NCBI GenBank assembly: GCA_001941075.1
Contig: MSHH01000078.1
Coordinates: forward strand, 1-41,543
Origin: Oscillospiraceae bacterium Zagget6
GTDB lineage: Bacteria; Bacillota; Clostridia; Oscillospirales; Oscillospiraceae
Direction of reading: 5' to 3'
Length of the DNA: 41,543 nucleotides
Both the position numbers and the translations under genes were made by a program. The notes beneath the pieces are model-generated. The model was not told where the DNA came from. It searched no databases and worked only from the letters and a program-made list of their open reading frames with translations. Each line of letters begins with the position of its first letter. Positions within the stretch are counted from its first letter, which is position 1. Below, piece after piece: positions 1-41,543 of this stretch.

Positions 1-62
1 TCATAAGCCTATCTTACCACATCTCATTAGAAGTTTAAATGCTTTTGCCCTGCCGCCGCAGA

Positions 63-92
63 TTGACATCCACCCCAGAAAAATGCTATACT
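63..92 (+). promoter_or_regulatory. Promoter of the O-acetylhomoserine sulfhydrylase gene
   Basis: TTGACA at 63-68 and TATACT at 87-92 are separated by 18 bases, a near-consensus sigma-A promoter about 60 bases before the start codon. The short leader has a small hairpin (GGTAG at 120-124 pairing with CTACC at 131-135) just before the Shine-Dalgarno. I see no SAM-responsive riboswitch in the leader, which is too short for one. Confidence 0.7.
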
Positions 93-154
93 CTTTGTGG
101 TGCATCGTTCTAAAAAAAAGGTAGTTTATCCTACCAAAAAGGAAGGTTAGTACC

Positions 155-1441
155 ATGAGCAACTACAAAATCAACACCAAATGCGTCCAGTCCGGCTACA
201 CCCCCGGCAACGGCGAACCCCGCCAGATTCCCATCATCCAGTCTACCACCTTCAAGTACGACACCAGCGAGGACATGGGCAAGCTGTTCGACCTGGAAGC
301 CTCCGGTTACTTCTACACCCGGCTGCAAAACCCTACCAACGACTATGTGGCGGCCAAAATCGCTGACATGGAGGGCGGCACCGCCGGTATGCTGACCTCC
401 TCCGGTCAGGCGGCCAACTTCTTTGCCCTGTTCAACATCTGCGAGTGCGGCAGTCATATCGTGGCCTCCTCCTCCATCTACGGCGGCACCTTCAACCTCA
501 TCTCCGTCACCATGGCGAAAATGGGCATCACCACCACCTTTGTCTCCCCCGACTGCACCGAGGAGGAGTTGGAGGCCGCTTTCCAGGACAACACCCGCGC
601 CGTGTTCGGTGAGACCATCGCCAACCCCGCCCTGACGGTGCTGGACATCGAGAAGTTTGCCAAGGCCGCCCACGCCCACGGGGTGCCCCTCATCGTGGAC
701 AACACCTTCCCCACCCCGGTGAACTGCCGCCCCATCGAGTGGGGCGCGGACATCGTCACCCACTCCACCACCAAGTATATGGACGGCCACGGAGCCGCCG
801 TGGGCGGCGCCATTGTGGACTCTGGTAACTTCGACTGGATGGCCCACGCCGACAAGTTCCCCGGCCTCTGCACCCCGGATGAGTCCTATCACGGCATCAC
901 CTACGCCGAGAAGTTCGGCAAGGAAGGGGCCTTCATCACCAAATGCACCGCCCAGCTCATGCGGGACTTCGGCAGCATCCAGTCCCCCCAGAACGCCTTC
1001 CTGCTGAACCTGGGGCTGGAGTCCCTCCACGTCCGCATGGCCCGCCATGTGGAAAACGGCCGGGCCGTGGCTGAGTTCCTCCAGAACCACCCCAAGGTGG
1101 ACTACGTCATCTACTCCGACCTGCCCGGCGACCCTTACCACGAGCTGGCCCAGAAGTATCTGCCCAACGGCGGCTGCGGCGTGGTGTCCTTCGGACTGAA
1201 GGGAGGACGGGAGGCCGCCAGCGCCTTCATGAAGGGGCTGAAGCTGGCTGCCATCGAGACCCACGTGGCCGACGCCCGCACCTGCTGCCTGAACCCGGCT
1301 TCCTCCACCCACCGCCAGATGAACGACGAGCAGCTGAAAGCCGCCGGCGTCCCCGCCGAGCTGGTGCGGATGTCCTGCGGTCTGGAGGACAAGGACGACC
1401 TCATCGCTGACCTGGCCCAGGCGCTGGACGGCATCGAGTAA
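155..1441 (+). CDS. metY: O-acetylhomoserine sulfhydrylase (PLP-dependent, Cys/Met metabolism family)
   Basis: Expected to make homocysteine from O-acetylhomoserine and sulfide in the cytoplasm, the direct sulfhydrylation route to methionine. The 428-residue product has the full length of the family. It begins with the typical YKINTKCVQSGYTPGNGEPR stretch. It has the PLP-binding lysine in HSTTKYMDGHG (Lys207), the VDNTFPTP segment before it, and a C-terminal HRQMNDEQL-AAG segment with SCGLED that is usual in these enzymes. The ATG at 155 follows GGAAGG at 141-146 and fits the family N-terminus. The gene stands alone between its own promoter and a strong terminator. Related cystathionine gamma-synthases and methionine gamma-lyases share the fold. 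The long QSTTFKYDTSEDMGKLFDLE region and the C-terminus favour the sulfhydrylase. Gene name inferred. Confidence 0.9.
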   Translation: MSNYKINTKCVQSGYTPGNGEPRQIPIIQSTTFKYDTSEDMGKLFDLEASGYFYTRLQNPTNDYVAAKIADMEGGTAGMLTSSGQAANFFALFNICECGSHIVASSSIYGGTFNLISVTMAKMGITTTFVSPDCTEEELEAAFQDNTRAVFGETIANPALTVLDIEKFAKAAHAHGVPLIVDNTFPTPVNCRPIEWGADIVTHSTTKYMDGHGAAVGGAIVDSGNFDWMAHADKFPGLCTPDESYHGITYAEKFGKEGAFITKCTAQLMRDFGSIQSPQNAFLLNLGLESLHVRMARHVENGRAVAEFLQNHPKVDYVIYSDLPGDPYHELAQKYLPNGGCGVVSFGLKGGREAASAFMKGLKLAAIETHVADARTCCLNPASSTHRQMNDEQLKAAGVPAELVRMSCGLEDKDDLIADLAQALDGIE

Positions 1442-1469
1442 GATTCACATTCAAAACGAGAAACGACTC

Positions 1470-1512
1470 CCGCCCAAATCCAACTGGTTTTGTTGGGTTT
1501 GGGCGGATTTTT
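1470..1512 (+). terminator. Rho-independent terminator after metY
   Basis: A 15-bp stem (1470-1484 with 1492-1506, one G-U pair) with a 7-base loop is followed by ATTTTTG. This closes the metY unit before the next promoter. Confidence 0.85.
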
Positions 1513-1611
1513 GCGGTCAGAACAAAAGGCGGCGGGACGGCTGACGGAACCTTTCCAAACCCTTTGCAACCGACAAACTGTAATCTCATAAAAACAATTT
1601 ATCGTATATAC

Positions 1612-1640
1612 TTGACAAAATAGCGGGTGTACGCTATACT
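1612..1640 (+). promoter_or_regulatory. Promoter of the DERQ membrane protein / Xre operon
   Basis: TTGACA at 1612-1617, a 17-base spacer and TATACT at 1635-1640 form a near-perfect promoter. It lies about 70 bases before the first start codon of the three-gene operon. Confidence 0.8.
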
Positions 1641-1711
1641 ATACCCATCCTATAGGAAGCGACTCCTTTCCCCATTCGCAACACCGTATTTTGTCAAGGA
1701 GGACGACGATA

Positions 1712-2218
1712 ATGTATAATCTGGTATTTTTCGGCGCACTGGCTGGAATCGCGGTGCTTTTGGCTGTGACGGCGCTTCTCAATCGCGTCACAAGAGGCAG
1801 GTTCGGCCTGGAGATCGGCGGCGACTACGACGAGCGGCAACAGGCCGCCCGGGGCGTGGCCTACCGCAACGCCTTCTGGACGGTGGTGGGCTACCTGGCC
1901 CTGTTCCAGCTGCTGGACATCTGGAACCCGCCGCTGTATGTGCTGTCCTTTGTGGGGCTGTTCCTGGCGCTGGCGGTGTTCCTGGTCAGCTGCATTGTGC
2001 TGGACGCCTACATCGGCCTGAACGACGACCCCAAAAAGTGGGTCATCTCCAGTTCTGTGCTGCTGGTCGTCAACCTGGTGGGCATCGCCGCCTACTCACC
2101 TACCTTTGATGACCTGCCGGTGACAAATGTGTTCACCGCGGCGCTGCTGGCCGTCATACTGGCAGCGTTTGGCGTGCGAACGCTGCTGCGCCGGACCCAG
2201 ACCGAGGACGAGGAATAA
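1712..2218 (+). CDS. DERQ-motif integral membrane protein (first paralogue)
   Basis: A 168-residue membrane protein with about five hydrophobic segments (roughly residues 3-23, 50-70, 76-102, 110-130 and 138-158) and an acidic C-terminal tail. After the first helix it carries YDERQ followed by GVAYRNAFWTVVGY. A DERQ motif after the first helix is typical of small Firmicutes membrane proteins (DUF2178/DUF3796-like) that often sit beside Xre regulators. Biochemical function is unknown. The open frame could begin at TTG 1691, but AGGAGG at 1697-1702 sits correctly only for ATG 1712. It is the first gene of an operon with a closely similar paralogue and an Xre repressor, so it may be a regulated membrane sensor or stress protein; that is inference. 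Confidence 0.75.
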   Translation: MYNLVFFGALAGIAVLLAVTALLNRVTRGRFGLEIGGDYDERQQAARGVAYRNAFWTVVGYLALFQLLDIWNPPLYVLSFVGLFLALAVFLVSCIVLDAYIGLNDDPKKWVISSSVLLVVNLVGIAAYSPTFDDLPVTNVFTAALLAVILAAFGVRTLLRRTQTEDEE

Positions 2219-2247
2219 ACCCGACCCGTGACATGGAGGATAGTAAG

Positions 2248-2760
2248 ATGAACGTGAATTTGTATCATGCGCTGGGCTTTGCGGCGGGTATCATCGTGAC
2301 GCTGCTCGTGTGCCTGCTGGTCCGGTGCCTCTGGCTGGGGAAGCTGCGCGTCCGCAGCGAGTATGACGAGCGGCAAAAAGCCGCCCAGGGCGTGGCTTAC
2401 CGCAACGCCTTCTGGACGGTGGTGGGTTACATGCTGCTGGGATGGCTTTTGAACCTCTTTGGCGTGGAACTTTCCGCCTCCCCCATCTTCCTGTTTGCCG
2501 GGGTGGTGCTGGGCATTCTGGTCTATGTCGTCAGCTGCATTGTGCTGGACGCCTATATGGGGCTGAACGAAAACCCCCGGTGGTGGGTGGTCGTCACCGC
2601 CGTCCTCGCGGCGGTCAATCTGGTCTGCGCCCTGTGCAACATCCACAACGGCGCTGTATGGACGGCCAACCTGCTCTGCGGGCTGCTGCTGGTCGCCGTT
2701 CTCATCACTTTTTGCGTGCGGGCGCTGCTGCGGCCAAACCGGGAGGAGGACGAGGAATGA
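2248..2760 (+). CDS. DERQ-motif integral membrane protein (second paralogue)
   Basis: A 170-residue protein sharing with its upstream neighbour the YDERQ motif, the GVAYRNAFWTVVGY helix and the VSCIVLDAY-GLN segment, so the pair arose by tandem duplication. Hydrophobic segments lie near residues 6-28, 56-76, 80-102, 112-130 and 138-156, with an acidic EEDEE tail. The frame opens at ATG 2233, but GGAGGA at 2235-2240 favours ATG 2248. Its stop overlaps the start of the downstream regulator (ATGA), so the two are translationally coupled. No function is known. Confidence 0.75.
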   Translation: MNVNLYHALGFAAGIIVTLLVCLLVRCLWLGKLRVRSEYDERQKAAQGVAYRNAFWTVVGYMLLGWLLNLFGVELSASPIFLFAGVVLGILVYVVSCIVLDAYMGLNENPRWWVVVTAVLAAVNLVCALCNIHNGAVWTANLLCGLLLVAVLITFCVRALLRPNREEDEE

Positions 2761-2951
2761 AGAATCTGCGCCTCAAGGCGGCACGGGCAGCCAAGGACCT
2801 CTCCCAGCAGGCCCTGGCGGACCTCGTGGGAGTTTCCCGCCAGACCATCAACGGCATCGAAAAAGGCTCCTACAACCCCACCATCCGGCTGTGCATCGCC
2901 ATTTGCAAAGCGCTGGACAAGACGCTGGACGAGCTGTTTTGGGAGGAGTGA
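2757..2951 (+). CDS. Small Xre-family transcriptional regulator
   Basis: A 64-residue protein consisting almost wholly of one Cro/C1-type helix-turn-helix. The DLSQQALADLVGVSRQTIN region forms the two recognition helices, followed by GSYNPTIRLCIAICKALDKTLDELF. It belongs to the compact YozG/Xre group with no ligand domain. It overlaps the preceding membrane gene by four bases (ATGA) and is translationally coupled to it. In this arrangement the regulator probably controls its own operon; that is inference. The start is fixed by the overlap and by the upstream GGAGGAGGA. Confidence 0.9.
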   Translation: MKNLRLKAARAAKDLSQQALADLVGVSRQTINGIEKGSYNPTIRLCIAICKALDKTLDELFWEE

Positions 2952-2964
2952 CAATGTGCAATGA

Positions 2965-2990
2965 AAACAGCCCCCGCAGGGGCGCGCAAA
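2965..2990. terminator. Bidirectional terminator between convergent genes
   Basis: GCCCCCGCAGGGGC (2970-2983) forms a compact hairpin preceded by AAAA, which reads as TTTT on the minus strand. It lies in the 67-base gap between the Xre gene and the convergent acetyltransferase gene. The same gap holds the short CAATGTGCAATG word (2952-2963) found again near 30.5 and 37.8 kb. Confidence 0.5.
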
Positions 2991-3018
2991 AAGGCGTATC
3001 CCCGTGGGGCCGTTGCGT

Positions 3019-3519
3019 TTACCCCTCCACGGGGAGGGTATACACAAAGTCGTCCATATAAAAGCCGCCGCCGATGTCGTTTTTGACTTCGCCGGTTTTC
3101 ACGAAGCCCATGATTTCATAAACATAAATCGCGTTGTTGTGCCGGTTGACGTTCAGCGTGACGGCGGAGAGACCGCCCTCTCTGGCCTTGTCCACCACAA
3201 AGGCCAGCATCTCTCTGGCGTAGCCTCTCCCCCGCTGCTCCTTTTTCAGGTAGAACTTGCTCAGGTACAGCTCGTTCCCCCTGGGGTAGAAGGCCAGAAA
3301 GCCCAGCCGTTCCCCGCCGTCGCCTTCCACGAAATAATACTGATACCCCTGGGCCAGCTGTTCCCGCAGGGCGGGGACCGACTGGAACTTTTCAATCATG
3401 TAGTCATTCTGTGCGGGGCCGATGATGGGGTCGAAGTGTTCCTTGACAATGCCCGTGGCCAGGGCGGACAGCTGCCCGATGGCGGCGTCCTGACCGGACA
3501 AAATTTGTGTGAAAATCAT
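3019..3519 (-). CDS. GNAT family N-acetyltransferase
   Basis: A 166-residue single-domain GNAT protein that should transfer an acetyl group from acetyl-CoA to an amine; the substrate cannot be read from sequence. The acetyl-CoA loop is visible as KKEQRGRGYAREML (Q-x-x-G-x-G/A motif), preceded by the ELYLSKFYL strand. A C-terminal NNAIYVYEIMGFVKTGEV segment is typical of motif B. The start ATG overlaps the stop of the upstream AraC gene by four bases and has GGGAGG in front, so the two form one leftward operon. Its position beside the decarboxylase locus may be incidental. Confidence 0.85.
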   Translation of the reverse strand: MIFTQILSGQDAAIGQLSALATGIVKEHFDPIIGPAQNDYMIEKFQSVPALREQLAQGYQYYFVEGDGGERLGFLAFYPRGNELYLSKFYLKKEQRGRGYAREMLAFVVDKAREGGLSAVTLNVNRHNNAIYVYEIMGFVKTGEVKNDIGGGFYMDDFVYTLPVEG

Positions 3520-4595
3520 GTCGCGCCTCCCTCAGCCGGGACGAACTCAAACAGTGACAGGTCCCCGGTGGTGTGGATGTCCGCGTCGGTGGCGCGGTAC
3601 TCCATGGGCGTCATACCGAACTGCTGGCGGAACTTGGTGTAGAAAAAGTGCAGGTTGGAGTAGCCGCACAGGGCGGCGATCTCCTGCACCGACAGATCCG
3701 AGTGGCGGAGATAGTGACAGGTCTGCTCCATCCGGGCGGCGGTGACCAGGTCCCCGAAGGTGTAGCCCGTCCGCTTTTTGATGAGGGCGCTGAGGTATTT
3801 GGCGTTGTAGTGGAACTCCCGGGCCAGCTGCTCCAGATTACAGTTGGCGCAGTGGGTTTGGATGTACATCAAAACGGCCTGCATGTCCGTCCGGCTGGCG
3901 GAGACGATTTGGCTGTCCTGACAGCGCATGAACAGGATAAAAAAGGTCTGGATGTAGTTTTCCACCAGCTTGTCCCGGCAGGGAGAGGGGTCCAGAAACT
4001 CACAGAACAGATCCTCAAACAGGTTTTTCATCTTGTCGTCCTGGCTGTAATCTGCGATAATATAGGAGAAGCCGGATTTGGGGCTCATCAGCGTCCGGGT
4101 CAGGAAGGAGGCCACCGGGCCGTTGCCCGCCAGGTCGTAAAGCAGCTCCCGGCTGAGGAACTCCCGCTCCAGCTGAAGGCCCAGAATGATGTCGTCCTCC
4201 CCGGCGATCTCAAAGGAGTGGGTCACCTCGGCGTTCATCAGGTAGAATTGCCCCTCGGTCAGCACGAACTCTTTGTCCGGCAGGTGCAGCGTCAGGTGGC
4301 CGGAGTAGACGTAGTTGACGCTGATGAACTCGGTGGTGTGCATGGGCAGCCGGGTGAACCGGGTGTGGATGATGAGCCGCAGGCACTCACCCAGCCGGGA
4401 CCGGAGCCACAGGATATTTTTCCGGTTTTGCTCCACCATGGAGGCGCTGGTGAAGCGATAGGTGCCGTGCCGTCCCTTTTTGTTCAGGAAGGTGTCCTCA
4501 CAGAGGGTATTTCCCTGCTGCTCCATCTGGCGTTTCAGCTCCTGTTCCCGTTCGGTCAGGGGAAAAACCGCCTGACGGAAGGCAGCTCTGTCCAT
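3516..4595 (-). CDS. AraC-family transcriptional regulator
   Basis: A 359-residue regulator. The N-terminal half (about residues 60-170) looks like a cupin-type ligand-binding domain (HTTEFISVNYVYSGHLTL followed by GQFYLMNAEVTHSF). The C-terminal ~100 residues are a double helix-turn-helix of AraC type (LEQLAREFHYNAKYLSALIK, then SVQEIAALCGYSNLHFFYTK, ending FGMTPMEYRA). The frame extends 21 residues upstream, but GGAGGG five bases before ATG 4595 marks that start. It is divergent to the LpdC-like decarboxylase gene, which suggests it responds to an aromatic acid and switches that gene on. The perfect inverted repeat at 4661-4700 between them is a candidate site. The regulatory link is inference. 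Confidence 0.85.
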   Translation of the reverse strand: MDRAAFRQAVFPLTEREQELKRQMEQQGNTLCEDTFLNKKGRHGTYRFTSASMVEQNRKNILWLRSRLGECLRLIIHTRFTRLPMHTTEFISVNYVYSGHLTLHLPDKEFVLTEGQFYLMNAEVTHSFEIAGEDDIILGLQLEREFLSRELLYDLAGNGPVASFLTRTLMSPKSGFSYIIADYSQDDKMKNLFEDLFCEFLDPSPCRDKLVENYIQTFFILFMRCQDSQIVSASRTDMQAVLMYIQTHCANCNLEQLAREFHYNAKYLSALIKKRTGYTFGDLVTAARMEQTCHYLRHSDLSVQEIAALCGYSNLHFFYTKFRQQFGMTPMEYRATDADIHTTGDLSLFEFVPAEGGAT

Positions 4596-4656
4596 AAAAT
4601 CCCTCCATTTCCCAAGAAACACACACAAAAACAATAAAAGCAGGATATTCGCCATC

Positions 4657-4700
4657 ATTATAGTGGAAAAATGTCATTTATAAAATATACTTTTCCACTA
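4657..4700. promoter_or_regulatory. Perfect inverted repeat operator candidate with a leftward -10 box
   Basis: TAGTGGAAAA at 4661-4670 and its exact reverse complement TTTTCCACTA at 4691-4700 are 20 bases apart (centres 30 bases apart, about three helical turns). A minus-strand TATAAT (4657-4662) overlaps the left arm. Protein bound here would therefore cover the promoter of the AraC-GNAT unit. It could be an operator for the AraC protein or for an unlinked dimeric regulator. The rest of 4701-4846 shows no further feature I can name. Confidence 0.55.
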
Positions 4701-4846
4701 AAATTGTTAGTATACAAGTAGCCACAACTGTGCAAATTTACGAAGAACAGTTAGGAGCTTTCCTCTTCACCGCGCAGATGTGAGCTGCACCCAGCTTTCC
4801 CTTTTTCTTCATTCCTCTTTGGAATCGGTTCGGGGGAAAAACGGAA

Positions 4847-4875
4847 TTGCTTGTCGAATTGTTTTAAAATACAAT
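4847..4875 (+). promoter_or_regulatory. Promoter of the LpdC-like decarboxylase gene
   Basis: TTGCTT (4847-4852), a 17-base spacer and TACAAT (4870-4875) lie about 60 bases before the start codon. The -35 box is imperfect, as expected for an activated promoter. Confidence 0.5.
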
Positions 4876-4935
4876 GGGTACAAGGCCAAATCCTTTGGGC
4901 AAAAAGACGAAACAACATAAAAGGAGGATTTCATT

Positions 4936-6411
4936 ATGTCTAAGGTAAATGATCTGCGCTCCGCTCTGGAGCTGCTGAAAACCCTGCCGGGTCAGCTGGT
5001 GGAGACCGACGTCGAAGCCGATCCCGTAGCTGAAATTTCCGGCGTATACCGCTATGTGGGCGCCGGCGGCACCGTGGAGCGTCCCACCCGCGAGGGTCCC
5101 GCGATGGTGTTCAACAATGTCAAGGGTCATCCCGGCGCGAAAGTCGTCACCGGCCTGCTGGCCAGCCGTAAGCGCGTGGGCGCGCTGCTGGACTGCCCGC
5201 CGGAGAAGCTGGGCTTCCTGCTGAAGGACAGCGTGGACAACCCCATCCCGCCCGTCACCATCCCCAACGAGCAGGCCAAGTGCCAGGAAGTGGTCCATCT
5301 GGCCACCGACCCCGGCTTTGACGTGCGCAAGCTGGTCCCCGCCCCCACCAACACTGAGGAGGACGCCGGCCCCTACATCACCATGGGCATGGTCTATGCC
5401 GCCAGCCCTGAGACCGGTATCACCGACGTTACCATCCACCGTATGTGCCTCCAGAGCGAGGATGAGATCTCCATCTACATTATGCCCGGCGGCCGTCACA
5501 TCGGCGCTTTCTTCAACGAGGCCGAGGCCCGCAACGAGCCGCTGCCCGTCTCCATCTCCATCGGCGTAGACCCCGCCATCGAAATCGCCTCCTGCTTCGA
5601 GCCGCCAACGACCCCTCTGGGCTATGACGAGCTGCAAGCCGCCGGCGCTATCCGCAAGGCCCCTGTGGAGCTGACCAAGTGCCTGACCATCAACGGCAAG
5701 GCCATCGCCAACGCCGAGTACGTCATCGAGGGCGAGATCCTCCCCGGCCGCCGCATCCGTGAGGACGTGAACTCCAACACCGGCAAGGCCATGCCTGAGT
5801 TCCCCGGCTACAACGGACCCGCCAACCCCGCCCTGCCCGTCATCAAGGTCAAGGCCGTCACCACCCGCAAGAACCCCATCATGCAGAGCTGCATCGGCCC
5901 GTCCGAGGAGCACGTCTCCATGGCCGGTATCCCCACCGAGGCCAGCATCCTGTTCATGGTCGAGCGCGCTATGCCCGGCATGGTCAAGAACGTCTACTGC
6001 TGCTCCTCCGGCGGCGGCAAGTTCATCGCCATCCTCCAGTTCAAGAAGAACCTGGCCAGCGACGAGGGCCGTCAGCGTCAGGCCGCTCTGTTGGCGTTCA
6101 GCGCCTTTGCGGAGTTGAAGTATGTGTTCCTTGTGGACGAGGACGTGGACCCCTTCGACCTGAACGACGTCATTTGGGCCATGACCACCCGGTTCCAGGC
6201 GGACACCGACCTCATCATGCTGCCCGGCGTCATGAGCCACCCGCTGAACCCCTGCAACAACCCCGCTTACTCCCCCAACATCCGCACCCGCGGCATCGCC
6301 ACCAAGGTCATCTTCGACTGCACCGTGCCCTTCGACCAGAAGGACCGCTTCCAGCGCGCCCAGTTCAAGAAGCTGGACCCGAAGAAGTGGCTGCCTGACT
6401 TCGACTTTTAA
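4936..6411 (+). CDS. UbiD-family hydroxyarylic acid decarboxylase, LpdC/BsdC-like
   Basis: A 491-residue prenyl-FMN-dependent decarboxylase. It resembles LpdC, the gallate/protocatechuate decarboxylase subunit of Lactiplantibacillus plantarum, as I remember it. Shared stretches are SGVYRYVGAGGTVERPT, EGPAMVFNNVKG, APTNTEEDAGPYIT, DVTIHRM and YIMPGGRHIGAF, plus TGKAMPEFPGY and GPSEEHVSMAGIPTEASIL. The AEYVIEGEI segment (Glu261, Glu265, Glu267) lies in the UbiD active-site region. Length is normal. AAGGAGG at 4921-4927 fixes the start. The window also encodes the UbiX cofactor enzyme and an LpdD-like protein, completing a B-C-D set. The likely reaction is non-oxidative loss of CO2 from a phenolic acid such as gallate, protocatechuate or vanillate; the substrate cannot be read from sequence. 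Unlike the classical bsdBCD order, the C gene comes first and is split from B and D. Confidence 0.9.
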   Translation: MSKVNDLRSALELLKTLPGQLVETDVEADPVAEISGVYRYVGAGGTVERPTREGPAMVFNNVKGHPGAKVVTGLLASRKRVGALLDCPPEKLGFLLKDSVDNPIPPVTIPNEQAKCQEVVHLATDPGFDVRKLVPAPTNTEEDAGPYITMGMVYAASPETGITDVTIHRMCLQSEDEISIYIMPGGRHIGAFFNEAEARNEPLPVSISIGVDPAIEIASCFEPPTTPLGYDELQAAGAIRKAPVELTKCLTINGKAIANAEYVIEGEILPGRRIREDVNSNTGKAMPEFPGYNGPANPALPVIKVKAVTTRKNPIMQSCIGPSEEHVSMAGIPTEASILFMVERAMPGMVKNVYCCSSGGGKFIAILQFKKNLASDEGRQRQAALLAFSAFAELKYVFLVDEDVDPFDLNDVIWAMTTRFQADTDLIMLPGVMSHPLNPCNNPAYSPNIRTRGIATKVIFDCTVPFDQKDRFQRAQFKKLDPKKWLPDFDF

Positions 6412-6441
6412 TCGGTAACAACCTGATAAATGAGTTTCCCT

Positions 6442-6472
6442 GGCGGGCGGGGCTTGCCCGGCCCCGTCCGCC
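6442..6472 (+). other. GC-rich hairpin between lpdC-like and DUF554 genes
   Basis: Twelve-base arms GGCGGGCGGGGC (6442-6453) and GCCCCGTCCGCC (6461-6472) pair with one G-U across a 7-base loop. There is no T-run, so it is more likely an mRNA processing or stability element, or a leaky attenuator, than a full terminator. Confidence 0.5.
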
Positions 6473-6520
6473 CTCGTTCCTATCGCATTTGCACCTATAG
6501 AGGAGAAAAGAGGCATTTTT

Positions 6521-7261
6521 ATGCCAATTGGTGTTATCATCGACTCTCTCGCCGTTGTCATCGGCGGTGTGCTGGGCGCGCTCTTTGGGAAGTACCTGAA
6601 AGAGGACTTTAAGGCTCAGCTCAACATGATTTTCGGCTGCTGCTCCATGTGCATGGGCATCAGCACCATCGTCCTGATGGAGAATATGCCCGCCGTGGTG
6701 TTCTCCGTCATCATCGGCACCGCCATCGGCCTTGCCATCCACTTTGGCCAGCTGGTCAACAAGGGCGGCGTGGCCATGCAGGGTGTGGTCTCCAAGTTTG
6801 TCCACACCAACAGCGACCTGTCTGAGGAAGAGTTCACCGCCACCCTGGTGACCATCATCGTCCTGTTCTGTGCCAGCGGCACGGGCATCTATGGCTCCAT
6901 CGTCGCCGGTATGACCGCTGACAACAGCATCATGATCTCCAAGTCCATCCTGGACCTGTTCACTGCCATGATCTTCGCCTGCAACCTGGGCCTGGTGGTC
7001 TCTCTGATCGCTGTTCCGCAGTTTATCATCTTCCTGGTGCTGTTCCTCTGCGCCGGGCTTATCTACCCCATGACCACCCCCACCATGATCAACGACTTCA
7101 AAGCCTGCGGCGGCTTCCTGATGCTGGCCACCGGCTTCCGTATGATCAAGGTCAAGATGTTCCCCACCGCAGACATGATACCAGCGATGGTCATTGTTAT
7201 GCCCATTAGCTGGTTCTGGGTCACATACGTCTCCCCTGCCGTGGCTGCCCTGGCGGGTTAA
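6521..7261 (+). CDS. DUF554 family membrane protein
   Basis: A 246-residue integral membrane protein beginning MPIGVIIDSLAVVIGGVLGA, the recognisable start of the DUF554 (YdfK/YqgA-like) family, with about seven hydrophobic segments. Family function is not established; a transport role is often guessed. It lies between the decarboxylase and the UbiX gene, so it may move the phenolic substrate or its product; that is inference from position only. AGGAG at 6501-6505 and GAGG at 6510-6513 precede ATG 6521. The gene probably shares the decarboxylase promoter, since the 109-base gap has a hairpin but no convincing new promoter. Confidence 0.85.
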   Translation: MPIGVIIDSLAVVIGGVLGALFGKYLKEDFKAQLNMIFGCCSMCMGISTIVLMENMPAVVFSVIIGTAIGLAIHFGQLVNKGGVAMQGVVSKFVHTNSDLSEEEFTATLVTIIVLFCASGTGIYGSIVAGMTADNSIMISKSILDLFTAMIFACNLGLVVSLIAVPQFIIFLVLFLCAGLIYPMTTPTMINDFKACGGFLMLATGFRMIKVKMFPTADMIPAMVIVMPISWFWVTYVSPAVAALAG

Positions 7262-7567
7262 GCTCCTTTCCTTTTCGCTGTTGCGGTCCCTCTCCGCGGA
7301 GGGGGACCGCAACGAACCTCACCGCACATTCAGGCTGAATGTGCGCCCGGGTCAAATCAGTCAATGAAGTTGCGTGGAGTTCCCTCCTGCGAAAATACGC
7401 TTTGACAGTTTTCTGCGGCCTTTCTCTGCGGAGAGAGGCCGCTGTTTTCATAACGGATGGATCCCCGCAGGAAAAGCCGCGCTGGAACACCTTTTCCGCA
7501 AAAAGCAAGGGGGTTCACCCAACAAAAAATAATTCTCGTAAAGGTCGAAAATTGAGGAAAAATAGGG
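7262..7567 (+). other. Gene-free leader region with three strong hairpins
   Basis: No gene is supported here. Three hairpins follow each other. 7280-7295 pairs with 7298-7313 (16 bp, one wobble). GCACATTCAG at 7324-7333 pairs with 7335-7344, a perfect 10-bp arm with almost no loop. 7415-7426 pairs with 7431-7442, followed by TGTTTTCA. The third is the best terminator candidate for the lpdC-DUF554 unit. The second is so short-looped that it may be a DNA palindrome rather than an RNA hairpin. Confidence 0.5.
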
Positions 7568-7596
7568 TAGGCAAATCTATTAATTTACGTTATACT
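7568..7596 (+). promoter_or_regulatory. Candidate promoter of the ubiX gene
   Basis: TATACT at 7591-7596 is a good -10 box. The -35 position 17 bases upstream (TAGGCA, 7568-7573) is poor, so this may be an activated promoter. Confidence 0.45.
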
Positions 7597-7622
7597 TATA
7601 GCCTAAGTTGGAAGGAGCAACT

Positions 7623-8183
7623 ATGAAACGGATCATTGTCGGCATCAGCGGCGCCAGCGGATTCCCGCTGGCGGTCTGTCTGTTGCGGGAACTGAAAAAA
7701 CTGCCGGATGTGGAGACCCACCTGGTCTTTACCCGGGGGGCGGAGCTAACCGCCAAACAGGAGCTGGGCCTGGAGCCGGAGCAAATTCGGGCCATGGCGG
7801 ACGTGTGTTACGACAACCGGAACGTGGGCGCGGCCATCGCCAGCGGCAGCTTCCAGACCGAGGGGATGATCGTGGTCCCCTGCTCCATGAAAACGGTCAG
7901 CGGCATCGCCCACGGCTACAGCGACAACCTGCTGCTGCGGGCGGCGGACGTGGTCATCAAGGAAAAGCGCAAACTGATCCTTGCGGCCCGGGAAACCCCC
8001 CTCAGCCCCATCCACCTGGACAACCTGGCTTACCTCTCCCGGCTGCAAAATGTGTACATCATGCCGCCGATGATGACCTACTACCAGGGGGCCGATACCG
8101 TGGAGAGCATGGAGCGCCACTTCACCGGCAAGCTGCTCCAGTGCTTCGGCATCGACATGGAGGGCTTTAAACGATGGAGCTGA
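7623..8183 (+). CDS. ubiX: UbiX-family flavin prenyltransferase (LpdB/BsdB-like)
   Basis: A 186-residue enzyme expected to build prenylated FMN from FMN and dimethylallyl phosphate, the cofactor of UbiD-type decarboxylases. It starts MKRIIVGISGASGFPLAV, the flavin-phosphate-binding N-terminus of the family. It carries the VVPCSMKTVSGIAHGYSDNLL segment and RETPLSPIHLDN with the conserved late LILAARETPL. Length is usual. GGAAGGAG at 7610-7617 fixes ATG 7623. Its stop overlaps the next start by ten bases, so it is tightly coupled to the LpdD-like gene. Together with the LpdC-like gene at 4936 it completes the decarboxylase system. Confidence 0.93.
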   Translation: MKRIIVGISGASGFPLAVCLLRELKKLPDVETHLVFTRGAELTAKQELGLEPEQIRAMADVCYDNRNVGAAIASGSFQTEGMIVVPCSMKTVSGIAHGYSDNLLLRAADVVIKEKRKLILAARETPLSPIHLDNLAYLSRLQNVYIMPPMMTYYQGADTVESMERHFTGKLLQCFGIDMEGFKRWS

Positions 8184-8557
8184 ACCGACACTATGAGGCC
8201 CAGGTCTGCGGCATCACGTTGCTGTGTGACGTGATTTCCATGGGCCGGGACTACACCATCTGCGTCCGGGATGACCGCTGCGGCCACGTGGGGTCCGCGG
8301 CCCTGTCCGTCTCCCGGCCCAGTCTCACCGGCCAGGGGGTCAGCGCCACCACTTCGGTGCTGAACTGCCTGGGCCACAAGGACGACGCCATCGCCTGCCG
8401 CTTTGCCGAGGCTGTGGCCGTCCAGCAGCGCTGTACGGCGGTCTGCACCTGCGGCGTCCACATCGACGGAATCACCCCAGAGCAGATTCAGGCGGTGCTG
8501 GAGACCTGCGAGGGATTGAAACAGCAGGTGTTACAGGACCTGGCCGCCGAAAACTGA
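8174..8557 (+). CDS. LpdD/BsdD-like small subunit of a hydroxyarylic acid decarboxylase
   Basis: A 127-residue soluble protein overlapping ubiX by ten bases, with GGAGGG before its start. Its position beside ubiX, its length and the GRDYTICVRDDRCGHVGSA...SRPSLTGQGVSATTSVLN pattern match the D protein of lpdBCD/bsdBCD operons. That protein has been described as a prenylated-flavin chaperone rather than a catalytic subunit. Four cysteines lie towards the C-terminal half (VQQRCTAVCTCGVHIDG), which could bind metal, but I see no known metal motif. The family call rests mainly on context and remembered similarity. Confidence 0.75.
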   Translation: MELNRHYEAQVCGITLLCDVISMGRDYTICVRDDRCGHVGSAALSVSRPSLTGQGVSATTSVLNCLGHKDDAIACRFAEAVAVQQRCTAVCTCGVHIDGITPEQIQAVLETCEGLKQQVLQDLAAEN

Positions 8558-8607
8558 CCCATTTCCACTCCGTACAACTACCATTTCAAAACAGGGAGAG
8601 GTTGCCT

Positions 8608-9066
8608 ATGTTTCTTGTGTTCTTTTTGGTCTGGGTCATGCTCAATGGCCGATGGACGGTAGAGATCGCCCTGTTCGGCGTGGGCATCGCCGGGGCGATG
8701 TATGCGTTCATCTGTGTGTTTATGGATTACAGCCCCGCCAAGGATCTGCGGCTGGCCAAAAAGCTGCCCCTAGCGCTGTGTTATGTCTACCATCTGGTGG
8801 CGGAGATCGTCAAGGCCAACCTTGCCATGCTGCCCTTCCTGTTCTCCAACGAGACGCTGCCGGAGCCGGCGCTGGTGCTGTTCTATGCGGACCTGAAAAC
8901 CGACCTGGCCCGGTCGGTTTTGGCCAATTCCATCACCATCACCCCCGGCACCATCACCGTGGAGCAGGAGGATAACGCGTACTGCGTTCACTGCTTCGAC
9001 AAGACGATGGGCGAGGGGCTGGACACTTCCATCTTTGTCAAGCTGTTAAAGCGAATGGAGGAGTGA
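8608..9066 (+). CDS. mrpE: MrpE/MnhE/MbhA-like antiporter subunit
   Basis: A 152-residue membrane protein of the MnhE family, first gene of the antiporter operon. Two N-terminal hydrophobic segments (about residues 1-18 and 21-40) are followed by a third in ALCYVYHLVAEIVKANLAM. A soluble end carries the hallmark LANSITITPGTITVEQEDN and CVHCFDKTMGEGLD. GGGAGAGG at 8594-8601 supports ATG 8608 rather than the in-frame TTG at 8602. The preceding gene ends only 50 bases upstream with no visible terminator, so transcription may continue from the ubiX unit. Confidence 0.88.
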   Translation: MFLVFFLVWVMLNGRWTVEIALFGVGIAGAMYAFICVFMDYSPAKDLRLAKKLPLALCYVYHLVAEIVKANLAMLPFLFSNETLPEPALVLFYADLKTDLARSVLANSITITPGTITVEQEDNAYCVHCFDKTMGEGLDTSIFVKLLKRMEE

Positions 9067-9071
9067 GAGCT

Positions 9072-9405
9072 GTGAACGAGGGATATAGGGCGTTTTTCCT
9101 GGTGTGCTGCGTCATTTTGACGGTGCTGCTGCTGCTGTGCCTGGTGCGGGCCATCAAAGGCCCCCCGGCTGGCGGACCGCATCATCGCCACCAACATGAT
9201 CGGCACCATTACCATTGCCATTATCGCGCTGCTCTCCGTCGTCCTGGGGGAGTCGGCGGTGCTGGACATCAGCCTGATCTACGCCGTCATGAGCTTTGTG
9301 TCGGTCATCGTGCTGTCGAAGATCTACATGGGCCGCTTTGTGGAATGGGAAAGTGAGCGCGGCGCGCTGGAAGAAGAAAAGGAGGAGGAAGAGCATGGAG
9401 CTTAG
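9072..9405 (+). pseudogene. mrpF: MrpF/MnhF/MbhB-like antiporter subunit, interrupted by a one-base frameshift
   Basis: The first part (GTG 9072, GGAGGAG eight bases before it) reads MNEGYRAFFLVCCVILTVLL and runs into a run of six C at 9161-9166. After that the reading changes to nonsense. With five C the protein continues GPRLADRIIATNMIGTITIA and on through the normal MrpF end to a stop at 9405. That gives about 110 residues with three membrane helices and an acidic tail. The break is therefore a single extra C in a homopolymer. It may be a sequencing or assembly error, a phase-variable tract or a real lesion. MrpF is normally essential for Mrp complexes, and the rest of the operon is mostly intact, so an error is plausible. 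It overlaps mrpG by eleven bases. Confidence 0.8.
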
Positions 9406-9718
9406 TCTGATTCGGTTTGTCATTGCCGCCGTCCTCATCGCCGGAGGCATCGCGGTGATGTGCATCGCCACCTTCGGCGTGTTCCGGCTGAACACCGCCA
9501 TGAAGCGGATGCACGCTGCGGCCATGGGGGATTCCATGGGCATTGGTATGGTCATGCTGGGCATTATGGTGGTTTACGGTCTGTCGGCCAGTTCCTTGAA
9601 GGTGCTGGCGATTTTGGCGCTGTTCTGGTGCGCCTCGCCGGTCTGCTCCCACCTGCTGGCCAAGCTGGAGGTCATGACCAACCTGAACCTGGAAGACGAA
9701 TGTGAGGTGCCGGAATGA
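9395..9718 (+). CDS. mrpG: MrpG/MnhG/MbhC-like antiporter subunit
   Basis: A 107-residue protein with three membrane helices. It contains the family pattern CIATFGVFRLNTAMKRMHAA, a D-x-x-G segment (GDSMGIGMVMLG) and a C-terminal WCASPVCSHLLAK that parallels the usual T-x-P-x-x-A-H. AAGGAGGAGGAAGAG precedes ATG 9395. It overlaps mrpF by eleven bases and the next gene by four (ATGA), consistent with a tightly coupled operon. Confidence 0.88.
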   Translation: MELSLIRFVIAAVLIAGGIAVMCIATFGVFRLNTAMKRMHAAAMGDSMGIGMVMLGIMVVYGLSASSLKVLAILALFWCASPVCSHLLAKLEVMTNLNLEDECEVPE

Positions 9719-10026
9719 TGACCATTCTGCGAATCGTGCTGCTGGTGTCTCTCATCATCTGCGCCATCTCAGTCAGCCTCTCCCGGAACCTGCTGACCTC
9801 GGTGGTCATCTACATGGCGTTCAGCCTGACCATGACCAGCATTTGGCTGCTGTTGGAGTCGCCGGACCTGGCTATCACCGAGGCGGCGGTGGGCGCCGGC
9901 GTGACCAGTATCCTGTTCTTCGTTACGCTGCGGAAAATCCACTCCATCCAGACAGAAGCGGCGGAGGAAATAGAAGAAATAGAAGAAAAGGAGGAGGACC
10001 ATGAGCAAGCCGAATCCAAACTATAA
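9715..10026 (+). CDS. MbhD-like subunit (DUF4040; equals part of the MrpA C-terminus)
   Basis: A 103-residue protein with three helices and the LTSVVIYMAFSLTMTSIWLLL and ESPDLAITEAAVGAGVTSIL segments. These are the core of the MbhD/DUF4040 domain, which in classical Mrp is the C-terminal part of MrpA. The tail (AAEEIEEIEEKEEDHEQ) is strikingly acidic and partly built from a repeated nine-base unit. The start overlaps the mrpG stop (ATGATG at 9715; either ATG is possible). The last 26 bases overlap the next gene. Confidence 0.85.
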   Translation: MMTILRIVLLVSLIICAISVSLSRNLLTSVVIYMAFSLTMTSIWLLLESPDLAITEAAVGAGVTSILFFVTLRKIHSIQTEAAEEIEEIEEKEEDHEQAESKL

Positions 10027-10957
10027 GGGCAGCGCCTGGGACAAATTCACCCGCTGGGCGAAGGGTACCTATGACCCCGCCGACGGCAAGCTGGAGTCCA
10101 CGCCACCCAAGGACCGCCTCTCCCCCGGCGAGCGGGCGGAGCGAATGCTGCGGGAGTACGACCAGAGCCGCTTCGAGGAGGGTGTCGCCAAGGAGATCGG
10201 CGCGTTCCAAATCATCAGCCGCATTTTCTTCGTGCTGATGGCCGTATTTATGGTCGTCGTCCTGCTGTACACCGTCAGCTTCCTCCCCGCCTTTGGCGAC
10301 CCCAACTCCCCGGTGAACAACGAGGTCTCCCAGCGGTACATCGAGCAGGGCCTGGAGGAGACCGGCGCGGTGAACATCGTGACGGGCATGATTTTGGACT
10401 ACCGTGCTTTCGATACCTTCGGCGAATCCTGCGTGCTGTTCGTGGCCATGTGCTGCGTGACCATCCTGCTCCGGGCGGACAAGAAGAACGAAATTCGTCT
10501 GCGCGTCCGGGAAGAGCACGAGATGTTGGAATACGAACCCCAGGAAGACAACATCCTCCAGCAGGCGGCCAGGATCTTGGTGCCACTGATCGTCATTTTC
10601 GGCATATACGTGGTGCTCAACGGCCACATCTCGCCGGGCGGCGGCTTTTCCGGCGGGGCCATCATCGGCACCGGCCTGATTTTGCACCTGACCGCCTTCG
10701 GTGTCGGACGCACCCGTCGGTTCATGAACGAGCGGGTCATCAAGACCCTGACCGTGTGCGCCCTGACCTTCTACTGCTTTGCCAAGAGCTACTCCTTCTA
10801 CACCGGAGCAAACCACCTGGAGAGCATCATCACCACCGGCACGCCGGGGGCTATCCTCAGCGCCGGACTCATCGTCTACCTGAACATCTGCGTGGGCATC
10901 GTGGTGGCCTGCACCATGTATTCCTTCTATATTCTGTTTCGGAGGGGGGCAATCTGA
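10001..10957 (+). CDS. mrpB: MbhE-MrpB fusion antiporter subunit
   Basis: A 318-residue protein with three parts. Residues 1-65 are a hydrophilic, charged extension. Residues about 66-165 have two helices around VSFLPAFGDPNSPVNNEVSQ and GAVNIVTGMILDYRAFDTFGE; the latter motif marks the MbhE part of MrpA. Residues about 185-318 are an MrpB domain with NGHISPGGGFSGGAIIGTGL. Classical Mrp keeps MbhE in MrpA and MrpB separate, whereas here they are one chain. AAGGAGGAGGACC precedes ATG 10001. The long charged N-terminal extension is unusual and shows no domain I recognise. Confidence 0.88.
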   Translation: MSKPNPNYKGSAWDKFTRWAKGTYDPADGKLESTPPKDRLSPGERAERMLREYDQSRFEEGVAKEIGAFQIISRIFFVLMAVFMVVVLLYTVSFLPAFGDPNSPVNNEVSQRYIEQGLEETGAVNIVTGMILDYRAFDTFGESCVLFVAMCCVTILLRADKKNEIRLRVREEHEMLEYEPQEDNILQQAARILVPLIVIFGIYVVLNGHISPGGGFSGGAIIGTGLILHLTAFGVGRTRRFMNERVIKTLTVCALTFYCFAKSYSFYTGANHLESIITTGTPGAILSAGLIVYLNICVGIVVACTMYSFYILFRRGAI

Positions 10958-10958
10958 C

Positions 10959-11333
10959 ATGCTGGGCAACCTTTTGACTAATTATGAGGACGTGGCGGCG
11001 GTGATCCTGTTCGTCATCGGCATGGGCAACCTGCTGCTCCAGTCCAACCTGGTGAAGAAGATCATCGGCCTGGACATCATGGACTCGGCTGTCTACCTCT
11101 TTCTGGCCTCCAAGGGCTATATCGAGGGAGGCGCGTCCCCCATCTATGTGGACGGCATTATGGACGCCTCCTATTACATCAACCCCATCCCTGCGGGCCT
11201 GGTTCTGACCGGCATCGTGGTGTCCGTCAGCGTCAGCGCGCTGATGATGGCGCTGACCATCTGCCTCTACCGGGAATACCACACCCTGAACCTGGATGAG
11301 ATCATGTTGAAGCTCGGCAAGGAGGAGATGTAA
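10959..11333 (+). CDS. mrpC: MrpC/MnhC/MbhG-like antiporter subunit (NuoK-related)
   Basis: A 124-residue three-helix protein related to NuoK. Hydrophobic segments at about residues 13-30, 37-52 and 82-105 are joined by a loop (YVDGIMDASYYINPIPAGLVLTGIVV). NPIPAGLVLTGIVVSVSVSA is the family signature. The next gene starts immediately after its stop. GGAGGGGGG precedes the start. Confidence 0.9.
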   Translation: MLGNLLTNYEDVAAVILFVIGMGNLLLQSNLVKKIIGLDIMDSAVYLFLASKGYIEGGASPIYVDGIMDASYYINPIPAGLVLTGIVVSVSVSALMMALTICLYREYHTLNLDEIMLKLGKEEM

Positions 11334-12830
11334 ATGACGCTGGTGCAAAACTTCCCCTTCTTCTGCATCATCCTCTCCATGTTCTCCGCTATCATCTCCT
11401 TCCCCATGAATCACCGGTGGGCCATGCGGGTCCACCTGATTATGGTGACGGTAGTGCTGGCGCTGTCCCTGTGCGTGCTGGGCTACACCGCCTCCACGGG
11501 GGAGAGCTACACCTTCATGATGGGCCACTTCCCGGCCCCTTGGGGCAACGAAATTCGCATCGGTGTGCTGGAGGCGCTGATGGCGGTGTTTTTCAGCCTC
11601 ATCATGCTGCTGTCGGTGCTGGGCGGTCTGGCCCACATCGGACGGGAGCTGAAAAATTCCCGGAAGAATCTGTTTTTCATCCTGCTGGACCTGCTGATGA
11701 GCTCGCTGCTGGCGCTGATTTACACCAACGACCTGTTCACGGCCTACGTGTTCATCGAAATCAACACCATCTCCGCCTGCGGCCTCATCATGATTAAAAA
11801 GGAGGGCCGGACCTACGTCTCCGCCCTGCGGTACATGGTCATGAGCCTGGTGGGTTCCAGCCTGTTCCTCATCGCGCTGACGCTGCTGTACACCATCACG
11901 GGACAGCTGCTGATGACTCCCGCGAAAGAGGCGCTGGCGGAGCTGGTAGCGGCGGGCGAATACGAGGTGCCCATCCTGGTCATCATCTCCCTGGTGACGG
12001 TGGGCCTGGGCATCAAGAGCGGCCTCTACCCCTTCCACACCTGGATTCCCGACGCCTACGGCTACACCACCCCTTCCGCCAGCGCGATTTTGTCCTCGCT
12101 GGTGTCCAAGGGTTATCTGTTCCTGCTCATTAAGATTTTCTACCGGGTGCTGGACTTCGAGTTCGTGGTCAGCAGCCAGGTGGTGAACCTGCTCTTTATG
12201 CTGGGCATCCTCGGCATGATCATGGGCTCCTGGCTGGCCATTAAGACCCAGAACATCCGGCGCATGGCGGCATTCTCCTCCGTGGCGCAAATCGGATACA
12301 TCTACATGGGCATTGGCCTGGGCACCACCGCAGGCGTGGTGGCCGCCCTGTTCCACATCATCTCCCACGGCGCCATGAAGTCCCTGCTGTTCATCAGCAT
12401 CTCCGGCCTCTCCGAGGTGTCCGACGACAAGTCGGACTTCGAGTCCCTGAAAGGCGCGGGCTTCCGCAACAAGCTGGCGGGGGTGGCCTACACGGTGGGG
12501 GCCATGTCCATGATTGGTATGCCCCTGCTGACCGGCTTCATTTCCAAGTACCTGTTCGCCTCCGCCGCCACCACCGCCCTACAGGGTAAGATGGTGATTG
12601 CCTGGATCGCGCTGGCCATCAGCACGATTTTGAACACCGTGTACTTCATGGGCAGCGTGCTGACCATCTACCACTCGGTCCCGGCGGAGCAGCGCAAGCC
12701 CCATGGCATGATGCCCTCCCGCGTGGAGTCTGTGGGAACGGTGGGACTGATCGCGCTGAACGTTGGGCTGGGCGTGGCAGCTACGCCGGTCATTCAGGCC
12801 ATTCAGACTGGCCTTGCCATATTCGGCTGA
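11334..12830 (+). CDS. mrpD: MrpD/MbhH-like proton-translocating subunit (ND5/NuoN type)
   Basis: A 498-residue protein with about fourteen helices, of the proton-conducting ND2/ND4/ND5 family. The first conserved block is ALIYTNDLFTAYVFIEINTI with the membrane glutamate. The second is GIKSGLYPFHTWIPDAYGYT, carrying the conserved lysine. Then come ASAILSSLVSKGYLFLL and AAFSSVAQIGYIYMGIGL. It immediately follows mrpC and occupies the MbhH/MrpD position. Of the four ND5-type proteins in this operon it is the best match to MrpD by place. It begins with ATG directly after the mrpC stop, with AAGGAGGAG inside the end of mrpC. Confidence 0.88.
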   Translation: MTLVQNFPFFCIILSMFSAIISFPMNHRWAMRVHLIMVTVVLALSLCVLGYTASTGESYTFMMGHFPAPWGNEIRIGVLEALMAVFFSLIMLLSVLGGLAHIGRELKNSRKNLFFILLDLLMSSLLALIYTNDLFTAYVFIEINTISACGLIMIKKEGRTYVSALRYMVMSLVGSSLFLIALTLLYTITGQLLMTPAKEALAELVAAGEYEVPILVIISLVTVGLGIKSGLYPFHTWIPDAYGYTTPSASAILSSLVSKGYLFLLIKIFYRVLDFEFVVSSQVVNLLFMLGILGMIMGSWLAIKTQNIRRMAAFSSVAQIGYIYMGIGLGTTAGVVAALFHIISHGAMKSLLFISISGLSEVSDDKSDFESLKGAGFRNKLAGVAYTVGAMSMIGMPLLTGFISKYLFASAATTALQGKMVIAWIALAISTILNTVYFMGSVLTIYHSVPAEQRKPHGMMPSRVESVGTVGLIALNVGLGVAATPVIQAIQTGLAIFG

Positions 12831-12845
12831 CGGGAGGGAGAAAAG

Positions 12846-14308
12846 ATGATTGCTTTGCTGATTCCCGTGTTAATGCCCATTGCGGTGGGTGTGCTGCTGA
12901 TGGTGTTCCCGCCCCGGCAGCGGAAAATCATGCTGGCCGTTGTGTTTGCGGCGCTGGCCATCAGCCTGGCCCTGGCGGTGGGAGTTGCCCTCCAGCCGGA
13001 GGACGCCCTGCGTCTGACCCTGGGCACTGTGGCGGAAGGCTTGACCTTCTATCTCCAGGTGGACGCCGTGGGCAAGCTGTTCTCGGTGCTGGTGGCCTTT
13101 GTCTGGCTGCTGGTGGGACTGGACGCCTTTGAGTACATGAGCCACGAGCACGACGAGCCTCGGTTCTTCGGCTTTTACCTCATCGTGGAGGGGTGCTGGC
13201 GGCCCTGTGCTACTCCGGCAACCTGTTCACCTTCTATGTGTTCTTTGAACTGATGACCCTGACCTCTGTCCCGCTGGTCATGCACGAGCTGACCCACGAG
13301 GCAGTTATGGCGGGCCTGAAATACCTGTTTTACTCGGTGGGCGGCGCGTTTTTGTCGCTGTTCGGCCTGTTTCTGTTCACCGCACAGGGCGCTGAGCTGA
13401 CCTTCACTGCGGGCGGTGTGCTGGACAGCGCGTCTGCCTCCGGCGTGGCGCGGCTGGCGGTGTTCCTGATGATTTTGGGCTTCGGCACCAAGGCGGGCAT
13501 GTTCCCCATGCACGGCTGGCTGCCCACCGCCCATCCGGTGGCCCCGGCCCCGGCCAGCGCGGTACTGTCCGGCGTCATCACCAAGGCCGGTGTGCTGGGT
13601 ATCCTCCGCACCGTGTATTACGTGGCGGGACCGGAGCTGATCCGAGGCACTTGGGTGCAGTACGCCTGGATCGGTCTGACGCTGATCACCGTCTTTATGG
13701 GGTCCATGCTGGCCTACCGGGAGAAAGTGCTGAAAAAGCGGCTGGCCTATTCCACCGTCAGCCAGGTCTCTTATGTGCTGTTCGGCCTGTCCCTGCTCCA
13801 GCCGGTGGCCTTTGTGGGGGCGCTGCTCCATGTGGTGTTCCACTCGCTGGTGAAGAACGGCCTGTTCCTCTCGGCGGGCGCTATCATCTGCAAAACCGGC
13901 AAGACCAAAGTGGACGAGCTGAAAGGCATCGGCAAGGAAATGCCCGTGGTCCTGTGGTGCTTCACCCTGGCGGGCGTGACCCTGGTGGGTATCCCGCCTA
14001 CCAGCGCCTTTGTCAGCAAGTGGTATCTTGCCACCGGTTCGCTGGCCTCCGGTATCCCGGTGGTCTCCTGGCTGGGGCCGGTGGTGCTGCTGGTCAGCGC
14101 CCTGCTGACGGCGGGTTATCTGCTGACGGTCTCCATCGACGCTTTCCTGCCGGGCAGCGACTACAACTATGCCGCGCTGGAAAAACACGAACCCACCTGG
14201 CAGATGCTGGTCCCCATCGTGACGCTGACCGCGCTGGCGGTGCTGCTTGGGGTCTGGCCCGGCGGATTGACCTCGTTGCTCACCGGCATCGCCGGCAGCG
14301 TGCTTTGA
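12846..14308 (+). pseudogene. Second ND5-type antiporter subunit, interrupted by a one-base frameshift
   Basis: The frame opening at ATG 12846 (preceded by GGGAGGGAG) runs to FYLIVEG and then loses sense at GAGGGGTGC near 13190. One more G gives GVLAALCYSGNLFTFYVFFE and the frame continues normally to 14308. An uninterrupted protein would have about 487 residues. It carries FGTKAGMFPMHGWLPTAHPV, APASAVLSGVITKAG and YSTVSQVSYVLFGL. The lesion is thus a single missing G in a short G run. Sequencing error or genuine decay are both possible. It is the second frame break in this operon, again in a homopolymer. A downstream fragment starting near 13193 would lack the first helices. Confidence 0.8.
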
Positions 14309-14327
14309 GAGGGGAGGGAAACGCTGT

Positions 14328-15803
14328 ATGAGTCCTTATTTCATCCTGGTGCCCATTCTGGTCCCCATCCTGGCGGGAATCTTGCTGATGACCTTCCCCA
14401 TCCAGGACTACAAAACCAGAGCCGCAGCGGTGGAGACGGTGGTTATCCTCAACACCATTTTGGTGTTCGTGTTGCTACTGAACCGCCCGGCGGAGCGGCT
14501 GTATCTGTTTTCCTTTGTGGAGGGTCTGCCTCTGACGCTGAACATCGACGGCATGGCAACCTTCTTCGGCGGCCTGGTGGCCTTCCTGTGGCCCCTGGCG
14601 ACCCTGTACACCTTTGAGTATATGCGCCACGAGGAGCGGGTCAACACCTTCCTCTCCTTCTATACCATCACCTATGGCGTGACGCTGGGGGTGGCCTTCG
14701 CGGGCAACATCGTCACCATGTACCTGTTCTATGAGGCGCTGACCATGGTGACGCTGCCGCTGGTCATCCACACCATGACTGAGGAGGCCCAAAAAGCCAC
14801 CCGGAAATATTTGAACTATATGATCGGCGGCACCGCCTTCGCCTTCATCGGCATCGTGTTCTACTCCCTGTTCTGCACGGACATCGAGTTCGTGCTGGGG
14901 GGCAATCTGGACGTTGCCAACCTGGGTGAATACGCCAACATCGCTCTGCTGGTCTACGTGTTGGCATTCTTCGGCTTCGGCGTCAAGGCGGCGGTGTTCC
15001 CCTTCCACGGGTGGCTGCCCACCGCGTCGGTGGCCCCCACCCCGGTCACGGCCCTGCTCCACGCGGTGGCGGTGGTCAAGTCCGGCGTGTTCGCCATTAT
15101 GCGCCTGACCTACTTCTGCTTCGGCGCGGACTTCCTGAAAGGCACCTGGGCGCAGACCGTGGTGGTCATCGCCGTGATGGTCACCATCGTCTACGGCTCC
15201 ACCATGGGCGTGCGGGAGAACCACATCAAACGCCGCCTGGCCTACTCCACCGTCGCCAACCTGTCTTACATCCTGCTGGGGGTCACGATGATGTCCCCTC
15301 TGGGACTGGTGGCGGGGCTGTGCCACATGTTCGTCCACGCCATTATGAAAATCAGCGGCTTCTTCTGCGCCGGTGCGGTGATGCACCAGACGGACAAGAA
15401 TTACGTCTACGAGCTGGACGGGCTGGGCTACGCCATGCCCGCCACTTTCACGGCGCTGCTCATTTCCGGTCTGTCGCTGACGGGTATCCCCCTGTTCGCC
15501 GGGTTCGTCAGCAAGTGGAGCATCGTCCAGGCCCTGCTGGAGGAACCCTCCATCATGGGCTACGTGGGGGTGTTTGTGCTGCTCTATTCGGCGCTGATGA
15601 CGGGTATTTATATGCTGTCCCTCAACGTGCGGGGCTGGTTCTCCGGCGGAACTGCCGCCCGGCAGGACAGCGCCAGGTTCCACGACCCCAGCTGGCTGAT
15701 GCTGCTGCCGCTGGCGATCTTCTCTGTCCTCACGGTAGCGCTGGGTCTGAACGCTCAGGCGCTGCTGGCGTTCGTCCAGAGCATCGCCACCGGAACGTTC
15801 TGA
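14328..15803 (+). CDS. Third ND5-type antiporter subunit (MrpD/NuoL-related)
   Basis: A 491-residue protein with about fourteen helices. Conserved blocks are FAGNIVTMYLFYEALTMVTL (membrane glutamate), FGVKAAVFPFHGWLPTASVA (lysine and histidine of the antiporter channel), HAVAVVKSGVFAIMR and YSTVANLSYILLGVTMMSP. It is similar in length and motif order to the gene just upstream, so the two may be duplicates that have diverged. GGGGAGGGAA precedes ATG 14328. It should form one proton or sodium pathway of the complex. Which physical subunit it replaces cannot be told from sequence. Confidence 0.86.
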   Translation: MSPYFILVPILVPILAGILLMTFPIQDYKTRAAAVETVVILNTILVFVLLLNRPAERLYLFSFVEGLPLTLNIDGMATFFGGLVAFLWPLATLYTFEYMRHEERVNTFLSFYTITYGVTLGVAFAGNIVTMYLFYEALTMVTLPLVIHTMTEEAQKATRKYLNYMIGGTAFAFIGIVFYSLFCTDIEFVLGGNLDVANLGEYANIALLVYVLAFFGFGVKAAVFPFHGWLPTASVAPTPVTALLHAVAVVKSGVFAIMRLTYFCFGADFLKGTWAQTVVVIAVMVTIVYGSTMGVRENHIKRRLAYSTVANLSYILLGVTMMSPLGLVAGLCHMFVHAIMKISGFFCAGAVMHQTDKNYVYELDGLGYAMPATFTALLISGLSLTGIPLFAGFVSKWSIVQALLEEPSIMGYVGVFVLLYSALMTGIYMLSLNVRGWFSGGTAARQDSARFHDPSWLMLLPLAIFSVLTVALGLNAQALLAFVQSIATGTF

Positions 15804-15819
15804 GAGGAGGATGTGTGTT

Positions 15820-17922
15820 ATGACTGGAAATCCCATTCTCCTGCTGCTGGTACTCGGCCCCATGGCGGCGGGTATCGTCAGTTACCTCATCGGGCGGCGA
15901 AACAAGGCCCTGCGGGACGGCTTCGCCATCGCCGTCACCTCGGCGGAGGCGGTGGTCATGCTGCTGCTCGTGCTGATGGGCGGGGAGGTGTCCCTGTCCG
16001 TGCCGGGGGTCTGCGGTATGGGCCTGTCCTTCCAACTGGACGGGTTCCGGGGCGTTTTTGCCACCGTCACCGCCTATATGTGGATGATGACCACCATTTT
16101 CTCCAGAGAGTACCTGGCCCACTCCCGCAACCGGAACCGGTATTACCTGTTCCTGCTGATGACCTTCGGGGCGACGATGGGGGTGTTCCTCTCCGACGAC
16201 CTGTTCACCACCTTTGTGTTCTTTGAGCTGATGAGCATGGCCTCCTACGTCACCGTTATCCACGACGAGAAGCCGGAGACCCTTTACGCCGGCGGCGTCT
16301 ACCTGGCGGTGGCCGTCATCGGCGGCCTGGTGGCCCTGATGGGCATCTTCATGCTCTACAGCGTGACCGGCACTCTCCAGCTCTCTGAGCTGCTGGCCGC
16401 TTGTCAGGCGGCGTTCCCCGGCAACGAAGCGTGGTTCTATGTACTGGGCGGCTGTATCCTCTTCGGCTTCGGCGCGAAGGCGGGCATGTACCCCCTCCAC
16501 GTCTGGCTGCCCATGGCCCATCCCGTGGCCCCGGCCCCGGCCAGCGCCCTGCTGTCCGGCATCATCACCAAGTCAGGTATCTTCGGGGTGCTGGTGCTGT
16601 GTACCCGCATCTTCGCGGAAAACGCCTACTGGGGCTTCGTCATCCTGCTGCTGGGCGTGGTGACCATGCTGCTGGGCGGCCTCCTGGCTATCTTCTCCCT
16701 GGATCTGAAGCGGACGCTGGCCTGCTCCTCCATGTCCCAGTTGGGCTTCATCTTCGTGGGCATGGGCATGATGGACCTGCTGGGCGAGGAAAACGCCCTG
16801 GCGGTCCGGGGCACCCTGCTCCATATGTTCAACCATTCCAATTTGAAGCTGGTGCTGTTCATGGCCGCCGGTGTGGTGGTGATGAACCTCCACAAGCTGG
16901 ACCTGAACGACATCCGGGGCTTTGGCCGCAAAAAGCCCCTGCTGTGCTACGTGTTCCTGATGGGCTCTCTGGGCATCGGCGGCATCCCCCTGTTCAACGG
17001 CTACATCAGCAAGACGCTGATCCACGAGAGCATCGTGGAGTACATCGAGCTGCTGGAGGAGGGCCACAGCGTGGTCAGCTTCGCCGCGGCCAACAGCGCT
17101 ACCCTGTTCCACGTCATCGAGTGGCTGTTCATCATCACCGGCGCCATGACGGTGGCCTATATGACCAAGCTGTTTGTGGTGCTGTTTGCGGAAAAGAACC
17201 GGGACCGGGCGGTGCAGGCGTCCTTCGAGGCCAACACCCACTACTGCAATAAGGCCACCGCCGCTGTGCTGGCGGTCAGCGCCACGGTGCTGACCATTTT
17301 GGGCGTGCTGCCCTACCTGACCCTGAACAAGATCGCTGACCTGGGGCAGGGCTTCCTGAACGGCGTCTCCCCGAAGCACGCGGTCAACTACTTCTCCCTG
17401 ACCAACCTGAAAGGCGGTCTGTACTCCATCGTCATCGGCGCGGCCATCTACCTGCTGGTCATCCGGCTGGGGATGCGGGTGAAGCAGCCGGACAGGACCT
17501 ATGTCTATGTCAACCGCTGGCCCAAACATCTGGACCTGCTGGAGCTGGTCTATCGCCCGCTGGTGCTGGGCCTGCTGCCCACTGTGGCCGGGTTCCTGTG
17601 CCGGTGCCTGGACTATGTGCTGGACGGCCTGGTCCTGCTGGGCCGAAAGACCACCCACAAGCAGCTCCGGGAGGGCCATCTGCTGCCCAAGGGCTTCGAG
17701 CTGGCCTACGTGGTGGGCAGTTTGCTGGACGGCGTGGTGGCTCTGCTCAATGCCACCTTCTGTAAGCGCAATCCCATTCAGGCGGACTTTGTGCGGTTCT
17801 TTGCCGACCAGAGCCGCATCTATGAGGAGACCAAGCGGGAGGTCATGTCCGGCGTGTCCTTCAGCCTGATGATGTTCGGCGTGGGCATTATGGTCGTGGT
17901 CATTTACCTGCTGGTCGTGTGA
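15820..17922 (+). CDS. Fourth ND5-type antiporter subunit with a long C-terminal extension (MrpA/NuoL-like)
   Basis: A 700-residue protein. Its first ~480 residues form the ND5 core (SDDLFTTFVFFELMSMASYV, FGAKAGMYPLHVWLPMAHPV, APASALLSGIITKSG, CSSMSQLGFIFVGMGM, HMFNHSNLKLVLFMAAGVVV). About 200 further residues include a charged stretch and a final helix (SFSLMMFGVGIMVVVIYLLVV), a layout like MrpA or NuoL with their long arms. AGGAGG ends at 15810, so ATG 15820 is better spaced than the adjacent ATG 15811. It is the last gene of the operon and is followed by a repeat fragment and a terminator. The extra C-terminal part has no domain I recognise. Confidence 0.85.
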   Translation: MTGNPILLLLVLGPMAAGIVSYLIGRRNKALRDGFAIAVTSAEAVVMLLLVLMGGEVSLSVPGVCGMGLSFQLDGFRGVFATVTAYMWMMTTIFSREYLAHSRNRNRYYLFLLMTFGATMGVFLSDDLFTTFVFFELMSMASYVTVIHDEKPETLYAGGVYLAVAVIGGLVALMGIFMLYSVTGTLQLSELLAACQAAFPGNEAWFYVLGGCILFGFGAKAGMYPLHVWLPMAHPVAPAPASALLSGIITKSGIFGVLVLCTRIFAENAYWGFVILLLGVVTMLLGGLLAIFSLDLKRTLACSSMSQLGFIFVGMGMMDLLGEENALAVRGTLLHMFNHSNLKLVLFMAAGVVVMNLHKLDLNDIRGFGRKKPLLCYVFLMGSLGIGGIPLFNGYISKTLIHESIVEYIELLEEGHSVVSFAAANSATLFHVIEWLFIITGAMTVAYMTKLFVVLFAEKNRDRAVQASFEANTHYCNKATAAVLAVSATVLTILGVLPYLTLNKIADLGQGFLNGVSPKHAVNYFSLTNLKGGLYSIVIGAAIYLLVIRLGMRVKQPDRTYVYVNRWPKHLDLLELVYRPLVLGLLPTVAGFLCRCLDYVLDGLVLLGRKTTHKQLREGHLLPKGFELAYVVGSLLDGVVALLNATFCKRNPIQADFVRFFADQSRIYEETKREVMSGVSFSLMMFGVGIMVVVIYLLVV

Positions 17923-17923
17923 C

Positions 17924-17960
17924 AATGAGCTGTTAGCTATTAGCTTTTAGCTGTTAGCTG
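17924..17960 (+). repeat. Repeat family copy A (heptamer tract only)
   Basis: AATGAGC followed by four GCTNTTA heptamers, starting two bases after the stop codon of the last antiporter gene. The conserved core and hairpin tail of the family are missing, so this is a solo end. Confidence 0.7.
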
Positions 17961-17979
17961 TGCTCCCTGAACGTGATTT

Positions 17980-18014
17980 CCCCACCCGTGGCGTGGCCGC
18001 GGGTGGGGATTTTT
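17980..18014. terminator. Terminator of the antiporter operon (bidirectional)
   Basis: CCCCACCCG (17980-17988) pairs with CGGGTGGGG (18000-18008) followed by ATTTTTG. It lies between the antiporter operon and the convergent hypothetical gene and could serve both. Confidence 0.8.
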
Positions 18015-18017
18015 GCG

Positions 18018-18344
18018 TCAATTTGTGTTGTCAGTGTGGAGGTTTGCCCCTTGTTGCTCCTTTTGGTAGAGGACCCCATAGTCGAACATTTGCAGCGACA
18101 GGCGGCGGCTGATGTGCAGCATCAACTGAATGATACAGTCAACGTCGGGGTCCTCCTGGGTGCCCAGCCGTTGGTTCAGGCGGTCAGCCGCTTCATACAC
18201 CGCATCATACCACTCTCCGCAGGGCCTTCCCAGACGAAACTCGTCCTCCACATAGGCGGGAGCGCTGGCGGAAAAAGGAGCGTCCTCGTCCAGCAGCCCA
18301 CATAAATAATCGTAGAGCTGTTCCTTCCATTCCTGATAGTCCAT
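18018..18344 (-). CDS. Hypothetical protein, 108 residues
   Basis: An acidic, soluble protein starting MDYQEWKEQLYDYLCGLLDE; no family recognised. It has no signal peptide and no membrane segment, and is predicted to be mostly helical. GGGAGG seven bases before ATG 18344 supports the start. It is divergent to a small Xre gene, with a minus-strand -10 box inside a palindrome in between, so the two may be co-regulated. It is supported as a gene by the ribosome-binding site, the promoter and normal codon use. Confidence 0.65.
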   Translation of the reverse strand: MDYQEWKEQLYDYLCGLLDEDAPFSASAPAYVEDEFRLGRPCGEWYDAVYEAADRLNQRLGTQEDPDVDCIIQLMLHISRRLSLQMFDYGVLYQKEQQGANLHTDNTN

Positions 18345-18362
18345 TGTTGTACCTCCCAGAGT

Positions 18363-18382
18363 AGTGTCATTATACGGACACT
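18363..18382. promoter_or_regulatory. Palindrome enclosing a minus-strand -10 box
   Basis: AGTGTC (18363-18368) and GACACT (18377-18382) flank eight bases. TATAAT on the minus strand (18369-18374) sits exactly between the arms. The -35 region is weak. It is a candidate operator for the Xre protein encoded at 18451. Confidence 0.4.
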
Positions 18383-18450
18383 ATTTATCTTCTGATTTTA
18401 CTCGCATAATAAAGATAATGCAAGTGCAACCTCAGAAGCTGGGAGAACCA

Positions 18451-18666
18451 ATGATTAAATACGACAGATTATGGGTGACGATGAAGGAAAAGGGCGTCTC
18501 GCAGTATGACCTTTACACCCGTTATGATATTGGCCGGTCCCAGCTCGACCGGCTGCGAAAAAACAAAAACGTGGAGACCAACACCATCGACCGGCTGTGC
18601 AGCATCCTCCACTGTAACGTGGAGGACGTGATGGAATACGTCAGCGACCCCGAACAGGAAGAATAG
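18451..18666 (+). CDS. Small Xre-type helix-turn-helix regulator
   Basis: A 71-residue protein with one helix-turn-helix (KEKGVSQYDLYTRYDIGRSQ, then LDRLRKNKNVETNTIDRLCS) and the ILHCNVEDVMEY ending typical of the common small Firmicutes Cro/C1 group. GGGAGA just before ATG 18451 favours this start over the in-frame ATG codons further upstream, which lack a site. It has no ligand domain, so its signal is unknown. It may control itself and the divergent hypothetical gene. Confidence 0.85.
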   Translation: MIKYDRLWVTMKEKGVSQYDLYTRYDIGRSQLDRLRKNKNVETNTIDRLCSILHCNVEDVMEYVSDPEQEE

Positions 18667-18668
18667 AC

Positions 18669-18708
18669 CCGCCTACCCACAGACAAGTGCTGGGGCAGGC
18701 GGTTTTTT
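18669..18708 (+). terminator. Terminator after the small Xre gene
   Basis: CCGCCT (18669-18674) pairs with AGGCGG (18697-18702), with inner C-G pairs, followed by six T. This separates the Xre gene from the CRISPR-like unit. Confidence 0.8.
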
Positions 18709-18752
18709 CGTCCTTGACGAAATTATTTGCTCAAATTTTCAATAAATTGTCC

Positions 18753-18782
18753 TTGACAGGCCATATATGGGTGTGGTATAGT
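18753..18782 (+). promoter_or_regulatory. Promoter of the CRISPR-like unit
   Basis: TTGACA (18753-18758), 18 bases and TATAGT (18777-18782) lie in an AT-rich leader. Transcription should begin near 18789, about 15 bases before the first repeat. Confidence 0.75.
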
Positions 18783-18803
18783 AAGAGTACACAAATTGTT
18801 GTT

Positions 18804-18949
18804 GTGTTTTCTTACCTCTAAGGGATTGATACTTGGGGCCGTAGACAAAAATGTTCTTTTCCTGTACCGTGTTTTCTTACCTCTAAGGGATTGATACGTT
18901 ACGACCCACCCTAGGCATCCCATTCTTGGGTGTTTTCTTACCTCTAAGG
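18804..18949 (+). CRISPR. Orphan mini CRISPR-like array: three repeats, two spacers
   Basis: A 29-base repeat starting GTGTTTTCTTACC and ending ATTGATAC occurs identically at 18804-18832 and 18869-18897. A third, truncated copy (first 20 bases) lies at 18930-18949. The unlike stretches between them are 36 bases (18833-18868) and 32 bases (18898-18929), within CRISPR spacer range. The ATTGATAC end resembles the ATTGAAAC end of many type I-B/III repeats. The degenerate last repeat lies away from the promoter, as in true arrays. A promoter precedes it and a strong terminator follows, so a ~220-nt transcript is expected. No cas gene is in the window. With only two spacers, a non-CRISPR direct-repeat RNA remains possible. 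Confidence 0.7.
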
Positions 18950-18972
18950 ACTCCGCACACAACAACAAAAAA

Positions 18973-19010
18973 CCGGGACAGACGAACCAACCACGTCTGT
19001 CCCGGTTTTT
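18973..19010. terminator. Terminator of the CRISPR-like unit
   Basis: CCGGGACAGACG (18973-18984) pairs perfectly with CGTCTGTCCCGG (18994-19005) over a 9-base loop. A run of T follows and a run of A precedes it, so it can act in both directions. Confidence 0.9.
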
Positions 19011-19019
19011 GCATTTTTC

Positions 19020-19089
19020 TGTAGGGGCGGCCCGTGGCCGCCTGAAAACCCCACGCAAAACCTGCGGGCGGCGGAGCGCCGCCCCTACA
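19020..19089. repeat. Short inverted-repeat element with 12-bp ends
   Basis: TGTAGGGGCGGC (19020-19031) and its exact reverse complement (19078-19089) bound a 70-base GC-rich unit, built like a miniature inverted-repeat element. I remember TGTAGGGGCGG...CCGCCCCTACA as common in gut Clostridia genomes, but did not check. It has no coding capacity. Confidence 0.6.
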
Positions 19090-19094
19090 CAAAC

Positions 19095-19475
19095 GAAGAT
19101 GTTCACAGCGCGGTAAAGCGCTGATTTGGAACATCTTCTTTGCTTCGGAGGGGTTTCACCCACCGCCGGGCGGCGCCCCACCCGGAGCGCCGCCTTTTCC
19201 GGGCCAGCGCCTGCCGACCCCTATTCCAAGACAGCCGGCGCGGGGCCTCCGGGGGACATCCCCCGCGCCGCTGCGGAGGGCTGGCCACCGGAAGCGCGGC
19301 CTCTGTAGAGAGCCGCCGCCTTGCCGTCTGACAACAGTATGGCCCAACCCGCCGGTGTTATCCCTGGCAAAAGCTGTTTAACCTGGCACATATTGGGGCA
19401 TACTGTGGGCATAGGATAAGCTATCCGGGGCCTGTATGCCCCTGTAAATCTGAAAAGGCGGAAGGAGAAACGGCT
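19095..19475 (+). other. Gene-free, hairpin-rich stretch before yaaL-bofA
   Basis: No gene is supported. The first hairpin is GAAGATGTTC (19095-19104) with 19129-19138, with an inner CAGCGC/GCGCTG. The second is GGCGGCGC (19169-19176) with 19187-19194, followed by TTTT. The third is GGCGCGGGG (19237-19245) with 19261-19269. Nearer the gene, GGGCATA-GGATA (19407-19418) pairs with TATCC and TATGCCC. Alternatively GGGGCATAC (19395-19403) pairs with GTATGCCCC (19434-19442). These two folds exclude each other. No clear promoter for yaaL was found here. Confidence 0.5.
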
Positions 19476-19730
19476 ATGACGGAAGTGTTACGCTGGCTGC
19501 GCAGACCCCAGGAGACCGAGGAGGAGCGGGAGCGGGCCGCCCTGACCAACCAGCTCCACGAGACCCGGTGCGCCATTCAGCGCACTTATCTACAGTTCAA
19601 CTCCACCGGTGACCCGGACCTGATCGACGCGGCGGTGTTCGACCTGAAAGCGGAGCAGGCCCGGTATTCCTACCTGCTGCGGCGGCTGAAAAATCTGGAC
19701 CGCACCACCCAGGCGCTGAAAGCTGAATGA
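19476..19730 (+). CDS. yaaL: YaaL/DUF2508 family protein
   Basis: An 84-residue, highly charged helical protein (RRPQETEEERERAALTNQLH; FDLKAEQARYSYLLRRLK) of the DUF2508 family. In Firmicutes this family is regularly encoded just before bofA. Its function is unknown. The start follows GGAAGGAG at 19460-19467. The stop overlaps the bofA start by four bases, so the two are co-translated. The recR gene often found upstream is not here. Confidence 0.85.
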   Translation: MTEVLRWLRRPQETEEERERAALTNQLHETRCAIQRTYLQFNSTGDPDLIDAAVFDLKAEQARYSYLLRRLKNLDRTTQALKAE

Positions 19731-19996
19731 CGGACGAGCAGGTATTGCTGGCGGGGCTGGGGCTGTTCGCGGCGCTGTTTCTGGCGATTCTGCTGCGGCG
19801 GGTGCTGGCTCTGCTGTGCCGGGTGGCCCTGCGGACGGCTGTGGGCGGCGGCGTACTGGCGGCGCTGGAGCCCTTCGGCGGCCTGCTGGGGCTGCATTTG
19901 GGAGTGAACCTGTGCAATGCGTTGGTCATCGGGGTGCTGGGTGCGCCGGGGCTGGGACTGCTGCTCATGCTGAACTGGCTGCTGGCCGGTGGCTGA
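19727..19996 (+). CDS. bofA: BofA-family pro-sigma-K processing inhibitor
   Basis: An 89-residue membrane protein with an N-terminal helix (about residues 5-35), the GGLLGLHLGVNLCNALVIGVLGAPGLGLLLMLNW region that defines the BofA family, and a hydrophobic end. In Bacillus BofA sits in the outer forespore membrane with SpoIVFA and holds back the SpoIVFB protease. Homologues mark sporulating Clostridia. It is short and ends in LLAGG, as usual. It overlaps yaaL by four bases and is followed by a strong terminator. Confidence 0.9.
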   Translation: MTDEQVLLAGLGLFAALFLAILLRRVLALLCRVALRTAVGGGVLAALEPFGGLLGLHLGVNLCNALVIGVLGAPGLGLLLMLNWLLAGG

Positions 19997-20005
19997 AGAA
20001 AAGGG

Positions 20006-20041
20006 ACGCTGCGGGACGACGAAAACCGCAGCGTTCTTTTT
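20006..20041 (+). terminator. Terminator after bofA
   Basis: ACGCTGCGG (20006-20014) pairs with CCGCAGCGT (20026-20034), followed by TCTTTTT. Confidence 0.85.
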
Positions 20042-20105
20042 CTGCGCCAGGCAGTCATAGAGCAAGCTTCCGACCGCTCAGGGATCAAAATTGGGGTAAA
20101 ACGAA

Positions 20106-20143
20106 AAAACCGCTCGTAGAGTTTGAATCTTACGAGCGGTTTT
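20106..20143. terminator. Bidirectional terminator
   Basis: AAAACCGCTCGTA (20106-20118) and TACGAGCGGTTTT (20131-20143) form a perfect 13-bp stem with T-runs on either strand. It is probably a back-up stop for the bofA unit and for ssrA. Confidence 0.75.
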
Positions 20144-20160
20144 CTATTCAATAAAAGCAA

Positions 20161-20193
20161 TTTCCCGCCGAATAGCTAACATTCGGCGGGAAA
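20161..20193 (-). terminator. Terminator of the tmRNA gene
   Basis: TTTCCCGCCGAAT (20161-20173) pairs perfectly with ATTCGGCGGGAAA (20181-20193). On the minus strand it follows the tmRNA CCA end by six bases and leads into a T-rich stretch. Confidence 0.8.
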
Positions 20194-20198
20194 TGATT

Positions 20199-20574
20199 TG
20201 GTGGAGGCGACGGGAGTTGAACCCGTGTCCGAAAACGCATCCTCAGGACCTTCTCCGGGCGCAGTCAGTTGTTTACATTCCCTCGCCGCGCCGTGAACTG
20301 ACACACTGCGCAGTTTGGTAGCTTCATAAATTCATGGAGCCGTCAAAGCTTTCAGCCCTCACGTTTCCCACTAAAAGGCATCACCCAGCCCGGCTCGTGG
20401 GCCTTCCGGGATCGGCGTCCGCGCACATTGGGCGGAGGTCGCAGAGCCTAATTAGGCCGCGACAGCAACGTATTCGTCGTTGTTCTTTGATTTATAAGTG
20501 CCCATTGATAAGCGGCTGGGCGCCGCTGCCCGCTAGTCCGGCCTCAACGTCCCCGTCGAAACCGGTACGCCCCC
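20199..20574 (-). ncRNA. ssrA: Transfer-messenger RNA (tmRNA)
   Basis: The minus-strand RNA begins GGGGGCGTACCGGTTTCGAC and ends with a T-arm-like GGTTCAACTCCC and GCCTCCACCA. The 5' seven bases pair with the bases before ACCA to make the acceptor stem (one G-U). An internal tag frame ends ...NNDEYVAVAA followed by UAA (stop at 20452-20454), the usual hydrophobic degradation tag ending in AA. The exact resume codon cannot be fixed by eye. Length is 376 nt, normal for a one-piece tmRNA. It rescues stalled ribosomes together with SmpB, whose gene lies two genes upstream on the same strand. CCA is encoded. Confidence 0.96.
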
Positions 20575-20633
20575 ATATGCGGCCCGCAAATACAGGCCGG
20601 TTCACCGGCGGAAGCGGGGAAGCCCCGTCGGAA

Positions 20634-20803
20634 AATGAGCTATTAGCTGTTAGTCAGGATAGCGCTTGCCGATTGAACAGTATTTTTGTCTGGCATGATA
20701 CAAGTTTTCTACGGAGAACTACCGCTCGGCAACTGACCACCCCCCTTGCCGCCCCTGAAAGGGGAGGAGGGCCGCCGCCTTTAGGCGGTGGCGGAGGGGT
20801 TTC
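20634..20803 (+). repeat. Repeat family copy B
   Basis: It begins AATGAGC, then GCTNTTA heptamers. The conserved core runs GCGCTTGC...TTTTTGTCTGGCATGATACAAGTTTTC... to GGCAACTGACCACCCC. The tail holds two hairpins (CCCCTGAAAGGGG and GCCGCCTTTAGGCGG) and ends GGAGGGGTTTC. It sits between the tmRNA and cyclophilin genes, on the opposite strand to them, three bases beyond the cyclophilin stop. Confidence 0.8.
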
Positions 20804-20805
20804 TA

Positions 20806-21327
20806 TCAGACCTTCTCCGGCTCCGGGTAGTCCACGCCGAAGGTGTCCACCGTGACCTTTTTCATCATCTGCTTCTGGCGGGGCTTGTCGTTCCAGTCCC
20901 GGCGGGTGGAGACGATCTGGTCGGCCACGTCCATGCCCTCGATGACCTTGCCGAAGGAGGCGTACTGGCCGTCCAGGTGGGGCGCGTCGGCCACCATCAC
21001 GAAGAACTGGCTCCCGGCGGAGTCCGGCGCCATGGTCCGGGCCATGGACAGCACACCCCGGCTGTGCTTCAGGTTGTTGGTGAAGCCGTTGGCGGAGAAC
21101 TCGCCCTTGATCTCATAGCCGGGGCCGCCCATGCCGGTGCCCTGGGGGTCGCCGCCCTGAATCATAAAGCCGGGGATGACCCGGTGGAAGATGACGCCGT
21201 CATAAAAGCCCTTCTTCACCAGGGAGATGAAGTTGTTGACGGTGTTGGGGGCGATTTCGGGGTAAAGCTCCGCCTTCATCACACCGCCGTTTTCCATTTC
21301 GATGGTCACAATGGGATTCTGTGCCAT
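20806..21327 (-). CDS. Cyclophilin-type peptidyl-prolyl cis-trans isomerase
   Basis: A 173-residue cytoplasmic cyclophilin without signal peptide, catalysing proline isomerisation in folding proteins. Motifs are FYDGVIFHRVIPGFMIQGGD (catalytic arginine and substrate groove), GYEIKGEF, RGVLSMARTMAPDSAGSQFF, HLDGQYASFGKVIEGMDV. ATG 21327 follows AAAGGAG by eight bases; the in-frame GTG nine bases earlier is too close. It lies between smpB and ssrA, all on the minus strand, and is probably transcribed with smpB. The linkage need not mean a shared function. Confidence 0.92.
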   Translation of the reverse strand: MAQNPIVTIEMENGGVMKAELYPEIAPNTVNNFISLVKKGFYDGVIFHRVIPGFMIQGGDPQGTGMGGPGYEIKGEFSANGFTNNLKHSRGVLSMARTMAPDSAGSQFFVMVADAPHLDGQYASFGKVIEGMDVADQIVSTRRDWNDKPRQKQMMKKVTVDTFGVDYPEPEKV

Positions 21328-21375
21328 GTTGAACACTCCTTTGCTGTTGTCAATTCTGCCCGCAAGTCCGGCGGG

Positions 21376-21858
21376 TTATTCCCCATAACGGCCCCGGTTC
21401 CGGGATTTCATCTCCCGGTCCATGTCCCGCTTGGCGGCTCGCTCCGCCATGGCCTCCCGCTTGTCGTAGAGCTTTTTGCCCTTGGCGAGGCCCACTTCCA
21501 CCTTCACCCGGCTGTTCTTGAAGTACAGGGACAGGGGGATGAGGGCGTAGCCGTCCTGCTTGACGTGGGCGTAGAGCCTGCGGATCTCCTGCCGGTGCAT
21601 CAGCAGACGGCGGTCCCGCATGGGATCTTTGTTGAAGATGTTGCCCTGCTCATAGGGGGAGATGTGCATCCCGTAGACGTACAGCTCGCCGTTTTTCACC
21701 TGGCAGAAGGCGTCTTTCAGGTTCACCCGCCCTGCACGGATGGATTTTACCTCGGTGCCGGCCAGTTCGATGCCCGCCTCGTACTTTTCCAGAATATAAT
21801 AGTCGTGGTAGGCTTTGCGGTTGCTGGCAACCACTTTGATTCCCTTTTGACCCGGCAC
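21376..21858 (-). CDS. smpB: SsrA-binding protein SmpB
   Basis: A 160-residue RNA-binding protein that delivers tmRNA to stalled ribosomes. It has the SmpB beta-barrel motifs [38 protein letters not shown] and [20 protein letters not shown]. The basic C-terminal tail ([12 protein letters not shown]) enters the decoding site. An ATG 30 bases upstream is in frame, but AGGAGG lies after it and seven bases before GTG 21858, so GTG is the likely start. The gene has a perfect promoter 30-60 bases upstream and lies near ssrA, a functional cluster for ribosome rescue. Confidence 0.95.
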
Positions 21859-21891
21859 AGGACGCCCTCCTTTCTGAACAGGTATCATGTT

Positions 21892-21920
21892 ATTATATAG
21901 AAACGGGGAACTTTTGTCAA
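21892..21920 (-). promoter_or_regulatory. Promoter of smpB
   Basis: On the minus strand TTGACA (21915-21920), 17 bases and TATAAT (21892-21897): full consensus, so expression should be strong and constitutive. Confidence 0.9.
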
Positions 21921-21960
21921 CTCTTTTTTCGTTGGCGTGTCAACACGGAATTTTTTCGAC

Positions 21961-22221
21961 AAAAAGCAACCCTGCCAGACATTTCATCTGACAGGGTCAC
22001 TTTTGATTCTTGATATCTAACATCATTACAGGTACCTCTCTTTCTACGGAATGAAAAACATTCGCTTCACTCTAAACTGTCGCTCTTTCACAGCGGCTTG
22101 CCTCTTGGCTTCCCGAAAACTGTGCGGGGTGCTGCGGGTACATATCTAAAGTTGAAGGAAAGGTTGACGTATGATACAAGAGGAAGAGGTTCCGCTTCGG
22201 GGGAAGTTCTCTTCTTTTGTT
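21961..22221 (-). ncRNA. Unidentified structured RNA gene, about 260 nt
   Basis: A perfect promoter at 22228-22256 and a terminator (21969-21979 pairing with 21987-21997, then TTGCTTTTT) bound this minus-strand unit, which holds no sizeable reading frame. Visible pairings from the 5' end: GAAGAG..TTCC with GGAA..CTCTTC (a first hairpin); CTTGTATC with GATATCAAG near the 3' end (a long-range closing stem); GTACC with GGTAC inside it; GAATG-TTTTT-CATTC. A closing stem around an open middle recalls 6S RNA in outline, but I do not recognise its conserved parts. A nine-codon frame with GAGAGG before it (22026-21997) ends just before the terminator. It could be 6S RNA, another conserved Firmicutes RNA, or new. 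Confidence 0.6.
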
Positions 22222-22227
22222 GTGTTA

Positions 22228-22256
22228 AGTATAGCATTGCCCCACCTTTTTGTCAA
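22228..22256 (-). promoter_or_regulatory. Promoter of the unidentified RNA gene
   Basis: Minus-strand TTGACA (22251-22256), 17 bases and TATACT (22228-22233): near-perfect consensus. Confidence 0.85.
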
Positions 22257-22377
22257 GCACTTTTTCAAGATTTTTTAGAAATTATTTTCCCGTTGGTTTT
22301 GCGAATGGGAACGGCCCTAGCGTTGCCGTTTTCGTCAAAATCACCGGAACGCCGGACGTTGTAAATTTTACCCCTCC

Positions 22378-22406
22378 TTGTGAAAACCGGCGAACTGTGT
22401 TATATT
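22378..22406 (+). promoter_or_regulatory. Promoter of the DUF3810 gene
   Basis: TTGTGA (22378-22383), 17 bases and TATATT (22401-22406) lie about 30 bases before the start codon. The stretch 22257-22377 shows nothing else. Confidence 0.6.
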
Positions 22407-22434
22407 GTAGGTACTAATGAAGGAGGCTGTCCCC

Positions 22435-23565
22435 ATGCTGCACCGCCGAACCATGTACGAAGAAATCACCGCGCCCACCAAACGGTCCTGTCGCTGGCTG
22501 TTGGTGAGCGTCCTTTGGTGCGCCGTGCCGGGGCTGTTTCTGCTGGTGTTCCTGCTGACCAGGGGCAATCAGGGGCTGATGAACTTCCTGGTGAACCGGG
22601 TGACCACGCCGGTGAAGCACCTGCTCTCCCGGCTGTGCGGTCTGCTGCCCTTCGCCCTGGCGGAGGTGATCTGGGCGGCGGGGGTCATTGCGGTGGTCCT
22701 CTTCCTGGTGCGGACGGTGTGGCTGCTCATTCGCCGGAAGGAGCGGCTGAAACGACTGCTCCGCCGGGTGCTGGCGGCGCTGGCGGCGGCGTTGGTGGTC
22801 TACAGTTGCTACACCGCCATGTGGGGCGTCAATTATTACGCCGACAGCTTCTCCCAGCGCACTGGCCTGACGGCCCGGGGCTGTACGGCGGAGGAGCTGA
22901 CCCAGCTGGCCGCCGCCTTCGCGGACAAGTGCAACGAGCTTTCCGACCAGATGGACCGGGACGGGGACGGCGTGACCCAAGTGGATGCCGCCGCAGTCCT
23001 CCAGCAGTCCACCGACTGCTATCAGGTGGTGTTCGACGAGTTCCCCGCCTTGGAGCAGCCCCTGTTCACCCCCAAGGCCATGTTCTTTTCCCGCATCATC
23101 AGCTACATGGGCTTTACCGGGTTTTACTTTCCCATGACGGCGGAATCGTTGGTCAACGTGGACCAGCCGGATTGCCTCATCGCCGCCACCGCCCTCCATG
23201 AGCTGTCCCACCAGTGCAACGTGGCGGAGGAGGATGCCTGCAACTTTTTGGCCATCATCGCCGGGCTGCACTGCGACAACGTCACCTTCCAGTATTCCTC
23301 CGCTGTGATGGGGTACATCCACCTGTCCAACGCCCTCTACTCCGCCGACAAGTCCGCATGGCAGACCGTCCGCGCCACCCTGAACGAGCAGGTGCTGACC
23401 GACCTGACCGACAACAACGCTTACTGGGCGCAGTTCGAGTCCCCAGTGCAGGAGGCGTCGGAGCAAATTTACACCGGTTTTCTGGAGAGTTACGGCCAGA
23501 CCGAGGGCATGAAAAGCTATGGACAGTGCGTGGATCTGCTGGTGGCGTATTATTTTGATACGTGA
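22435..23565 (+). CDS. DUF3810-family membrane protein with zinc-metallopeptidase motif
   Basis: A 376-residue protein. Hydrophobic segments lie at about residues 22-40, 65-90 and 105-125, followed by a soluble C-terminal domain of about 240 residues. That domain has HELSH (His255, Glu256, His259), the HExxH zinc motif. Shortly after it comes EEDACNF (Glu265/Glu266), matching the EAN-F pattern of DUF3810 proteins. This suggests a membrane-anchored metallopeptidase, but substrate and activity are unknown. AAGGAGG (22420-22426) fits ATG 22435; an earlier in-frame ATG overlaps the ribosome site. The stop codon is directly joined to repeat copy C. Confidence 0.85.
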   Translation: MLHRRTMYEEITAPTKRSCRWLLVSVLWCAVPGLFLLVFLLTRGNQGLMNFLVNRVTTPVKHLLSRLCGLLPFALAEVIWAAGVIAVVLFLVRTVWLLIRRKERLKRLLRRVLAALAAALVVYSCYTAMWGVNYYADSFSQRTGLTARGCTAEELTQLAAAFADKCNELSDQMDRDGDGVTQVDAAAVLQQSTDCYQVVFDEFPALEQPLFTPKAMFFSRIISYMGFTGFYFPMTAESLVNVDQPDCLIAATALHELSHQCNVAEEDACNFLAIIAGLHCDNVTFQYSSAVMGYIHLSNALYSADKSAWQTVRATLNEQVLTDLTDNNAYWAQFESPVQEASEQIYTGFLESYGQTEGMKSYGQCVDLLVAYYFDT

Positions 23566-23787
23566 TGAGCTATTAGCTGTTAGCTTTTAGCTCTTAGCTG
23601 AGATAGTGCTTGCCGTTTGGTCAGCGTTTTTGCCTGGCATAGTACAAGTTTTTCACGAAGAACCATCATTTGACAAGTGACCACCCCGCTCGCCTCCCCT
23701 GAAAGGGCAGGGAGGGGCAAAGCCCCGGAAGTGCCGCTTGACGGCGGAGGAGGGCCGCCGCCTTTAGGCGGTGGTGGAGGGGTTTCC
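23564..23787 (+). repeat. Repeat family copy C
   Basis: Five GCTNTTA heptamers start right at the DUF3810 stop. The core (TAGTGCTTGCCGTTTGG...TTTTTGCCTGGCATAGTACAAG...GACCACCCC) follows. The tail is the longest of the family: CCCCTGAAAGGG, GGGGCAAAGCCCC, a GCCGCTTGACGGCGG hairpin and GCCGCCTTTAGGCGG, ending GGAGGGGTTTCC. Confidence 0.8.
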
Positions 23788-23831
23788 ACTGCAATTACGA
23801 ACAGCTCATAAACTACAAAGGAACTTACACA

Positions 23832-24479
23832 ATGAATTATAACACAGTCATTTTCGACCTGGACGGCACCCTGCTGGACACCCTGGACGACCTGGCGGAC
23901 AGCCTGGACCACACCCTGACGGAGGTGGGCGCGCCCACCCTGACCCGGGCGCAGGTGCGCCGCTACGTGGGCAACGGCATGGCCCGGCTCATCGAACTGG
24001 CCCTCCCCGGCGGGCGGGACGACCCCCGGTACGACCGGACGCTGGAGACCATGCAGGCCTATTACAAGGCCCACAACCAAATCAAAACCGCTCCCTATCC
24101 GGGGGTGATGGAACTGATCGACGAGCTGCGGCGGCGGGGCTATGCCCTGGCGGTGGTCAGCAACAAGCCGGACACCTCCGTGAAACCGCTGGTGAAATCC
24201 TACTTTGGCGACAGTATCCCTGTAGCCATCGGCCAGCGGCCCGATGTGCGCCGCAAGCCCGCCCCAGACGCGGTGGAGGAGGCCCTGCGGCAGCTGGGCC
24301 GGGACCGCTCTGAGGCCGTTTACGTGGGGGATTCCGAGGTAGATTTGTACACCGCCCGCAACGCCGGGATGGACTGCATCTCCGTCACTTGGGGCTTCCG
24401 GGACCGGGAACTGCTGGACAGTGAGGGTGCCACCCGCTATGCGGATACCCCGGCGGAGGTTTTAAACTGGCTGGAATAA
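23832..24479 (+). CDS. gph: Phosphoglycolate phosphatase-like HAD hydrolase
   Basis: A 215-residue HAD-superfamily phosphatase with the C1 cap of the Gph/PGP group. Motif I is FDLDGTLLDT (nucleophile Asp9, Asp11). Motif II is VVSNKP, motif III the lysine in VRRKPAPDAV and motif IV YVGDSEVDLYTARNAG. Such enzymes remove phosphate from 2-phosphoglycolate or other small phosphoesters in the cytoplasm; substrate is not certain. AAAGGAA precedes ATG 23832. The gene lies between repeat copies C and D and shows no clear promoter of its own, unless one lies inside copy C. Confidence 0.85.
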   Translation: MNYNTVIFDLDGTLLDTLDDLADSLDHTLTEVGAPTLTRAQVRRYVGNGMARLIELALPGGRDDPRYDRTLETMQAYYKAHNQIKTAPYPGVMELIDELRRRGYALAVVSNKPDTSVKPLVKSYFGDSIPVAIGQRPDVRRKPAPDAVEEALRQLGRDRSEAVYVGDSEVDLYTARNAGMDCISVTWGFRDRELLDSEGATRYADTPAEVLNWLE

Positions 24480-24480
24480 A

Positions 24481-24692
24481 GCTCTTAGCTTTTAGCTATT
24501 AGCTGTTAGCCAGGTGCTGCCAGCATTTGACGTTTTTCCTTTGCACCAGTCGTGTCAGTGACACCGGCGAGAGGGGTGGTCAGTTGCTAAACAGTGGCCC
24601 TTAGTAGAAAACTTGCACTATACTGGGCAAAGGTGCTGGCCAAACGACAAGCACTATCCGAACTAACAGCTAATGGCTAACGGCTAACAGCT
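24481..24692 (-). repeat. Repeat family copy D, with heptamer tracts inverted at both ends
   Basis: Left end: four GCTNTTA heptamers on the plus strand (24481-24510). Right end: the same tract inverted (about 24663-24692). Together they give ~30-bp terminal inverted repeats. The core is in minus orientation (GGATAGTGCTTG...CAGTATAGTGCAAGTTTTCTAC...GCAACTGACCACCCCTCTCGCC). A hairpin GTGTCAGTGACAC-like stretch lies near 24553. The copy fills the gap between gph and the SGNH gene. Confidence 0.75.
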
Positions 24693-24710
24693 TATAATAA
24701 CAGGGGGAGC

Positions 24711-25343
24711 ATGATGAAACAGATCCTTTGCTTTGGCGATTCCAACACCCACGGCTACGATGCTTTCACCGGCGGCACACTGGACTACACCCGCCGCTGG
24801 ACGGGGCGGGTGCAGAAGGCCCTGGGGGAGCAAGCCCTCATCTGCGAGGCGGGGCTGAATGGCCGCACCTGCGGCTTCGACGACCCGGAGGTGCCGGGGC
24901 GCAACGGGCGAAAGCTGCTGAACTGCGCCCTCCAGACCCACAAGCCCCTGGACGTGGTGGTCCTCATGCTGGGCACCAACGACTGTAAGACCTGTTACCG
25001 GGCGGGCGGCCCCGCCATCGCCGGGGAGATGGCGGCGCTGGTGGAGCAGGTGGCGCAGTTCGCCCGGCTTACCGGCTGCGACGCAAAGACGCTGGTGGTG
25101 GCCCCGCCGCCTCTGGGTGAGGAGAGCGTCACCTACCGGGACTTTGACCGGCAGTCTCTGGCGGTGTCCCGGTCTCTGGCGGGGCTGTATCGGGACTTGG
25201 CGGCGCGGCACGGCGCGGCCTTCGCCGACGCGGGGACGTGGGACATCCCCCTGGACTTCGACGGCACCCACTTCACCCCGGAGGGCCACCGGCGGTTCGC
25301 CCTGCGGATGGAGGCGGAACTGCGGGCGCTGCTGGGACTGTGA
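24711..25343 (+). CDS. SGNH/GDSL-family hydrolase
   Basis: A 210-residue cytoplasmic esterase/lipase-like enzyme. The nucleophile is in CFGDSNTHGYD (Ser11). The oxyanion glycine and asparagine are in GLNGRTC and LMLGTNDCK, and the catalytic pair is near the end in DGTHFTPEGH. The pattern is that of arylesterase-like GDSL hydrolases; the natural ester is unknown. There is no signal peptide. GGGGGAG precedes the tandem ATGs at 24711/24714. The gene lies between repeat copy D and a terminator, apparently single. Confidence 0.88.
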   Translation: MMKQILCFGDSNTHGYDAFTGGTLDYTRRWTGRVQKALGEQALICEAGLNGRTCGFDDPEVPGRNGRKLLNCALQTHKPLDVVVLMLGTNDCKTCYRAGGPAIAGEMAALVEQVAQFARLTGCDAKTLVVAPPPLGEESVTYRDFDRQSLAVSRSLAGLYRDLAARHGAAFADAGTWDIPLDFDGTHFTPEGHRRFALRMEAELRALLGL

Positions 25344-25386
25344 CGGTATTTCTTTCCTATCCGCGAAAAATGGACAACATGAGCAA

Positions 25387-25412
25387 AAAACCGGCGAGAA
25401 ATCGCCGGTTTT
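25387..25412. terminator. Terminator after the SGNH gene
   Basis: AAAACCGGCGA (25387-25397) pairs with TCGCCGGTTTT (25402-25412) around a 4-base loop. Confidence 0.8.
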
Positions 25413-25441
25413 AGTCATAGTGATGAAAGTTTTTTCGCCTC

Positions 25442-25470
25442 TTGATAGAAAAAATCCGTCGTAGTATAAT
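25442..25470 (+). promoter_or_regulatory. Promoter of the MATE exporter gene
   Basis: TTGATA (25442-25447), 17 bases and TATAAT (25465-25470) lie about 37 bases before the start codon. Confidence 0.75.
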
Positions 25471-25507
25471 GACGCGTGAAAAAAGAAGATCAAAGGAGAT
25501 ATGCTCT

Positions 25508-26887
25508 GTGGAAGAAACCAATCGTACACAAGAGAACAAAATGGGCGTGGAGCCCATCAACAAGCTGCTGCTGACCATGGGCGTACCGCTGATGCTGTCC
25601 ATGCTGGTGCAAGCCTGCTACAACATCGTGGACAGTGTCTACGTGGCCCAGCTCAGCGAGGACGCGCTGACCGCGGTCTCCATGGCCTTCCCCATCCAGA
25701 ACGTGATGATTGCCGTGTGCAGCGGCACCGGCGTGGGCATGAACGCCCTGCTCTCCCGCTCCCTGGGCGAGAAGGACTTCCGCAGCGCCAACCGCGCCGC
25801 CAACAACGGCGTGTTCCTGGCCATTTGCAGCTATGCGGCCTTTGTGCTGGTGGGACTGCTGGTGGCCCGGCCCTTTTACATGAGCCAAATCAGCTATAAC
25901 ATGGACATCGTCAACGCCGGCGTGTCCTATATGACCATTGTCTGCTGTTGCAGCTTTGGCCTGTTCACCCAGATGACCTTCGAGCGGATGATGCAGGGCA
26001 CCGGCCTGACCTTCTACACCATGATCACTCAGATGTCCGGCGCCATCGTCAACATCATTCTCGACCCCATGTTCATCTTCGGCATTGGCCCCTTCCCCCG
26101 ACTGGAGGTGGCGGGCGCGGCGGTGGCCACCTGCATCGGTCAGGTGGTGGCCGGTGTCATGGCGCTGACCATGAACCAACTGCTGAACAAGGACATTCAC
26201 GTCAGCCTGCGGGAGGTGTTCCGCCCCTCCGGGAACATCATCAAGCGCATTTACTACGTGGGCATCCCATCCACCATCATGGCCTCCATCGGCAGCGTCA
26301 TGTACTATGGCATGAACCTGATTTTGACCGGCTACGGCTCCACCGCCAGCGCGGTGTTCGGCGTGTACTACAAGCTGCAATCCTTCTTCTTCATGCCGGT
26401 GTTCGGCATGAACAACGCCCTGGTGCCCCTCATCGCCTACAACTACGGCGCGCAGAAGCGGAGCCGGATGATGCAGGGACTGAAAAGCGGCATGATTTTC
26501 GCCTTCATCATCATGTGCATTGGCACAGTGGCCTTCGAGACCATCCCCCAGGTGTTGTTGGGCATGTTCAACGCCAGCGAGAACATGTTGGAGATCGGCG
26601 TACCCGCCCTGCGGACCATCGCCCTGAACTTCCCCGTGGCGGCAATCTGCATCGTGCTAGGTACCGTGTTCCAGGCGCTGGGCAAGGCGACCTACAGCGC
26701 CATCATCTCTCTGGGCCGTCAGCTGGTGGTGCTGCTGCCGGTGGCCTTCATTCTGGCGCAGATCGGCGGCCTGTCCCTGATCTGGTGGAGCTTCCCCATC
26801 GCGGAGCTGGTCAGCCTGCTGCTGACGCTGTACTTCTTCCGGCGCATTTATCAGAACATCATCGTCCACGTGGAGGACCGGGTGTGA
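25508..26887 (+). CDS. MATE-family efflux transporter
   Basis: A 459-residue membrane protein with twelve predicted helices in two similar halves. These show PLMLSMLVQACYNIVDSVYV in the first half and VGIPSTIMASIGSVMYYGMN in the second, the MepA/DinF-like branch. It should export drugs or metabolites in exchange for sodium or protons; substrate unknown. AAAGGAG (25492-25498) is correctly spaced for GTG 25508 (VEETNRTQENKMG). The open frame extends further upstream, but there it overlaps the promoter. Single gene with its own promoter and terminator. Confidence 0.9.
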   Translation: MEETNRTQENKMGVEPINKLLLTMGVPLMLSMLVQACYNIVDSVYVAQLSEDALTAVSMAFPIQNVMIAVCSGTGVGMNALLSRSLGEKDFRSANRAANNGVFLAICSYAAFVLVGLLVARPFYMSQISYNMDIVNAGVSYMTIVCCCSFGLFTQMTFERMMQGTGLTFYTMITQMSGAIVNIILDPMFIFGIGPFPRLEVAGAAVATCIGQVVAGVMALTMNQLLNKDIHVSLREVFRPSGNIIKRIYYVGIPSTIMASIGSVMYYGMNLILTGYGSTASAVFGVYYKLQSFFFMPVFGMNNALVPLIAYNYGAQKRSRMMQGLKSGMIFAFIIMCIGTVAFETIPQVLLGMFNASENMLEIGVPALRTIALNFPVAAICIVLGTVFQALGKATYSAIISLGRQLVVLLPVAFILAQIGGLSLIWWSFPIAELVSLLLTLYFFRRIYQNIIVHVEDRV

Positions 26888-26909
26888 CCGGAGCTTTCCC
26901 CAACGTTTC

Positions 26910-26946
26910 CATCCCTTCCCCCGGCTGGGGGAGGGGATGTTGCTTT
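26910..26946 (+). terminator. Terminator after the MATE gene
   Basis: CATCCCTTCCCCC (26910-26922) pairs with GGGGGAGGGGATG (26927-26939), one G-U pair, followed by TTGCTTTT. A bare TATAAT at 27006-27011 beyond it could start transcription towards the lysozyme gene through repeat copy E. Confidence 0.75.
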
Positions 26947-27039
26947 TCGGGGAATCCTTCCGAAAACCGTTACAAACTGTCCACCAAAATCGGGGTGGAG
27001 CATAGTATAATTTGAGTGGTTCGTTGAATCCAGACAAAA

Positions 27040-27284
27040 TTAGCTATTAGCCTTTAGCTCTTAGCTGTTAGCCAGGCACTACTAAAGAAAAGAGACCAGC
27101 TAAAACGAAAAGCTGTCGATTATTGCAGCGGGAAACCCCTCCACCATGCTTCGCATGGTCGGGGTGGTCAGTTGCCTAACGGTAGTTTTTTGCGGAAAAC
27201 TTGTACTATTTTGGGCAAAAATGCTGAAGAAGCAGCAAGTACTATCCCAACTAACGGCTAACAGCTAATAGCTAACAGCTCATT
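27040..27284 (-). repeat. Repeat family copy E, with heptamer tracts inverted at both ends
   Basis: Plus-strand heptamers at 27041-27072 and inverted heptamers at about 27251-27280, ending GCTCATT (the inverted AATGAGC), give ~30-bp inverted ends. The core is on the minus strand (GGGATAGTACTTGCTG...TTTTTGCCCAAAATAGTACAAGTTTTCC...GGCAACTGACCACCCC). Its tail hairpin is different again (ACCATGC-GAA-GCATGGT), followed by GGAGGGGTTTCCC. An extra unlike stretch fills 27073-27135. It occupies the leader of the lysozyme-hypF unit. Confidence 0.78.
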
Positions 27285-27304
27285 TTCAAAGTGAGGTATC
27301 ATCC

Positions 27305-28246
27305 GTGCAGCAGACCAAACTCCACAACCGAATCAAATTGGCGCTCCGGGCGGCGTTGGTGCTGGCGCTGGCGGCGGTGTTCGCCGTCTTTTCCTCCGAC
27401 GCGGTAAATGGCCGCTGGGCCTACTATCTGCCCACCACCATCACCGTCAACGGGGAAGAAGTGGTGGTCAACGAGGCGCTGGAGCAGAACGAATACACTG
27501 AGGAGGACTTCGCCCTGGACGAGGACGGGCGGATGGCGTGTCTGACCAGCGGCTACCGGACGGGCATCGACGTGTCCGCCCATCAGGGCGACATCGACTG
27601 GGAGGCCGTGGCCGCCGACGGCGTCAGCTTCGCCATGCTCCGGGTGGGCTTCCGGGGCTACGGTGCGGAGGGGACGCTGAACCTGGACGACTATTTCCTG
27701 CAAAACGCCCAGGCTGCGGTGGAGGCCGGGCTGGACATCGGCGTTTACTTCTTCTCCCAGGCCACCAGCGCAGAGGAGGCCGAGGAAGAGGCTGCCTTCG
27801 TGCTGGAGCAGCTGGAGGGGCTGACCATCACCTTCCCCGTGGCCTACGACTGGGAGCTGATCGACGCTGAGGACTCCGGCGAGGCCGGGGCGCGCACCGA
27901 CGATGTGGACGACGAGACCGCCGCCGCCTGCGCCGAGGCGTTCTGCGCCGCCGTCACCCAGGCGGGGTATCAGGCGGCCCTCTACGTCAACAACCAGACC
28001 GGCTATTTCTCCTACGACGACGCGCTGCTCCAAAGCTATTTTCTATGGTACGCCGGATACGAGCAGAGCTATCCCGACTACTATTATGCCGTGGACCTGT
28101 GGCAGTACACCGAGAGCGGCGCCGTGAACGGCGTCACCGGCGGCGTGGATTTGAACATCTACCCCATCGACACCGACCCCGCCGACAGTTCCACCACCGG
28201 CGATTCCAGTGGCTCGACCTCTCTGGAAACGGAGGGCAGCGCATGA
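27305..28246 (+). CDS. Membrane-anchored GH25 lysozyme (N-acetylmuramidase)
   Basis: A 313-residue protein. An N-terminal hydrophobic helix (about residues 10-30) with no clear cleavage site anchors a GH25 domain (about residues 80-285). The domain starts with GIDVSAHQGDIDWEAV (Asp of the active site). It continues with FAMLRVGFRGYGAEGTLNLD, DIGVYFFSQATSAEEAEEEA and FPVAYDWELID (catalytic Glu region), and ends LWQYTESGAVNGVTGGVDLN. A short Ser/Thr-rich tail follows. It should cut the glycan chains of peptidoglycan outside the membrane. GTG 27305 follows GTGAGG. Its stop overlaps the hypF start by four bases, an odd pairing of a wall enzyme with a hydrogenase maturation gene. Confidence 0.9.
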   Translation: MQQTKLHNRIKLALRAALVLALAAVFAVFSSDAVNGRWAYYLPTTITVNGEEVVVNEALEQNEYTEEDFALDEDGRMACLTSGYRTGIDVSAHQGDIDWEAVAADGVSFAMLRVGFRGYGAEGTLNLDDYFLQNAQAAVEAGLDIGVYFFSQATSAEEAEEEAAFVLEQLEGLTITFPVAYDWELIDAEDSGEAGARTDDVDDETAAACAEAFCAAVTQAGYQAALYVNNQTGYFSYDDALLQSYFLWYAGYEQSYPDYYYAVDLWQYTESGAVNGVTGGVDLNIYPIDTDPADSSTTGDSSGSTSLETEGSA

Positions 28247-30480
28247 AAACCCAATTCATCCAGGTGCTGGGCATGGTGCAGGGGGTGGGCTACCGCCCCT
28301 TTGCCGCCCGGCTGTGCGAGGAGCTGGGGCTGACCGGCTCCGTCGCCAACAACGGCGGCATCGTGGAACTGACCGTCACCGGGGAACTGTCCGCCCTGGA
28401 CGCGCTGGCCCGGCGGCTGGCGGAGGACGCGCCCCCCAACGCTCGGGTAGACCGGGTGACGCGGGAGGACAGGCCGCTGCAACGCTTTGACCGCTTCGCC
28501 ATCGCGCCCAGCCGCACCAGCAGCGACCTTGCGCCGCTGCTGCCGCCTGACCTCCCCACCTGCCCCCGGTGCGCGGCGGAGCTGCGGGACCCGGCCAACC
28601 GGCGGTATCGCTACCCCTTTATCAGCTGCGTCTCCTGCGGCCCCCGGTACAGCATTTTGGAACGTCTGCCCTATGACCGACCCAACGTGACCATGGGGGA
28701 CTTCCCCCTCTGCCCCGACTGCCAGCGGGAGTACACCGCTCTGGGGGACATCCGCCGCCACGCCCAGACCATCGCCTGCCACGACTGCGGCCCGGTGCTA
28801 CTGCTGGACACGGCCCAAGGGCGGCAAGAGCGGGAGGACGCTCTGCAAGTAGGTATCTCGCTGTTACAAAAAGGTGGCATCGTGGCAGTGAAGGACATCG
28901 GCGGCTATCACCTGGCCTGTTCGCCCGGAAATGAAGCTGCCTGTCGGCGGTTACGCCAGCTCAAGGGCCGGGAGAAGAAACCCTTCGCCGTTCTATTTGC
29001 GGACATCGAACAAATTCAGGGCTATTGCGCCCTCTCCCCTGCTGAAGCCGCCCTTTTACAGTCCAACCCCCGGCCCATTGTGCTGCTCCGCAAGTGGCCG
29101 GGCCGGGACTTCGCCCCCGCCTGCTGCGGCGAGAGCCGGGAGATCGGGGCCATGCTGCCCTGTAATCCCCTACAAATCCTGCTCACCGAAGCCTGCGGCC
29201 CGCTGGTGATGACCAGCGCCAACCGCTCCGGGGAGCCGATGGTCATTGACGACCAACAAATGCTGTCCTGGCTCCGTCAGGGGCTGGACGGGGTGCTGTG
29301 GCACCAGCGGCGGATTCTGACGCCGCTGGACGACTCCGTCACCCGCGTTGTCTGCGGCGCACCTCAGATCTTCCGCCGGGCGAGAGGTTACGTCCCGGAG
29401 CCGATTCCTGTCCAGAGCGCGGGGGAACAGGTGATTTTCGCCGCCGGAGGCGACCTGAAAGCCTGCTTCTGTCTGTTGCAGGGGGAGCGGGCCTACCTGA
29501 GCCAGCACTTTGGTGACTTGGAGGACGTGGACGCCTGCGACACCCGACAAAAAGAAATCAGCCGCATGGAGCGGCTCACCGGCCTGCGGCCTACGCTGGC
29601 AGCGGTGGACCTGCACCCGGCTTACCTCTCCCGCCAGGGGCTGGGGGACTTGCCGGTGGTGGAGGTCCAGCACCACCACGCCCACGCCGCCTCGGTGATG
29701 GCGGAGTGGAATTTGACCGGCCCGGTGTTGGGCGTGGCCTTCGACGGCACCGGCTACGGCATCGACGGAGCCGTCTGGGGCAGTGAGTTTCTGCTGTGCC
29801 AGGGGGCGGAGTACCAACGGGTGGGCCACCTGGACTACGTCACCCTGCTGGGGGGCGACGAGGGGGCCAGAAACGCTGACACCATCCTCTGTGGCTACCT
29901 GCGGCAGGCGGGGCTTTCCCGGCCCGACAGCCGGTTCCGCATGGTTACCGCCGCGCTGGACAAGGGGCTGAACGCCGTCCGCTCCAGCTCCATGGGGCGG
30001 CTGTTCGACGCTGCCGCCGCCCTGCTGGATATTTGCAGCTACAACGGCTACGAGGGGGAGTGCGCCATCGCGCTGGAAAACGCCGCCGCAGACGCTGAGG
30101 TGTGCCCTGCCCTCGCCATGCCGCTCCGGGAGGAAAACGGCCAGCTGTTGGGGGACGCCGCCGGGCTTATCGCCCGGCTTTGGGCCGAAAAAAAGGGCGG
30201 GGTCTCCCCCGCCGCGCTTGCCCTGGCGTTCCACCGGGCGCTGGTGGATTATGTTGTGCAGACCGCCTGCTGGGTCCGGGACCGCTTCGGCGTGGAGCAG
30301 GTGGCCCTTTCCGGCGGCACCTTCCAGAACCGATTGCTGCTGGAAGGGGCGCGCCAGGCGCTGGAAAAGCGGGGCTTCGCCGTGTACTGGAACCAGAAAG
30401 TCCCCTCCGGGGACGGCGGCCTGTGTCTGGGACAGGCGTGGGTAGCGGCAAGGCGCGAAGCGCCAGCCGTTAGCTGTTAG
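28243..30480 (+). CDS. hypF: Carbamoyltransferase HypF ([NiFe] hydrogenase maturation)
   Basis: A 745-residue enzyme that turns carbamoyl phosphate into the thiocarbamate on HypE, source of the cyanide ligands of [NiFe] hydrogenases. Domains: acylphosphatase (1-90, GMVQGVGYRPF); two zinc fingers (CPRC from residue 107 with CVSC, CPDC with CHDC); a YrdC-like domain (about 195-375, GGIVAVKDIGGYHLAC, MTSANRSGEPM). The last part is the carbamoyltransferase domain with QHHHAHAASVMAEW, FDGTGYG and LSGGTFQNRLLLEG. ATGA overlap with the lysozyme gene sets the start. The last codons (Val-Ser-Cys-stop) are read from repeat copy F. No other hyp or hydrogenase gene is in the window, so its partners must lie elsewhere. 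Confidence 0.95.
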   Translation: MKTQFIQVLGMVQGVGYRPFAARLCEELGLTGSVANNGGIVELTVTGELSALDALARRLAEDAPPNARVDRVTREDRPLQRFDRFAIAPSRTSSDLAPLLPPDLPTCPRCAAELRDPANRRYRYPFISCVSCGPRYSILERLPYDRPNVTMGDFPLCPDCQREYTALGDIRRHAQTIACHDCGPVLLLDTAQGRQEREDALQVGISLLQKGGIVAVKDIGGYHLACSPGNEAACRRLRQLKGREKKPFAVLFADIEQIQGYCALSPAEAALLQSNPRPIVLLRKWPGRDFAPACCGESREIGAMLPCNPLQILLTEACGPLVMTSANRSGEPMVIDDQQMLSWLRQGLDGVLWHQRRILTPLDDSVTRVVCGAPQIFRRARGYVPEPIPVQSAGEQVIFAAGGDLKACFCLLQGERAYLSQHFGDLEDVDACDTRQKEISRMERLTGLRPTLAAVDLHPAYLSRQGLGDLPVVEVQHHHAHAASVMAEWNLTGPVLGVAFDGTGYGIDGAVWGSEFLLCQGAEYQRVGHLDYVTLLGGDEGARNADTILCGYLRQAGLSRPDSRFRMVTAALDKGLNAVRSSSMGRLFDAAAALLDICSYNGYEGECAIALENAAADAEVCPALAMPLREENGQLLGDAAGLIARLWAEKKGGVSPAALALAFHRALVDYVVQTACWVRDRFGVEQVALSGGTFQNRLLLEGARQALEKRGFAVYWNQKVPSGDGGLCLGQAWVAARREAPAVSC

Positions 30481-30510
30481 TCGGGAGAGTGCTTGCTGTT
30501 TGGTTAGCAA
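30469..30510 (+). repeat. Repeat family copy F (truncated, overlapping the hypF stop)
   Basis: GTTAGCTGTTAG forms the last four codons of hypF including the TAG stop. It is followed by the core start (TCGGGAGAGTGCTTGCTGTTTGGTTAGCA) and then breaks off. The rest of the core and the hairpin tail are absent. Confidence 0.7.
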
Positions 30511-30516
30511 AATGAG

Positions 30517-30577
30517 CAATGTGCAATGACATCGGAAACGGCCATTGCACATTGCTAATTGCACATTGCACATTCGG
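30517..30577. repeat. CAATGTGCAATG inverted repeat downstream of hypF
   Basis: CAATGTGCAATG (30517-30528) and its exact complement CATTGCACATTG (30543-30554) form a 12-bp hairpin with a 14-base loop. Two more partial copies (GCACATTGCACATT) follow. The same word occurs at 2952 and 37822. It may act as the end signal between hypF and the convergent pullulanase gene, for which I find no classical terminator. Confidence 0.6.
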
Positions 30578-30640
30578 TGTGTCACAAGGCGAAGCAGTGA
30601 TGTTTTACATCTGCGCGAAAGGGATGCTGCTCCGTCCGGT

Positions 30641-32545
30641 TTACACCTGTCCCAGCACCGTCACACTAACCGGCGGCAGCATCCACCCACCGGACACCAC
30701 CGGCGGGGCATCGTTTTTCCACAAATCGCTGTGTTTCCCATCGCAGAGCAGTTGCCACTCTCCCGCGGGCAGGGTGACGGGCTTTCCCGTTTCGTAGGGG
30801 TTGTAATAGACCAGGAAAGCGCTCCATGGCCCCTCCCCGTCCAGCCGGAAGCCCACGCAGTTGTCCGAGACCTCCAGATACTCTCCTTTGGCCCGCTCCG
30901 GCTGGAGGCGGCCCATGGGAACCAGCCATTCCCGCAGCCCCAGAAGGCCCCGATACCAGTCCACCAGGTCGGCGAATTGCTCCGTTCTGCCCCAGTCCAG
31001 CCGGTTCAGTTCCTCCGGCCCCTGATAGCTGTTGCCGTCCCCCTGCTTGGTGCGGCCAAATTCCTCACCGGAGAGGAAAAACCCCAGCCCCGGCATGGTC
31101 AGACACATCCCCGACGCCAGCTTACAGCATTGCAGGCGGTGAGGCTCCATGCAGTCGTAGTTCTGCGCCCCCTCCTCGATGGTCAGCCGATCCCAGAGGG
31201 TGTAGTTGTCGTGGCAGGAGACGTACTGCAAAATTTGCCCCGGGTTGTTGGCGTAGCCCATCCGCGCCCGGTCACACCAGCCGTGGGCCGCCGCCCGGAC
31301 CCGCTCCGCCAGCTTGTCGGAGGGGTTGCCGTTGGCGTAGCCCTTCTCGAACACGGTGAAGGGACTGCCCACCAGAGCGTTGCGGGTGTCGTCGCAGAAA
31401 ATCCCCAACCGGCTGTTGAACTGCCGCACAGCGGCCTTGCCTGCGGGAATGGCCTCCGGGTGCATCCGGGTGGGCAGCGCCGACCATGGCTCCCCGTAGG
31501 TCAGCAGCCGCTCCCCGCCGGGGAGCCGGTCCAGGGTGGCGCGGACCAGGTTCATGGTTTCCACGTCATGGACCGCCATCAGGTCGAACCGAAACCCGTC
31601 CACGTGGTACTCCCGCACCCAGTAGCACAGGGACGCGAGCATATACTCCCGGAAGGGCTTCCGGTCACTGGCGGTCTCGTTGCCGCAGCCGGAGGCGTTG
31701 GCGGGACTGCCATCGGGCATGGTGCGGTAGTATTCGCCGGGAGCGGTGCGCGCCAGCCAGGAGTCCTTGTGATAGGTGTGGTTGTACACCACGTCCATCA
31801 CCACGCCCAGCCCCGCCTTGTGAATGGCCTGAATCATCTCTTTGCACTCCCGGATGCGCACCTCCCCGTGGCAGGGGTCGCTGGAGTAGCTGCCCTCCGG
31901 GACGTTGTAGTTCTCCGGGTCATAGCCCCAGTTGTATCCGTTTTCCGGGCGGCGTTCGTCCACGGTGCAGTAGTCAAAGATGGGCATGAGCTGGATGTGG
32001 GTCACGCCCAGCTTTTTCAGGTAGTTCAGGCAGGTGGGGACCTCTCCCTCCCCGTCCAGGGTGGTGTCGTCCTCGGTGAAGGCCAGGTACTTGCCACGGT
32101 TGGCGGGGGTGACGCCGCAGCGGGGATCGCTGGAGAAGTCCCGCACATGGGTCTCCCAAATGACCGGGGCCTTGCCGTTCAGGTCCGGGCCATGGTCCCC
32201 GGCCCAGCCGGAGGGGTTCGTCTCGGCCAGGTCCACCACCATGCTCCGCTGGCCGTTGACGCCGCAGGCCAGCGCCCAGGGGTCCGCCGACCAGGTGACA
32301 TTGCCGTCGAAATCGGTCAGCAGATATTGATAATACTCGTTTTTCAGGTTGCCGGGGGCCGTGTAGGTGAACACGCCGTCCACCGGGCCTTTCATGGAGA
32401 CATCTCCCAGGAACCGGGCGCCCGGTTCCTCATCGCTGCCGGTGCAGAAGCGCTGCAATTTGACCTCTGCGGCCTGTGGCGCCCAGAGCCGGAACACCGT
32501 CCGCTCCGGTGTATAATCCGCCCCGAAGGGCATAGGGTGACGCAT
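30641..32545 (-). CDS. pulA: Type I pullulanase (GH13)
   Basis: A 634-residue debranching enzyme that cuts alpha-1,6 links in pullulan, glycogen or limit dextrins. An N-terminal carbohydrate-binding-like domain (about 1-125; YTPERTVFRLWAPQAAEVKL) precedes the GH13 barrel. The barrel has the pullulanase signature YNWGYDPENYNVPEGSYSSD, VVYNHTY, the nucleophile in VDGFRFDLMA (Asp321), the acid in LLTYGEPW (Glu352) and SCHDNYTLWDR (Asp446). A C-terminal beta domain follows. There is no signal peptide, so it is cytoplasmic and probably serves glycogen or imported dextrin breakdown. AAAGGGG precedes ATG 32545; MPFG twelve bases on is an alternative. Single gene. Confidence 0.95.
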   Translation of the reverse strand: MRHPMPFGADYTPERTVFRLWAPQAAEVKLQRFCTGSDEEPGARFLGDVSMKGPVDGVFTYTAPGNLKNEYYQYLLTDFDGNVTWSADPWALACGVNGQRSMVVDLAETNPSGWAGDHGPDLNGKAPVIWETHVRDFSSDPRCGVTPANRGKYLAFTEDDTTLDGEGEVPTCLNYLKKLGVTHIQLMPIFDYCTVDERRPENGYNWGYDPENYNVPEGSYSSDPCHGEVRIRECKEMIQAIHKAGLGVVMDVVYNHTYHKDSWLARTAPGEYYRTMPDGSPANASGCGNETASDRKPFREYMLASLCYWVREYHVDGFRFDLMAVHDVETMNLVRATLDRLPGGERLLTYGEPWSALPTRMHPEAIPAGKAAVRQFNSRLGIFCDDTRNALVGSPFTVFEKGYANGNPSDKLAERVRAAAHGWCDRARMGYANNPGQILQYVSCHDNYTLWDRLTIEEGAQNYDCMEPHRLQCCKLASGMCLTMPGLGFFLSGEEFGRTKQGDGNSYQGPEELNRLDWGRTEQFADLVDWYRGLLGLREWLVPMGRLQPERAKGEYLEVSDNCVGFRLDGEGPWSAFLVYYNPYETGKPVTLPAGEWQLLCDGKHSDLWKNDAPPVVSGGWMLPPVSVTVLGQV

Positions 32546-32594
32546 AGGGTTCGCCCCTTTCGTTGTTTACATTTTAAAAACATCAAGCGATTTC

Positions 32595-32623
32595 ATTTTA
32601 ACCGATTTTCGGCCCGGTGGCAA
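32595..32623 (-). promoter_or_regulatory. Promoter of pulA
   Basis: Minus-strand TTGCCA (32618-32623), 17 bases and TAAAAT (32595-32600), about 50 bases before the start. Confidence 0.65.
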
Positions 32624-32650
32624 GGGTAACTCTGCGTTTCCAACAGAGAA

Positions 32651-32701
32651 ATGCAGGCATAAATTTCACCTGTTTCGATGAAATTGCATAAAATCCTGCA
32701 T
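32651..32701. other. Nested inverted repeat between pulA and the L,D-transpeptidase gene
   Basis: ATGCAGG (32651-32657) pairs with CCTGCAT (32695-32701). Inside, AATTTCA (32662-32668) pairs with TGAAATT (32679-32685). It lies between the divergent promoters and could be an operator or an RNA structure. The rest of 32702-32818 shows nothing recognisable. Confidence 0.35.
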
Positions 32702-32818
32702 AAGCGTCGTGTCGCCTCCGACTGCGATATGCTTTACAAATCCTTTGCTGTCACTTTACAGTTGGGGGAAAACGGTTGGTTTCTCAGAAATTGTTTTCCG
32801 TTTATTCATGTAAAAACA

Positions 32819-32847
32819 TTGCTATTTCTCCCGGAATGCGTTACTAT
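32819..32847 (+). promoter_or_regulatory. Promoter of the L,D-transpeptidase gene
   Basis: TTGCTA (32819-32824), 17 bases and TACTAT (32842-32847); leader of about 100 bases. Confidence 0.55.
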
Positions 32848-32952
32848 AGAAACAGACTTTCGGGGTGCCGCGCCTTTCGGCCATAGCTCCCCATTCTCCG
32901 CCGCAGGCCCGACCGAGTCGGCGGCGGCGACAGAAAGCCGGAGGTGATTTGA

Positions 32953-34431
32953 ATGACGAATGAAAAACAGAAAAAGCGCGTCTGGCTGCCGGTGCTCATC
33001 GCGGTGCTGGCCGTACTGCTCCTCGTGCTGGCGGTGTATCTGGCTGGTGCGTTTTATTTCAGCTCCCACTTTTTCCCCAATACCACGGTGAACGGAGTGG
33101 ATTACAGCAAAAAAACCGCCGCAGAGCTGAAGGCGGACAACGTAGCCACCGGCGCGGCCTATGAGCTGACGGTGTACGACACCGAGGACGACGCTTTCAC
33201 CCTCCAGGGGGCGGATTTCTCCTACGCCTACGTGGACGCGGGGGCGGAAGAGGCCCTGATGGAGCAGCAGAACAACTTCGCCTGGCCGCTGGAGCTGCGG
33301 AAGGAACACGCCTACACGCTGGAGGCCGCTTTCTCTTATGACGAGGGGCAGCTGGAGGAGTGCATTTTGGCGCTGGACTTTTTGAACTATACGAGCTTTA
33401 ACCTGTCGGAGGACGCGGAGCTGGTGCGTGCCTCGGACGGGACGTATGAGATCACGGAGGAGGTCTACGGCAACGAGCCGGTGGCGGAGACCGTGGTCAG
33501 CACTGTCACCCAGGCGGTGGCCTCTGGGCTGTCCGAGTGTACTCTGGACCGGGATTGCTACGTGAACCCGGAGGTATACGCCGACGACGCCACCCTGAAC
33601 GCGGCTCTGGACCAGATTCAATCCTATTGCAATGCAACCATCCAGTATGACATCGGGGACGCGGACGAGAGTCTGGACGCGGATGAGATCTGCGACATGC
33701 TCATTGTAGGGGAGGATTACTCCGTCACGGTGGATACCGACGCGGTGGCCTCCTTTGTCCAGTCGCTGGCTACGGCTTACAACACTTTCGGGGACGAGCG
33801 CAGCTTCACCACCACTCTGGGGGACACCATTACCATCGGCGGCGGCGACTACGGCTGGGTCGTTGACAAGGCTGGAGAAGCCGAGCAGATCCTGGCGGAT
33901 CTGGAGAACGGCGAGCCTGTGACCCGCGAACCGGTCTATGAGCAGACCGGCGTGCTTCGGACAGCCGACTCTCAGGACATCGGTTCCACTTACATCGAAC
34001 TGGACTACACCAACCAGCACCTCTATTACTACCAGGAGGGGACGCTGGTGCTGGACTGCGACATCGTCTCCGGCAACCTCAACAAGGGCAACGGCTCGCC
34101 GGACGGCATCTTCGATATCTCCTATAAGAAAAGCCCTGCCACTCTGGTGGGCGAGGATTACGAGTCGGACGTGACCTATTTCATGGTCTTTGCCTACAAC
34201 GTGGGCATCCACGACGCCAGCTGGCGCAGCTCCTTCGGCGGCAGCATCTACCTGACCAACGGCTCTCACGGCTGCATCAACATCAACGCCACTTCTGCGG
34301 CCAGGCTGTACTCCATGCTGGAGGATGGGACCCCGGTGGTGGCCTACTACCGCACCAACGTGACGCTGACCTCCTACGCCAACAAGATGGCCAACGCCTA
34401 CTCCTATGTGGCTGCCAGCACAGACGACTGA
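32953..34431 (+). CDS. L,D-transpeptidase (YkuD domain) with N-terminal membrane anchor
   Basis: A 492-residue cell-wall enzyme: a short basic N-terminus, one membrane helix (about residues 10-35), then a large extracellular part. The middle region (NTTVNGVDYSKKTAAEL) looks like the peptidoglycan-binding domain common to clostridial L,D-transpeptidases. The C-terminal YkuD domain (about 350-470) starts STYIELDYTNQHLYYYQEGT. It carries the active-site HDASWRSSFGG and SHGCININ (His439, Cys441). It forms 3-3 cross-links or attaches groups to peptidoglycan. A perfect GGAGGTGA precedes ATG 32953. The protein is very acidic. Single gene with its own terminator. Confidence 0.92.
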   Translation: MTNEKQKKRVWLPVLIAVLAVLLLVLAVYLAGAFYFSSHFFPNTTVNGVDYSKKTAAELKADNVATGAAYELTVYDTEDDAFTLQGADFSYAYVDAGAEEALMEQQNNFAWPLELRKEHAYTLEAAFSYDEGQLEECILALDFLNYTSFNLSEDAELVRASDGTYEITEEVYGNEPVAETVVSTVTQAVASGLSECTLDRDCYVNPEVYADDATLNAALDQIQSYCNATIQYDIGDADESLDADEICDMLIVGEDYSVTVDTDAVASFVQSLATAYNTFGDERSFTTTLGDTITIGGGDYGWVVDKAGEAEQILADLENGEPVTREPVYEQTGVLRTADSQDIGSTYIELDYTNQHLYYYQEGTLVLDCDIVSGNLNKGNGSPDGIFDISYKKSPATLVGEDYESDVTYFMVFAYNVGIHDASWRSSFGGSIYLTNGSHGCININATSAARLYSMLEDGTPVVAYYRTNVTLTSYANKMANAYSYVAASTDD

Positions 34432-34442
34432 GTGAACGCCAA

Positions 34443-34483
34443 AAAGCGCCCGGAAAGGTCCGCCTGTCTCCGGGCGCTTTGTC
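34443..34483 (+). terminator. Terminator after the L,D-transpeptidase gene
   Basis: AAAGCGCCCGGA (34443-34454) pairs with TCCGGGCGCTTT (34469-34480), a perfect 12-bp stem. Confidence 0.85.
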
Positions 34484-34530
34484 ATCGGGACAAGGCCGGA
34501 AGAAACCGACATTTTCCCCAAAAGACTGCC

Positions 34531-34559
34531 TTGCCAAATAGCGAAAGGTGTTTTATAAT
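34531..34559 (+). promoter_or_regulatory. Upstream promoter of the HAD-HPr unit, overlapped by an inverted repeat
   Basis: TTGCCA (34531-34536), 17 bases and TATAAT (34554-34559). TTTTATAAT (34551-34559) covers the -10 box and is exactly complementary to ATTATAAAA (34570-34578). The start lies about 200 bases before the HAD gene, leaving an AT-rich leader without a gene. Confidence 0.6.
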
Positions 34560-34661
34560 AACAAAGGAGATTATAAAATCTTTTTCTTTTTGAAAACGAA
34601 CACGAAAGCGACAATAAAACAGGGCAAAAATAAAAATTTTTGTGAATATAAAACAAAAGGC

Positions 34662-34690
34662 TTGCCAGACGGCGAAAAAAAAGGTATACT
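34662..34690 (+). promoter_or_regulatory. Second promoter of the HAD-HPr unit
   Basis: TTGCCA (34662-34667), 17 bases and TATACT (34685-34690), about 64 bases before the HAD start. It shares the TTGCCA box and a following GGCGAAA-like word with the promoter 131 bases upstream. Confidence 0.65.
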
Positions 34691-34753
34691 ATCTTTGTCC
34701 CGCCGCCAGACGGAGCGGCTGAACCTGCGGCAGGCTGGAAATGAGGATGATTT

Positions 34754-35440
34754 ATGCCAAAAGCGGTCATTTTCGACATCGACGACACCCTCTACAACTA
34801 CAAGGCCGCCAACGCTCAGGCCATGGACGTTCTCTGCCGGTACGCCCGGCAGGAGCTGGGGCTGGACGAGGCCGCATTCCGGGCGGACTATGACCGGGTG
34901 ATGCAGTGCCAGCTCAGGGAACAGAGCCAGACGGCGGGGTGCCACAGCCGCGCCATCCGTATCCAACGGGTGCTGGAGGAGCGGGGGCTGCCTCTGCGCC
35001 ACGCGGCGGTGATGGGCGACCTCTACTGGAACGCTCTGCTGGACGCTATGGTTCCCAGCCCCGGCGTGACGGAGCTGATTGCTGCTTTGAAAGCGCACGG
35101 CGTTTGCCTCGGCGTGGGGTCGGACATGACGGCGGACTGGCAGCTGAAAAAGCTGGAGCGGCTGGGTTTGCTGGACGCGCTGGATTTCGTCGTCACCAGC
35201 GAGGAGGCCGGGGTGGAAAAGCCCCGCCGGGATCTGTTCCTGCTCTGCGCGAAAAAGGCGGGCTGGCCGCCGGAGGAGTGCCTTTTCATCGGGGACAACC
35301 TGAAAAAGGACATTTTCGGCGCGCAAAACGCCGGCATGGAAGCTCTCTGGCTCCAGCCGGACCCCCAAAAGGCGGGGGAATATCCAAGTGTGAAATCAAT
35401 TCAGGGGTTCCGAGGATTGATCGATCATATTTTATTTTAA
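34754..35440 (+). CDS. HAD-family hydrolase
   Basis: A 228-residue HAD phosphatase of the YjjG/PGP-like C1-cap type. Motif I is FDIDDTLYNY (Asp8, Asp10), motif II GVGSDMTADW, motif III the lysine of GVEKPRRDLF and motif IV FIGDNLKKDIFGAQNAGM. Nucleotides or sugar phosphates are likely substrates; which one is unknown. GAGGATG precedes ATG 34754. It is thirteen bases from the HPr gene and the two are probably co-transcribed, but no functional link is known. Confidence 0.85.
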   Translation: MPKAVIFDIDDTLYNYKAANAQAMDVLCRYARQELGLDEAAFRADYDRVMQCQLREQSQTAGCHSRAIRIQRVLEERGLPLRHAAVMGDLYWNALLDAMVPSPGVTELIAALKAHGVCLGVGSDMTADWQLKKLERLGLLDALDFVVTSEEAGVEKPRRDLFLLCAKKAGWPPEECLFIGDNLKKDIFGAQNAGMEALWLQPDPQKAGEYPSVKSIQGFRGLIDHILF

Positions 35441-35453
35441 AAGGAGAAAAATC

Positions 35454-35711
35454 ATGAAAGAATTCGATTACGTCGTCAAAGATGAACTGGGCATCCACGC
35501 TCGTCCCGCCGGCCTGCTGGCCAAGGAAGCCAAGAAGTACTCCTCCACCTGCACCATCACCAAGAACGGCGTCACCAAGAAGCTGACTCAGCTGATGATG
35601 ATTATGTCCCTGGGCGTGAAGAAGGGCGAGACCGTCACCATCAAGGCCGACGGCGCGGATGAGGATGCCGCCATCGAGGGCCTGAAGGCGTTCTTCGAGG
35701 CCAATCTGTAA
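35454..35711 (+). CDS. ptsH: HPr family phosphocarrier protein with Gln at position 46
   Basis: An 85-residue HPr. The phosphorylation site LGIHARPAG gives His15 with Arg17, and the ending MMIMSLGVKKGETVTIKADG-DED matches the family. In Firmicutes HPr, Ser46 is the target of HPr kinase and serves catabolite repression. Here the aligned stretch KKLTQLMMIMSLG has Gln46. It may carry phosphate from enzyme I but cannot be phosphorylated at 46 in the usual way. The genome may have a second, canonical HPr. AAAAGGAGAAAA before ATG 35454 is a good ribosome site. It is followed by a terminator. No enzyme I or PTS permease gene lies near. Confidence 0.92.
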   Translation: MKEFDYVVKDELGIHARPAGLLAKEAKKYSSTCTITKNGVTKKLTQLMMIMSLGVKKGETVTIKADGADEDAAIEGLKAFFEANL

Positions 35712-35747
35712 GTTAAGATTCGTTTCCGTTCCGTTTTTAACGGCAAG

Positions 35748-35781
35748 CGCCCGGACGCAGCAGCGTCCGGGCGTTGTTTGT
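35748..35781 (+). terminator. Terminator after the HPr gene
   Basis: CGCCCGGACGC (35748-35758) pairs with GCGTCCGGGCG (35763-35773), a perfect 11-bp stem, then TTGTTTGTTT. Confidence 0.85.
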
Positions 35782-35798
35782 TTGCTTTGCGTTGGTTC

Positions 35799-37316
35799 TT
35801 ACCCCGCGTGGCGCACGGATTCCTCTTCCTCGCTGCGGAGGGCGGCCTCATGCTCGGCCTGGATGTCGTCGAACATGGACAGCATGGGCTTGACGTCCCG
35901 GTGGTAGAGCTTGCGGTCCAAATAGTTCTTGGTGCAGCGGGCCACCAGCGGAGACAGCACCAGCACGCCGATCAGGTTGGGGATCATCATCAGACCGTTG
36001 AAGGTGTCGGAGATGTCCCAAGCCAGCTGCGCGCTGACCACGGAACCGGCCAGGACGATGACGCAGAAGATGATGCGATAGGGCCACACGGCCTTGTCAC
36101 CGAAGAGATAACGGCAGGCAGTGGTACCATAGTGGCTCCAGCCCAGCACGGTGGAGTAGGCGAACAGCAGGATGGCGATGGCCACGAACGCCGCGCCCAG
36201 GTCGCCAAAGACCATACGGAAGGACTCGCTCATCAGGGCGCTGGACTCAATGGCGGAACCGGCTTCGGTGAGCGCGCCGGTCTCCAGGTCCACCAGACCG
36301 GAGGTCAGGATGCCCAGAGCGGTCAGGGTGCAGACCACGATGGTGTCGGCAAAGACCTCAAAGATGCCCCACATGCCCTGACGGACCGGCTCCTTGACGT
36401 TGGAGCTGGAGTGGACCATGACGGAGGAGCCGAGGCCCGCTTCGTTGGAGAACACGCCCCGCTTGAAGCCCATCTTCATGGCGGTGGCGATGCCAGCGCC
36501 CACTACGCCGCCGCCGGCGGCCTTGAGGCTGAACGCGCCCTTGACGATGGAGACCAGGGTGGCGGGGATGGCGGTGATGTGCAGGCAGACGATAACCACA
36601 GTGCCCAGCAGGTACAGCACCACCATGAAGGGGACGATCTTCTCCGTGATGGAGGCTACGCGCTTCAAACCGCCCAGAATGACCGCGCCCACGGCGATGC
36701 ACAGGAAGATGCCGGTGGCCAGCTTGGGGATGCCGAAGGCGGCGTAGACGTTGCTGACCATGGAGTTGACCTGGCTCATGTTGCCAATGCCGAAGGAGGC
36801 CAGCAGGCAGAACAGGGAGAACAGCACCGCCAGCACTGCGCCGATGGTCTTGCAGTGCTTCTTGGCACCCAAGCCGTCCCGCAGGTAGTACATAGCGCCG
36901 CCGTGCCACTCGCCCTTCTCGTCCTTGCGTCGGAAGAGGATGCCCAGCACGTTCTCAGAGTAGTTAGTCATCATGCCGAAGAAGGCGATGACCCACATCC
37001 AGAACACCGCGCCGGGGCCGCCGGTGGCGATGGCTCCCGCCACGCCCACGATGTTGCCGGTGCCCACGGTGGCGGCCAGCGCCGTACACAGGGACTGGAA
37101 CTGGGAGATGGAGCGGTCAGCGGTGTGACCGGTGACGTTCTTGTCGCTGAAAATCGCGCCGATGGTGTTCTTCATCCAGTGGCCGATGTGCCGGATCTGG
37201 AAAAACTTCGTCATGCAGGTCATCAGCACACCCACGAACCCCAGCAGGACCAGGGCGGGCCAGCCCCACACCACGTTGTTGACGGCGGCGTTGACGTTAG
37301 TGATCGTTTCAATCAC
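35799..37316 (-). CDS. Sodium:alanine/glycine symporter (AGCS family)
   Basis: A 505-residue transporter with about eleven helices, taking up alanine or glycine with sodium. Family signatures are LAATVGTGNIVGVAGAIATG with GPGAVFWMWVIAFFGM near the N-terminus, and FKRGVFSNEAGLGSS in the middle. The start is GTG 37316 (VIETITNVNAAV), preceded by AAAAGGAGGAATTACT; the open frame upstream covers the riboswitch and is not translated. A glycine riboswitch with a terminator lies in the leader, which argues for glycine as a substrate and for regulation by its level. AGCS genes under glycine riboswitches are known in Firmicutes. The C-terminus is hydrophilic and acidic. Confidence 0.93.
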   Translation of the reverse strand: MIETITNVNAAVNNVVWGWPALVLLGFVGVLMTCMTKFFQIRHIGHWMKNTIGAIFSDKNVTGHTADRSISQFQSLCTALAATVGTGNIVGVAGAIATGGPGAVFWMWVIAFFGMMTNYSENVLGILFRRKDEKGEWHGGAMYYLRDGLGAKKHCKTIGAVLAVLFSLFCLLASFGIGNMSQVNSMVSNVYAAFGIPKLATGIFLCIAVGAVILGGLKRVASITEKIVPFMVVLYLLGTVVIVCLHITAIPATLVSIVKGAFSLKAAGGGVVGAGIATAMKMGFKRGVFSNEAGLGSSVMVHSSSNVKEPVRQGMWGIFEVFADTIVVCTLTALGILTSGLVDLETGALTEAGSAIESSALMSESFRMVFGDLGAAFVAIAILLFAYSTVLGWSHYGTTACRYLFGDKAVWPYRIIFCVIVLAGSVVSAQLAWDISDTFNGLMMIPNLIGVLVLSPLVARCTKNYLDRKLYHRDVKPMLSMFDDIQAEHEAALRSEEEESVRHAG

Positions 37317-37376
37317 AGTAATTCCTCCTTTTCTTCTTTTCGGTGGGACGGTATTCCGTCCCGGTTGCGTTGGCGA

Positions 37377-37410
37377 CAAAAAAACGGGACCCGCCAAAGG
37401 CAGGTCCCGG
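37377..37410 (-). terminator. Riboswitch expression-platform terminator
   Basis: On the minus strand a hairpin of CGGGACC..GCC with GGC..GGTCCCG (37385-37409) is followed by seven T. It lies between the glycine aptamer and the symporter gene and is the likely switch point. Confidence 0.85.
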
Positions 37411-37433
37411 CAAAAAGCAGCGTAAAGCATACG

Positions 37434-37532
37434 TCCTCTGTCCTTTTGCCTGAGAGATTACAGCCCTTCCGGGCCGCTTGCACCTTCGGCACCCATCGAG
37501 CCGTAAGGCCGCATGGGGTTCTCCAGAGTGCG
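37434..37532 (-). promoter_or_regulatory. Glycine riboswitch (single visible aptamer)
   Basis: The minus strand reads GCACTCTGGAGAACCC, then a variable stem, GGGTGCCGAAGGTGCAAGC, a second stem, and AATCTCTCAGGCAAAAGGAC followed by AGAGGA. These are the conserved pieces of the glycine aptamer. Only one full aptamer is visible, so it seems a singleton. The transcript should begin near 37647 from the promoter at 37654-37682. Confidence 0.93.
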
Positions 37533-37653
37533 GTCGTGGCTCGGTCGCCTTGTTGCAATAAAAAGACGCCTGATGATTTCAGACGCCTTTGTCTGCCGCT
37601 TCTGAGCCATTCATCCCGCACGATGTTCAGTTGTCGCTATGGAAATTGATAGT

Positions 37654-37682
37654 ATTATAGCACAGCTGCCCCGCCGCCGCAA
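37654..37682 (-). promoter_or_regulatory. Promoter of the riboswitch-symporter unit
   Basis: Minus-strand TTGCGG (37677-37682), 17 bases and TATAAT (37654-37659). The stretch 37683-37829 shows nothing else apart from a CAATGTGCAATG word at 37822. Confidence 0.6.
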
Positions 37683-37829
37683 GGGTAGACCTTACAAGGT
37701 TTGCGGCGTTTTTGCAGGATGTTTCTGTGAATATTGCAAAATGAGGGCCTTTTTTCGATGTGAAATGCCGCCGCAGCCCACAGGGGCTGCGGCAGGAAAA
37801 GAGGGGACGATTTTCAATTAACAATGTGC

Positions 37830-38001
37830 AATGAGCTGTTAGCTTTTAGCTGTTAGTCAGCATAGTGCTTGCTGTTTGTCCAGCATTTTGCCCAGCATAG
37901 TACACATTTTCCACGGAAAAATATCCTTTGGCAACCGACCACCCCTCTCGCCTCCCCTGAAAGGGGAGGTGGCACGGCTTAAGCCGTGACGGAGGGGTTT
38001 C
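37830..38001 (+). repeat. Repeat family copy G
   Basis: AATGAGC, three GCTNTTA heptamers, core (CAGCATAGTGCTTGCTGTTTG...TTTTGCCCAGCATAGTACAC...GGCAACCGACCACCCC) and a tail with two hairpins (CCTCCCCT-GAA-AGGGGAGG and the palindrome CACGGCTTAAGCCGTG), ending GGAGGGGTTTC. It is preceded directly by CAATGTGCAATG and ends 12 bases from the htpG stop. Confidence 0.8.
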
Positions 38002-38013
38002 ACACTGGAATCG

Positions 38014-39933
38014 TTACACCATCAAACTGCACACCAAATCGGTATACCCCGCAGGGTCCTCCAGCGGCAGCCCGGCGATGAGCAGCGCCTGGGCGTACAG
38101 CAGCTCGGCGTACTTCTTGGCCCGGTCGGGGTCGTTTGCGATGGAATCCTTCAACGCGGCGAACACCGGCGCGTCGGGGTTCAGCTCCAGCACCCGCTCG
38201 GCCTTGAAGCCCATCATGTCCTGGCCCCGGGCCTTGAGGCTCTTCTCCATCTCGATGGTGATGGGGCCGTCGGAGGTCATGCAGACGGCGTGGGACTTCA
38301 AAATCTTGGAGACGCGGGCCTCTTTGATCTTGTCGCCCAGAGTCTCTTTCAGGAAGTCCACGATTTCCTTGGAGGACTCCGCCTTCTCCTCGGCGGCCTT
38401 CTTCTCTTCGTCGGTCTCCGGCAGAGCGTCCTCGTCGTTGATGCTCTTGAGCTTCTTGCCGTCGTACTCCTGGAGGCTCTGCATGACGAACTCGTCGATG
38501 TCCTCAGTCAGGTAGAGAATTTCATACCCGGCGTCCAAAATGCGCTCGGCCTGGGGCAGCTTGCCCAGCTGAACGGCCTCCTCGCCCACGGCGTAGTAGA
38601 TGAAGGGCTGGTCCTCCTTCATGCGCTCCTTGTACTCGGCCAGGGTGGTGCCCTTCTCGTTCTCGGAGGAGACGAACAGCAGCAGGTTCTGGAGCATATC
38701 TTTGTGCGCGCCGTAGTCGGAGTACGCGCCGAACTTGATCTGAGAGCCGAAGGCTTTCCAGAACTGCTCGTACTTCTCCCGGTCGTCTTTCAGCATCTTT
38801 TCCAGCTCGGCCTTGATTTTCTTCTCCAAATTCCGGGCGATGACCTTCACGCCCCGGGTGTGCTGGAGCATTTCACGGGAGATGTTCAGGGACACGTCGG
38901 GGGTGTCCACCACGCCCCGGACGAAGCGGAAGTGTTCCGGCAGCAGGTCGGCGCACTTGTCCATGATAAGCACGCCGGAGGAGTAGAGCTGGAGGCCCTT
39001 TTCGTAGTCACGGGTGTAGAAGTCATAGGGGGCCTGGCTGGGGATGAACAGCAGGGCGTTGTAAGAGATGTTGCCCTCGGTGGAGATGCGGATGGTGGAG
39101 AGGGGCTTGGCGTAGTCGTTGAACTGGCTCTGATAGAAGTCGTCGTACTCCTCCTGGGTGACCTCATCCTTGGGCCGTTGCCACAGGGGAACCATAGAGT
39201 TCAGGGTGTCCAGCTCCTGGTAGTCCTCCCACTCGGGGGTGTAGTCGTCCCCGGCATCCTCCGGCTTGGGCTTCTGGCGGGACTTGGTCATCATCATCTC
39301 GATGGGGTAGTGGATATAGTCGGAGTACTTCTTCACCAGCTCCTGGATGCGGTACTGCTCCAGGAAGTCGCTGTACTTCTCCTCCTCGGTGTCCTCCTTG
39401 ATGTGCATGACCACGTCTGTGCCGACCGTGGGCTTGTTGATGGGGGTGATTTCGTAACCGTCGGCCCCGTTGGACACCCACTGATAGCCGGTGTCGCTGC
39501 CATAGGCCCGGGTCAGGACGGTGATCTGGTCAGACACCATGAAGGCGGAGTAGAAGCCCACGCCGAACTGACCGATGATGTCCACGTCGCCCTCGGGAGT
39601 GCCTTCGGCCTCGGACAGGTCCTTCTTGAATTGCAGGGAGCCGGACTGGGCGATGGTACCCAGGTTCTCCTCCAGCTCGGCCTCGGTCATGCCGATGCCG
39701 TTGTCGGAGACGGTGATGGTGCGGGCGGCCTGGTTGACGGTGATGTTGATTTTGAAGTCATCCCGGTTCATGCCCACGTTGTCGTCGGTCAGGGCCTTGT
39801 AAGCCAGCTTGTCCATGGCGTCGCTGGAGTTGGAGATGATTTCCCGCAGGAAAATCTCCTTGTGGGTGTAGATGCTGTTGATCATCATGTCCAGCAGCCG
39901 TTTGGATTCCGCCTTGAACTCTTTTTTTGCCAT
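38014..39933 (-). CDS. htpG: Hsp90-type chaperone HtpG
   Basis: A 639-residue cytoplasmic ATP-driven chaperone of full length. The N-terminal GHKL ATPase domain shows FLREIISNSSDAMDKLAYKA, SDNGIGMTEAELEENLGTIA, QFGVGFYSAFMVSD. The middle domain has the catalytic-arginine region FRFVRGVVDTPDVSLNISRE. A C-terminal dimer domain follows, with an acidic linker in front (about residues 500-520). The start ATG 39933 follows GAGGTACTGACTT. A CIRCE operator overlaps the transcription start, so expression is heat-regulated through HrcA. Single gene. Confidence 0.97.
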   Translation of the reverse strand: MAKKEFKAESKRLLDMMINSIYTHKEIFLREIISNSSDAMDKLAYKALTDDNVGMNRDDFKINITVNQAARTITVSDNGIGMTEAELEENLGTIAQSGSLQFKKDLSEAEGTPEGDVDIIGQFGVGFYSAFMVSDQITVLTRAYGSDTGYQWVSNGADGYEITPINKPTVGTDVVMHIKEDTEEEKYSDFLEQYRIQELVKKYSDYIHYPIEMMMTKSRQKPKPEDAGDDYTPEWEDYQELDTLNSMVPLWQRPKDEVTQEEYDDFYQSQFNDYAKPLSTIRISTEGNISYNALLFIPSQAPYDFYTRDYEKGLQLYSSGVLIMDKCADLLPEHFRFVRGVVDTPDVSLNISREMLQHTRGVKVIARNLEKKIKAELEKMLKDDREKYEQFWKAFGSQIKFGAYSDYGAHKDMLQNLLLFVSSENEKGTTLAEYKERMKEDQPFIYYAVGEEAVQLGKLPQAERILDAGYEILYLTEDIDEFVMQSLQEYDGKKLKSINDEDALPETDEEKKAAEEKAESSKEIVDFLKETLGDKIKEARVSKILKSHAVCMTSDGPITIEMEKSLKARGQDMMGFKAERVLELNPDAPVFAALKDSIANDPDRAKKYAELLYAQALLIAGLPLEDPAGYTDLVCSLMV

Positions 39934-39975
39934 AAGTCAGTACCTCTTTTATGTGAATCTTGTTTTGACGGTAGG

Positions 39976-40002
39976 TTAGCACTCGTTCTTCCTGAGTGCT
40001 AA
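39976..40002. promoter_or_regulatory. CIRCE heat-shock operator (HrcA site) of htpG
   Basis: TTAGCACTC (39976-39984), nine bases and GAGTGCTAA (39994-40002): an exact consensus CIRCE. It lies just downstream of the -10 box on the minus strand, where HrcA would block transcription. Confidence 0.97.
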
Positions 40003-40005
40003 CCT

Positions 40006-40034
40006 ATCATAAACCATTCGTATCCGAATTGCAA
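40006..40034 (-). promoter_or_regulatory. Promoter of htpG
   Basis: Minus-strand TTGCAA (40029-40034), 17 bases and TATGAT (40006-40011), abutting the CIRCE element. Confidence 0.7.
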
Positions 40035-40114
40035 GAGGCAACGGGCCATATTCACAAAAAATTTTGAATTGGACAGTTTTGCCGGAAAGTGTACCATTTT
40101 GGTTGGCACTCTCG

Positions 40115-40603
40115 TCAGCCTTTTGGTACTTGAATCGGCGTCCCCTTGATGACCCGGTGGTAGTAGGCGTACGTCATGGGCGTTCCCGGCATCAGGTGGC
40201 CGCAGTCGGTGACCTGGCCGTAAAACAGCCAGTGGGTGCCCAGGTCCATCGTCTGCCGGACCTCGCAGAGGGCGTAGGCGCAGCACTCCGGCAGGATGGG
40301 CAGGCCACCCCGCTCCTCCCAATTTACCTCCGCGAATTTGTCGCAGTCTTTGCCGGAGCGAAACCCAAAGGTGCCGATGATGCTGGGGTCCACCTTCTCC
40401 CCCAGCACGGAGACGGAGAAGCGGCCTGCCCTGTGGAGCAGCTGAGCGGTGAGGCTGTCTTTGTTCAGGCCCACCACCAGTCCCGGCGGCTCCGCTGTCA
40501 CCTGCATGAGCGAGTTCGCCATGCAGCCGTTGCGGTGGCTGCCGTCCGTCACTCCCACCACATAGACCCCGTAGGAAAGCTGAAACAGCGCGGTCAAATC
40601 CAT
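40115..40603 (-). CDS. Flavin reductase-like FMN-binding protein
   Basis: A 162-residue protein of the flavin reductase-like split-barrel family, which binds FMN and passes electrons from NAD(P)H or a rubredoxin partner. It begins ALFQLSYGVYVVGVTDGSHR. It shows the family segments GCMANSLMQVTAEPPGLVVG, KDSLTAQLLHRAGRFSVSVL and HWLFYGQVTDCGHLMPGTPM. In anaerobes such domains are often fused to rubredoxin; here there is no such domain. The ribosome site is AGGAGG before ATG 40603. Its partner is unknown. It ends 80 bases before the htpG promoter. Confidence 0.85.
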   Translation of the reverse strand: MDLTALFQLSYGVYVVGVTDGSHRNGCMANSLMQVTAEPPGLVVGLNKDSLTAQLLHRAGRFSVSVLGEKVDPSIIGTFGFRSGKDCDKFAEVNWEERGGLPILPECCAYALCEVRQTMDLGTHWLFYGQVTDCGHLMPGTPMTYAYYHRVIKGTPIQVPKG

Positions 40604-40690
40604 AAATGTGTCCTCCTGTGTGTCGTTTCCCTCTATTTATGCCCCCAAAACCGAAGGATAAAACGGGGCCGGAAGCAAAAAGAAAAATTG

Positions 40691-40740
40691 AAAATGAGAA
40701 AACAAGAGATAATGCGAGATAACACGAGAAAATGAGAGAT
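40691..40740. repeat. Five phased decamers upstream of the rplM promoter
   Basis: Five consecutive ten-base units of the form AANNNGAGA(T/A) fill 40691-40740, followed by AATCC. The period equals one DNA helix turn and the tract ends 26 bases before the -35 box. It may bend DNA, act as an upstream activating tract, or bind a regulator. It also lies in the leader of the divergent flavin reductase gene. Confidence 0.6.
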
Positions 40741-40766
40741 AATCCAGTGGTAAATTAAATTCCCTG

Positions 40767-40795
40767 TTGACAGGGAGATGAGTTTTTGGTAATAT
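40767..40795 (+). promoter_or_regulatory. Promoter of the rplM-rpsI operon
   Basis: TTGACA (40767-40772), 17 bases and TAATAT (40790-40795). Confidence 0.7.
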
Positions 40796-40800
40796 AGTAC

Positions 40801-40850
40801 CCGCGCCGGTCAGTGCTTCCCACTCGCTGCGGCGCGGAACTTTTCTTTTC
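40801..40850 (+). promoter_or_regulatory. Hairpin leader of rplM (candidate L13 leader)
   Basis: CCGCGCCG (40801-40808) pairs with CGGCGCGG (40830-40837), with an inner AGTG/CACT pair around CTTCC, followed by AACTTTTCTTTTC. A ribosomal-protein leader that L13 itself binds is known upstream of rplM in Firmicutes; position and shape fit. It could also act as an early terminator. Confidence 0.5.
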
Positions 40851-40884
40851 ATTTGAACGTGATTATAAATTGGAGGTTCGCAAT

Positions 40885-41310
40885 ATGTCCACTTATATGG
40901 CTAAAAAGGACGAGCTGGGCCGCAAGTGGTACGTCCTGGACGCCGCTGGCAAGCCCCTGGGCAAGACCGCTGTCGCCGCCGCCGACATCCTGCGGGGCAA
41001 GACCAAGCCCGAGTTCACCCCTCACGTTGACTGCGGTGATTTCGTCATCATCATCAACGCCGAGAAAGCTGTCCTGACCGGCAAGAAGGCCACCCAGAAG
41101 TATTATCGCCACCACTCCGGTTGGACCGGCGGCCTGAAAGAGATCCAGTACGGCACCCTGATGGCCAAGCGCCCTGAGTTCGCCATGGAGCTGGCCGTGA
41201 AGGGTATGCTGCCCAAGAACAGCCTGGGCGCCGCCGCGCTGAAGCGTCTGCGCGTGGTCCAGGGCCCTGAGCACAATCACCAGGCTCAGAAGCCTATCGT
41301 CGTTGACTGA
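40885..41310 (+). CDS. rplM: 50S ribosomal protein L13
   Basis: A 141-residue L13 of normal length. Motifs are [54 protein letters not shown] and a late [20 protein letters not shown] with the H-Q-A-Q ending. TGGAGG before ATG 40885 and the family N-terminus ([17 protein letters not shown]) fix the start; longer upstream reading is not translated. L13 helps early assembly of the large subunit. It is followed after 17 bases by rpsI, the usual pair. Confidence 0.97.
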
Positions 41311-41327
41311 TCGGGAGGGAACAAACT

Positions 41328-41543
41328 ATGTATCAGAGCAAGAAGCCTTATCTGTACGGTACTGGCCGCCGGAAGTCCTCCGTGGCCCGCGTCCGCGTCT
41401 ATGAGGGCGGCACCGGCAGCATCACCATCAACAACCGGGACATCGACGATTACTTTGACCTGGGCACCCTCAAGCTGAGCGTCCGTCAGCCCCGGGTTGC
41501 CGCCAACAACACCGACAAGGTGGACATCGTTGTCAACGTCAGC
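41328..41543 (+). CDS. rpsI: 30S ribosomal protein S9, cut by the window end
   Basis: The first 72 codons of S9 are present, starting MYQSKKPYLYGTGRRKSSVA and continuing with VYEGGTGSITINNRDIDDYF; the basic tail ending SKR is beyond the window. GGGAGGG precedes ATG 41328. It is the second gene of the rplM-rpsI operon. Confidence 0.95.
   Translation, partial: MYQSKKPYLYGTGRRKSSVARVRVYEGGTGSITINNRDIDDYFDLGTLKLSVRQPRVAANNTDKVDIVVNVS

Follow-up and report, generated by a model that had tools for sequence, protein, structure and literature searches.

A minimal free-standing CRISPR array in an Oscillospiraceae bacterium, very probably one of a dispersed set serving one type III-B system in trans

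In the Cmr host Pyrococcus furiosus, several dispersed arrays with one repeat serve Cmr, and these arrays have archaeal leaders and terminators. The type I-B system of C. difficile 630 comprises 12 dispersed cassettes with 29-bp repeats and 37-bp spacers, only two of which adjoin cas genes; all 12 are expressed, and their conserved repeats suggest common Cas proteins (PMC3649979). The set of arrays described here differs from that of C. difficile 630 in being of type III-B with CorA. Known CorA-bearing type III-B loci bring together cmr1–6, Cas10, Cas6, and a CorA-family membrane protein, as does the locus on contig C43 of the genome studied here. In the known loci, corA typically lies beside a phosphodiesterase gene or, in some of them, a SAM-lyase-like gene, whereas no SAM-AMP phosphodiesterase or lyase was recognized among the 10 proteins of contig C43. 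In B. fragilis, the type III-B system with CorA signals through SAM-AMP (PMC10600005), and by analogy the same signal may operate here.

Controls on extraneous crRNA have been described as leader–repeat hairpins in types II-A and VI and as mutated extra repeats in type II-C (PMC12080349, PMC13187072). In class 1 arrays, extra crRNA would arise from the last repeat (PMC13187072), and the oldest repeat generally decays (PMC12080349). Type VI-A also produces its extra crRNA from the last repeat, and this type is reported to have no leader hairpin (p = 0.92; PMC12080349, PMC13187072). The present set resembles these systems in combining a predicted leader/first-repeat hairpin with a crippled extra repeat, and differs from them in that those works concern class 2 systems, whereas this set is class 1 and its last repeat is without the handle in 17/17 cassettes. 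That distant arrays can be served in trans is already known; what is new is a standardized, book-ended cassette tied to type III-B/CorA. A literature keyword search—a thin one, covering titles and the starts of abstracts—found no type III-B set of this kind.

The cassette in the window and its neighborhood

The stretch of DNA analyzed here, referred to as the window, comprises 41,543 nucleotides of Oscillospiraceae bacterium Zagget6 (genome G000, contig C78) and holds an array with two spacers, the parts of which are listed in Table 1. As described in a first-pass annotation made from the sequence alone, two identical copies of the 29-nt repeat GTGTTTTCTTACCTCTAAGGGATTGATAC and a truncated third, matching over 20 nt and then diverging, enclose spacers of 36 and 32 nt; the worn copy is indeed the promoter-distal one, located before the terminator and lacking the handle part. 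The annotated promoter is likewise present. Taken alone it is not significant (one found versus 0.6 expected in shuffled sequences), and it becomes convincing because the same promoter recurs across cassettes. A terminator does follow the array, as had been claimed, but its length was understated: the inverted repeat is perfect over 17 bp and not 12 bp. A scan limited to loops of at most 8 nt missed this inverted repeat, probably on account of the 9-nt loop. The 12-nt complementary pair between leader and trailer was absent from the annotation.

Table 1. Parts of the cassette, in window coordinates
Feature	Position	Strand	Remarks
Upstream inverted repeat TTTCGTCCTTGACGAAA	18706–18722	+	7-pair hairpin; near left edge of cassette
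Promoter TTGACA-18 nt-TATAGT	18753–18782	+	11/12 consensus; TG precedes −10
Predicted leader/repeat-1 hairpin	18789–18807	+	ACACAA 18789–18794 pairs with TTGTGT 18802–18807
Repeat 1	18804–18832	+	presumed 5′ handle ATTGATAC at 18825–18832
Spacer 1, 36 nt	18833–18868	+	no convincing target
Repeat 2	18869–18897	+	presumed handle 18890–18897
Spacer 2, 32 nt	18898–18929	+	no convincing target
Terminal repeat	18930–18958	+	20 nt kept (18930–18949); handle part 18950–18958 lost, 3/9 match
Trailer arm ACACAACAACAA	18957–18968	+	complementary to leader 18796–18807, 12 nt
Intrinsic terminator	18968–19013	+	perfect 17-bp stem 18968–18984 / 18994–19010; 9-nt loop; T run

Homology to the paralogous cassettes begins at about 18703, and the upstream inverted repeat was found by eye in at least five other cassettes, being missing from others. 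The folded RNA of the unit was more stable than its shuffles (z = −5.2), with the terminator stem accounting for a large share of the structure. An Rfam search of the unit yielded no family at gathering score; matches below that score were to CRISPR-DR2 (E 0.59, minus strand), to a microRNA over the terminator, and to an sRNA. The repeat itself folded no better than shuffled sequence, and a strong repeat hairpin for Cas6 is thus unsupported.

The neighboring genes are ordinary. Antiporter-like subunits precede the cassette, with a Cro/C1-type HTH protein directly upstream of it, and DUF2508, BofA, tmRNA, cyclophilin, and SmpB lie downstream. When 31 likely genes of the window, picked by length and composition, were compared with PADLOC, 0 cas matches and two unrelated weak matches were obtained, in agreement with the annotation's statement that the window is without cas genes, small genes being mostly outside the coverage of this comparison. 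Right behind the terminator, at 19020–19095, is a GTAGGGGCGGCC-type element with many dispersed copies across the genomes of the genus. The tmRNA gene (20199–20574, minus strand) and a glycine riboswitch (37428–37536, minus strand) both score above the Rfam gathering score.

One cassette design across a dispersed set

The array had been called an orphan, and this proved wrong: the same cassette occurs at five sites of the genome. The 20-nt core of the repeat has 27 occurrences in G000 at up to 3 mismatches, compared with 0 for the reversed control, and these make up five arrays, namely that of the window (2 spacers), one each on contigs C80 (2) and C30 (6), and two on contig C43 (9 and 1). A partial sixth array stands at the end of contig C6 (L038), where 258 bases, beginning in a dispersed repeat element and taking in spacer 1 and a portion of spacer 2, are identical to the C80 array (L041); it may be a true recent copy of the cassette or an assembly effect.

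Among the 32 genomes of the genus, besides G000, seven arrays are found in the close relative G004, one with 8 spacers in G009, and one repeat with 0 spacers in G019. The exact repeat occurs in three genomes of a named collection (U_127109, MO.B6_11, and C.5_7), which may omit G000 itself; the three are labeled Clostridiales or Oscillospiraceae, and C.5_7, designated G422 here, carries three arrays on one contig. In a draw of 300 family genomes, with G009 and G422 outside the draw, the leader–repeat junction was found without mismatch only in G000 and G004; at 3 mismatches it was found in four further genomes of the 300, with the control likewise found in three.

A comparison of 17 cassettes from five genomes, with the C6 end excluded and with 0–9 spacers per cassette, revealed one design, in which the −10 box is TATAGT-like and a terminator closes the unit. 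TTGACA is present in 16/17 cassettes—including 12/12 in G000 and G004—and the spacing between the boxes is 17–18 nt in 17/17; the stretch between the boxes varies among cassette groups, the boxes themselves being kept. Both boxes are altered (TTGATA and TATAGC) in a single cassette, the one without spacers in G019, a genome in which no Cas10 palm was found. The −10 box lies 21–22 nt ahead of the first repeat in 16 cassettes. For one array of G422 the script gave a distance of 83, since a worn first repeat had been passed over, and a count by hand gave approximately 20; the recounted array contributes one extra spacer outside the 57 considered below.

The terminal repeat, located by a search allowing up to 4 changes in 20 nt, keeps 16–20 of its first 20 nt (20/20 in 10/17) and 2–5 of its last 9, a pattern seen in 17/17 cassettes. 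The part lost is the part that becomes the 5′ handle, and no array ends with an intact-handle copy, so that no further, more degraded last repeat is concealed in any of them. A hairpin between leader and repeat 1 is predicted in 16/16 tested cassettes, the worn G422 array being excluded: one 6-bp stem with varied loops is found in 13/14 cassettes of the genus, a 5-bp stem in one, and a different 7-bp stem in the two of G422. Against shuffled leaders this hairpin is marginal case by case (fractions 0.007 to 0.12), and cassettes related to one another do not count as independent cases.

Two further features were considered as marks of the cassette and rejected. The terminator class of the window, seen in 9/16 tested cassettes, is also found in different surroundings in G013, G017, and G018, and is thus not a cassette-only mark. 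Nine cassettes that have one terminator class in common show a strong closing stem between leader and trailer (permutation fraction 0.009), but over all 16 tested, which include related and hence non-independent cassettes, this stem is weak (0.027), and it is missing in the cas-adjacent arrays.

The type III-B locus, shared sites, and spacers

A search of the genome for cas genes and for larger arrays with the same repeat, as the first-pass annotation had proposed, revealed both: arrays of up to 9 spacers and, on contig C43, a complete type III-B locus. Between the two C43 arrays lie cmr6, cmr5, cmr4, cmr3, Cas10/cmr2, cmr1, and a gene for a CorA-like membrane protein, with Cas6 divergent. Cmr5, Cmr1, and CorA were recognized by PADLOC only; the CorA-like protein matches two PADLOC CorA models (E = 4.4e-70) and has no Pfam or NCBIfam match. 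On reading, the Cas10 of G000 shows a GGDD motif; no HD domain is reported for it by Pfam. The same locus is conserved in G004, where it is divided across two contig ends, and this Cas10 is found in G000 and G004 only among the 32 genus genomes. The hint toward a type I-B/III repeat that had been drawn from ATTGATAC was therefore a good one, the partner being type III-B. Beside the locus lies a pair (L040:111–3542 and L040:4239–5978) formed by a TIR/NACHT-like/TPR protein with an RyR protein, the second of the pair carrying RyR and, below cut-off, TrkA-N domains; its look suggests a defense island.

No cas1 was found in the type III-B locus. Where cas1 matches do occur in G000 and G004, the nearby arrays have unrelated repeats, and some of these arrays we take, by repeat, to be type I-C-like. 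Further arrays with unrelated repeats near cas1 matches are at L130 (G000, contig C45) and L131 (G004, contig C54), one with a repeat presumably resembling that of type II-A and one with the repeat GTTTCAAGTCCTGCCCCCGCGAGGGGGGCAAC. The completeness of the two genomes is 76% for G000 and 99% for G004, and an adaptation gene could be missing from the former for this reason.

The worn, spacerless cassette of G019 belongs to a genome with no Cas10 match, which speaks for service of a type III-B system. Cassette presence is, on the other side, not strictly tied to type III-B: G422 has three cassettes and no Cas10 palm match, and G009, with one cassette, has a type III-D locus in place of III-B. The repeat may thus be common to different type III systems. 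The III-D locus of G009, on contig C44 (L188), comprises Cas10, fused Cas5/Cas7 proteins, and Cas6.

Spacer change among relatives, another check suggested at the outset, was also observed. Five sites of G000 pair with five of G004 by their flanks at an identity of approximately 92–97%: three sites pair on both sides and two on one side only, namely the III-B locus, whose right flank matches over more than 2 kb, and the site next to Cas6, which matches over 191 bp. The counterpart of the window site is on contig C90 of G004 and likewise has two spacers. The number of spacers common to the two genomes at the five paired sites is 0. The 57 distinct spacers measure 31–48 nt (mean 36.8), the best match between any two being 20 positions, and 43/57 internal repeats are identical to the consensus. 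At the window site the cassette is absent in G017, with approximately 45 bp between the matching flanks, and at the C80 site it is absent in G013, G015, and G019, with 4–20 bp. The cassette-free sites and the changed contents together argue that cassettes are gained and lost as units and that their spacers are replaced. No clean transposon ends were seen; the borders of the cassettes fall within T runs and repeat elements.

The site of the C30 cassette is a single chromosomal site with two array families. In G013 (contig C80, L053, approximately 36318–37445) it contains a quite different CRISPR array, whose repeat ends in CCCCACACGGGGACGGTAAC and has 6 copies at up to 3 changes; by eye, a promoter-like TTGCCT-17-TATACT precedes this array and the same terminator class follows it. 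This repeat was not found beside cas1 of G013.

Searches for spacer targets, including those for the two window spacers in phages, plasmids, and the bacterium's own genome that had been called for, gave no convincing target. Phages were searched with 8 arrays (41/57 spacers), the arrays outside that search being C80 and C43-minus (G000), C90 and the two on C67 (G004), and those of G422; plasmids were searched with 17/57 spacers; and IMG/VR was searched with 7 exact cores from 5/57 spacers, including both window spacers. The few weak matches, to Pseudomonas and Klebsiella phages (E 0.4 and 0.04, the better spanning a repeat edge) and to two Pseudomonas plasmids (E 0.6), look like chance. The IMG/VR core matches (69 with 15-mers, 1 with a 17-mer) were set aside because none extends. 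Also set aside was a match of 21 nt in G023 (E 0.0025); it falls in an open frame presumably encoding a conjugation membrane protein, with only 24/35 positions matching and in the sense direction. Against 400 family genomes, the window array had two matches outside the genus, both set aside, with about one of this kind expected by chance: that in G179 (E 0.003, 22/24) lies in a gene we take to be antiporter-like, and that in G108 (E 0.003) overlies the repeat. Within G000, at its 76% completeness, the window unit matches only arrays and terminators.

Function of the dispersed cassettes

The feature in the window is, with high confidence, a minimal free-standing CRISPR array and one of a dispersed set that serves one type III-B system in trans. 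Among the readings first offered, the one thus supported has the array relying on Cas proteins encoded elsewhere, with the type III-B locus on another contig being flanked by arrays of the same repeat. From its own promoter, RNA would start approximately 14 nt ahead of repeat 1 and would end at the cassette's own terminator. The Cas6 of the genome would cut inside each repeat, giving two crRNAs, one per spacer, with the 5′ handle AUUGAUAC. Since the last repeat contains the cut region and lacks the handle, the second crRNA would gain its 3′ end and a spacerless extra crRNA—which in class 1 would come from this repeat—should not form. The Cmr complex would load the crRNAs, and upon a match with invader RNA the nucleotide signal of Cas10 would open the CorA-like membrane protein. 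New spacers would be inserted by Cas1–Cas2 from another locus.

Plain decay is an alternative explanation of the worn terminal repeat. That only the handle half is worn, the rest of the repeat being retained in 17/17 cassettes, favors selection or a common origin from a single cassette of this kind. In such systems the first repeat is not the source of extra crRNA, so the leader hairpin needs another role, for which we propose protection of the 5′ end or marking of the insertion site.

That the window array is a relic, formerly active and with its crRNA no longer made or used, is unlikely. It has only two spacers, for which no target was found, the III-B locus is without adaptation genes, and a worn cassette does exist in the genus; however, this worn one-repeat copy of G019 has changes in both promoter boxes, whereas the window cassette is intact in its promoter (11/12), its two perfect repeats, and its perfect terminator stem. 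The complete III-B locus, the TTGACA of all 12 cassettes in G000 and G004, and spacers unlike those of G004 at the same site further disfavor decay of the array.

It is more improbable still that the array serves another Cas complex and not III-B, be it type III-D, as in G009, or the I-C-like system of G000. G009 does combine one same-repeat array with a III-D locus having its own Cas6, and the contig in question yielded no relative of the III-B proteins; a cas1 locus of G000 also looks, by repeat, presumably like type I-C. Nevertheless, the III-B locus sits between two same-repeat arrays in both G000 and G004, and the I-C-like arrays have an unrelated repeat.

Least probable is a conserved direct-repeat regulatory RNA whose "spacers" guide control of the cell's own genes, since, although the self-contained, sRNA-like unit with its strong predicted folding (terminator stem included) and its two spacers without phage match would suit such a role, the sequence between the repeats is not conserved and is wholly different at the same site in G004, the unit's matches in its own genome are confined to arrays and terminators, and no Rfam family reaches gathering score.

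On the reading of the window feature as one of a dispersed III-B set, a broader proposal can tentatively be made, one that we regard as possible and rather less than even in likelihood: type III memory may be stored in standard book-ended cassettes, each spreading or disappearing as a whole, with the hairpin and the handle-less repeat giving only the wanted crRNAs and with Cas1–Cas2 of another CRISPR type in the same cell supplying spacers. With no cas1 beside this repeat, adaptation in trans becomes testable within one genus. The loss of the handle half alone in every last repeat is, similarly, a testable type III counterpart to the class 2 controls on extraneous crRNA; if the proposal is true, book-ended cassettes would be the class 1 answer to the extraneous-crRNA problem. 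Overall, with III-B/CorA memory spread over tiny self-contained transcription units, individual arrays could be regulated, copied, or lost independently of the others.
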